Shown: one piece after another, positions 1 through 44,788 of the stretch
Layout: each line of letters opens with the position of its first letter
Numbering within the stretch: the stretch's first letter is position 1
NCBI GenBank assembly: GCA_902505605.1
Contig: CABWKN010000119.1
Coordinates: 1-44,788, forward strand
From: Candidatus Guanabacterium sedimentis
Lineage (GTDB): Bacteria > Acidobacteriota > B3-B38 > Guanabaribacteriales > B3-B38
Direction of reading: 5' to 3'
DNA length: 44,788 nucleotides
Made by a program: the position numbers and the translations under genes
The notes under the pieces: model-generated
The model's input: only the letters and a program-made list of their open reading frames with translations
What the model was told of the DNA's origin: nothing
Databases searched by the model: none

Positions 1-151
1 CAGGGTTGTATTTCTTTTCTACCTGGGCGATGTTCAGGGCTACGCGCCAGAACATATCGCTTGGCTTCTCGATGGGATGCCCCTTTGCGTCTTTTTTCAG
101 ATACCTTCGCTCCAGCACCCGCAAGGAGTTCGCCGACAACAAAGGCTCCAT
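1..151 (-). pseudogene. Partial second copy of the NrdJ N-terminus
   Basis: Read on the minus strand, this stretch encodes the same residues as NrdJ from about WKVEPLLSPNSLRVLERRY onward, ending at the window edge within VEKKYNP. The copy reads WEMEPLLSANSLRVLERRY, so the differences are conservative and the frame is kept. The only usual start codon is the ATG at 151; in-frame codons run further back to a TAA at 197-199 and give a lysine-rich stretch like the NrdJ N-terminus but without a start. It is either the start of a second nrdJ gene running off the window, a decayed duplicate, or an assembly join. Confidence 0.55.
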
Positions 152-166
152 CTCCCAGGGCGGCGC
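1..166. repeat. Arm of inverted repeat matching the 5' part of nrdJ
   Basis: The first bases are the reverse complement of nrdJ. Position i pairs with position 718-i, so 1-124 matches 594-717 without a mismatch. From 125 to about 166 the match continues with scattered differences (partner 552-593), and beyond that the two arms are unrelated. The pattern of exact core plus diverged tail argues against a simple fold-back artefact. A shared exact stretch of about 124 bases at a contig edge could, however, reflect an assembly-graph repeat between strain variants. Confidence 0.9.
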
Positions 167-197
167 AGGAGCTCTTTTCTTTTTTCTTACTTTCTTT

Positions 198-464
198 TAC
201 GGACCGGAAGGGAAATTTTTGTTCGAGATCAGGAATAATCAGCTGTTCAATCATTCAAGCCCTGAATTCAAGCAGATTTTTCTTTACAACGGTTTCCGCA
301 TTGATGACTATGTCGAAAGGAATGTAATGGTAACCGAGACATTCAAAGACGAACAGGGTAACAGAATCACCTTTATCTACGGAATGTTTTTCGACAATAA
401 AGGAAATTTAGTAGCCCAAGGGGATACTAACGGCCTATTTATAAATTGTCCTTTGAACAAATAA
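198..464 (+). other. Coding-like 3' fragment of an unknown protein
   Basis: This frame is open and ends at TAA before nrdJ. From about position 210 the residues look protein-like (EGKFLFEIRNNQLF, then DEQGNRITFIYGMFFDNKG and a polar C-terminus). Upstream the same frame runs into the antisense of the nrdJ copy, which cannot be its natural N-terminus. No start codon with a ribosome binding site is visible, and I recognise no family. It may be the C-terminal remnant of a gene joined to the inverted nrdJ copy. Confidence 0.25.
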
Positions 465-485
465 TCATCGTAAGAGTTTAATATT

Positions 486-2792
486 ATGAAAACCTCGCCT
501 GAAAAAATGAGATCAGCCAAAAAGACCGCACGAAAAAGGAGAAAAACACCTGGTCCTCCCTGGAAGGTGGAACCTTTACTGTCGCCGAACTCTTTGCGGG
601 TGCTGGAGCGAAGGTATCTGAAAAAAGACGCAAAGGGGCATCCCATCGAGAAGCCAAGCGATATGTTCTGGCGCGTAGCCCTGAACATCGCCCAGGTAGA
701 AAAGAAATACAACCCTGACAGCGATACTCTTCAGGTAGCCCGAGAGTTCTACGATCTAATGGGAAATCTGGAGTTTTTTCCTAACTCTCCCACTTTGATG
801 AACGCAGGGCGGGAGCTACAGCAGCTCTCCGCCTGTTTCGTCTTGCCGGTCGAGGACTCTATGAATTCCATCTTCGAAGCGATAAAAAACACCGCCCTTA
901 TTCATAAAAGTGGCGGAGGCACCGGCTTCTCCTTCTCCCGCATTCGCCCAAAAAACGATGTAGTGAAGACCACACAGGGTATCTCAAGTGGTCCTATATC
1001 TTTTATGACTGTCTTTGATGCGGCTACCGAGACAGTCAAGCAAGGGGGTACCCGGCGAGGCGCCAATATGGGCATCCTGCGTATTGACCACCCCGATATC
1101 CTGGATTTTATCACTGCCAAGGAGGACACCGGGAGGCTTAATAATTTCAATCTCTCAGTAGGACTGACTGAGGGATTTATGAAAGCGGTGGAAAGTGGCT
1201 CCGATTACCCTCTCATCAATCCCCGCACCCGCGAGGAAGTCAATCGTTTAGATGCCCACACAATATTCAAGAAGATAGTAGAGGCGGCATGGAAGAGTGG
1301 GGAGCCGGGTATTGTGTTTCTTGACCGTTTGAACAAGGGGAATCCGACCCCTTCTCTGGGAATGATAGAAAGCACCAATCCCTGTGGAGAACAGCCTCTT
1401 CTTCCTTACGAATCGTGCAATCTGGGCTCTATTAACCTTTCCAAGATGGTGCGTTATCAGAATGGGAAAGCTTCTATAGATTATCCCCACCTGACGAAGG
1501 CAGTCAAACTGGCTGTGCGCTTCCTCGACGATGTAATAGATGCCAATCGATTCCCCTTGCTAGAGATTAAAACAGCCACCCTTGATAATCGAAAGATAGG
1601 CTTGGGATTGATGGGGTTCGCCGACATGCTGATAAAGCTGGGCATTCCCTACGATTCAAACCGGGCACTCCAGGTAGCAGAAAAAGTGATGGGGTTTATC
1701 AACAATGAATCAAAAAAGGCATCCCATGAATTAGCCGAGGCACGGGGTGTGTTTCCCAACTTTGAGAAGAGCATCTGGATTAATTCACCCTGGGGAAAGC
1801 TCCGCAACGCTACCACTACCACCATAGCCCCCACTGGCACCTTGAGCATCATCGCCAACTGCTCCAGCGGTGCTGAGCCTTTATATGCTGTCTCTTATAT
1901 AAGGCAGCATATACTTGATGATGAAAAAATGGTAGAGGTGAACCCTATATTTTTAGAGGTAGCCAAGAAGCAGGGATTTTATAGCGAGGAAATCATCCAG
2001 GAAATCGGGAAGCGCAGCTCCCTGAAGGAGGTTCCCGGCGTGCCCGAGCATGTCAAGAGACTATTTGTCACCGCTTACGACATCAGCCCTGAATGGCATA
2101 TAAAGATGCAAGCAGTTTTCCAGAAACATGTCGATAACGCTGTCTCTAAAACGGTTAATTTCCCCCGTCATGCCACTCCTCAAGATATAGAGAAAGCATA
2201 TCTGCTGGCTTATAAAGAGGGCTGTAAGGGAGTCACGGTTTACCGTGAAGGGAGCCGAGAGGGGGTACTCATTACTGAGAAGCCTGAAGAGAAGCAGAAA
2301 CCCCAGAAAGGAAAAATAACCCCCCGCCCTCGTCCGTATCAGACCAGAGGTACCACTCAGAAGATTGGTACTGGCTGCGGAAACTTATACATTACCATTA
2401 ACGAAGATGAACAGGGACCCAACGAGATATTTGCTTTGATGGGGAAATCGGGCGGTTGTCCCGCCTCGCAAGCCGAAGCCACCGGAAGGCTGGTCTCCTT
2501 AGCCCTCCGCTCAGGGGTGGATATTGAGGCGATCATCGAGCAATTACGAGGTATCCGCTGCCCTTCTCCCCTGTGGTCGAATGGCAATATCATCCTCTCC
2601 TGCTCTGACGCCATCGCCAAAGCTCTAGAGAAATATCATCAATCTATGACAGGAAAATCTTCCCAGAGGATGGTCCCCGGAAAGAAAAACTTCAGCGGCA
2701 TCTGCCCCGAATGCCCTGAGTGTGGGAGCCTGCTGGAGTTTGGAGAGGGGTGCGTGACCTGTCGCCATTGCGGATACACCCGTTGCGGTTAA
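486..2792 (+). CDS. nrdJ: Adenosylcobalamin-dependent ribonucleoside-diphosphate reductase (class II)
   Basis: Class II ribonucleotide reductase, 768 residues, reduces ribonucleotides to deoxyribonucleotides in the cytoplasm using a radical generated from adenosylcobalamin, so it works without oxygen. An ATP-cone-free N-terminus leads into the conserved barrel: NSPTLMNAGR (about 97), the GGGTGFSFSR loop (about 143), KQGGTRRGANMG, and the NPCGEQPL motif with the radical Cys and Glu (about 297-304). The C-terminal tail holds a zinc-ribbon-like cluster, CPECPECGSLLEF then CVTCRHCGYTRCG. The start is ATG 486 by length; no good ribosome binding site is seen and ATG 507 is an alternative. The 5' coding region is duplicated in inverted orientation at the window edge. 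The corrinoid adenosyltransferase gene at 33.9 kb could supply its cofactor. Confidence 0.96.
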   Translation: MKTSPEKMRSAKKTARKRRKTPGPPWKVEPLLSPNSLRVLERRYLKKDAKGHPIEKPSDMFWRVALNIAQVEKKYNPDSDTLQVAREFYDLMGNLEFFPNSPTLMNAGRELQQLSACFVLPVEDSMNSIFEAIKNTALIHKSGGGTGFSFSRIRPKNDVVKTTQGISSGPISFMTVFDAATETVKQGGTRRGANMGILRIDHPDILDFITAKEDTGRLNNFNLSVGLTEGFMKAVESGSDYPLINPRTREEVNRLDAHTIFKKIVEAAWKSGEPGIVFLDRLNKGNPTPSLGMIESTNPCGEQPLLPYESCNLGSINLSKMVRYQNGKASIDYPHLTKAVKLAVRFLDDVIDANRFPLLEIKTATLDNRKIGLGLMGFADMLIKLGIPYDSNRALQVAEKVMGFINNESKKASHELAEARGVFPNFEKSIWINSPWGKLRNATTTTIAPTGTLSIIANCSSGAEPLYAVSYIRQHILDDEKMVEVNPIFLEVAKKQGFYSEEIIQEIGKRSSLKEVPGVPEHVKRLFVTAYDISPEWHIKMQAVFQKHVDNAVSKTVNFPRHATPQDIEKAYLLAYKEGCKGVTVYREGSREGVLITEKPEEKQKPQKGKITPRPRPYQTRGTTQKIGTGCGNLYITINEDEQGPNEIFALMGKSGGCPASQAEATGRLVSLALRSGVDIEAIIEQLRGIRCPSPLWSNGNIILSCSDAIAKALEKYHQSMTGKSSQRMVPGKKNFSGICPECPECGSLLEFGEGCVTCRHCGYTRCG

Positions 2793-2850
2793 TTTTCTCG
2801 ATATCTCTCCAGCAACTTCCCTTTCCTGAATCTCTTTTTTGAAAAGGGTA

Positions 2851-3213
2851 TCAGGCAGGAATCTTTTCTATAAAATCACTAAGAAAGGGAATTTTCCACT
2901 TCAAGCCTTTGAGCGACTGAACAATGCCGTAGATAGAAAGAGCAAGAAATCCCACTATATAGACGAACCACAGCAGAGACATAAAGAAGAAGAGAAAGGG
3001 CACAAACGCAATGATGGCAGAAAGTATCATAAGAGCCACCCAGAGCACAACCTCGGCAATCAGGAGTATTATGCCCTGACGGGCATGCCATCGTACATAC
3101 TCGTTTTCCTTCTTAACAGTAAAATAGGGGATAAGACAGAGGATGCCCAGATAGCTAAGCACTAACATTGCCTTATCCTCGTCTTTCACCTTAATAGGGG
3201 TTTCTTGGGTCAT
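2851..3213 (-). CDS. Small membrane protein, DUF4870/Tic20-like
   Basis: A 120-residue protein with a short charged N-terminus (MTQETPIKVKDEDKAM) and three or four hydrophobic segments: about 15-35, 48-70, 72-95. Between them is an RWHARQGI motif typical of DUF4870-type membrane proteins, and the C-terminus reads LKGLKWKIPFLSDFI. Function in this family is not established. The start at 3213 is chosen because AGGAGGG lies seven bases upstream; the frame is open 20 codons further. It stands alone, convergent with nrdJ and divergent from mutS, with a good promoter of its own. Confidence 0.8.
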   Translation of the reverse strand: MTQETPIKVKDEDKAMLVLSYLGILCLIPYFTVKKENEYVRWHARQGIILLIAEVVLWVALMILSAIIAFVPFLFFFMSLLWFVYIVGFLALSIYGIVQSLKGLKWKIPFLSDFIEKIPA

Positions 3214-3244
3214 GATAAAACCCTCCTGTTTAGTTTTAGAAATC

Positions 3245-3273
3245 TTTATATATCTTTTAGAAAGCAAAGTCAA
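3245..3273 (-). promoter_or_regulatory. Sigma70-type promoter of the small membrane protein
   Basis: On the minus strand TTGACT (3268-3273) and TATAAA (3245-3250) are separated by 17 bases. Transcription would begin near 3238, about 25 bases before the ATG at 3213. Confidence 0.6.
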
Positions 3274-3386
3274 GCAAAATATAACTTTATATTATTTTTA
3301 AGGGTAAATCCCCCTTTCCCCTTGCAGCGATTTATGATAATATCTGTGAAGAAAGAAAACCCCTGAAAATTGGCAGGAGCAAAAGG

Positions 3387-6005
3387 ATGAAATCCCTGAC
3401 CCCCGCCATGCGACAGTATCAGAAGATAAAGAGAGACTACCCTGACGCCATTCTCTTCTTTCGGATGGGCGACTTTTACGAGATGTTCTTTGAGGATGCC
3501 AGGCTCGCCTCCCGTCTATTGGACATCGCTCTAACTTCCCGGGATAAGGGTAAGGGTCCCAAAACCCCCATGTGCGGCATCCCATTTCATGCTGCCGATA
3601 TTTACATATCCCGGCTGGTTAAAAGCGGATACAAAGTAGCCATCTGCGAGCAGGTAGAGGACCCCAAGACTGCTAAAGGTATTGTGAAGCGAGAAGTCGT
3701 ACGAGTGATAACCCCAGGAACAGCCCTGGATACCCAGCTGCTCGACCCAAAGGAAAACAACTATCTTGCCTCATTATTCCAGGATACCCAGGGATTCGGA
3801 ATATCCTTTCTTGACCTTTCTACCGGAGAATTCAAGGCTACTGAATTTCCAGCCAGCGAAGGGTGGAATAAGCTCATGGATGAGTTTAACCATTTCTCAC
3901 CCAGGGAACTCCTTATTCCAGAGAACTCCAGCCTTTCACCAAGACTTAAGGAAGAGTTTCCGGAGATGATTATCAGTCCATTAGAGGGATGGATCTTCGC
4001 ACCCGACTACGGGCATCAGCTTCTTTTGGAGCAGTTTAGGACGGCTTCTCTGGAGCCTTTCGGCATAGAGGGTAATCTTATCGCCATAGGGTCTGCCGGC
4101 GCGCTCTTGCACTATCTGCGGGAAACTCAGAAAGCGGACCTCATCCATATTACCGGTCTCAGTTTCTATCAGCGCTCAGATTATATGATTCTCGATGCCA
4201 TCGCTCAAAGAAACCTTGAGCTCATCCGCTCCCTGCAGGAGGTAAAGCGGGAGGGCTCTTTGCTCTCCATAATCGACCTCACGGTAACCGGCATGGGGGC
4301 TCGCCTGCTTAAAAGCTGGTTACTAAAGCCTTTGCTGAACAAAGCGGAGATAGACTACAGGCTGGATGCCGTAGAGGAATTCTATCAGGGGGTTATTCTC
4401 CGCTCCTCTATCAGAGAGGAGTTGAAACAGTTTCACGATATGGAGAGGCTGACCAGCAAGGTAACTCTCAATACCGCCAATGCCCGCGACCTGGTCTCCT
4501 TGAGGAACTCAATAACCCTCCTTCCCGCGCTTCGGGAATTGCTGCAGGGGAGTTCCTCTTCCCTCCTGAAGGAGTTGACTGATATGCTGGATGAGCTTGC
4601 CGATATTGGCGAGATAATCGACAAAGCCATAGCAGAGGAACCTCCCCTCACCTTGCGAGAGGGGGGGTTGATCAAAGAGGGATTTGATGAACGCCTGGAC
4701 GAGCTTCGGGAAATAAGCCGTAAAGGGAAGAGCTTCATTGCCCGTCTGGAGGCCCGAGAGCGTAAGCGGACCGGAATATCCACCTTGAAGGTGAGATACA
4801 ACAAAGTCTTCGGCTATTATATTGAGGTCTCCAAATTATACCTATCCCATGTCCCTGACGATTATATGCGGAAGCAGACGCTGGTAGGAGGCGAGCGTTT
4901 TATAACCCCCGAGCTGAAGGATTACGAGAGCAAGGTGCTCGGTGCCGAGGAGGAGATTCGCCAGTTGGAATATGAGATATTCGACCGCATCAGGAATAAA
5001 GTTTCGGAAGCCGCCCCCAGGATATTAACCACCGCCAGAGGATTGTCTGCCATCGATGTGCTCACTGCGCTGGCAGAGGTAGCCGCTCGAAATAGCTACA
5101 ATCGTCCGGTAATTACCGATGGGGAGGAGCTTACCATAATAGAGGGAAGACATCCGGTAGTAGAGAAGACTAACTTAGCCGAGAAATTTATCCCTAACAA
5201 CACCTATCTGAACCCCGACAGCGAACAGCTCCTTATAATTACCGGTCCTAATATGGGAGGCAAATCGACCTATCTCCGTCAGGTAGCCCTCATAGCTATT
5301 ATGGCTCAGATGGGCTCCTTTGTGCCGGCGAAACGGGCGGAGATAGGACTGATCGACCGCATTTTCACCCGTATCGGAGCCCTTGATAACATCATAAAAG
5401 GGCAATCGACATTTTTGGTAGAGATGAACGAGACCGCTAATATTCTGTACCACGCCACCAGAAAGAGCCTTATCCTCCTTGACGAGATAGGGCGCGGCAC
5501 AAGCACCTTCGATGGTGTGAGCATCGCCTGGGCGGTGGCAGAGTCCATCCATAACAACCCAAATATCGCTGCCAAAACCCTCTTTGCCACCCATTATCAT
5601 GAGCTTGCTGATTTAGCCCGCACTCTGCCGAAAGCTAAAAATTACAATGTCTCGGTCCGCGAGTGGAACGACCGCATCATCTTCCTTCGCAAGGTGGTGG
5701 AGGGGTGTTCGGATAAAAGCTATGGGATTCAGGTTGCACGCCTGGCAGGAATTCCCGGGGAAGTGATTGAAAGGGCGAAGGAGATTCTGCAAAACCTGGA
5801 AAAGGACGAGCTGGACGCTGAAGGAATACCTAAATTAGCCAAGGGAAAGGGCATCTCCCGCAAAGCCAGGAACAAGCAACAGTTGCTTCTTTTTAGTCCC
5901 GAGGAGCACCCTATTGTAGAAAGAATAAGAAAGCTCGATATTTCTAAAATGACGCCCCTGGAAGCATTATCACTACTCGGAGCTTTTCAGAAAGGGCTAA
6001 AATAG
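3387..6005 (+). CDS. mutS: DNA mismatch repair protein MutS
   Basis: Full-length MutS (872 residues) recognises mismatches and small loops in DNA and recruits MutL. The N-terminal mismatch-binding domain has the FFRMGDFYEMF motif with the Phe-x-Glu pair that stacks on and contacts the mismatch (about residues 25-35). Connector, lever and clamp domains follow. The C-terminal ABC ATPase has Walker A GPNMGGKST (about 616), signature and Walker B in LDEIGRGTSTFDG, and the H-loop ATHYHEL. The start ATG has a purine-rich AAAAGG just upstream and fits family length. No mutL is adjacent; the next gene downstream is a glycosidase. Confidence 0.97.
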   Translation: MKSLTPAMRQYQKIKRDYPDAILFFRMGDFYEMFFEDARLASRLLDIALTSRDKGKGPKTPMCGIPFHAADIYISRLVKSGYKVAICEQVEDPKTAKGIVKREVVRVITPGTALDTQLLDPKENNYLASLFQDTQGFGISFLDLSTGEFKATEFPASEGWNKLMDEFNHFSPRELLIPENSSLSPRLKEEFPEMIISPLEGWIFAPDYGHQLLLEQFRTASLEPFGIEGNLIAIGSAGALLHYLRETQKADLIHITGLSFYQRSDYMILDAIAQRNLELIRSLQEVKREGSLLSIIDLTVTGMGARLLKSWLLKPLLNKAEIDYRLDAVEEFYQGVILRSSIREELKQFHDMERLTSKVTLNTANARDLVSLRNSITLLPALRELLQGSSSSLLKELTDMLDELADIGEIIDKAIAEEPPLTLREGGLIKEGFDERLDELREISRKGKSFIARLEARERKRTGISTLKVRYNKVFGYYIEVSKLYLSHVPDDYMRKQTLVGGERFITPELKDYESKVLGAEEEIRQLEYEIFDRIRNKVSEAAPRILTTARGLSAIDVLTALAEVAARNSYNRPVITDGEELTIIEGRHPVVEKTNLAEKFIPNNTYLNPDSEQLLIITGPNMGGKSTYLRQVALIAIMAQMGSFVPAKRAEIGLIDRIFTRIGALDNIIKGQSTFLVEMNETANILYHATRKSLILLDEIGRGTSTFDGVSIAWAVAESIHNNPNIAAKTLFATHYHELADLARTLPKAKNYNVSVREWNDRIIFLRKVVEGCSDKSYGIQVARLAGIPGEVIERAKEILQNLEKDELDAEGIPKLAKGKGISRKARNKQQLLLFSPEEHPIVERIRKLDISKMTPLEALSLLGAFQKGLK

Positions 6006-6100
6006 GAAAAATTGTTTAATTGAGTAACATTTTATTGCCTTAAGAGAGAGCCATACAAAAAAAGCAGAAAATAAAAAAACAGGTAGGACAGCTCTTCTTC

Positions 6101-7591
6101 GTGGGAATAGAGGGGGCACAGTTATCCAAAGAAGAGAGGAAGTGGCTCAGCGAGTTTTCACCGGGAGGCATTTTACTTCTCCCAAGAAACATTGAATCCC
6201 CCTACCAGCTATCCACCCTCTGCCATGAGTTAAGAAAATCTGCCCCCATACCCCCTTTCATAGCCATAGACCAGGAGGGCGGAACTGTAGACCGACTTTC
6301 CCCTTTTGCTCCCCCTTTCCCTTCCAATCTGGCACTGGGAGCCACTGGCAATTCTGAGTATGCTCACCGGCAGGGAATATTAACTGCTCGTTTGCTAAAA
6401 ATTTTGGGCATTAATCTTAACTTGGCTCCGGTGGTAGATTTGCTGGTATCCAGAAATAACAACGGTTTAGAAATACGAGCATTCGGAAGCCAGCCCAAGC
6501 TGGTGATCGACTTCGGGAGAGCCTACCTCCGGGGATTAAAAGAGGAAGGTGCTCTGAACACCATCAAGCATTTTCCCGGTCTGGGGCGGGCATCGGTCGA
6601 CCCGCACAGCGAACTTCCAGTTATCGAGGCTGGCAAAGAGACGCTATGGGAACAGGATATCTCCGTGTTCAATGAGTTGAGCCATTACAGCGCTTTTATA
6701 ATGGTGGGACATGCAGCTTATCCTTCACTCGTCTCAGACAAGAAGAGGCCGGCTTCTCTCTCCGGCGAGATTGTCAGTGAACTCCTTAAAGGAGCGATGG
6801 GCTATAAAGGACTGGTCATCACCGACGACCTGGAGATGGGGGCAATATCCGTCTTTGCTAGCCTGACAGAGGCAACCATCCAGGCCATAAAGTGCGGCAA
6901 TGATATGGTAATGTTCTCCTCCCCTGGAAGTCAGGTCATGCCGATTGTCTCTCGCCTCTGCGCAGAGATAGAGCAAGATTCTCAATTTGTGCGAGTTGTG
7001 TCACACTCAATCCAGAAAATCCTGGCCTTTAAAAATAATCTCTCCCCTAGATTAATACCTACAACCCTTCAGCAAGAGGAATTAACCAAGCTGTTTCAGG
7101 AGATAGATACTCTATCTCACAAGATAGCTGAGAACTCTATTGTGGAAATACCGTCCAGTGGAGAAGACATAATACAAGCTGGCACAAAGCCGGTCGTCTT
7201 TTACCCCCGGATCAAACCTCTTTTGACCGGCCTATCCAGCGGGAGCTCAGTTATCGGCCAAGCGCTGAAGCCTTTTTGCACTGAGTTTGTGGAAGAAAGC
7301 TATTCAGTGGAGAGCCCTTTCTTGAGAAAGGATGCTTTTTCTTCTTGCCAGACAGCCATTATCTTCACCTATAACGCCCATTGGCATCCCCAACAGGAGG
7401 ACTTTATTAAGCATATTCAAGCTCATTTCTCCCGCTGTTTTCATATCTCCCTGGGACTACCAGGAGACCTGAAAAGTACCCAGTTCTCTCGTTCCCTATC
7501 AGCCCTCTCCCCTACACCGAGCTCTATAAGGGCTGCTTTGAAAGTACTGTGGGGAGAACTTGCCCCTCGAGGGAAGCCTCCCATTAGGTGA
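6101..7591 (+). CDS. Glycoside hydrolase family 3, beta-N-acetylhexosaminidase (NagZ-like)
   Basis: GH3 enzyme of about 500 residues, expected to remove N-acetylglucosamine from muropeptides or other beta-hexosaminides. Visible family motifs are PFIAIDQEGGTVDRL, the KHFPGLG loop followed by D-P-H (the Asp/His pair used by NagZ as acid/base), VGHAAYP, and ITDDLEMGAI with the nucleophile Asp. A C-terminal domain of about 170 residues is less conserved. The GTG at 6101 is the first usual start codon, but homology clearly begins earlier (KKQVGQLFF just upstream in frame). That frame is open only back to TAA 6041 and has no ATG, GTG or TTG, so the true start is an unusual codon (ATA 6053 or 6071) or the A-rich stretch hides an indel. 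No signal peptide is visible. Confidence 0.88.
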   Translation: MGIEGAQLSKEERKWLSEFSPGGILLLPRNIESPYQLSTLCHELRKSAPIPPFIAIDQEGGTVDRLSPFAPPFPSNLALGATGNSEYAHRQGILTARLLKILGINLNLAPVVDLLVSRNNNGLEIRAFGSQPKLVIDFGRAYLRGLKEEGALNTIKHFPGLGRASVDPHSELPVIEAGKETLWEQDISVFNELSHYSAFIMVGHAAYPSLVSDKKRPASLSGEIVSELLKGAMGYKGLVITDDLEMGAISVFASLTEATIQAIKCGNDMVMFSSPGSQVMPIVSRLCAEIEQDSQFVRVVSHSIQKILAFKNNLSPRLIPTTLQQEELTKLFQEIDTLSHKIAENSIVEIPSSGEDIIQAGTKPVVFYPRIKPLLTGLSSGSSVIGQALKPFCTEFVEESYSVESPFLRKDAFSSCQTAIIFTYNAHWHPQQEDFIKHIQAHFSRCFHISLGLPGDLKSTQFSRSLSALSPTPSSIRAALKVLWGELAPRGKPPIR

Positions 7592-7723
7592 ACATTGCTT
7601 TGACGCGAGATAAGGAAAGAAAGATTCAGGAAAAACGCTTCATTGCGGGTTTATTATATAAGCTGGCAGGCTCAAAAAACTAAGAATTCCCCTCATAATT
7701 ATGAGCAAGATTCCCTGAGAGCT

Positions 7724-7873
7724 TTACTTGCCTTTAGCTTTTTCTTTTATTCTCCGCACGCTATTGCTCCCGCATTGGGGGCAGGCTCTCTCCTGAGGCT
7801 CATCCTTCGGGGAATATGGGGCTTTAAACCGATGCCCACAACGGAGACACTTGAAATCGGCCTCTTCAGCCAT
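7724..7873 (-). CDS. Small zinc-ribbon protein at the end of the hdr operon
   Basis: A 49-residue protein with two CxxC knuckles, KCLRCGHRF (Cys 9 and 12) and ACPQCGSN (Cys 31 and 34), and a basic tail (RRIKEKAKGK). This is a rubredoxin-like or FmdB-like zinc ribbon that should bind one metal ion. ATG 7873 is followed by MAEEADFK; upstream is only a weak GAGAG. It begins 58 bases after the stop of the HdrA-MvhD gene on the same strand, so it is probably the last gene of that operon. It could act as a small iron or zinc redox or regulatory partner of the complex; this is inference from context. Confidence 0.65.
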   Translation of the reverse strand: MAEEADFKCLRCGHRFKAPYSPKDEPQERACPQCGSNSVRRIKEKAKGK

Positions 7874-7931
7874 TTCTCTCTATCCAAAAAGTTATTTTTA
7901 TTCCTATTGGTTTTTGCTGCTTTCTGAAAAC

Positions 7932-10337
7932 TTAAAGCTCCTTTTGGGTGTATTCTATCTCTTCCATGGTGACTCCTTTTCGGAGCTCTTCCATCTCTTT
8001 CATTACCTTGGCGAATTTTAAGCCCTCAGCAGCGCTAATCCACTCCAGTTGTAAGCGCTCTGGACGAACACCCTTCTTTTCCAGCTTGTCCCACAGTTTC
8101 TCCACCCGCTTCTGGGTCCAGCGATTGGCACTTATATAATGGCAGTCGGCGAAATGGCAACCGGATACCAGAACAATGGGAGCACCCAGCTTAAATGCAT
8201 GAAGTACAAACTTCTCATCCACCCTACCACTGCACATAGTCCTTATAATTCTGACACTGGGGGGATACTGAAGCCGGGAGATACCGGCAAAGTCTCCCCC
8301 TGCATAGGAGCACCAATTGCAGGCAAAAACTACCACTTTATCCTGAGGGTTCTCCCCCAGTGCGCTTTCAATCTGACTAATAATCTGTTGGTCGGTAAAG
8401 TGGCGCATGGTAATGGCACCAAAGGTGCATTCAGCCGCACAGGCGCCACAGCCGTGGCAGCTAGCTTCGATAACCCGAGCAGGGAGCTTCTTCTCCTTGT
8501 CGAATTCAATGGCGTGGTAGGGGCACACCCGAGCGCAGATACCACAAGCCTTACATAACTCCTCATCTATATGAGAGGTAATCGCCTCAATGGTGATCTT
8601 GCCGGCGCTCATTAGAATGTTTGCCCTGGATGCCGCTGCTGAAGCCTGGGTGACGCTATCTTTGATGTCTTTGGGAGCCTCAGCACAGCCGGCAAAGAAG
8701 ACCCCTTTAGTGGGAGCATCTACCGGTAGTAGCTTGGGGTGTGCTTCCATGAAGAAGCCATCCGAGGTTTGCGAGAGGGTCAGGAGCTGCCGGATAATGG
8801 GACTGTCGGAGTTGGGAACCAGTCCCACGGAGAGGATGACCATGTCCACCTCATGCTCCACTACCTTACCTTCATTCCTATCTTCTGACAGAAGGATGAG
8901 GTTCTTGGCCTCCGGGTCTTCTCTTATGTCGCCAGGGATACCTCTAATATACATTACTCCTGCAGCTTTGCTCCGTTTATAAAGGTCTTCAAATCCCTTG
9001 CCGAAAGCTCTTATATCCATATAGAAGACCTTTATCTCTACCTCGGGCCAGTGGTCCTTTATGAGAAGGGAGTCCTTGACGGTGTTCATGCAGCAAATAT
9101 TGCTGCAATAAGGGTTTCCCCTCTTTTCCGAACGGGAGCCGATGCACTGGATAAAGGCGACTCTTTTAGGCAGCTGCCAGTCAGTGGGTCGGATGAGATG
9201 CCCTTCGGTGGGTCCGCCGGAGTTTATCAGCCTTTCAAACTCCAAGCTGGTGATTACATTCTCAAAGCGGGTGTAGCCGAACTCATCGAGCTCGGTGGGG
9301 TCATAGACATCCATCCCGGTGGCCACAATAACGGTTCCTACCCTAAACTCCACCTCCTTATCCTGCATATCGTAGTCGATGCACTTCAAGTCGCAAGCCT
9401 CCGCACATTTTCCACAGGCAATAGGGTTGTTGCCCAAGCAGTCCTCTAAATTTAATACAAAAGCGGAGGGCACTGCCTGAGGGAAGGGTTGATAAATCGC
9501 CTTACGCGTGGAAAGACCAAGGTCAAACTCGTTGGGCTTGGTAACCGGGCAGACTTCAAGACAATCGCTACAAGCAGTGCACTCCTTCTCGTCCACATAA
9601 CGGGCTTTGCGAAGGACCTTTATCCTGAAGTTCCCTATATACCCCTGGACATCTACCACTTCGCTGAGGGTCAGAAGCTCGATCCGGGGATGTCGACCGA
9701 CATCCGTCATCTTCGGTCCCAGTATTCAGATGGAACAGTCCATGGTGGGAAAAGTCTTGTCTATCTGAGCCATTGTCCCACCAATGCTGGGCTTTTTCTC
9801 CACCAGATATACCTGATACCCTGCATTGGCGAGGTCGAGGGAAGCCTGTATGCCGGCAATCCCACCACCAATAACCAGGGCGCTTTTGTCTACCGAGACC
9901 TCTTTCTCAATCTGAGGCTGGAGGTAGCGGGCACGAGACACCCCCATTTTTACCATATCTTTGGCTTTTTCGGTCGCTTTTTCGGGCTCGTGCATGTGGA
10001 CCCAGCTGCAGTGTTCTCTCAGGTTCACCATCTCCAGCAGGTAAGGATTGAGCCCAACTTCCTGGCAAGCGGCTCGGAAGGTTGGTTCATGCATTAAGGG
10101 GGTACAGGAGGCAACCACCACCCGGTTGAGATTGTGTTCTTTTATATGGTCTTTGATTGTTTGCTGCCCGGGCTCCGAGCAGGTATAGCGATTGGTGTTA
10201 ACAACTACTACATCCTTTAGCCCACGGGCATACTCAGCCACCGCCTCGCAATCGACGGTTCCTGAGATGTTAAGCCCACAATAGCAGACGAAAACACCAA
10301 TTCTTAGCTCTTCAGTTTCAGCCCTTTCGATTTCCAA
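7932..10337 (-). CDS. Selenocysteine-containing HdrA-MvhD fusion (in-frame TGA)
   Basis: HdrA-like flavoprotein fused to an MvhD-type domain, 801 residues if the TGA at 9726-9728 is read as selenocysteine 204. Domains in order: N-terminal HdrA domain (IGVFVCYCGLN, about 12), Rossmann FAD site ALVIGGGIAGIQASLDLA (about 154), the loop MDCSI-U-ILGPKM, a ferredoxin insert (CTACSDCLEVCP), the rest of the FAD fold, two C-terminal 4Fe-4S motifs (CKACGICARVCP, CHGCGACAAEC), and MvhD (FACNWCSYAGGD, MCSGRVD, GCHFADCHY, about 660-801). The start is TTG 10337, preceded by a strong GGGAGGT that overlaps the stop of the upstream gene. HdrA carries the flavin that splits electrons in heterodisulfide reductases; MvhD passes electrons in. 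The HdrA plus MvhD layout also recalls QmoB, but no qmoC or aprAB is nearby. An ordinary gene finder would split this gene in two. Confidence 0.9.
9688..9728 (-). promoter_or_regulatory. Selenocysteine UGA and SECIS-like hairpin in hdrA-mvhD
   Basis: On the mRNA the UGA (9728-9726) is followed after 20 bases by GGAUGUC-GGUC-GACAUCC (9705-9688), a perfect 7-bp stem with a GGUC loop. Bacterial SECIS elements lie inside the coding sequence just after the UGA, and the E. coli fdhF element also has a GGUC loop. Here the loop begins 28 bases after the UGA. No bulged U is seen, unlike fdhF. A second possible pairing, GACCGA with UCGGUC, overlaps it. Confidence 0.8.
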
Positions 10338-10342
10338 TTATC

Positions 10343-11488
10343 CTACCTCCCTAAGGCATCAGCCATAATTGAAGTCAAGTCTTTTATCTCTATTTCTAAT
10401 TCTTTTCCTATCTTGGGGTCTTTCATAGCACATTTGAAATGAATATAGCATTTAGGACAAGCGGTAATCAGCAGGTCAGCGCCTGTCTGCCTGGCGCTCT
10501 TCAAGCGGTAAGATTGTATACGCTTAGAAATAGCGTCGCAGTTCATCCAGCCGCTGGTGCCACAGCAGATGGCGTTCTGCTGGTTCCTCTCCATCTCTAC
10601 CAGGGAGAGTGCTGGGATATTGCTGAGGACCATTCTGGGTTGCTCATACATACCCAAATGTCTTCCCAATCTGCAAGGGTCTTGATAGGTTACCTTCTTG
10701 CGTGTTTTCTTAAAATTGAGTTTTCCCTGAGAAATGCTATCGATTAAAAACTCTATAATATGGAGCACCTTAAAGGGTAGCGGTCCCATATAGGCGGGGT
10801 AATCAATTTTGAAGGTGCGGTAGCATTCGGCGCAGGTGGTGATAAGAGTATGTGCTCCACTCTCTTTTATGGCATCAATGTTATGCTGAGCAAGCCTCTT
10901 AAAGTTCTCTAGGTCTCCCGCCCACAAAAGGTCATGCCCACAGCATCTTTCGTTTTTCAGCAAGACAGGCTCCACCTCCGCCCGATTTAAAATCTTTATG
11001 GCAGATTTGGCAATCCTGAGGCTATCTACCTCTAAATCGGTAAAAAAGGCATCGAAATAAGGTAGACAGCCGACAAAGTATGCCACTTCACCTTTCTCCG
11101 CAATTTGAGCCCCACGAGGGACCCAGGCCAGACGCTTCTGTTCCAAAGAAGGGGAAGTCATTATCCGCATAAGAGACTGGATTGCTCCCCCATGGGCGCA
11201 GGGAATCAAATTTCCCAGCTTTTGCCCCTCAAAGCGGGAGTTTTTGATAAATTCTTCAAACTTTACATCCGATGGGCACCTGGTTCCGCACAGGCCGCAG
11301 GTCAGGCAGGCGTAAAGTTTTTCATCCTTCAAAGTCTCTTCGTATCTTCCGGTGAGGCTGCTTATGAGAATCCTTCGGGGAGAGAATCCCCCGTTGAAGC
11401 GGGATATAGGGCACACACTGGTGCATTTACCACAATCAATGCAGTAATACGCCTGTGTTTTCTTGAGCACTTCTTCTTTCACGACCAT
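10343..11488 (-). CDS. HdrD-like iron-sulfur subunit (HdrC-HdrB fusion)
   Basis: A 381-residue HdrD-type protein. The N-terminal HdrC-like part has two 4Fe-4S motifs, CIDCGKCTSVCP (about 17) and CLTCGLCGTRCP (about 60). The rest is HdrB-like, with two CCG domains: NERCCGHDLLWAG with a later TTCAECY, and AICCGTSGWMNC with a later TACPKCY. In heterodisulfide reductases these Cys-rich motifs bind the noncubane clusters that reduce the disulfide. No membrane segments are seen, so it is expected to be cytoplasmic. ATG 11488 has GGTGAG upstream; the gene lies 18 bases after mvhD and 5 before the hdrA-mvhD start. The physiological disulfide or other acceptor cannot be told from sequence. Confidence 0.88.
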   Translation of the reverse strand: MVVKEEVLKKTQAYYCIDCGKCTSVCPISRFNGGFSPRRILISSLTGRYEETLKDEKLYACLTCGLCGTRCPSDVKFEEFIKNSRFEGQKLGNLIPCAHGGAIQSLMRIMTSPSLEQKRLAWVPRGAQIAEKGEVAYFVGCLPYFDAFFTDLEVDSLRIAKSAIKILNRAEVEPVLLKNERCCGHDLLWAGDLENFKRLAQHNIDAIKESGAHTLITTCAECYRTFKIDYPAYMGPLPFKVLHIIEFLIDSISQGKLNFKKTRKKVTYQDPCRLGRHLGMYEQPRMVLSNIPALSLVEMERNQQNAICCGTSGWMNCDAISKRIQSYRLKSARQTGADLLITACPKCYIHFKCAMKDPKIGKELEIEIKDLTSIMADALGR

Positions 11489-11506
11489 CTGAACTCACCC
11501 TTTTTG

Positions 11507-11944
11507 TTATGTTTTAATGGGAGCTAAGGGGCTTCTACCCACTTTCTTCACATCCTCAACAAACTCGTTCACAACCTGAGCAAATCTTCCCCCCTCAGCA
11601 GCAGAGACCCATTCCAGCCTCAACCTCGCCTTTTCCAGACCGAGGAGATGGATGAGCCTTTTTAACATTTCAAACCGCTCTTTAGCCTGGTAATTGCCGA
11701 ATATATAGTGGCAATCTCCGAAATGACAGCCGGAGACCATAACCCCATCTGCACCCTGTTCGAAAGCCTTGATAACGAAGGCGGGGTTTACCCTCCCAGA
11801 GCACATCACCCTTATTAGTCTGACATTGTGATGGTATTGTATTTTGCTTACCCCAGCCGTATCTGCTCCTGCATAGGAGCACCAATTACAAGCAAAAACT
11901 ACGATTTTAGGTTCAAATTCCTCTTGTTTTTTCATCTTCGCCAT
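11507..11944 (-). CDS. MvhD-like iron-sulfur electron-transfer subunit
   Basis: A 145-residue stand-alone MvhD-type protein, homologous to the C-terminal domain of the HdrA-MvhD fusion in the same operon. The conserved cysteines appear in FACNWCSYAGADTAG, VMCSGRVNP and GCHFGDCHYIFGN, and the C-terminal LEWVSAAEGGRF is shared with the paralogue. In methanogens MvhD holds a 2Fe-2S cluster and links an electron-input module to HdrA. Here no hydrogenase is present, so the donor is presumably another module. ATG 11944 has GGGAGTG a few bases upstream and follows the long HdrA by 14 bases. Confidence 0.9.
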   Translation of the reverse strand: MAKMKKQEEFEPKIVVFACNWCSYAGADTAGVSKIQYHHNVRLIRVMCSGRVNPAFVIKAFEQGADGVMVSGCHFGDCHYIFGNYQAKERFEMLKRLIHLLGLEKARLRLEWVSAAEGGRFAQVVNEFVEDVKKVGRSPLAPIKT

Positions 11945-11958
11945 GTATCACTCCCAAG

Positions 11959-14900
11959 CTATAAAGAGCCAGTCAGCATGGCTTCGACCATTTTATCAAT
12001 CTGCCGGTCGGTGAAATGCCGAGCCACTATAGCCCCGGTGGGGCAGAGCGAGGCACAGGTGCCACACCCCTTGCATAAGGCTTCATTTATGCGGGAGACA
12101 TAGTTGCCTTCAGGCGTCTCCACCAGCTCGGGGGCATGGAACTGGCACACCTCCTGGCAGTTGCCGCAGCCCCGGCAGAGGTCCTCTCGCACTACGCAGG
12201 TAGTTGGTTCCAGCTCAACAAATTCCTTGGAAGCCATCACCGCCATCTTACTCGCGGCTGCCGAAGCCTGAGCTACAGAATCGGTGATGTCCTTTGGCGA
12301 TTGAGCACAACCACATATATAAATCCCCTCGGTGGAAGTCTCTACCGGACCCAGCTTGGAGTGTCTCTCCATAAAAAATCCGTCCAGGCTGCGAGGGATC
12401 TTCAACTGTTCTTGAATTTGTTCCGCATCTACCTTTCGCGCTACCATTCCTACCGATAACACTACCAAGTCCACCGGGAGCTCTATTTCCTGATTTAAGG
12501 GGGAGAACATCCACTTGATGCTGGTCGCCCTCCCCTTTCCTATAACCTGAGGAGGATGCTCTTCATCGTATCTTAGGAAGATGACACCCTCACCTCTCGC
12601 CTTGCGGTACAGCTCTTCCACTCCTTTGCCGAATGCAATGATATCGCGATAGAGAATCACCACCTGGGCACCTTTCTCTCTAAGCTTCAATGCCTGTTTG
12701 ATAGCCACCGAACAGCAATAGCGGGAGCAATCGGGGTTGCCATCCTTTTTATTTCGTGAGCCGACACATTGAACAAAGACGATGTTTTTCGATTCTTTGT
12801 TATTGCGGGTCAGCTCGGGAGAGTCCTCCTTCAGGAGCCTCTCCATTTCCATATTAGTCATAACATTAGGAAAGGAGCTGTAGCCGAATTTCCCGGTAGG
12901 GTTAAAGAGGTCGGAGCCTATGGCTACCGCAATGGAGCCCACCTGTAGAGTGCTCGTCTTTTCTTGATGCTGAAGAGATTGCAGGGTGACTTCGAAATTA
13001 CCTACAAAGCCGTTGACCTCTTTTACCATGGTGGAGGTCAAGATATTCACCCCAGCGCTCTCCAGCTGCTTTACCTTTTCACTGATGAGCTGCTGCCCAT
13101 CATAATTTTCTTCATAGAAGGTGGACAATTCCTTAACTCTTCCCCCAAGTCTCTCTTCCTTCTCCACCAGGGTTACTTTATGCCCCAGGCGTGCCAGGTC
13201 GACAGAAGCCTGCATGCCCGTAATTCCCCCCCCTACTACCAGCATATCAGGGTTCATCGGCATTTGCCTCGATTCTAAGGGCTGCAACAAATGGCAGCGA
13301 GCCACCGCCATTCTAACTAAGTCTTTCGCTTTTTCGGTTGCTTCTTTGGGAGTGGAAGCATGCACCCAGGAGCACTGGTCTCTGATGTTGGCCATTTCAA
13401 AGAGGTATGGATTCAGGCCGGCTAAACCACAGGTCTCTCTGAAGATGGGCTCATGGGTTCTGGGAGTACAGGAGGCCACCACCACCCGGTTGAGCTGATA
13501 TTCTTTTATCTTGTACTGAATCTCCCTTTGGCTGTCATCAGAGCAGGCAAACAGCATACGGGCGGAGTAAACCACCCCAGGGAGGGTTTGTGCGAACTGA
13601 TTGACCTCTTCCACATCTACCACTCCGGCAATATTTATCCCACAATGGCATACGAAGACTCCTATTCGGGGCTCGCCAGAGGTATCTATAGGCTCTACCT
13701 CTATCTCTTTTTGGGCAATCCGGGCTCCCTCCATATGGGTAAGGGCTTTTACCGCCGTCGCCGTTCCCCAGGCTACCGAGTCGGTAATATCGCGAGGGCT
13801 ACTGCAAGAGCCGGCTATATATACCCCCGGCCGTGTTGCCTCTGTGGGATTGTGGAAATCCCTCTCTTTAAAGAAACCATAGCTATCAACCTCAATGCCC
13901 AAAATCCGAGCCACCTCCTTCGCACCTGTCGAAGGGATAGCGGCGGTGGAGAGGACAACAATATCGGCTGCTAGAGGCTCAATCCTGTTGGTCTCAGTGT
14001 TCTCCACCATTATTGTAAGGCTTCTGGTTAGAGGGTCCTCTTCCACCCGGGCAGGTCGTCCCCTTAAGAACTTGACCCCTTCTACCTCCTCTGCCCGAAG
14101 GAACAGCTCCTGGAACCCCTTACCATAGGTTCGAAGGTCCATATACAATATGGAGATCTCCTTTATATCCGGGTCGTGGGTTTTAGCCAGCAGCGCACAC
14201 TTTATTGAGTTAGTGCAACAATAGACCGAGCAATAAGGATAACCATCTCCCTTAGCCATACGGGAACCAACACATTGGATAAAAACGATTTTACGAGGTG
14301 TTTTAGAATCGGAGGGACGGATAATATGCCCTCCGGTAGGACCGGTGGCGCTGAGTAAACGCTCAAATTCCAGTCCGGTAAGCACGTTTGCATATTGCCC
14401 GTAACCATAATTTTTTAAAGCAGTAGGCTTAAGCTGTGAAAAACCGGTAGCAACAACGATCGCTCCTACATTGATGGTTCTCTCTTCGTCATTTTGGTTG
14501 TAGTCTATAGCTTGAGCTTCACAAACTCTAGCACAGAGCCCGCATTTCCCCTTAAGAATCATAGTGCAGTGTTCAGGATCTATGGTATACACTGGGGGTA
14601 CCCCCTGAGGGAAGTAAATATAGATGGCTTTTCTTTTTGCCAAGCCTAATTCGAAATCATCGGAGACCTTAATGGGGCATTTCTCAGCACAGATTCCGCA
14701 GGCAGTGCAGACATCCTCTTTTACATAGCGAGCTTTTTTCAGATATTGTACCCGAAAATTCCCCTCTTCTCCTTCAACTTTGGTTGGCTGACATAGAGTT
14801 AACAGCTCTATATTGGGATGTCGACCGACATCCAGCATTCGGGGTCCAAGGATTCAGGTAGCGCAATCCATAGAGGGGAAGGTTTTATCAAGCTGAGCCA

Positions 14901-15018
14901 TCCTCCCCCCTAAGCTGGGGCTGCGTTCCATAAGGTAAACCTTGACCCCGGCGTTAGCTAAGTCAAGGGCAGCCTGCATGCCGGCTACCCCACCTCCGAT
15001 AACCAAAACACCTTTCAT
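11959..15018 (-). CDS. Selenocysteine-containing double HdrA (in-frame TGA)
   Basis: A 1019-residue protein made of two HdrA units, if the TGA at 14854-14856 is selenocysteine 55. The first unit starts directly at the FAD site ([20 protein letters not shown]), has the loop MDCAT-U-ILGPRM, then a ferredoxin insert ([12 protein letters not shown] at about 104; CGLCARVC at about 159). From about residue 450 comes an HdrA N-terminal domain ([20 protein letters not shown]), then a second FAD site ([17 protein letters not shown], about 600). Two C-terminal 4Fe-4S motifs follow ([23 protein letters not shown]). The second unit lacks the CxxC/CxxU loop. Tandem HdrA proteins are known as BamE-type subunits in anaerobic aromatic degraders. 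The start is ATG 15018, 57 bases after the korC stop. Gene finders would begin it at 14838 and miss the first 60 residues. Confidence 0.9.
14816..14856 (-). promoter_or_regulatory. Selenocysteine UGA and SECIS-like hairpin in double hdrA
   Basis: The UGA (14856-14854) is followed after exactly 20 bases by the same 18-nt hairpin as in the fusion gene, GGAUGUC-GGUC-GACAUCC (14833-14816). The codons just before and after the hairpin differ between the two genes (ACG against CUG before, CGG against AAU after the CCC), while every third position inside it is identical. Confidence 0.8.
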
Positions 15019-15075
15019 CTTTATCTCTACCGTTTCTTTGAATAATAAGAAGCTCTCTCGATGTTCCCAGGAGTG

Positions 15076-15639
15076 CTAATTATCTTTTTTCTCTGCTCCT
15101 AGAATATTCTGGGCGTATTGGCGACCCTCAGACAGAGCTTTCAAGTTTAACTCCTCAGTCCCTTTAGGGACAGAGGTAGCTACTGCCTGCTCCATGGCCT
15201 CAAAGCTGACCGCCCGGGTTATTTCGGCAAAGAAACCGAGCATCACGATGTTAGCTACTATCTTTCTCCCCATCTTTTCGGCAAGCCGAGTAGCGGGTAT
15301 GGAAAACATGGTCATTTTCTTTTTGGTCTTTTTTGGTGTAACCAGGTCCTCGTCAATTATCAGAATACCACTCTCTTTAAGTTCAGGGAGGAACTTGTCA
15401 TAAGCTTCTTGAGACATAGAAACCAGAATATCGGGATTGGTCACATAGGGGTAAAAGATTCCTCCATCAGCTATAACAACCTGCGAACTGCAGGCACCCC
15501 CACGAGATTCCGGGCCGTAGGACTGCACCATGGTGGAGTTTTTCCCACTGTAAATAGAGGCAGCTTTCCCCAGGATATAGCCTAAGAGGATAATCCCCTG
15601 CCCACCATAGCCGGTTAGCTTTATCTCCTGTCGGCTCAT
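15076..15639 (-). CDS. korC: 2-oxoacid:ferredoxin oxidoreductase, gamma subunit
   Basis: Gamma subunit (187 residues) of a four-subunit 2-oxoacid:ferredoxin oxidoreductase, with the family motifs LTGYGGQGIILLGYILGKAA at the N-terminus and SYGPESRGGACSSQVV. KorC helps bind coenzyme A and forms the complex with KorABD. The start ATG overlaps the stop of korB by four bases, which indicates translational coupling. After its TAG stop the same frame stays open into the double hdrA gene. Confidence 0.92.
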   Translation of the reverse strand: MSRQEIKLTGYGGQGIILLGYILGKAASIYSGKNSTMVQSYGPESRGGACSSQVVIADGGIFYPYVTNPDILVSMSQEAYDKFLPELKESGILIIDEDLVTPKKTKKKMTMFSIPATRLAEKMGRKIVANIVMLGFFAEITRAVSFEAMEQAVATSVPKGTEELNLKALSEGRQYAQNILGAEKKDN

Positions 15640-16466
15640 TTCCTCTCTCCTACCACTTTAGCCAGCCCCTCTGTTAGAAAGGTGTGATAATCGGGGCGTT
15701 CTACATCGATGAATTTACCTACTACGATTTTTGTTTGGAAACCGATGTCAGCCTCCTTGGGGTCAGCCCCATGCCTTATGATGCTGTTATCGTGATAGAA
15801 TTTCATCTGATCCAAGCCATCGCCCAAGCGGTTTCGTCGGGCATAAGAGGTAGGACAGGGGGAGATTATCTCGATAAAGCTGAAGCCTTTCTTCTGGAGG
15901 GCTTCGGTCATTGATTTGGTCAACCTTCTTAGGTGCAGAGCAGTCCACCTAGCTACATAGACTGCTCCACTGGCAGCTGCCAGATAGACCAGATTGAAGG
16001 GCCGTTCGAAGTTACCATAAGGGGAGGTGGTAGCCTTAGCATAAAGGGGGGTGGTGGGTCCTACTTGCCCTCCAGTCATACCATAGAGGAAGTTGTTGAC
16101 GCAGATTACAGTCATATTGATATTACGCCGTGCAGCATGGATAAGATGGTTTCCGCCAATGGCAATAAGGTCACCATCCCCGCTGTACACCACCACCTTC
16201 AACTCCGGATTAGCTAAAGCCAGACCGGTGGCAAAGGGTATCGCCCTTCCGTGGGTGGTATGAAAGGAATCGAGATTTATGTAACCGGCTACCCTCCCAG
16301 TACACCCAATTCCTGAAACCACAACTACTTTATTCAGGTCCAAGCCCGAATCTTCCAGAGCCATAATGAAGCAGGATACCGAACTTCCTAAACCACAACC
16401 GGGGCACCAGATGTGAGGGATACGGTCCTCCCTTAAGAGATAATCCATGGGATGCTTCTCATTCAT
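15636..16466 (-). CDS. korB: 2-oxoacid:ferredoxin oxidoreductase, beta subunit (TPP-binding)
   Basis: Beta subunit (276 residues) that binds thiamine pyrophosphate and a 4Fe-4S cluster. It shows WCPGCGLGSSV near residue 20, the TGRVAGYINLDSFHTTHGRA region, and the TPP motif starting GDGD (about 94) and ending at VNNFLYGMTGGQ. The enzyme decarboxylates a 2-oxoacid oxidatively to the acyl-CoA and reduces ferredoxin. Sequence resembles 2-oxoglutarate enzymes, but 2-oxoisovalerate cannot be excluded. The start ATGA overlaps the korA stop and the end overlaps korC. Confidence 0.94.
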   Translation of the reverse strand: MNEKHPMDYLLREDRIPHIWCPGCGLGSSVSCFIMALEDSGLDLNKVVVVSGIGCTGRVAGYINLDSFHTTHGRAIPFATGLALANPELKVVVYSGDGDLIAIGGNHLIHAARRNINMTVICVNNFLYGMTGGQVGPTTPLYAKATTSPYGNFERPFNLVYLAAASGAVYVARWTALHLRRLTKSMTEALQKKGFSFIEIISPCPTSYARRNRLGDGLDQMKFYHDNSIIRHGADPKEADIGFQTKIVVGKFIDVERPDYHTFLTEGLAKVVGERK

Positions 16467-17617
16467 TTCAATATATTCCTTATCGCTTGGAAGATATCCC
16501 TAGGGTCGTGGATGTGTCCGCCAGGATGAGAAACCAAGGTGACCTTGGTCTTCCCTTTAACACAGCGCTCCACCTCGTAGACTATCTGTCCGCAGTTAAT
16601 CTCGGGTACCACGAAGCCAGCGACCTTGCTTGCCAGCTGGTAGACCCTTTTCTCCGGGAAGGGCCAGACAGTTATCAGCTTCACCATTCCTACCTTTATC
16701 CCCTCTTTCTCCGCTAGCTCAATCGCCCTGAAAGAGGTTCGGGCGGAAATACCGTAGGAGAGCACAATCACCTCGGCATCTTCGGTGTTTGTCTCCTCAA
16801 TCTCGATGATTTTTTCGGCGTTTTTTCTTATCTTATTTACTAGGCGAGGCACCAGTTTTTTTTGGGCTTCTGCATCGACTACCGGATATCCCTTCTCATC
16901 ATGGGTGAGCCCGGTAACATGGATGCGGTAGCCCTCGCCAGCAGCCACCATCTGTGGGACAAGGTCTTCATCAGGTTTATAAGGAAGGTATTCCTCCGCA
17001 GGACCGGTGTATTTTCTTCTGGGGTACACCTCTATTTCTTCCTTAGGGGGAATGACCACCTTTTCAGACATATGTCCCACCACCTCGTCACCCATAACCA
17101 GCGCCGGCACCCGATACATCTCGGAGAGGTTAAACGCCTTTATGGTGAAGTCGAACAGCTCCTGCGGTGAGGAAGGAGACAGAGCTATTATCTCGTAATC
17201 CCCATGGGAGCCCCACCGAGCTTGCATCATGTCCTGCTGCCCTAGCACTGTAGGCAGCCCGGTGGACGGACCCCCTCGCTGCATATTCACCACCACGCAG
17301 GGGGTTTCCGTCATTGCACCCAGGCCTATATTTTCCTGCATGAGGCTGAAGCCGGGACCAGAGGTGCAGGTCATAGATTTCACGCCTGCCCAGGAGGCAC
17401 CCAAAATGGCGGCCATAGAGCCCAGTTCGTCTTCCATCTGGATGTATATTCCATCTACTTCGGGAAATCTCTCTGATATCCGTTCAGCGATCTCGGAGGC
17501 GGGGGTTATGGGGTAACCAGCGAAGAACCTGCACCCGGCGGCGATGGCACCTTCAGCACAAGCGAAATCGCCATTCATAAAGTGTTCCCCGGTGAGAATC
17601 TCTCTATCCTTGATCAT
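16463..17617 (-). CDS. korA: 2-oxoacid:ferredoxin oxidoreductase, alpha subunit
   Basis: Alpha subunit (384 residues) carrying the pyrimidine-binding and substrate part: GYPITPASEIAERI (about 35), MEDELGSMAAILGASWAG, TSGPGFSLMQENIGLG and MQRGGPSTGLPT. The C-terminal domain has the VVPEINCGQI motif found in KorA. The start at 17617 (MIKDREILTG) is chosen over an upstream in-frame codon because GGAGG lies just before it; it overlaps the end of the ferredoxin subunit gene by 14 bases. Confidence 0.93.
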   Translation of the reverse strand: MIKDREILTGEHFMNGDFACAEGAIAAGCRFFAGYPITPASEIAERISERFPEVDGIYIQMEDELGSMAAILGASWAGVKSMTCTSGPGFSLMQENIGLGAMTETPCVVVNMQRGGPSTGLPTVLGQQDMMQARWGSHGDYEIIALSPSSPQELFDFTIKAFNLSEMYRVPALVMGDEVVGHMSEKVVIPPKEEIEVYPRRKYTGPAEEYLPYKPDEDLVPQMVAAGEGYRIHVTGLTHDEKGYPVVDAEAQKKLVPRLVNKIRKNAEKIIEIEETNTEDAEVIVLSYGISARTSFRAIELAEKEGIKVGMVKLITVWPFPEKRVYQLASKVAGFVVPEINCGQIVYEVERCVKGKTKVTLVSHPGGHIHDPRDIFQAIRNILK

Positions 17618-17888
17618 CTTTCTCCTCCAACTCCTCTGCGGGGATATTGTAAATAGCAAATTCAGGACAAACCAGCTCGCATAGACCGCAATTTACACAG
17701 GCTTCCTCATTTTTTGCATGTGGGAAATGGTACCCTTTTATATTGAACTCATCCGTAAGCTCAAGCACATCTCTGGGGCAATATTCAACGCAGAAGCCAC
17801 ACCCCTTGCATCTATCTTTTATGATGCGGACTTTCCCATGTGGCACCTTGACCTTATCCGCATCCAATGGCTTGCGCCAATATTTCAT
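17604..17888 (-). CDS. korD: 2-oxoacid:ferredoxin oxidoreductase, delta subunit (ferredoxin)
   Basis: A 94-residue protein with two 4Fe-4S motifs, CKGCGFCVEYCP and CVNCGLCELVCP, the delta or ferredoxin-like subunit of the Kor complex that passes electrons out to ferredoxin. The start at 17888 (MKYWRKPLD) has AGGAGAG eight bases upstream; an in-frame ATG at 17918 is less likely. It is the first gene of the operon, and all following genes on this strand are closely spaced or overlapping. Confidence 0.9.
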   Translation of the reverse strand: MKYWRKPLDADKVKVPHGKVRIIKDRCKGCGFCVEYCPRDVLELTDEFNIKGYHFPHAKNEEACVNCGLCELVCPEFAIYNIPAEELEEKDDQG

Positions 17889-18022
17889 CTTCTTCTCTCC
17901 TAAAGAAGATAAAAGCATCTAATTAACTCCTTTTGCCGACAAAAAAACATCTTCTTTTTTCATCTTCTGTCGCGAGAAAGACTTGATGGCAGACTTTCTG
18001 AGCACCTGCTTATTAGCATATC

Positions 18023-18051
18023 AATTTAGTAGATTATTGGTCCAAAGTCAA
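18023..18051 (-). promoter_or_regulatory. Promoter of the kor-hdr operon
   Basis: On the minus strand TTGACT (18046-18051) and TAAATT (18023-18028) are 17 bases apart. Transcription from here would leave a leader of about 130 bases before korD. The leader contains a repeated CATCTTCT on the plus strand (two copies at about 17950-17970, another at 17886) but no structure I recognise. Confidence 0.45.
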
Positions 18052-18154
18052 GTCATTTTTTAAAGTTTTATTCCTTTAACCCTCTCTTAAAGGGGAAAGG
18101 TCTCCTAAACTTCATACTATCTGCCATCTTTCTCTTATTCAGCCAAATTTTATG

Positions 18155-18183
18155 TTGACTTCCCCCTATAAATCGTGATAAAT
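18155..18183 (+). promoter_or_regulatory. Promoter of the LysM transglycosylase gene
   Basis: TTGACT (18155-18160) and ATAAAT (18178-18183) lie 17 bases apart, about 45 bases before the ATG at 18229. It is divergent from the kor-hdr promoter. The rest of this 340-base gap is AT-rich and without other features. Confidence 0.45.
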
Positions 18184-18228
18184 AATAAATTACTCTTTGT
18201 TATAGCTGATATTCAAGAGGGGGAAGGA

Positions 18229-20073
18229 ATGTGCTGGAGAAGAGTTCTTGGGGTTGCATTACTTATTGTATTAGGTCTTATTTCAGGTTGTGCTTCTCTC
18301 AAGAGTAGAGAAGTACCTCCCCCAAGGAGGGCATCTCCTCCATCCTCTGCCCTCCAGCAAGATGCCGACATCAAAGTCATCTTACAAAGAGCCGAAAATT
18401 TCTTCCGTCAGGGTAGAAAAGCCCAAAATATGGGCAATTTCGAGGAAGCTCTTCTTAAATTTGGCGAGGCTATCGATATCATCACACACTCAGGACTGAA
18501 CCTGGAAGATTCGCCCCAATTAAAGGGCCTATTTGATGACATATCAAGCTGTGTTGCAGAGCTGACCATAATAAATGAGCCGGAATTAGAACCCGACATT
18601 AAAACCGATATCAAAGATGATTTGGAAATAATCGACCCCGAACGCCCTCAGGGTGAACAGCCTTTATCAGAGGAAGATAAAGCCGAGGAGCCCGAAGAGA
18701 TTACCTACGATATACCTATGAGCTTTCACCCTAAAATTCAAGCCTTCATACAGCTATTCCAAACCGATCGTCGGGAGAAGATGCAGGAGAGCCTAAAGCG
18801 TTCGGGTAAATATCTCCCCCTTTTCCGCCAAATCTTTGAAAAAGAAGGGCTTCCTAAGGATCTGGCTTACATTCCTCTTATAGAGAGCTCTTTCAAGCCG
18901 CTGGCTTACTCGCGAGCTCATGCCAAGGGAATGTGGCAATTCATAGTGGGTACTGCATTAAAATATGGATTACGCATCGATTGGTGGATTGACGAAAGGG
19001 CTAATCCGGAGAAATCGTGCCGGGCGGCTGCTCGCTATCTAAAAGACCTTTACAGCATGTTCGGCGATTGGTATCTGGCCATGGCCGCCTATAATGCTGG
19101 AGAAGGAAAAGTACTAAGAGCCGTCAGGATACTTAAAACAAACGATTTCTGGAAGATTGCCTCTACCCGCTATTTGAAGCGGGAAACCAGAAACTATATC
19201 CCTGCTATCCTGGCTGCCATTCATATTGCCAAAAATCCTGAACTTTACGGATTCTCCACTGAAAGGGAGGAACCGATACTCTATACAAAGGTGCCCATCC
19301 CCAGCTGCACTGACCTGCAGTTAATTGCCGACTGCGCCCAGACCTCTCTGCATACTATTGTTGAGCTGAACCCAGATCTTCGGAGGCTGACCACTCCACC
19401 CGACCATCCCCAATACCAGATAAAGTTACCAGAGGGGAGTGATGAGGTCTTTCTAGCTAATTATTCCCAAGTACCTCCTGATAAAAGGGTTTCCTGGCTT
19501 AGGCACCAAGTAAGGAGTGGAGAGACCCTCTCCCAGATAGCGCGCCGCTATCGGACCACAGTATCAGCCATATGCCAGGCTAACAATATTCGGAACAGCC
19601 ACTTCATCCGAAAGGGAAGCCTGATTGTTATCCCAAAAGGTAAGCCTAAATATGAATATTCCTCATTTGTACAAGACTTACATTCCAATAAAAAAAGCCC
19701 TTCTCCTTACCAAAAAGGACAACGAATTACTTACAAGGTCCGTCGAGGGGACACCATCTATAGGATTGCCCTACGCTATGGAACAACTGTGGAAAGCCTG
19801 ATGAGTTGGAATCGCTTGTCTCCCAATGATAAGATTTACCCCGGACAGAAACTCTCTTTATGGGTTGGTACAAAGATAGATGTAAATAACAAGACACCGT
19901 TAAGCAGCGGTGCCTCAACCGTTATAACTTACAGAGTAAAACAGGGGGATACCCTCTATCGTATAGCCAGCAACTTTAGAACAACAGTCAAGGATATCTG
20001 CCGATGGAATAGGCTCTCGCCAAGGGATACTATTTATCCCGGTGATGAGCTAACCATCTACCGCCGTCCTTGA
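18229..20073 (+). CDS. Membrane-bound lytic transglycosylase with LysM repeats (MltD-like)
   Basis: A 614-residue lipoprotein predicted to cut peptidoglycan glycan strands. The N-terminus MCWRRVLGVALLIVLGLISGC is a lipoprotein signal with lipobox ISGC, so anchoring in the outer membrane is likely. A linker of about 160 residues follows, then the SLT catalytic domain with PLIESSFKPLAYSRAHAKGMWQF (catalytic Glu in IESSF) and AMAAYNAGEG. The C-terminus has three LysM modules, beginning HQVRSGETLSQIA, YKVRRGDTIYRIA and YRVKQGDTLYRIA, which bind peptidoglycan. The start at 18229 is chosen because it gives the signal peptide and follows GGGGAAGG; the frame is open 18 codons further up. Confidence 0.92.
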   Translation: MCWRRVLGVALLIVLGLISGCASLKSREVPPPRRASPPSSALQQDADIKVILQRAENFFRQGRKAQNMGNFEEALLKFGEAIDIITHSGLNLEDSPQLKGLFDDISSCVAELTIINEPELEPDIKTDIKDDLEIIDPERPQGEQPLSEEDKAEEPEEITYDIPMSFHPKIQAFIQLFQTDRREKMQESLKRSGKYLPLFRQIFEKEGLPKDLAYIPLIESSFKPLAYSRAHAKGMWQFIVGTALKYGLRIDWWIDERANPEKSCRAAARYLKDLYSMFGDWYLAMAAYNAGEGKVLRAVRILKTNDFWKIASTRYLKRETRNYIPAILAAIHIAKNPELYGFSTEREEPILYTKVPIPSCTDLQLIADCAQTSLHTIVELNPDLRRLTTPPDHPQYQIKLPEGSDEVFLANYSQVPPDKRVSWLRHQVRSGETLSQIARRYRTTVSAICQANNIRNSHFIRKGSLIVIPKGKPKYEYSSFVQDLHSNKKSPSPYQKGQRITYKVRRGDTIYRIALRYGTTVESLMSWNRLSPNDKIYPGQKLSLWVGTKIDVNNKTPLSSGASTVITYRVKQGDTLYRIASNFRTTVKDICRWNRLSPRDTIYPGDELTIYRRP

Positions 20074-20239
20074 ATTCCCCTTCGCTTTTAGCACCGGTGA
20101 GTATAATCTTCGTTTTTTAGGAAAAACTCAAGGATTTGATGACAGCTCAACCCATGGCAAGGACGAGGATGAAAAATGACCCTTGCTTTTTTCCAAATAG
20201 CGTAGAAGCCGATATATATGGCTATAACAAATCAAAATA

Positions 20240-20268
20240 TTGACAAAAGCTAAATATTCTGTTAGTAT
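20240..20268 (+). promoter_or_regulatory. Promoter of the ComM-type gene
   Basis: TTGACA (20240-20245) and TAGTAT (20263-20268) are 17 bases apart, with a predicted start near 20275 and the ATG at 20311. The gap from 20074 to 20239 has nothing else that I can support. Confidence 0.6.
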
Positions 20269-20310
20269 TATTATAAATTTTAATAATTCTTCGAATTCGG
20301 TTGAGCTTTA

Positions 20311-21846
20311 ATGTTAGCCAAGATTCTTAGTTCGTCTATATACGGGTTAGAAGCTCTGTTAGTGAAAGTTGAGGTAGATGTCACAGCGGGGTTACCCACC
20401 TTCCTTATAGTGGGGCTGCCTGACCCATCGGTCAAAGAGAGTCGGGAACGGATAAAATCTGCCATCAAGAATTGTGGCTACCACTTCCCGGTAAAGCAAG
20501 TCACCATTAATTTGGCACCTGCCGATATTAAAAAAGAAGGACCCTATTTCGACCTTCCTATGGCAATTGGCATCTTATCCGCTACCGGAGTGATAAGCCG
20601 AAAAGAGATAGATGATTTTTTAATCATAGGGGAACTATCTTTAGATGGGAGCATCCGCCCAGTCAAGGGTGCCCTATCTATGTCGGTAAAGGCGAGAGAT
20701 GCTAAGCTCAAGGGATTTATTCTCCCCCAAAGTAACTCGCGAGAGGCCGCCGTTGTGCAAGGGGTGGACATCTATCCTGTAAGTAATCTTCCTGAGGCAG
20801 TGGAGTTTCTGAATGGCAGACAACCCATAACCCCTTTTAAAGTTGACCCCATGAATCTTTTTCTGGAGAGAAGCCACTATGATATAGGCTTTCAGGATGT
20901 AAAGGGGCAGGCGCATGTCAAGCGAGCTCTGGAGGTGGCGGTAGCCGGGGGGCACAACATAATCATGATAGGTCCGCCGGGCTCGGGTAAGACTATGCTG
21001 GCCAAGCGCCTCCCCACCATACTGCCGCCCATGACCTTTGAGGAAGCTATTGAGACCACCAAAATCAATAGCATTGCCGGAATGTTCAACAGCAAGAAAG
21101 GCTTGACCGCAGTTCGCCCTTTCAGAGCTCCTCATCACACAATATCTAATGCAGGGCTGGTAGGTGGAGGAACCTATCCTATGCCTGGAGAGATAAGCTT
21201 GGCTCACAATGGAGTTCTTTTCCTGGATGAACTACCCGAATTCCAGCGAAATGTGCTTGATGTTCTGAGGCAACCGATGGAAGATGGATTGGTCACCATA
21301 TCCCGAGCGTCTCACTCATTGACCTATCCAGCTCGTTTTATGCTGGCAGCAGCGATGAACCCTTGCCCTTGCGGCTACCTTACCGATCAATTCAAAGAGT
21401 GTACCTGCACACCGCTGCAGATTCAGCGTTATCTCTCGAAGATATCGGGTCCTCTGATGGATAGAATCGATATTCATATAGAGGTCCCTTCCGTTAAATA
21501 TCGAGAATTAGCAAGTCCGCATCCCTCAGAGAACTCGGAGGTGATCAGGGAGCGTGTAGCCAAAGCAAGAGAAATCCAGCTTGAACGCCTTAAAAGTGAG
21601 AAGATTTATTGCAATGCCCAGATGGGTTCTCAGCAGATAAGAAAGTTCTGTTCCATCAGCGAGGATTCGGAAAACCTTCTGGAGACGGCTATCGACAGGC
21701 TGGGATTTAGTGCTCGTGCTCATGACCGCATATTAAAAGTTGCTCGCACAATTGCTGACCTGGAGGGGACATCTTATATTGAAGCAAACCACATATCCGA
21801 GGCCATTCAATATAGAAGCCTGGACCGATATTCATGTGATAAGTAA
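20311..21846 (+). CDS. comM: ComM/YifB family magnesium-chelatase-like AAA ATPase
   Basis: A 511-residue protein of usual family length. The N-terminal part has the Lon-like fold motif [18 protein letters not shown]; the AAA module has Walker [15 protein letters not shown] (about 222), the Walker [10 protein letters not shown] (about 304), and the [14 protein letters not shown] zinc-type segment. The C-terminal Mg-chelatase domain ends the protein. ComM-type proteins act as hexameric helicases that move branch points during recombination of incoming DNA. No strong ribosome binding site is seen. It is followed after 24 bases by a signalling gene on the same strand. Confidence 0.93.
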
Positions 21847-21870
21847 CATATACTTTCTTAGGAGGCAGAG

Positions 21871-24174
21871 ATGATAGGAAGCGACTTATGGCCTAAGAAA
21901 AAACTAATAATTACCCTGCGTTGGTTGATAATTATTATAATATCTTATCTTATAATATTCGGTCGCTCTTCCATACCTTTATTTTCAGGCAGCAGCTTGC
22001 TAATTTTCATGTTCATCGCTTCTAACATCTTCTTTTACTTTCTCCCGAAGAGATTCTTTCTAAGTCCTAACTTCGACTATCTGATGCTCACAGGCGACAC
22101 GGCCTTGATCTCTCTGGGGCTTTTTCTGACAGGTCAGGCAAGGACCGATTTTTACCTGGTGTATTTCCTTATTATCATTCTGGCGACCCTGGGAAGAAAC
22201 CTAATAGAAATTATAGGTAATGCCATCATTATATGCATAGTGTATGGAATACTTTTCCTGAGAGCTGAAGAGATAAGCGGTAGTTATGGAGCTTTCCTTC
22301 TGCTACGGATCCCCTTTATATTTATAATCGCCTTTTTCTATGGGACCTTTGTGGAGAAAGTCAAAAGGGAACAGTTGACCGCCCGGAGATTAGCCGAGGA
22401 GAAAACAGAGATGGAGAACATCCTGGCTATCTCTCAGACTATAGCCTCCACTTTAGAGTTGCGAAATATTCTTGCAGTGATAATGGAAAAAATTAAAGAG
22501 AACATCAAGGGAATTGATTGCTCCATTCTTCTATTCAGAAAAGGGAATAAGGAACCCTATCTGGTGCAAGGGAAGGAAAAGGGGGAAGTAGCATATTCCA
22601 CAGTAAACCTTTCCGACTATCCAGAGTTAGATAAATCACTCAGCGAGAGAAAGCTCCTGCAGATACCCGATGTCTATCAGAGCCCCTTGTTGGTAGATAT
22701 AAGCGATAGATTAACTAAGGAAAAGGTAGTCTCTTTGCTGGTAATCCCCCTCATGTTTGAAGATAAGGTAATGGGGGCATTGTATCTAAAGTCGATCAAC
22801 CATACCTCCTTTGTAACTCCCAGGGAGATCAGTTTCTATCAAGTAGTGGCAAACTCCGCTGCCAGCGCCTTAAAGAACGCCCAATTATTTGAAGAAGCAA
22901 AGCACCAATCTATTACCGACGAACTCACCGGTCTTTATAACCACCGCCACTTTCAGAGTCTTTTAAAAGCGGAGGTGGAACGCTCAAAAAGGAACAATCA
23001 GCCGCTTTCAATTTTTATGATAGACATTGATAATTTAAAACTGGTCAACGATAACTTCGGTCATGCTTCAGGGGATACGGTATTACAAAGGGTGGGTAGT
23101 CTTCTGGTTAAAGCAACACGCTATTCCGATATACATGCCAGATACGGAGGTGATGAATTTATTTGTCTGCTCCCCAATGCTGGGTTAAGGGAAGCATATA
23201 AAGTTGCCAATCGGCTGTGTATAGATATCCATCGGGAGTTCAAAAATACATTTTACAATATTACCGCCAGTATTGGCGTAGCCACTTTTCCCGCCTCTAC
23301 GAATAATCCCAGCGACCTCATCCGCTTGGTCGACCAGGCAATGTATTTGGCCAAACATAACGGGGGGGATCAGGTAAAATCGATAGAAGTCGAAGAGATA
23401 AAGGACCTGAAAAGCTGGAATTTGAAAACGCTGGAAGCCTTTATATCGGTGATGTCCAAGCGCCACTTTCAGACCGGTGAAGAATTAGCCGATAGGGTGC
23501 GAGAAAAGCTCAGAGGGGTTTTTAACGAGGAGAGAATCCCCAAGGAGATTTATTCAACAGTAGCCTCTCTGGTAGCTGCCGTTGATGCTAAAGACCATTA
23601 CACCCATGGACATTCTCATAAGGTGGTAGAATATGCTGCTGCAATAGCTAACCGATTGCGATTGCCGGCACCAGAGGTGGAGAAGATTAGACTGGCTGCT
23701 TCGCTCCATGACATAGGTAAGATCGGCGTCCCCGAAAGTGCTCTTCTCACTTCAAAGAGGCTAAGCCAAAATGAGCGGTCGCTGGTGGAGCAACACCCCG
23801 TGATAGGAGTTAAAATTCTGGAGCCCATTCATGCCTTCAGGGAAATATTGCCTCTGGTAAAGCATCACCACGAAAACTGGGATGGCAGTGGCTATCCAGA
23901 CGGGCTAAAGGGGGATGACATCCTTCTCGGAGCTCAGATAATTTCATTGGCAGATGTGTTCCACGCTCTCACCAGCCAACGTCCTTATAGAAAAGCCCTT
24001 ACCTTCGATCAAGCCTTGCAAGTTCTCAAAGAAGGAGCGGGCAAGAAATGGAAAAAGGAATTGGTGGACATCTTTATTAATATACTTGAGCAAGACAGAA
24101 AATTGAGCCCTAAAGAGAGCCCCATCAAACGGAATAAAGGAACTTTCACTTCATCATCTGAATCTATGGAATGA
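21871..24174 (+). CDS. Membrane GAF-GGDEF-HD-GYP protein (c-di-GMP turnover)
   Basis: A 767-residue signalling protein. About six hydrophobic segments occupy residues 10-165, then a GAF-like domain (about 185-335). A diguanylate cyclase domain follows, starting DELTGLYNHRHF, with active site YGGDEF and the inhibitory RxxD nine residues before it (RYSD). The C-terminal HD-GYP phosphodiesterase domain has HDIGKIGVPE and HHENWDGSGYPDGLKGD. Both active sites are intact, so it may make and degrade c-di-GMP in response to a membrane or small-molecule signal. AGGAGG lies five bases before the ATG. It probably shares a transcript with comM. Confidence 0.93.
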   Translation: MIGSDLWPKKKLIITLRWLIIIIISYLIIFGRSSIPLFSGSSLLIFMFIASNIFFYFLPKRFFLSPNFDYLMLTGDTALISLGLFLTGQARTDFYLVYFLIIILATLGRNLIEIIGNAIIICIVYGILFLRAEEISGSYGAFLLLRIPFIFIIAFFYGTFVEKVKREQLTARRLAEEKTEMENILAISQTIASTLELRNILAVIMEKIKENIKGIDCSILLFRKGNKEPYLVQGKEKGEVAYSTVNLSDYPELDKSLSERKLLQIPDVYQSPLLVDISDRLTKEKVVSLLVIPLMFEDKVMGALYLKSINHTSFVTPREISFYQVVANSAASALKNAQLFEEAKHQSITDELTGLYNHRHFQSLLKAEVERSKRNNQPLSIFMIDIDNLKLVNDNFGHASGDTVLQRVGSLLVKATRYSDIHARYGGDEFICLLPNAGLREAYKVANRLCIDIHREFKNTFYNITASIGVATFPASTNNPSDLIRLVDQAMYLAKHNGGDQVKSIEVEEIKDLKSWNLKTLEAFISVMSKRHFQTGEELADRVREKLRGVFNEERIPKEIYSTVASLVAAVDAKDHYTHGHSHKVVEYAAAIANRLRLPAPEVEKIRLAASLHDIGKIGVPESALLTSKRLSQNERSLVEQHPVIGVKILEPIHAFREILPLVKHHHENWDGSGYPDGLKGDDILLGAQIISLADVFHALTSQRPYRKALTFDQALQVLKEGAGKKWKKELVDIFINILEQDRKLSPKESPIKRNKGTFTSSSESME

Positions 24175-24190
24175 ATGGATAAAAATTATT

Positions 24191-24415
24191 CTATCGACGA
24201 ATCAGAGCTATTATAATAGTAATGAGAAGACTTAACAAAAGGCAGGTAGCCAAAGGGAAGTAAAATTGAAAAGTATCCCTTTTAATATGAATATCACCCG
24301 GCAGTTTCCCTAACAGGGGGATTTTCCCTCCCCAGAGGATAAGAATGCCTATGAAGATGAACACTATACCGGCAAAGATAAGAGCTTTTCCCAATGGACG
24401 GATTTCGAGCATCAT
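24191..24415 (-). CDS. DUF2905 family small membrane protein
   Basis: A 74-residue protein with two membrane helices: IFAGIVFIFIGILILWGG, then the loop KIPLLGKLPGDIHIKRD that marks DUF2905, then FYFPLATCLLLSLLITIIIALI. Function is unknown; the family is common beside DNA repair and Holliday junction genes in other bacteria. Two adjacent ATG codons (24415, 24412) can serve as start. It is convergent with the GGDEF/HD-GYP gene. Confidence 0.85.
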   Translation of the reverse strand: MMLEIRPLGKALIFAGIVFIFIGILILWGGKIPLLGKLPGDIHIKRDTFQFYFPLATCLLLSLLITIIIALIRR

Positions 24416-24564
24416 CCTTGCCCACCAAGGAGCAACAGTTAATTTCTCCCTAATTATATCACTTTTTCAGGCCTCATCAAAGGGTTTAATAAGTTACAGA
24501 TTTCTGCTTAAGAATATACAAAGGCAGAAGGTAAAAACGATTTACCTTTCGTGGAGCTAATAAG

Positions 24565-25836
24565 ATGGAAATATTTATACTGATAACCATAGCTTGTGGA
24601 AGTCTTATAGTCTTTTTTATCTTATTCCACCGGCATCGTATGCTGGCTCTCAAAAGCAAAATAGAATCTGATTATTGGCAGGAGAGCAGGGAAGACCAAT
24701 CGCAAATAAGTCAGCTCCAAAATACAGTTAGAGAACTCTCAGAGGAAAACCGTGAGCTTTCCAACTTACTCATATTTCTTCCCTCATTTATTAAACAGCT
24801 CAATCTGGACCTTTATGGTAGGAAAATATCAGAAATTCTATGTAAGATAATAGAGCATATTTTCACCCCTAAGCAGATTCTGATATTCTTCAGTTCCAAA
24901 GACCATCAAACTCTCATTCTTACCGCCGCAATAGGGCTTATTAAAGAGGTCAATTTGGGTTATAAGATTGCAGTCGGAGAAGGTAGGATAGGGCTGGTAG
25001 CTCAGAAAAAGATGACTATGAGTGACGATGATTTCCAAAAAGAGACTCGATTGGTAAAGAAAATGCTGCAAAAGACCACGCTTCCCTTCTTTACATCTGA
25101 ACTGTGCTCACCCATGGTATCTAGGGACGAAGTCCTGGGAGTTATCAGCATTGGTGGGCTAACAAAACATTTTAAAAATGAGAAAATGATATTGAAGATG
25201 ATTGCCGACCTGGGGAGCGTTGCTATTACCAATACCAGAATTTTCAGACAAAGGGAGTATCTGGCAAATTTCGATGGGCTCACCAGATTATTTAATCGCC
25301 GGTATGCTATGTTTCTCTTGGGTGACGAGATTACCCGAGCAGAAAAAAGAGGTAGTTCCATTTCGATGTGCATATTTGACATAGATGATTTCAAACATTA
25401 CAATAACTCTCATGGTCATTTAGCTGGTGACGAGGTCTTATCTACTATTGGACAGATTATAAGAGAGACTGTCCGTGAAGATGATATCGCAGTACGCTAT
25501 GGAGGAGAGGAGTTCCTCTTCATTCTTCCTAATACACCCGAAAAGGGAGCTTATATTCTGGCAGAGAGAGTAAGAGAAAATATTGAGAAGTTCCACTTTG
25601 CCAAAGAGGAGAGTCAACCAATGGGAAAGATAACCGTCAGCGGGGGGATTGCCACCTATCCAATGGACGGAAGAGATAGCTACCGACTCATTCAGGAAGC
25701 CGACAAGAGGATGTATCAGGCAAAACAGGCGGGAAGGAATCGAATAGTGTCTGGCTCCATGATAAAGGAGAAGCTGGAAAAGAGCTTTGCTCCCTCTTCC
25801 GATGAAAAGGATGAGCCCAAAGAGTCTACCTTATAA
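24565..25836 (+). CDS. Membrane-anchored GAF-GGDEF diguanylate cyclase
   Basis: A 423-residue protein: one N-terminal membrane helix (residues 3-20), a short coiled coil (about 45-70), a GAF-like sensor domain (about 85-225) and a GGDEF domain. The active site is YGGEEF and the RxxD inhibitory site is intact (REDD). It should make c-di-GMP from GTP. The tail is polar and lysine/glutamate-rich. GGAGC lies before the ATG. It is the second of three GGDEF proteins in the window. Confidence 0.92.
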   Translation: MEIFILITIACGSLIVFFILFHRHRMLALKSKIESDYWQESREDQSQISQLQNTVRELSEENRELSNLLIFLPSFIKQLNLDLYGRKISEILCKIIEHIFTPKQILIFFSSKDHQTLILTAAIGLIKEVNLGYKIAVGEGRIGLVAQKKMTMSDDDFQKETRLVKKMLQKTTLPFFTSELCSPMVSRDEVLGVISIGGLTKHFKNEKMILKMIADLGSVAITNTRIFRQREYLANFDGLTRLFNRRYAMFLLGDEITRAEKRGSSISMCIFDIDDFKHYNNSHGHLAGDEVLSTIGQIIRETVREDDIAVRYGGEEFLFILPNTPEKGAYILAERVRENIEKFHFAKEESQPMGKITVSGGIATYPMDGRDSYRLIQEADKRMYQAKQAGRNRIVSGSMIKEKLEKSFAPSSDEKDEPKESTL

Positions 25837-25933
25837 AAATGGGTGAAGTCCAGCCCCTCCCCTTGTTAAGTCCTGTCCCATGGTCATTCAATTGTCAATC
25901 CTATCTTTCTTTAAATCGAGTAATTTATTATGC

Positions 25934-25939
25934 TATAAT
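25934..25939 (+). promoter_or_regulatory. -10 box very close to the Sua5-type gene
   Basis: A perfect TATAAT ends only 12 bases before the ATG at 25952, so the message would begin within about six bases of the start codon. There is no ribosome binding site. The -35 region (TTAAAT, 25911-25916) is poor. Confidence 0.4.
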
Positions 25940-25951
25940 TTAATTAAACTT

Positions 25952-26611
25952 ATGAGCCAAATAGTTATCATTGACCCTGAGCATATAAATAAAGAGGAAA
26001 TAAAAAAAGCAGCCCACATTGTTAGGGCGGGAGGGGTTATCGTCTTCCCCACCGATACTTTTTATGCCGTGGGGGTGAACCCTTACGACCCTCAAGCAGT
26101 GGACAAGGTTTATCAGCTCAAAAGAAGGAAAGTTACCCTGCCCATGCTACTGCTTATAAGTGAGGTAGAAGACCTCAAAAAGATTCCCATTGAGCCTCCG
26201 CCGAGCTTTTTCCCTCTTGTTAAGCACTTCTGGCCGGGACCTCTGACAATCGTGGTCAAAGTAGCCGATCGCTTTCCTGACAATTTGAAGGCTGGAGGTC
26301 AAACCCTTGGCTTTCGTCTTCCACAGGCAGAAATCGCCAGAGAGATAGTGAGGCAATGCGGATTCCCCATCACCGGGAGCAGTGCCAATATCTCCGGACA
26401 CCCACCTTCCTCCCATGTTGGAGAGGTTATAAGGCAGTTTAGCACTAAAATCGACCTCATAATTGACGGAGGAACTACCACAGGAGTAAGGGGCTCCACC
26501 ATCCTTGACCTATCTGGCGATGAGCCGACCATCCTCCGCAAGGGAGACCTCCCCTGGCAGGAAATCCAGGCATTTTTAAAGCTTCCCTTAAGATTTAAGG
26601 AGCAAAAATAG
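25952..26611 (+). CDS. L-threonylcarbamoyladenylate synthase (Sua5/YrdC family)
   Basis: A 219-residue YrdC-domain protein that makes threonylcarbamoyl-AMP from threonine, bicarbonate and ATP for the t6A modification of tRNAs. Motifs are GGVIVFPTDTFYAVGVN, the basic YQLKRRK patch, WPGPLTIVV, GFRLPQ, and GSSANISGHPPSS. It lacks the extra C-terminal Sua5 domain. The start is put at 25952 (MSQIVIIDP), since the upstream extension is hydrophobic and overlaps a TATAAT box. Confidence 0.9.
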   Translation: MSQIVIIDPEHINKEEIKKAAHIVRAGGVIVFPTDTFYAVGVNPYDPQAVDKVYQLKRRKVTLPMLLLISEVEDLKKIPIEPPPSFFPLVKHFWPGPLTIVVKVADRFPDNLKAGGQTLGFRLPQAEIAREIVRQCGFPITGSSANISGHPPSSHVGEVIRQFSTKIDLIIDGGTTTGVRGSTILDLSGDEPTILRKGDLPWQEIQAFLKLPLRFKEQK

Positions 26612-26903
26612 GGGTAACCGGAGATTTATTTTGAGCTTTTTTTGAATCTAATGAGTTTATAATTCACAGAAATCTACCTGATTCTATGAACAATCCTAAA
26701 AGCATTTGCTTGGCGTTCTGAATTAGGAAAGCCTTGGCGTTAATCTCTGCTGTATTTTAATATTGATTTGAAAACTAATTGTATGCTATAAATTAGTATA
26801 TTAATACATCTATAATACAAGAGAGGCGAACACTAAATAATTTTTGAGAAGGTGAGATTAGTATCTATTATCAATTATTGTATTCGAAAGAGGGTGAAAA
26901 ATA

Positions 26904-27968
26904 ATGCTGAGACTAATTAAGAGAGTATCAAAAAAGACTGGTCTTCCACCGGGGACTCCTGTTCATATAGGGGAGAAAAAAATTGAGAAGACAAGGATTA
27001 CCATCATTGACTATGATAAGGATAAGTTTCAGCAGTACGAAGCAGAAAAGATTGAGGAATGTTTTCCTTTCAAAGATACGCCAACGGTAACCTGGATAAA
27101 CATAGACGGTATTCATGAGGTGGAGATTATAGAGGATATCGGAAAACACTTTGATCTGCACCCGCTTCTACTGGAGGATATTGTAAATACAGGGCAGCGC
27201 CCCAAAATTGAGCATTTTGAGAACTACCTCTTTATTGTGTTAAAAATGCTCTACTATGACAAAGAAGAAACTGAAATAAAATCGGAGCAGGTAAGTTTGA
27301 TTCTTGGCTCAAATTTCGTCATTTCCTTTCAAGAGAGTATAGGTGATGTGTTTAATCCTGTCAGAGATAGAATCAGAAATGGTAAAGGTCGCATAAGAAA
27401 AATGGGGGCTGATTACCTTGCCTACTCCTTAATGGACGCCATTGTGGACAGCTATTTCGTTATTCTTGAACAGCTTGGAGAAGAAATAGAGCATACGGAA
27501 GAAGAATTGGTAAAAAATCCTACCCCTGAAACCCTACAGGCTATTCACAACTTGAAAAGAGAGATGATATTTTTGCGTAAATCAACCTGGCCTTTAAGAG
27601 AAGTAGTCAGTGTGTTAGAAAGAGAAGAATCTCCCCTGATCAAGAAGAGCACCTCAATATACCTGAGAGATGTGTACGATCATACATTTCAGGTGATTGA
27701 TACCATAGAGACATTCCGAGACATGCTTTCCGGGATGCTTGACATTTATCTCTCCAGCATCAGCAACAGAATGAATGCGATAATGAAGGTTTTGACTATC
27801 ATCGCCACCATATTCATTCCCCTCACCTTCATAGCGGGTATTTATGGGATGAATTTTAGATTTATGCCCGAACTTGAATGGCACTGGGGCTATCCACTGG
27901 TTTTGCTTGTGATGGTAGCTATTGGCGTTCTAATGTTGTTCTATTTCAGAAAAAAGGAATGGTTATAA
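26904..27968 (+). CDS. corA: CorA family magnesium/cobalt transporter
   Basis: A 354-residue CorA protein: a soluble N-terminal alpha/beta domain, a long helical stalk, and two C-terminal membrane helices joined by the signature loop YGMNF (FIAGIYGMNFRFMPEL). The first helix is MKVLTIIATIFIPLTFIAGI and the second WGYPLVLLVMVAIGVLMLFYF. It forms a pentameric channel for Mg2+. AGGGTG lies eight bases before the ATG. The 292-base gap upstream is very AT-rich; it has a TATAAT at 26811-26816 but no convincing -35. Confidence 0.94.
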   Translation: MLRLIKRVSKKTGLPPGTPVHIGEKKIEKTRITIIDYDKDKFQQYEAEKIEECFPFKDTPTVTWINIDGIHEVEIIEDIGKHFDLHPLLLEDIVNTGQRPKIEHFENYLFIVLKMLYYDKEETEIKSEQVSLILGSNFVISFQESIGDVFNPVRDRIRNGKGRIRKMGADYLAYSLMDAIVDSYFVILEQLGEEIEHTEEELVKNPTPETLQAIHNLKREMIFLRKSTWPLREVVSVLEREESPLIKKSTSIYLRDVYDHTFQVIDTIETFRDMLSGMLDIYLSSISNRMNAIMKVLTIIATIFIPLTFIAGIYGMNFRFMPELEWHWGYPLVLLVMVAIGVLMLFYFRKKEWL

Positions 27969-28018
27969 AAGCTCTCGCTCAGGCGTGAATCGTATAATCC
28001 TGTTCAAAAATTTAAATA

Positions 28019-29095
28019 ATGTACCAAGAAATATTACTTAATATACTGATTTTCGCAGCTGGATTAGCTTTACTGGTAAAAGGCTCGGATTTTTTTGTCA
28101 AATCTGCTGCATCAATAGCAAGGAAATTAAGAGTTTCAGAATTTGTTATTGGCTTGACATTGGTTGCTGTAGGCACATCAATTCCGGAACTGGTATCCTC
28201 TATCATAGCTTCTCTGAAACAGCAAAGCGGCATAATAATAGGCAATGTGGTTGGCTCAAATATAGCCAACATAGGATTAATAGTGGGTATCGCAGCAGCG
28301 ATACACATAATAAGGACACGCCAGGAAATGCTGAAAAGAGATGGATATATAATGCTCTTTGCCGCATTGCTATTCTTTGTTTTTAGCATCAACAGGACAA
28401 TCTCAAGAACAGAAGCAGTGATATTTATTTTCCTGTACTTTGCGTATGTGATGTTCTTGGTTGGAACTAAGCCGAAATTGAGAGGAAAATACAATTTTAA
28501 AGATTTCATCAGACACTTTTTCGGATTTAAGTATTTAATAACAGTAAAAAACAAAATAGCCAATGAGTTAAACAAAGTAAAAACGAACAAACAAATGACT
28601 ACAGAAGAGAGAAAAAGTAAGCAGACATCCAAAGCAGGTTTTGTTAAGGACTTGGCAATCTTAATAATAAGTGGCTTTGCGGTGGTTTTTGGGGCAGAAT
28701 TTCTTGTTGAAAAAGCGATATTCTTTGCAAATTTTTTTAATATCCCCAAGACATTAATTGGTATCAGCCTCGTAGCTGTGGGCACCTCCTTGCCAGAGCT
28801 AAGCGTGTCAATATCCGCAGCAAGAAAGGGTTACGGTGACATCGCTGTTGGCAATATCATTGGCTCAAACATTGCCAACATATTTCTGGTCCTGGGAGTT
28901 TCGGCATTGATTTTCCCTCTTTCAATTATAAAATCAACTGTACTCTTCACCACACCGTTCATGCTCTTTGTGAGCCTTTTGCTTTTAATTTTCATAAAAA
29001 GTCAGTGGGAAATCAGGCGCTTGGAAGGCATAATATTTATTACACTATATTCACTATTTATGATTTTTTTGTTCTTCAGCAACATAGCCTTATAG
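28019..29095 (+). CDS. Sodium/calcium exchanger family membrane protein (YrbG-like)
   Basis: A 358-residue CaCA-family antiporter with two homologous halves. Each contains the alpha-repeat: GTSIPELVSSIIASL with GNVVGSNIANIG, and GTSLPELSVSISAARKG with GNIIGSNIANIF. Around ten membrane helices flank a basic cytoplasmic loop (about 185-210). It likely exchanges Ca2+ for Na+ or K+. Codon use is more AT-rich than in the kor-hdr operon. No ribosome binding site is visible before the ATG; TATAAT-like sequence lies at about 27991. Confidence 0.9.
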   Translation: MYQEILLNILIFAAGLALLVKGSDFFVKSAASIARKLRVSEFVIGLTLVAVGTSIPELVSSIIASLKQQSGIIIGNVVGSNIANIGLIVGIAAAIHIIRTRQEMLKRDGYIMLFAALLFFVFSINRTISRTEAVIFIFLYFAYVMFLVGTKPKLRGKYNFKDFIRHFFGFKYLITVKNKIANELNKVKTNKQMTTEERKSKQTSKAGFVKDLAILIISGFAVVFGAEFLVEKAIFFANFFNIPKTLIGISLVAVGTSLPELSVSISAARKGYGDIAVGNIIGSNIANIFLVLGVSALIFPLSIIKSTVLFTTPFMLFVSLLLLIFIKSQWEIRRLEGIIFITLYSLFMIFLFFSNIAL

Positions 29096-29185
29096 CGAGC
29101 TTTTTTATAATCCTTATTGCAAATATCATCCTTAAAATTAGTAACTACTTCCATGTTAAATAATCTAAGAAAGGGGGGGTAAATC

Positions 29186-29795
29186 ATGAAGGTGTTAGTC
29201 GTCTATTATTCCATGCACAGCCATGTCCATCGTCTGGCATAGGCCATTGCCAAAGGTGCCAAGGAAGTTGAAGGTGCAACGGTAGACATGCGCCGTGTTT
29301 CAGAAACATTGCCCAGAAGTGCTCGTCAAAACAGGAGCTCTTGAAGCCCAGAAAGCTTATTCTCATATCCCTATATGTAAAGTAGATGAGTTAGCTTCCG
29401 CCGATGCCATTATTTTTGGCACACTAACACGATTCGGCAATATGTATGGACAGATGCGACAGTTCCTCGATGCTACTGGCTAGCTATGGGCTACGGGAGC
29501 ACTGGTAGGTAAAGTGGGAAGTGCATTTACTGGCTCCGCCACGCAGTACGGAGGGCAAGAGTCCACCATACTCAGTTTCCATATTACACTTCTCCATCAT
29601 GGAATAATCATTGTAGGCCTGCCATATACTTTTCAAGGTCAAATGCGTATCGACGAGATTACCGGAGGGTCTCCCTATGGAGCAGCGACTCTTGCAGGTC
29701 CCAGGGGTGAGCGTATGCCCAGCGAAAATGAGTTGGAAGCAGCTCGGTTTAAGGGAAAACATGTCGCCATGATAGCTTCCAAGCTCGCAAAATAG
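29186..29795 (+). pseudogene. Decayed WrbA-type NAD(P)H:quinone oxidoreductase
   Basis: The reading begins MKVLVVYYSMHSHVHRLA after a strong purine-rich site (AAGGGGGGGT), then meets TAG at 29240-29242. The same frame continues through [20 protein letters not shown] and shifts at about 29312, where one extra base is needed to continue into [12 protein letters not shown]. The second frame reads [26 protein letters not shown], meets a TAG at 29481-29483, and continues [17 protein letters not shown] to a normal WrbA end. Two stops and a frameshift in one flavodoxin-fold gene indicate decay. A short insertion-sequence or recent loss is not seen nearby. Confidence 0.85.
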
Positions 29796-30399
29796 CAAAA
29801 TTAATGGAACACCTCTTTCAAGCCATCAGATAATAATTAGTAGAGCAGTAGTTCTTGTCTCCAGCACTACGCTTAGTGAGCGTTATTCTGATGCATGTAG
29901 TGTCTGCTTCGGCAGCGGTGATTTGGTTTTTTCAGGATATAATTATCGTAGCTATCACTTGGTTAGGCTCTGGGATATTCGTGACTATGATGTCATTCTA
30001 AGAGGGATTTCTGAGAGAGAATGAAGCAGATTATATCCTGTTCCCGGCGGACCGATGTCCCCGCATTCTATCTTCCCTCACTTATGACATGTTTAAAAAT
30101 TGAATGTCCTTTTAAGGAGACATAATTCATCCTAATTGTACAGAAACTCAACGGAACAGGAGCACCTCATTTTTAGCTAAGTATAAGGTAAATAGAATAT
30201 CCGGAAGACCCTTTGAGCAGTAAAGGTAACTCCATTATTTTCATAGAATTATAGCAATAAAGCTAACCCTATGGCGATTCCCAAAAAACTCACCTTAGGT
30301 GAATGGGACTCCATCCGCAGTAAGCCGGCATAAATATTGCGGTAAATCATTTTTTAAAAAAGAGAAAAACCTCATTAAACATCCTCAAAAGGAGGCGAG
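29796..30399. other. 604-base gap without a supported gene
   Basis: No RNA gene or promoter is recognised. A frame on the plus strand stays open for about 64 codons (roughly 29827-30024, ending TGA) but has no start codon and no recognisable family. A near-palindrome, TCACCTTAGGTGA, lies at about 30290. The stretch may hold remains of decayed genes beside the broken wrbA. Confidence 0.4.
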
Positions 30400-30405
30400 G
30401 TGTTC

Positions 30406-32694
30406 ATGAAAAGAGAAAATATTGGTAAACAGGGAGGGAAGCTCCTTTTAGCCTTGTTTATCATTATGTTCTTTGTAGGGGCATCTTATCCGAAAGGGGA
30501 TGACGAGGGGAAGAACTATGTGAGAATATGCTTCACAGAGAACGGAGTGACCTTGCAGCGAGCGACAGGGATGGCGCCTGAGAACCTCGTAACCAACGCT
30601 CTCCTTAAGCAGAAAAATAAGGTAGATTTCAAAAAACTAAGAAATGACCTCCCCGAAAAATATAAGAGGTGGCTTGACGAAGTAGATTATATAATTTCCA
30701 ATTACGAACTTAAAGGATTCCTCCAGCTCAAGACCGACAAACATAAGGATTTGTTTATCGAGAGATTCTGGCTGGCAAGAGACCCTACTCCGGGAACCAA
30801 GAGGAATGAATTCAAAGATGAGCATTACCAAAGATGGGCATATGCCAATAAATTCCTTGGAAGGGGAACCTACCTGCCGGGGTGGAAGACCGACCGGGGG
30901 AGAGTCTACATCACTTTAGGAAAGCCTGCCACCATAACCCAATTTGCGAGTAGCTTTGAAACCCATCGAATGGAACTGTGGCACTATATGGGTAATACCC
31001 AGTACAACCTTCCCCCGAGCTTTTATCTCATATTCTATTGGAGGGATGGTCATCCCCCCTTTAGATTGTACCGCCCCCTAACCGATTCCCCTTATCGGTT
31101 GCTCAGGTCTACTCCAGAGGTCCAGCCCCTTGACGAGGAGCTTCAATTTGAGTACCTCAGCAGGCTGGGATATAACGTATCTCATGCCGCATGGAGCTAT
31201 CTGCCCAGCGCCGGGGGGTATGGGACCTATGGGTATAGGGCGGCAATGACAGAATCTGAACGACTGATAGGCTACATATGGAGAGCTGGCAACTTAGTGG
31301 AGGAGAGTAGAAAAGAGTATGTAGACGCCACCCTGGCAGGAAAAGGCGAGGTGGAGGTGGAGATATTCTTCAAAACTATTACCATAGGGAAGCTTGTCAG
31401 ATGATTTGTCTCATCCGCCGGTAACATTTTCTACGATATAGCCATTGAGATTAAGCCTGAGGATTTGCAGGTCGGTAAATATGATGACCAATACTTCATC
31501 AACATGGACCTCAGGGGCACCGTCAAGGATGATGACAAGAAGGTCATCGATTTCTTTTCTCACAGCCTTGAGGATATATATCTTGATGAAGCTAAATTTG
31601 AGCAAATTCGCTATCGCCCCATGATGCTGATGTTTAGAAGGGCTTTGGTTCCCGGCAACTTCCACCTCGACCTGGTTCTGGGGAATAATGTGAGCAAGGA
31701 GATTGCCTCCACCTCAGCAGAGCTTGTCATTCCTCCCTTCTCTAATGAGAAGCCTCTGATAGGCAATTTATACCTGGCCAAGAAAATAACCCGCATCTCA
31801 GCGGGGGAAAAGCCAAACCAGAAGATAAAGGCTTTCCAGTTTGGAGACCTGGTTATCACTCCCTCAGTGGATAACATATTTTCCCAGGAAGAGGCATTGA
31901 TAGCCTTCTTTCAACTCTTCTTCCCCAATGAGATAACCCGCCAGCAGGCGACCAACTATCTCCTCTGCTACGAGATCTCCCAGAGAGGGGAGCTGGTGAG
32001 CAGAATGGAGGAGTCGCTGGCAGAATTGGTAAAGAGCAACGCCCTGGTGGTTACCCTTTATCAGCGGTTAGGGCTGGAGGGGTTAAGGGTGGGGGAAGCC
32101 TCTCTGGATATCTTCTTGAAAAACATGACCGCTGGAGAGAGGGTGGTAGAAACCTCCGCCTGGGCTGATCTTGAGCTAGTCTCCCAGACAGAGCCCGAGT
32201 GCTGGAGCTACAATCAGGTTATTGTCCATTACAACAGCCCCCAGTACGATTACTTCCGGGCTAAGCGCTATATGAACACCGGAAACTATGAGGCTGCCGA
32301 AAGGGGGCTTAAGGCTGTTCTTAGTAAGAATCCCGACCACCTCCAAGCCAATCTCGACTACTGCACACTTCTCCTATTAAACCAGAAATACGACGAACTG
32401 ATAGAGCAAGCTAGTTCCCTTCTGGTAGCCTCCCCACGCCAACCTAATCTGTTAGAGCTCATCGGTCAGGCATACATATATAAAAAAGATTATCAGGAAG
32501 CCAGGCGCTATTACGAAGAACTCAGGTTGGTGCTACCCAAATTCCCTCCCGTTCTGAACTACCTGGCGTATATCTATTACAATTTGAACCAGAGAGAGAA
32601 AGCCATCCAGCTGCTGGAGGAATCCCTTAAGTTAGACCCCAGTCAAAAGGATATTCAAGTGAGGTTGAAAAAAATCAAATCGGAAAGTCGATAA
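30406..32694 (+). CDS. GWxTD-domain protein with C-terminal TPRs, interrupted by TGA
   Basis: One continuous frame of 762 codons with a TGA at codon 333 (31402-31404). The N-terminus has a signal peptide (KLLLALFIIMFFVGASYPKG). The GWxTD domain spans about 85-200, with RWLDEVDYIIS, FIERFWLARDPTPGT and the name-giving PGWKTDRGRVYITLGKP. After the TGA the frame at once resumes FVSSAGNIFYDIAIEI and ends in about four TPR repeats (AKRYMNTGNYEAAERGL, IYYNLNQREKAIQLLEES). Function of GWxTD proteins is unknown; this one should be exported. ATG 30406 has AGGAGG ten bases upstream; GTG 30400 is an alternative. No SECIS-like hairpin follows this TGA, so a TGG-to-TGA nonsense change or sequencing error is more likely than selenocysteine. 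Confidence 0.75.
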
Positions 32695-32777
32695 CCGATA
32701 TCCTTTCCTTCTATATTTCCTGGTTGATAAAGTGCATAAAAACTGCTATGTCAGTAGGTAAGATAGGTTAGCAGAAG

Positions 32778-33224
32778 TCAGTATCTCTCTGAAAAGTAAT
32801 CCTCAAGAATCTGGTAGTGGTCAAAAGCTATCGGTGAGGGGAGGTTATCTTTGGTGAACACCCCAATCCCTTTGGCATCGTCCGCTGCCCGGGGTATTCC
32901 CTTCCCTTTAGCTATAAATACCGTGGAAACGGTATGACCCCTGGGGTCACGCCTCGGGTCGGAGTAGGTATGAAATTGCCGGGTGAGGGTAACATCAAGG
33001 GAGGTCTCTTCCCTGGCTTCCCGCAGAGCACACTCCTCGGCAGTCTCACCGTATTCATGAAACCCCCCGGGTATCGCCCAGCCATAAGGATAATTTCTCC
33101 GCTCAATTAAGATAATCCCCCCATCTTCGTGCTCTATTATTATGTCAACAGTGGGAACAGGATTTCTCCTCTTTCTTGACATAACAGCGCCGCATTCAGG
33201 GCATTTAATCTCTTCTGCTTTCAT
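32778..33224 (-). CDS. Nudix hydrolase with N-terminal zinc-ribbon knuckle
   Basis: A 148-residue Nudix enzyme. The Nudix box is complete ([22 protein letters not shown]), preceded by [10 protein letters not shown]. The first 20 residues hold one CPECG knuckle, as in ADP-ribose or NADH pyrophosphatase relatives, although only one Cys pair is present. It probably hydrolyses a nucleoside diphosphate derivative. GGGGA lies before the ATG. It is 62 bases downstream of the cupin gene on the same strand. Confidence 0.88.
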
Positions 33225-33286
33225 TTATAATATCCCCGCTTTTGTAAGTCTTACTAATCCCTCTCCAGGGGCAGGTAGGGAGGAAA

Positions 33287-33628
33287 TTATTTCTTGATGG
33301 GAATAAGACACAGGAACTCTAATTTATCCTGCCCGGTATTCCGAAATTGATGCTCTTCATTGGGAAGGATGAAAGCCACATCACCCGGAATCAAAGGGGT
33401 TTTCTCACCCTCACAGGTGAGAATCCCTTTTCCCTTGAGGACAAAAACCTCGTGCTCATGGGGATGCCGATGCAAGGGAGAATTCCCTCCGGGAGCTATC
33501 TCTACCACCCGCATAGCGAAGTTCTCTGCCCCATCCTTCTGGCCGATGACCCATCTCATTTTTGCCCCGCTGGCTTCGGGGTCTTCTAAGCTCTCCGCAG
33601 TTACCTCCCAATAGGGCACTACTTTCAT
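33287..33628 (-). CDS. Single-domain cupin protein
   Basis: A 113-residue cupin. The first motif is PLHRHPHEHEVFVLKGKG with the metal-binding His and Glu residues, and the second is PGDVAFILPNEEHQFRN. It should bind a divalent metal; substrate unknown. The start at 33628 (MKVVPYWEV) has GAGGAGGA six bases upstream. The longer frame from 33760 would run through the tRNA gene and is rejected. It may be on the same transcript as the tRNA. Confidence 0.88.
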   Translation of the reverse strand: MKVVPYWEVTAESLEDPEASGAKMRWVIGQKDGAENFAMRVVEIAPGGNSPLHRHPHEHEVFVLKGKGILTCEGEKTPLIPGDVAFILPNEEHQFRNTGQDKLEFLCLIPIKK

Positions 33629-33699
33629 ATCTTCCTCCTCTATCATCCTTAGGAAAAATACTCGCTTATTGCCTTGTGAACCTGTATAAAAAACAAATT

Positions 33700-33775
33700 T
33701 GGTGGACGGTACCGGACTTGAACCGGCGACCTCTGCCGTGCGAAAGCAGCGCTCTCCCAACTGAGCTAACCGCCC
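33700..33775 (-). tRNA. tRNA-Ala(CGC)
   Basis: On the minus strand a complete cloverleaf of 76 bases with encoded CCA. The acceptor stem GGGCGGU pairs with ACCGUCC and contains the G3:U70 wobble pair that identifies alanine tRNAs. The D-arm has GCUC/GAGC, the anticodon loop is UUCGCAC (anticodon CGC, codon GCG), and the T-arm has GGUUCAAGUCC-type loop. Confidence 0.96.
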
Positions 33776-33800
33776 ACCTTTTCTGGAAAGCTCATCTTAA

Positions 33801-33829
33801 TTTTTAATATCTTTTGCCACTTTTGTCAA
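33801..33829 (-). promoter_or_regulatory. Promoter of tRNA-Ala
   Basis: TTGACA (33824-33829) and TAAAAA (33801-33806) on the minus strand are 17 bases apart, placing the start about 20 bases before the mature tRNA. Confidence 0.55.
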
Positions 33830-33922
33830 GATATTATCTGGTCGCACCTTAGCAGGTTACGGAATTGAGCTTCTTCGGAAAAATGGGCTTCGGAATTGGC
33901 TCTGTAAAAAGGATGAAAAGGG

Positions 33923-34480
33923 TTAAAAATCTATCCCTTTTTGAGCTAAGACACCCTCCTTGAAAGGGTGTTTTATCTCCTTCATCTCTGTTACCAGGTC
34001 TGCTTTGGCAATCAGTTCAGGATGAGCGTTTCGGCCTGTTAAGATTAAATGAAGTGAGGGGGGTTTTTCCTTCAACAAATCGAGAACCTCCTCTACCTGC
34101 AATAAGCCGGTGTGGATGGCAATATTTATCTCATCAAGAATTATAAGGTGGTAATCTCCGCTGTGCATTCGCTCTCTAACCAGAGCCAGACCCTCATGAG
34201 CTGCTCTTTTGTGTTCCTCTTCGGGAGTGTTGTCTCCGGGAAGCTTATAGTAGCCTTTCCCTTTGATTATTATCTCAAAGTGTGGTGTCAGCCTCTTGAC
34301 CGAGGTATGCTCACCATAGGGATACTTCCCCTTGACAAACTGGATCATCAGCACTTTAAAGTTAAAGCCAACTGCTCGAAGCGCAGTCCCCAGAGCGGCA
34401 GTGGTCTTTCCTTTCCCATCGCCGGTAAATATTATTATGAGCCCCCTGGTTTCCTTATTACTCCCCTTCTCAATTGGCAC
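33923..34480 (-). CDS. cobO: Cob(I)yrinic acid a,c-diamide adenosyltransferase
   Basis: A 185-residue CobO/BtuR/CobA-type enzyme that adds the 5'-deoxyadenosyl group to reduced corrinoids to make adenosylcobalamin. The P-loop GDGKGKTTAALGTALRA (about 20-36) is the ATP site; QFVKGKY, LILDEIN and LILTGRNAHPELIAKADLVTEM are family motifs. The start is GTG 34480 with AGGGAG eight bases upstream. It has its own promoter. Class II ribonucleotide reductase in the same window needs its product. Confidence 0.93.
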   Translation of the reverse strand: MPIEKGSNKETRGLIIIFTGDGKGKTTAALGTALRAVGFNFKVLMIQFVKGKYPYGEHTSVKRLTPHFEIIIKGKGYYKLPGDNTPEEEHKRAAHEGLALVRERMHSGDYHLIILDEINIAIHTGLLQVEEVLDLLKEKPPSLHLILTGRNAHPELIAKADLVTEMKEIKHPFKEGVLAQKGIDF

Positions 34481-34512
34481 TTGTTGACTCCCTGTGAGCT
34501 TTTTTCTCAGAA

Positions 34513-34541
34513 ATCATATTCGCATAGAGAAAAAATGTCAA
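34513..34541 (-). promoter_or_regulatory. Promoter of the corrinoid adenosyltransferase gene
   Basis: TTGACA (34536-34541) and TATGAT (34513-34518), 17 bases apart on the minus strand. The leader is only about 25 bases, too short for a cobalamin riboswitch. Confidence 0.6.
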
Positions 34542-34617
34542 CCATTTCTTTTTGGTGCTGGAAAAAGCATGATGAGATGAAATGTGAGATAGGTTTTAAC
34601 TAGAAGAGCGCTCCCTT

Positions 34618-35802
34618 TTAGAAAATGCGCAATTTTTCCTCTTCCCCTTCATTGAGGAAACGGACTCCGACATCATATATTTTCCCATTGACATCTGGGT
34701 TATTTATCTGCTGGAACCGTACCACTCTCCCTATAATCCTCTGGTCCTTTTCCAGAGTGGTAGACCTGAGGTAAAGCTCCAGTTCGGTATCCACTCCGAT
34801 GGGTAATGAAGATTCGAAAAGGACACCTCCCTGGCTGATATTTTTGGTGAATGTAGCTTGGAGAGGTTCTTCCAAGTTTCCCTTAGAGGCAAATCTCCTA
34901 TATCTTAATGGGTTTCTGATCTGATAACGGGGAAATCTCCTCCTCTCTTTAAAGGGGATAATTGGAGAGCCCACTTTATCTAAGAATTTCGCTTTGTAGA
35001 GGGCTTTATCGGCAAAATTGAGAAGCTCTTCTGCCGAGTTGACATCATCAGGATAGGATGCTATGCCACAGCTTATGGTCAGCCTCAAGGATTTCTCCTT
35101 GAGTTTCTGAGAAGAGGAGCAGTATTGGTCTATATCGCTGTTAATACGGGAAGCAACCTTAAAAGCCTCCTCCTTATTGGTATCGGGCAATATGATGGAG
35201 AATTCATCCCCACCGTAGCGAGCGGGGAGGTCGAATTCTCGGACATTGCTTCTGATTATATTGCCGACATCCGATAGTACATAGTCTCCTTCCAGGTGAC
35301 CGAAGACATTGTTGACCCTTTTGAAATTGTCCAAATCGAAGAATATAAGGGAGGTTTTCAGATTATGCCGCTTGGAACGCTCGATTTCGCGCTTGAGACT
35401 AAGCTTGAAGAAGCTTTGATTGAACAGACCGGTCAGCCCATCTGTGTTCGCAGAGTGCTCTATCTGTAAGAAATCATTTATCTCTATTATCTTGGGGCTT
35501 TTTATATAGGATTTTAAATTAAAGAAGTAATCCAGCAATGCAACCCTAAGCCCCACATCCCTTCCCAGCCTGTTATTCAGCCCCACTCGATGCTCCATAA
35601 TAGCAAACCAGTGCCTCAGAGCCTCCTCTTCGCTGAATTTCTTACTCGTTAACAGGTAAAGAAGCTCTGAGTAAACTTCTCCCCCGGTCTGCTCGTATAT
35701 CTCTTCCAATCGTGATGAGATCGAGCCTTGATTAAAAAAGTCTTCCTTAAGAAGCGCTATGATCTTCTTCTTAAAATCTAGACTTTTATTCTCGTATGAC
35801 AT
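34618..35802 (-). CDS. GGDEF-PilZ diguanylate cyclase
   Basis: A 394-residue soluble protein. The first 115 residues are helical without a known family. The GGDEF domain (about 120-285) has DGLTGLFNQSFF, active site YGGDEF and the RxxD site (REFD). A PilZ domain follows, with RRRFPRYQIRNPLRYR and FTKNISQGGVLFES, which binds c-di-GMP. Making and sensing the same messenger in one chain suggests feedback or local signalling. It has a good promoter upstream. Confidence 0.92.
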   Translation of the reverse strand: MSYENKSLDFKKKIIALLKEDFFNQGSISSRLEEIYEQTGGEVYSELLYLLTSKKFSEEEALRHWFAIMEHRVGLNNRLGRDVGLRVALLDYFFNLKSYIKSPKIIEINDFLQIEHSANTDGLTGLFNQSFFKLSLKREIERSKRHNLKTSLIFFDLDNFKRVNNVFGHLEGDYVLSDVGNIIRSNVREFDLPARYGGDEFSIILPDTNKEEAFKVASRINSDIDQYCSSSQKLKEKSLRLTISCGIASYPDDVNSAEELLNFADKALYKAKFLDKVGSPIIPFKERRRFPRYQIRNPLRYRRFASKGNLEEPLQATFTKNISQGGVLFESSLPIGVDTELELYLRSTTLEKDQRIIGRVVRFQQINNPDVNGKIYDVGVRFLNEGEEEKLRIF

Positions 35803-35860
35803 CTTCTGTTCTATATTTTACCGCCCAAGGAATTAAATAACTTGCCTCTTTTATTGTTTA

Positions 35861-35889
35861 AAGATACCATTTCCGCACCGACTTGTCAA
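35861..35889 (-). promoter_or_regulatory. Promoter of the GGDEF-PilZ gene
   Basis: TTGACA (35884-35889) and TATCTT (35861-35866), 17 bases apart on the minus strand, about 50 bases before the ATG. Confidence 0.55.
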
Positions 35890-35963
35890 CCTTTTTATTA
35901 AAAACGAGATGAAGCATATTCTACTTATAACTTATTGAATATAAAAGGATTATGTGCATAATG

Positions 35964-37313
35964 TCATCTGCAGTTTCCCTCCCCTAAGGCTATTATTCTG
36001 ACATCCAGCACATTCGTCTCCGTGGGACCTGTAATTATCAAATCCCCTAATTTTCTAAAGAAGGTATAGGAATCGTTATTATCCAAAAAACTTCGTGGGT
36101 TTAACCCAAAATCAGCTGCTCTGGAGATTGTCTCCCCATCAGCCAGAGCGCCGGCGGCGTCAGAGTTGCCATCAATTCCATCGGTGCCGGCGCTCAATAC
36201 AGTAACCTGAGGCAATTCATCAATCTCCAGCGCTAATTGCAGGACAAATTCGAGATTGCGTCCTCCGATACCGCTCCCTCTCACCGTAACTGTCGTTTCT
36301 CCTCCTGATATAAGGCAGGCTGGTGGAGGGATAGGGTTACCCGTGCTCAAGACCTCCCTAACTAACGCACTGTGGAAGCGGGCTGCCTCTCTGGCTTCGC
36401 CTTCAACAGAGGAGGAGAGGATAAAGGGTCGGTAGCCCAACTCCTCTGCTTTCGCTGCCGCTGCCCTAAGAGCCAGAAGATTATTGCCTATAACCACATG
36501 GTAGCAGTTTTCAAAAATAGGGTCCCCTTTCTTGGGAGTTTCCCCTACCCTTCCCTCCAATCCCTTCTGTAGATAATGGAGTACCCGCTTGGGAACCCTA
36601 TCCCTGAGTCTATACTTCTCTATTATGCCCAGGCAATCGGCAAATGTTGTGTCATCGGGCACAGTCGGTCCCGAGGCAATGCTATCAAGCCTATCGCCGA
36701 CCACATCGGACAGAATCAAGCTTACCAGAGCAGCAGGTGAGGCATATTTTGCCAGTTGGCCCCCCTTGGATTGAGATAGATGCTTTCTTAAGGTGTTGAT
36801 TTCATCTATATTTGCCCCGCACTCCAGCAAGAGACGAGTCAGTTGACGCTTATCCTCCAGAGTTACAGGAGAAGCAGGAAGGGTGAGCATAGCAGAGCCA
36901 CCGCCGGAGATCAAAGCGAAAACCAGGTCCCTCTTGGTCAATCCCCTTAACAGCTTCACTATCTGCTGGGTTCCCTTCATCCCAGCCTCATTGGGTATGG
37001 GATGTCCACCTATATGGATTTCTATTCTTTTCAGCTTCATCTTAGTCCGATAGGGAGTGATGACCAATCCCTCTTTTATCCTCTGCTCCAGCATCTGCTC
37101 CAGGGCAAAAGCCATTTTGGCAGACGCCTTCCCTACCCCGATGACATAAATGCTATCATATTGAGAGAGGTTATATTCTTTTTCACCGACCCTTAGCATC
37201 TCATTAGTTAACCGGAGGGAGCCTGCAGTAAGCTCGGTGGGGTCCACCGCCGCCAGGGAGTCAAGGAATATCTCCCTCACATGACGGCGTGATAATTTTT
37301 CTAAAGGTTCCAT
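35964..37313 (-). CDS. Glycerate 2-kinase (GckA/TtuD, MOFRL family)
   Basis: A 449-residue protein of the usual length for glycerate 2-kinases of this family. The N-terminal domain has YVIGVGKASAKMAFALEQ and LISGGGSAMLTLPA; the C-terminal MOFRL domain has CLISGGETTVTVRGSGIGGRN and VLSAGTDGIDGNSDAAGAL. It phosphorylates D-glycerate to 2-phosphoglycerate and feeds lower glycolysis. It may come from serine or sugar-acid breakdown. No strong ribosome binding site lies before the ATG. Confidence 0.92.
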   Translation of the reverse strand: MEPLEKLSRRHVREIFLDSLAAVDPTELTAGSLRLTNEMLRVGEKEYNLSQYDSIYVIGVGKASAKMAFALEQMLEQRIKEGLVITPYRTKMKLKRIEIHIGGHPIPNEAGMKGTQQIVKLLRGLTKRDLVFALISGGGSAMLTLPASPVTLEDKRQLTRLLLECGANIDEINTLRKHLSQSKGGQLAKYASPAALVSLILSDVVGDRLDSIASGPTVPDDTTFADCLGIIEKYRLRDRVPKRVLHYLQKGLEGRVGETPKKGDPIFENCYHVVIGNNLLALRAAAAKAEELGYRPFILSSSVEGEAREAARFHSALVREVLSTGNPIPPPACLISGGETTVTVRGSGIGGRNLEFVLQLALEIDELPQVTVLSAGTDGIDGNSDAAGALADGETISRAADFGLNPRSFLDNNDSYTFFRKLGDLIITGPTETNVLDVRIIALGEGNCR

Positions 37314-37392
37314 TAGAAGATTACAGAATCTCCTTTGAGAAGAGGTTTGTGGGAGAAGGAGGGGATGAACCCTATTATCTATACAGGCTGCT

Positions 37393-37689
37393 CTACTCCT
37401 GCATTTTGGATATAGCGGAATTCAGGGATTTTTTTCTCTCCCAGTACTCAAAATAGCGATCGAGCGCTTTCCCTTTTTGGGCAACCTGGCAAGCAAAGCG
37501 CCCTGTTCTCCCTTGCGAGGTACAATTGTGCTGGCAGCCCTCTTTGGTAAGGGTAACCTCATGGGTGTGTTTCTCGTTTTTCTTTTCACCAAAGAGCTGC
37601 TTTTTATAATGAAAATGAGCGCAGCGAATTACGATAGCATCGGCGCTGCTTTTAGTAAGATTTATCCTCTTCTCATCGAAAACTGGCAT
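37393..37689 (-). CDS. Unknown small Cys/His-containing basic protein
   Basis: A 98-residue protein beginning MPVFDEKRINLTKSSAD. It contains CAHFHYKK, KHTHEV, the cluster GCQHNC and GRFACQ, then a basic, aromatic C-terminus (ALDRYFEYWERKKSL). The Cys/His spacing could bind a metal, but no family is recognised. Support for a real gene is a near-consensus promoter (TTGAAC, 17 bases, TATAAT) ending 25 bases before the ATG at 37689, and a purine-rich GAGAGG site. An opposite-strand frame (37477-37761) is less convincing. Confidence 0.55.
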   Translation of the reverse strand: MPVFDEKRINLTKSSADAIVIRCAHFHYKKQLFGEKKNEKHTHEVTLTKEGCQHNCTSQGRTGRFACQVAQKGKALDRYFEYWERKKSLNSAISKMQE

Positions 37690-37714
37690 CTCTGTTTGCC
37701 TCTCTTTCAATATA

Positions 37715-37743
37715 ATTATAGCAAAAATATAACCGTAGTTCAA
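37715..37743 (-). promoter_or_regulatory. Promoter of the small Cys/His protein
   Basis: TTGAAC (37738-37743) and a perfect TATAAT (37715-37720) are 17 bases apart on the minus strand. The transcript would begin about 19 bases before the ATG. Confidence 0.6.
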
Positions 37744-37762
37744 TCAGAATTCAAAGATTAGA

Positions 37763-38950
37763 TTACAAAATATGAAGCTCATCCGGGAAGACGGTCAGCT
37801 TCTTTGGTCTATCTTCGGTTATCAACCATGTGTTCTCTATTCCCACTCCACCCTTCTGAGGAAAGAATATCTTGGGCTCTACTGCCAGAGTCATTCCGGG
37901 CTGCAGCTCCAGATCTGGCTTTTCGGCAATAAGGGGTAGCTCGTCAATCTCACATCCTATTCCGTGAGCTACAAACTTGACCTGGTTATCACCATAGCCC
38001 ATAAAATAGTCCCGATAAGGTGACTGTTCAACCTTTTTCATTACCGTCTGATAAATGTGGCGTGAGCTATTTCCGGGGCGGAGCAGCTCGGTCATCTTCT
38101 CCTGCACCTCCAGCGCAAAGCGATGAGCCTTTAGTAAATCTTCGGCGAGATACCCCAGAGCGTAAATCCTCGTCTTATCTATAAGATATCCATTATAACC
38201 CACCACCATATCAACCATAATAGGTTCCCCTTCTTGTATCGGCTTCACCCCTGCTCCCTGGGGAACTGCCACTGAGAGCCCCATCCCGCCATCAGGTCCT
38301 TCAAATGGAACCGGATAGGACATATTAGCTCCCGAAATCACCGCTCCATAATAGAGCTCCAGGTCCCACCTATGAGCTCTCACCAACCCCTGATGACCCT
38401 TTTTTCTAAACCTTGCTTCGAGTTCTGCAGATAAATCTATCTCTCGCATTCCTGGCTGAAGAAGGGAGGGGATTTCGGAGTACACAGCCCTTGCTATCTC
38501 TGCCGCCTTCTGCATCTGCTCAATTTCAAAACTTGATTTAATTGTCCGCAGCTTTCTGCTCAACTCCGAGCCATTGGCGAGCTCAGCTTCAGAAAATAGC
38601 TCCTTCAATCGAAGATAGGGCCGAACAGGCAATACATCCAGCTCTAAATAGAGCTTAGTGGGAGGCTTTTCCCCTAAGGTGGACAGAGCACGTGGAAGCT
38701 CTGCCAGGCGAGTGTAAGGAACAATATTAACCAGAGGAGACTCTATCTGAGCTCTGGTTAAGCTCCTTTTCACCAACAGGAGAGGCTCACCTTTTCGGGG
38801 GACGAACAAAACCGAGTTCTGCATCGTCCCCGAGAAATAGAAGAGGTTGACATTTTGTAAGATAAGGAAGCCATCGACATTCGCAGAGTTAAGCTCTTTC
38901 TGGAGCCTACCTATGCGATGGTAGACCTCCTCCTTTGGCGTCAGCAGCAC
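37763..38950 (-). CDS. M24 family metallopeptidase (Xaa-Pro aminopeptidase-like)
   Basis: A 395-residue pita-bread peptidase: an N-terminal creatinase-type domain, then the M24 domain. Candidate metal ligands are the Asp residues of MVDMVVGYNGYLIDKTR, His of FVAHGIGCEIDELP, Glu of AVEPKIFF and Glu of GIENTWL. It removes an N-terminal residue next to proline from peptides. The start is GTG 38950 with GAGGCGGAG close upstream. It follows the asparaginase-family gene by 95 bases on the same strand, so the two may be co-transcribed. Confidence 0.9.
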   Translation of the reverse strand: MLLTPKEEVYHRIGRLQKELNSANVDGFLILQNVNLFYFSGTMQNSVLFVPRKGEPLLLVKRSLTRAQIESPLVNIVPYTRLAELPRALSTLGEKPPTKLYLELDVLPVRPYLRLKELFSEAELANGSELSRKLRTIKSSFEIEQMQKAAEIARAVYSEIPSLLQPGMREIDLSAELEARFRKKGHQGLVRAHRWDLELYYGAVISGANMSYPVPFEGPDGGMGLSVAVPQGAGVKPIQEGEPIMVDMVVGYNGYLIDKTRIYALGYLAEDLLKAHRFALEVQEKMTELLRPGNSSRHIYQTVMKKVEQSPYRDYFMGYGDNQVKFVAHGIGCEIDELPLIAEKPDLELQPGMTLAVEPKIFFPQKGGVGIENTWLITEDRPKKLTVFPDELHIL

Positions 38951-39045
38951 TTCTCCGCCTCACGAAATAATAGAAGAGGACGAGGGTTTGGAGATATTTA
39001 CACCTTTCTCAGGCTTATAGGAAACTTATAGAAAAAAACAGCACC

Positions 39046-40068
39046 CTAATCTAACAGGCCAACTCCTTCGTACAGGTTGTTCCCTTTCTCGTTATATACG
39101 GCATACCTGAAACCCTTACGGATGGAAGCGGCGCCTGTTTCCCCTTTCTTGTTAATGGCGACAAAATTGTCCTGAAAGTCTGCCTTTCCCCCGTGCCAAT
39201 TTATGATGCGCTTGACCACATCCTCGCAGGCTTGCTGGGGCGACATCCCCCGGCGCATATTCTCTACCACCATAAAGCTCCCGCAGGTTTTGATGACCTC
39301 TTCTCCCCTTCCGGTGGCTCCAGCAGCTCCTACATCGTTATCCACATATAATCCCGCCCCGATAATCGGAGAATCTCCCAGTCTGCCAGGTATTTTGAAC
39401 GAAAGCCCACTGGTGGTGGTAATTCCACTTATGTTCCCATTAACATCAACAGCCAAGACATTTATGGTGCCGTAAGTTTGCACTAAATCCTTCTCCGCCT
39501 CTTTCAGCTCTTTCGGGGGAAACCAGTCGTCCTTATCGCTCATGGTCTCCTTCCAACGGAGCCATCTCTCCCTGGCCCTGTCGGTAAGAAGGTTTTTCTT
39601 TTGAAAGCCGTGGGCGAGGGCAAACCTCAGCGCTCCCTCCCCTACAATCATCACATGGTCGGTGCGCTCCATCACCAACCTGGCTACTGAGCAGGGGTTT
39701 TCAATATATTTGATGCCTCCTACTGCTCCGGCGTTTCTATCGGGTCCGGACATTATTGAGGCGTCAAGCTCCACCTCCCCTTCCTCGTTGGGCAGGCCCC
39801 CGATTCCCACACTCATATCCTCGGGGTCGCTCTCAATGACATTTGCTCCTTTCTCTACGGCATCGAGGGAATTCCCGCCTTTGCCAAGGATTTGCCATGC
39901 AGCCTCGTTGGCTTTGATGCCATGTCCTCCGCTGGAGATTATCACCGGCAGACTTGCTGAAACGCCGGCAGTGGCTCTTCTTTTAAAAAGAATTGGCTCA
40001 AAGAAAGAAATCCCTAACCCCACTCCAGCAGCGTTCTTAAAAAAATCACGGCGACTCAGGTCTCCCAT
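39046..40068 (-). CDS. Exported N4-(beta-GlcNAc)-asparaginase / isoaspartyl peptidase family
   Basis: A 340-residue Ntn hydrolase that matures by cutting itself before a threonine, here probably the Thr in QTYGTINVLAVDVNG. Other motifs are GGNSLDAVEKGANVIE, GGLPNEEGEVELDASIM and SPIIGAGLYVDNDVGAAGATG. The N-terminus has a twin-arginine signal, LSRRDFFKNAAGVGLGISF, so it is exported folded. It may act on glycosylated asparagine or on isoaspartyl peptides. AAGGAGG lies seven bases before the ATG. Confidence 0.92.
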   Translation of the reverse strand: MGDLSRRDFFKNAAGVGLGISFFEPILFKRRATAGVSASLPVIISSGGHGIKANEAAWQILGKGGNSLDAVEKGANVIESDPEDMSVGIGGLPNEEGEVELDASIMSGPDRNAGAVGGIKYIENPCSVARLVMERTDHVMIVGEGALRFALAHGFQKKNLLTDRARERWLRWKETMSDKDDWFPPKELKEAEKDLVQTYGTINVLAVDVNGNISGITTTSGLSFKIPGRLGDSPIIGAGLYVDNDVGAAGATGRGEEVIKTCGSFMVVENMRRGMSPQQACEDVVKRIINWHGGKADFQDNFVAINKKGETGAASIRKGFRYAVYNEKGNNLYEGVGLLD

Positions 40069-40128
40069 TTTTACCCTCCTTGAAATGCGAGCTTTTTATT
40101 ATAAAAAAACTATACATCACCCTACTGA

Positions 40129-40156
40129 CTTATACTATATTACAAGATATAGTCAA
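40129..40156 (-). promoter_or_regulatory. Promoter of the asparaginase-family gene
   Basis: TTGACT (40151-40156) and TATAAG (40129-40134), 16 bases apart on the minus strand, about 60 bases before the ATG. Confidence 0.55.
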
Positions 40157-40192
40157 AACCAAGGGCAATTAAGGAACAAAAGGCATCATTTC

Positions 40193-41173
40193 TCATATAA
40201 CCACCTTATTAACTACTTCAACGTCATCCTCAACCGCTCCTCCAGGCATTATTACTGACTCGGAGATTTTAACCCTTCGCCCAATGCGAGAGCCTCTGCC
40301 CACCGTCACCCAGGGACCGATCTCAGATCCCTCGCCAATCTCAACATCAGGGGCGACATAGACAGGGTCAATCAGGGTAATCTTTTTCCATTTACTTTTA
40401 TCGGGTGAAAAGGACTGGTAGTATTTTTCCAGGTAAATTTTGTTTATTAGAATTAAGTCATTCAGAGTGGTCAGGTTATGGCGTTCGGTTGTGAGAACAC
40501 CCTGGACATTGAAGCCTGAGTCTATAAGCCATTGGATGGCATCCTGAAGCTCGAATTCCCCCCGGGGCGAGCGAGGGGTCTGAGGAAGGAAGCCGATAAT
40601 TTGCTGAGGGAGCAAGTAAAAGGGGAGGCTGATTATGCGAGAGAAGACTTCCCCTCTGTTCGGTTTTTCCACAATTCTGCTTATCTGCCCTTTTTCAATG
40701 GTAACAATGGCATTGGAATAGACCTCTTCGAAAGGAACCTTCATCAGGCTGAGCACAGCGTCACTCTCTGACCTTCTCCAGTGGTCGACAATTTCTTTCA
40801 GATGCTCCAGTGGGTAAAGGTTGTCGCATGCAGTCACTATAAACCAAGGGGAAATAATCATATCCCGCGCTGCTAATAGGGCATGAGCCATACCGAGCTT
40901 TTCCTTTTGATATGCGAACCGAAGAGTGACTCCAAGATGTGCCTCATGGGTCAGGTAATCCCTGATGGGTCCATCTGGATAGCTGACCACTACGATAAAT
41001 TCCCCAGCTCCTGTTGTGATAAAATCTCTTATGATTCTCTCAATTATGGGCTTATTTACTACTGGTGCCAGAGCTTTGGGAAGCTTATGGGTGAGAGGCT
41101 CTAACCTTTTCCCTCTGCCGGCTGCCAGGACCACTACTGGAGGGAAGAAGTCCTTTGAAGAGTCAACAGCCAT
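40193..41173 (-). CDS. Sugar-1-phosphate nucleotidyltransferase with left-handed beta-helix tail
   Basis: A 326-residue protein. The nucleotidyltransferase domain begins VVVLAAGRGKRLEPLTHKLPKAL, with the signature NTP loop, and has TACDNLYPLEHL with a metal-binding Asp. After about residue 255 come hexapeptide-type repeats (VYVAPDVEIGEGSEIGPWVTVG). It resembles glucose-1-phosphate thymidylyltransferase and GlmU-like enzymes; the sugar is not certain. It may be used in cell-envelope sugar synthesis. Confidence 0.9.
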   Translation of the reverse strand: MAVDSSKDFFPPVVVLAAGRGKRLEPLTHKLPKALAPVVNKPIIERIIRDFITTGAGEFIVVVSYPDGPIRDYLTHEAHLGVTLRFAYQKEKLGMAHALLAARDMIISPWFIVTACDNLYPLEHLKEIVDHWRRSESDAVLSLMKVPFEEVYSNAIVTIEKGQISRIVEKPNRGEVFSRIISLPFYLLPQQIIGFLPQTPRSPRGEFELQDAIQWLIDSGFNVQGVLTTERHNLTTLNDLILINKIYLEKYYQSFSPDKSKWKKITLIDPVYVAPDVEIGEGSEIGPWVTVGRGSRIGRRVKISESVIMPGGAVEDDVEVVNKVVI

Positions 41174-41202
41174 ATTCCTTGATCCAATAAGTTAATATTT
41201 AT

Positions 41203-41230
41203 ATTTTACAGAAGTCACTCTGTATGTCAA
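41203..41230 (-). promoter_or_regulatory. Promoter of the nucleotidyltransferase gene
   Basis: TTGACA (41225-41230) and TAAAAT (41203-41208), 16 bases apart on the minus strand, with a leader of about 23 bases. Confidence 0.6.
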
Positions 41231-41648
41231 TAATTCGCCAAGAGTTTTTTTATTTATGCGGGAAATTTAACATTTTAGATGCCACCTCCTTCTCCGCTCC
41301 CTGCGATCCCCTTTCCATTTTAGCATAGCAATAATGGGAAAGATTATTGCTCCGTCTCTAACCCGGAAGCAAATAAACTTGGAAAATTATTCGCTTTCTA
41401 AGGAGGAATGGAAAGAAAACTCATGAATGTCCCCATCACCTTCAGGATGTTGCTGGAGAAAACTCAGCAGATTGGCCTTCTCGCGTTTGAGCAGTAGCCC
41501 TCCTCTCCCCTACTCTAAAACTCCATAGTGGCAGCTTAAAATCATCTGTATACACATTGGACAAGAAGAGAAAAAAGGGGAATGAAACTTTCCTAATGTG
41601 GATTATCCTTTTACAGCTGATGACTTTGCTATTTTATGAAGGAGGAGG
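41231..41648. other. 418-base gap without a supported gene
   Basis: Nothing firm is seen. A 29-codon frame (ATG 41408 to TAG 41497) directly follows AGGAGG, but the spacing is only one base. It could be the start of a decayed gene. Confidence 0.4.
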
Positions 41649-41885
41649 TTATTGTCGTTCTTGCTCATTATCAGAGCTCGTTTTCATCCCGTTAGTCTCC
41701 AGCCATCGGTCTATCCTTTCCTTCTTAAATCTCCACTGGTTGCCAACCTTAATAGCGGGGATACGATTCTGCTTTAACATCCTGTAAACGGTGGATTTGT
41801 GAACCCTGATATATTTTGCCAGCTCAGGCAGAGTCATTATGCTGGGCTTATAGCGTCTACTTTTTTCTTCGTCAATTTTATTCAT
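41649..41885 (-). CDS. Excisionase-type helix-turn-helix DNA-binding protein
   Basis: A 78-residue protein with the HTH_17 (excisionase/MerR-like) fold: MTLPELAKYIRVHKSTVYRMLKQ followed by the wing IPAIKVGNQWRFKKERIDRWL. It should bind DNA as a small regulator, or act as a recombination directionality factor. No integrase is nearby, which favours regulator. The flanks are charged. GAAAG precedes the ATG. A perfect-consensus promoter drives it. Confidence 0.88.
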   Translation of the reverse strand: MNKIDEEKSRRYKPSIMTLPELAKYIRVHKSTVYRMLKQNRIPAIKVGNQWRFKKERIDRWLETNGMKTSSDNEQERQ

Positions 41886-41966
41886 CTTTCGTTAAATACC
41901 TACTCTACTTATTAATATCTCTTTTTTTATTTTAATCACATTTAATTATATTCAATAACTATCAAT

Positions 41967-41995
41967 ATTATAATAAATGTTATCAATTCTGTCAA
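41967..41995 (-). promoter_or_regulatory. Perfect sigma70 consensus promoter of the HTH gene
   Basis: TTGACA (41990-41995), a 17-base spacer and TATAAT (41967-41972) on the minus strand. On the plus strand ATCAAT occurs at 41961-41966 and 41982-41987, 21 bases (two helical turns) apart, flanking the -10 box; this is a possible operator for autoregulation. Confidence 0.8.
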
Positions 41996-41999
41996 GAGT

Positions 42000-42600
42000 T
42001 TTTTTTCATTTGGTCGTTTATTTATAACCCGTGAGAAATCAATAAATTGCATTAGTATGGAACAATGTAATGAAGGGAAAGTGTCCCTTAACTTGTTTTT
42101 ATCTTTTATATTGCCATTCAGCCTTTAGTTTCAAAATATACGAGAGTAAACAAAGTCACCGGTCAATAGAGATGGCTTATAGCCCCCAGAAACTTAAAAA
42201 GGAACTCATCTATAAGGTCCTTATACATAGTAGGTCAAATTAAATGTGCGCCTTATAATTGAAATAGAATATAAGGGGAGGAAGAAATATTGTAAAAGTA
42301 TGATACGATCCCTATATTCCTTTATCATCAAAACCATAGTGGTCATAAGAGCAGCATGCCCATTAATAAGCTCAATGTCTGACAGAATGCATTTTCATCC
42401 ATCTTCATTGTCGGCTTCTTCTTAAAATATTAATTATAGACAAACTATGATTAGATTCAGTTTCTATCATACGCGTGGGCAAAATAATAATACCGAATTT
42501 ACTCATTTATCTCTGGAAAAATAATCCTTGAAACCTCGGGCGCCACTAGTCAAACAGGCTCAGTACCCAAAAATAGAGTTAGGAGTTTTTAAAATTATAT
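42000..42600. other. AT-rich 600-base gap without a supported gene
   Basis: The sequence is AT-rich with frequent stops in all frames. I see no RNA gene or terminator. It separates the HTH gene and its promoter from the transposase remains. Confidence 0.45.
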
Positions 42601-42920
42601 AAACCCCTCCTGGTTTAAAGTGAGTATAATACTCACCAAAAAGGAGGTTACCCTATGACAAAGTAAACGATGTTACCTTTCAAGTTAAAAATGAGCCAAT
42701 AGGATATTACTACTACGCGCTCCCGGCTCCAACCGGGGCTATGGTGCCTGGCAGTTTATAGAGCCTTTGATGCTGATGCTCAATGGGGGAGGCAGGCATC
42801 TGGAGGATATAAGGGAGATAGCGGAGGATGAGGCCTTGAGGAGGCTGATAGGGCTGAAGCTGCTGCCGCCATTACATCGAAGAGTCTTACTTCGTTGTAT
42901 TCAATGAATTAGAATACCAC
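42601..42920 (+). mobile_element. IS1380-like element: promoter end and transposase N-terminal remnant
   Basis: AAGGAGG and ATG 42655 open a transposase that reads MTK, then a stop (AAGTAA). Allowing one missing base, it continues VNDVTFQVKNEPIGYYYYALP. A further shift near 42754 restores FIEPLMLMLNGGGRHLEDI and ALRRLIGLKLLP, a region typical of IS1380-family DDE transposases. Upstream is the palindrome GTGAGTATAATACTCAC (42620-42636) containing a TATAAT. The gene is dead. Confidence 0.7.
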
Positions 42921-42998
42921 CTGGCTTGAGTTACGCGCTATACATCCTCAATTTTTAAAGCACCTATATTACGGCGTGTTTGTTTGGCAGGATTCTGG

Positions 42999-44141
42999 TT
43001 ACAGGATTCTCCTTGCAAGTGGCAGCTTTTTGATGAGGTGACTTATCCCAAAGCAGAGCGGCACTCCGATGAGCGTCACAACCAGAAACTTAACGAAGGG
43101 CGGTAGCACGACCGCCACCATGCCGAACTGAAGGCCGACAATCAATAACACATGAATGATGTATACGGTGTAGACAGCAGCCGATAGGACAGACAGCAAC
43201 TTTCCCTGCCTGGTGAGGCGCTGGCGAAATAGAACCAGCAAGCCCACGCAGAACCCTGCACAGATCAACGCCTCCCATATGCTCCAGACCAGCGAACGCC
43301 AGTCCAGGCCGCCGGTTGCCAGGATCGTTGGCAGCAATTGATGTCCGACCAGACTATACGCATAGTGAGCCAATGCGGCAGCCAGACCGATCCCCAGCCA
43401 GGTCATACCGGTCGTGGTCGGTAGCCTGCGCAGCCAGTCACGGCGATAGGCCACAATCCCGATTACAAATAGGCTGAGATACTGCGGCAGATGAGCTAAC
43501 TCCGTCGGAACTACCACCAGCACTTGCTCCCAGCGGTCAATCGGATACCAGATACGGACAACCGCTGTGACCACGGCCAGCGCCAGCGTATACCACAGGA
43601 TCGCCCGATGACCGGGCACAGGTGCCTCTCTCCTGACCGCAGGCGTGCCGGGTCTTGCGAGCTGGCGCCATAGCGTGTATCCAACAGCGTACACAATCAG
43701 ATGCGCCACGAACCACATGTGGGCGAGATTTACCTGCCACTTGCCGAGGTAGATGCGTATAAAGAACTGCCAGAAGGAAAGTTCCCCACCCTGGGGAACA
43801 TACTCCATGAGGTAAGTTATCGGTCCGAACACCGGCAGCCCTATTAACAAAAGCGGAATACCCAGGCGCAGGAGGCGGTCTTTGAGAAAAGTTCCCGCTC
43901 CCTTGCGGTCATAACTTCGCGGCAAAAAGTAGCCGGAGATAAGGAAAAACAGCCCCATCATAAACGCAGCGTTCACTGAAAAGAATGGTCCCAGCAGCGG
44001 GCTGCGCTCAGGTTCGAACAGTGGCCACTGACCCCCGGTTGGCCCGTAGGATTGACCAGCATGATGTGCTACAACCAATATTATAAGCGTTACTCTAATG
44101 TTATCAATAAAGTATAATCGTGCTGGCTTGATGATTTTCAC
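42999..44141 (-). CDS. Membrane acyltransferase (acyltransferase 3 family)
   Basis: A 380-residue integral membrane protein with about ten helices. The N-terminal motif YFIDNIRVTLIILVVAHHAGQSYG carries the His-His pair found in acyltransferase 3 proteins, which acylate sugars or other exported groups. FFLISGYFLPRSYDRKG is also typical. AGGTGA lies about six bases before the ATG at 44141. The coding sequence is clearly GC-richer than its flanks and sits between two fragments of a dead transposase, so it was probably gained by transfer. Confidence 0.9.
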   Translation of the reverse strand: MKIIKPARLYFIDNIRVTLIILVVAHHAGQSYGPTGGQWPLFEPERSPLLGPFFSVNAAFMMGLFFLISGYFLPRSYDRKGAGTFLKDRLLRLGIPLLLIGLPVFGPITYLMEYVPQGGELSFWQFFIRIYLGKWQVNLAHMWFVAHLIVYAVGYTLWRQLARPGTPAVRREAPVPGHRAILWYTLALAVVTAVVRIWYPIDRWEQVLVVVPTELAHLPQYLSLFVIGIVAYRRDWLRRLPTTTGMTWLGIGLAAALAHYAYSLVGHQLLPTILATGGLDWRSLVWSIWEALICAGFCVGLLVLFRQRLTRQGKLLSVLSAAVYTVYIIHVLLIVGLQFGMVAVVLPPFVKFLVVTLIGVPLCFGISHLIKKLPLARRIL

Positions 44142-44536
44142 CTTTTACTCGTCATTCCGCATACACATGTGTTTTTTATCTATGCTACTCGCTTTTGCTT
44201 TTAGAGGAAATTCCTTTTTCGGCTTAAGCTCAATTCTCCCTCTTACCCAGCTTCCCAATTTTATAGAAGGAAAAATTAGAAGTCAAGCAAAAGGGAGTTT
44301 GTGTCTGAAATATGGACTAAGCAAGGAATGAAGAAAATTATTGGGCTTGGAGGTCTGCCCATCGGTTCTTAGCAGCGAATATTTCTGCAATGTCAGGGTC
44401 AGCTTCATTCCGGAGATGGGGAAAGTTGTCTTAATGCTCTATGGCTTTTGTTCTTGCAGCCTTTCTGCTTGTTCTACTTGATTATCCTTACACCTCAAAA
44501 TGTTCCCACTCGTATTTGACTTTTTCTATGAGTTGT
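44142..44536. other. 395-base gap with a coding-like remnant
   Basis: On the minus strand about 44340-44440 reads FPHLRNEADPDIAEIFAAKNR and WADLQAQ before a stop, which looks like the end of a protein, but it has no start and I cannot name it. The rest is AT-rich and shows no supported feature. Confidence 0.35.
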
Positions 44537-44788
44537 TTGAATCGCTTGAGCTCAGATTCTGCCCTGTATCAGGCGAAGGTGATCAACTGGTGCCGCAGAA
44601 ATAAGATAAGCTTCACCGTGTCGGCTGCTCAGGACAGGGCCGTCAGGCAAGCCATGGGGGGATAGCTGAGGGGGATGGGAAGCCCTTAAGGGACAAAGAG
44701 GGTGTGCAGAGCGACCGGGAGATAGCCGAGACGGTGCACTGCATGAACGCCACGGAGGAAGCCTGATAGTAAAACTGGCTACTACCGA
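44537..44788 (+). mobile_element. IS1380-like transposase internal remnant, runs off the window
   Basis: One frame reads RLSSDSALYQAKVINWCRR, then KISFTVSAAQDRAVRQA, the DDE-domain region of IS1380 transposases with the DSA motif. After a TAG at about 44663 a shifted frame continues GDGKPLRDKEGVQSDREIAE, TVHCMNATEEA, and a further shift gives LIVKLATT at the window edge. The order and strand agree with the fragment at 42601, so both could be parts of one element or of two related copies. Confidence 0.75.

Follow-up and report, generated by a model that had tools for sequence, protein, structure and literature searches.

A probable recent nonsense mutation interrupts a GWxTD/TPR gene in Candidatus Guanabacterium sedimentis

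We find that the in-frame TGA which interrupts a GWxTD/TPR gene in a 44,788-nucleotide contig of Candidatus Guanabacterium sedimentis (CABWKN010000119.1, the whole of which is termed the window here) is quite probably genuine and reflects a fairly recent nonsense mutation, G to A, of the Trp codon TGG in one weakly constrained member of a multi-copy GWxTD family. We favor this reading because the closest relatives carry TGG at the site, no SECIS follows the stop, RF2 is present, dN/dS is raised in the gene and its orthologue, and the adjoining wrbA gene is broken as well. An earlier sequence-based note (the original prediction) had left nonsense mutation, readthrough and base error side by side as explanations; recent nonsense mutation now has the best support of the three.

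By frame reading, the TGA is the sole break in an otherwise open frame (30406–32691; Table 1). The claim that this frame is coding on both sides of the stop holds, in that the GWxTD domain lies before it (E 3.5e-13; 50.1 bits versus a cut-off of 26.9), TPR repeats lie after it, and the orthologue runs through unbroken. A G-to-A change would turn codon 333 from TGG into TGA, and ribosomes would then stop after 332 residues, comprising a signal-like N-terminus (judged by eye), the GWxTD domain and part of the middle region. The TPR part would not be made, and the gene would be in early decay, as wrbA just upstream seems to be. We infer that living cells of the population carry the mutation and that its product lacks function. 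Most likely this copy of the gene is dispensable, and an ordinary nonsense mutation is the simplest reading.

Table 1. Positions, in the window, of the interrupted gene, its domains and the broken gene upstream
Feature	Position	Strand	Detail
GWxTD/TPR gene, interrupted at codon 333	30406..32694	+	762 codons plus TAA
In-frame TGA; TGG in orthologue and three nearest paralogues	31402..31404	+	homologue alignment
GWxTD domain (PF20094), before stop	30616..30999	+	residues 71-198 of 332-residue part
TPR repeats, after stop	32461..32655	+	TPR_16 residues 353-413, TPR_19 residues 360-417 of 429-residue part
wrbA pseudogene, directly upstream	29186..29795	+	in-frame TAG at 29240 and 29481; 2-base deletion near 29318 vs congener

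Homologues were sought in 60 genomes, the window's own included, and a match to the gene was seen in 55 of them. Among the matches listed, the top one outside the window is 89% identical over residues 1–762 and forms one open frame; this orthologue, G002:C31, lies on contig NJBL01000037.1 of a congener, a candidate division B38 MAG. When the window protein was aligned with 15 homologues, the residue at codon 333 was Trp in five, Pro in three, Thr, Leu and Tyr in two each, and Val in one, with neither Cys nor a stop in any of the 15. All five Trp homologues (the orthologue, the three nearest paralogues and G003:C17) use TGG. The closest relatives support the original prediction's proposal that a Trp codon had changed from TGG to TGA. 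No internal stop is present in the orthologue or in any of the three nearest paralogues, and their sense codon is one substitution away from TGA.

Other GWxTD rows in our search were also flagged for TGA or TAA, which raised the idea of a shared recoding. We rejected it, since six of the seven other flagged stops are terminal ones caught by the match ends: the eight flagged rows among the matches listed comprise these six, the TGA of the window and one internal TAA at another position in a distant homologue. With the remaining stops being terminal or located elsewhere, the TGA is no conserved feature. In line with this, a check of 17 sequences (the window gene and 16 homologues) found two that are broken internally, namely the window gene and the distant homologue with the TAA, G059:C13 (22538–24514), where the stop falls at codon 409 of the match.

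Constraint on the gene is weak. Between the window gene and its orthologue, dS is 0.100, dN 0.050 and dN/dS (omega) 0.50, compared with dS of 0.36–0.61 and omega of 0.11–0.18 for six neighboring stretches, i.e. five downstream genes and the wrbA fragment, with a seventh, the gene at 37763, left out as misframed. In a codon model of five sequences, omega was 0.69 on the window branch versus 0.25 elsewhere (LRT 13.9, p 2e-4), and a value of 1 was not rejected for the window branch. The trend is the same on both sides of the stop, with window-branch omega of 0.93 before it and 0.62 after it. However, omega is also raised, to 0.45, on the sister branch, and a model in which window and sister share a value of 0.56 fits equally well (step from the pair model to three ratios, p 0.66). 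Hence weak constraint is a property of the pair, with omega of about 0.6 versus 0.25 for gene and orthologue, and no proof that the window gene is a pseudogene. We had also polarized individual sites, giving 17 synonymous and 51 non-synonymous changes on the window branch, 11 and 16 on the sister branch, and 38 unresolved sites. These counts were dropped in favor of the codon model, as they are biased toward non-synonymous changes; distant outgroups leave synonymous sites unresolved more often.

These data also contain points that count against a nonsense mutation. The raised omega cannot be assigned to the window branch, and the sister gene is unbroken. Moreover, lesions are scarcer than neutral decay would make them: if the whole window branch had been fully neutral, 4.2–5.7 stops would be expected, whereas one is observed (P of one or fewer, 0.075–0.022), and there is no indel inside the gene relative to the orthologue. 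One stop and no indel imply that the frame was held until recently, and that the break, if it is a break at all, is recent. Readthrough would explain the kept frame too.

The neighborhood offers further context. The gene directly upstream is a wrbA pseudogene, named from the intact copy in congener G001; the gene is intact in congener G002 as well. We surveyed lesions using 57 ORFs of at least 120 aa taken from six congener stretches, with many genes counted twice (once per congener), and 48 of these matched the window at >60% identity. Eleven rows were flagged: two for wrbA, one for the GWxTD gene, two for second matches to the other hdrA copy, one for an ORF that runs antisense to a real gene, and five others whose single stop either lies immediately beyond the ORF of the window or is that ORF's regular terminus. 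The genes with internal lesions in this survey are therefore wrbA and the GWxTD gene, which adjoin each other.

When 30067–32616 is divided into 17 bins of 150 bases, window and G002 differ by 1.3–8.7% in 16 of them and by 14.7% in the remaining one, versus 10.7–27.3% in the flanking bins shown. The block that is less diverged than its flanks spans roughly 30100–32700, with edges near the borders of the GWxTD module. It is likely, judging from this lower divergence, that the GWxTD module was exchanged between lineages, by recombination or transfer, after the flanks had diverged. In G001, the same place is occupied by a whole DUF1848 gene together with a protein that matches Peptidase_M1, and in the window the module is flanked on both sides by remnants that resemble the beginning of this DUF1848 gene (29994–30099 and 32694–32742).

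Second to a nonsense mutation, we rank the possibility that the TGA is a consensus base error, or else a variant of some strain or minority within the population that the draft represents, most cells then having an intact gene. The draft comprises 159 contigs and is 80.8% complete, the frame is otherwise kept with no indel relative to the orthologue, and the lesions in adjoining wrbA make a locally poor stretch thinkable. But a weakly constrained gene is expected to take a nonsense mutation anyway, and the ordinary omega values of the five downstream genes and the wrbA fragment give no sign of many random errors. On balance, we consider an error or variant unlikely.

A less probable alternative is that the stop is read through. 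In such a scheme, a near-cognate tRNA-Trp would place Trp at the UGA at a low level, giving little full-length protein and possibly serving as down-regulation. Trp is indeed the residue in the closest relatives, and the frame beyond the stop is intact. Belinky et al. (2021; PMC7918605) describe TGA as leaky, E. coli and Salmonella inserting Trp there at a very low frequency, and the dN/dS of 0.73 given for an example family is near the value seen here. Low-level readthrough might keep down the dose of a GWxTD/TPR protein that was exchanged recently, while the frame beyond the stop stays open, a scheme to which we give only a slim chance. Against functional readthrough stand the presence of RF2 (C33; 515 bits, above cut-off), the use of UGA as the terminal stop of C22, a sister GWxTD gene in the same genome, and the lack of clear constraint beyond the stop, where window-branch omega does not exclude 1. 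In addition, congeners G001 and G002 each have an ordinary tRNA-Trp(CCA) with an anticodon stem of at least 5 bp as drawn by ARAGORN, unlike the 4-bp-stem tRNA-Trp which PMC13092985 describes as the readthrough type. The tRNA-Trp point rests on these congeners, as the window genome's own tRNA-Trp is absent among 21 tRNA matches in the incomplete draft. Altogether, functional readthrough seems improbable. Genome-wide recoding of UGA as Trp is likewise unlikely, because RF2 is present, UGA ends the sister gene and the congener tRNA-Trp is of the ordinary CCA type. If readthrough did prove true, the gene would add one more leaky UGA among wild bacteria.

Selenocysteine insertion deserves consideration, since the original prediction stated that the genome appears to use UGA for Sec elsewhere. 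The presence of tRNA-Sec (anticodon TCA) and SelB supports that statement, and UGA very likely does encode Sec in this genome. The window itself contains two hdrA genes which resemble the GWxTD gene in having an in-frame UGA (9726–9728 and 14854–14856, minus strand), and these served as positive controls for the hairpin comparison. Both hdrA UGAs follow a Cys motif, are kept in G001 and G002, and are followed by an identical GGATGTCGGTCGACATCC hairpin, which begins 23 bases beyond the UGA's first base; for the parts after the UGA, the best NCBIfam match is in both cases HdrA2 (NF040770), below its cut-off. From these sequence features, both are good Sec candidates. The UGA of the GWxTD gene has none of these attributes. 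Past it we saw no SECIS-like hairpin, the stretch 31390–31470 giving a folding z of +0.75 against shuffles (154 of 200 folded equally well or better), which bears out the earlier remark that nothing like the hdrA hairpins is present. Cys, moreover, occupies the site in none of the 15 aligned homologues. Despite the tRNA-Sec and SelB encoded in the genome, Sec insertion at this codon is thus hardly credible. The GWxTD gene is of use mainly as a negative control: where a genome very likely uses UGA for Sec, an in-frame UGA that lacks a hairpin, and at which the closest relatives have Trp, is more aptly termed a nonsense mutation than recoding.

That the locus comprises two separate genes, one for a GWxTD and one for a TPR protein, is very unlikely: each half does have its own domain, but a split into two proteins at codon 333, which the original prediction had named as grounds for refutation, occurs in none of the 16 homologues checked, the orthologue is unbroken, and by eye no in-frame ATG, GTG or TTG codon just past the TGA has a well-placed ribosome binding site. 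The earliest such codon is indeed the TTG at 31465 that had been named as the next start, the earliest ATG being at 31504. It had been described as having no ribosome binding site; this needs qualifying, in that a GAGG can be read 2 bases 5′ of the TTG, a spacing too short for a usual site. The ATG that overlaps the stop (ATGA, 31401–31404) opens another frame, of 7 codons only, so that coupled re-initiation there would not yield the C-terminal part.

PMC7918605 describes bacterial genes, young pseudogenes among them, in which a single nonsense substitution has created an in-frame stop, and the window gene is like them in having one sense-to-stop change in an otherwise open frame. According to that study, most such stops do not persist for long, and dN/dS is raised yet below 1, a further likeness to the window gene. 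The artefact filter given there was that the stop be common to relatives; the stop in the window is found in one genome only. As for the protein itself, a literature search for the GWxTD domain found no papers. Both it and its orthologue carry PF20094 at the same place and C-terminal TPR, as in GWxTD/TPR proteins (TIGR04514/PF20094), and the orthologue also matches TIGR04514 above cut-off. The window gene differs from other members by the stop at codon 333.

Finally, relatives of the gene are present within the same genome. Among the matches listed there is a paralogue, C92, that is 72% identical, and GWxTD-domain places elsewhere in the genome number seven in all; these could supply redundancy. 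The leader of the interrupted gene, with its first 69 codons (30089–30600), resembles the 5′ regions of other genes in these genomes, at 64–67% identity in protein and 68–73% in DNA. This likeness is seen with G000:C61, G002:C74 and G001:C372, and extends to the leader only in G002:C101, hinting that GWxTD genes may be mosaic.
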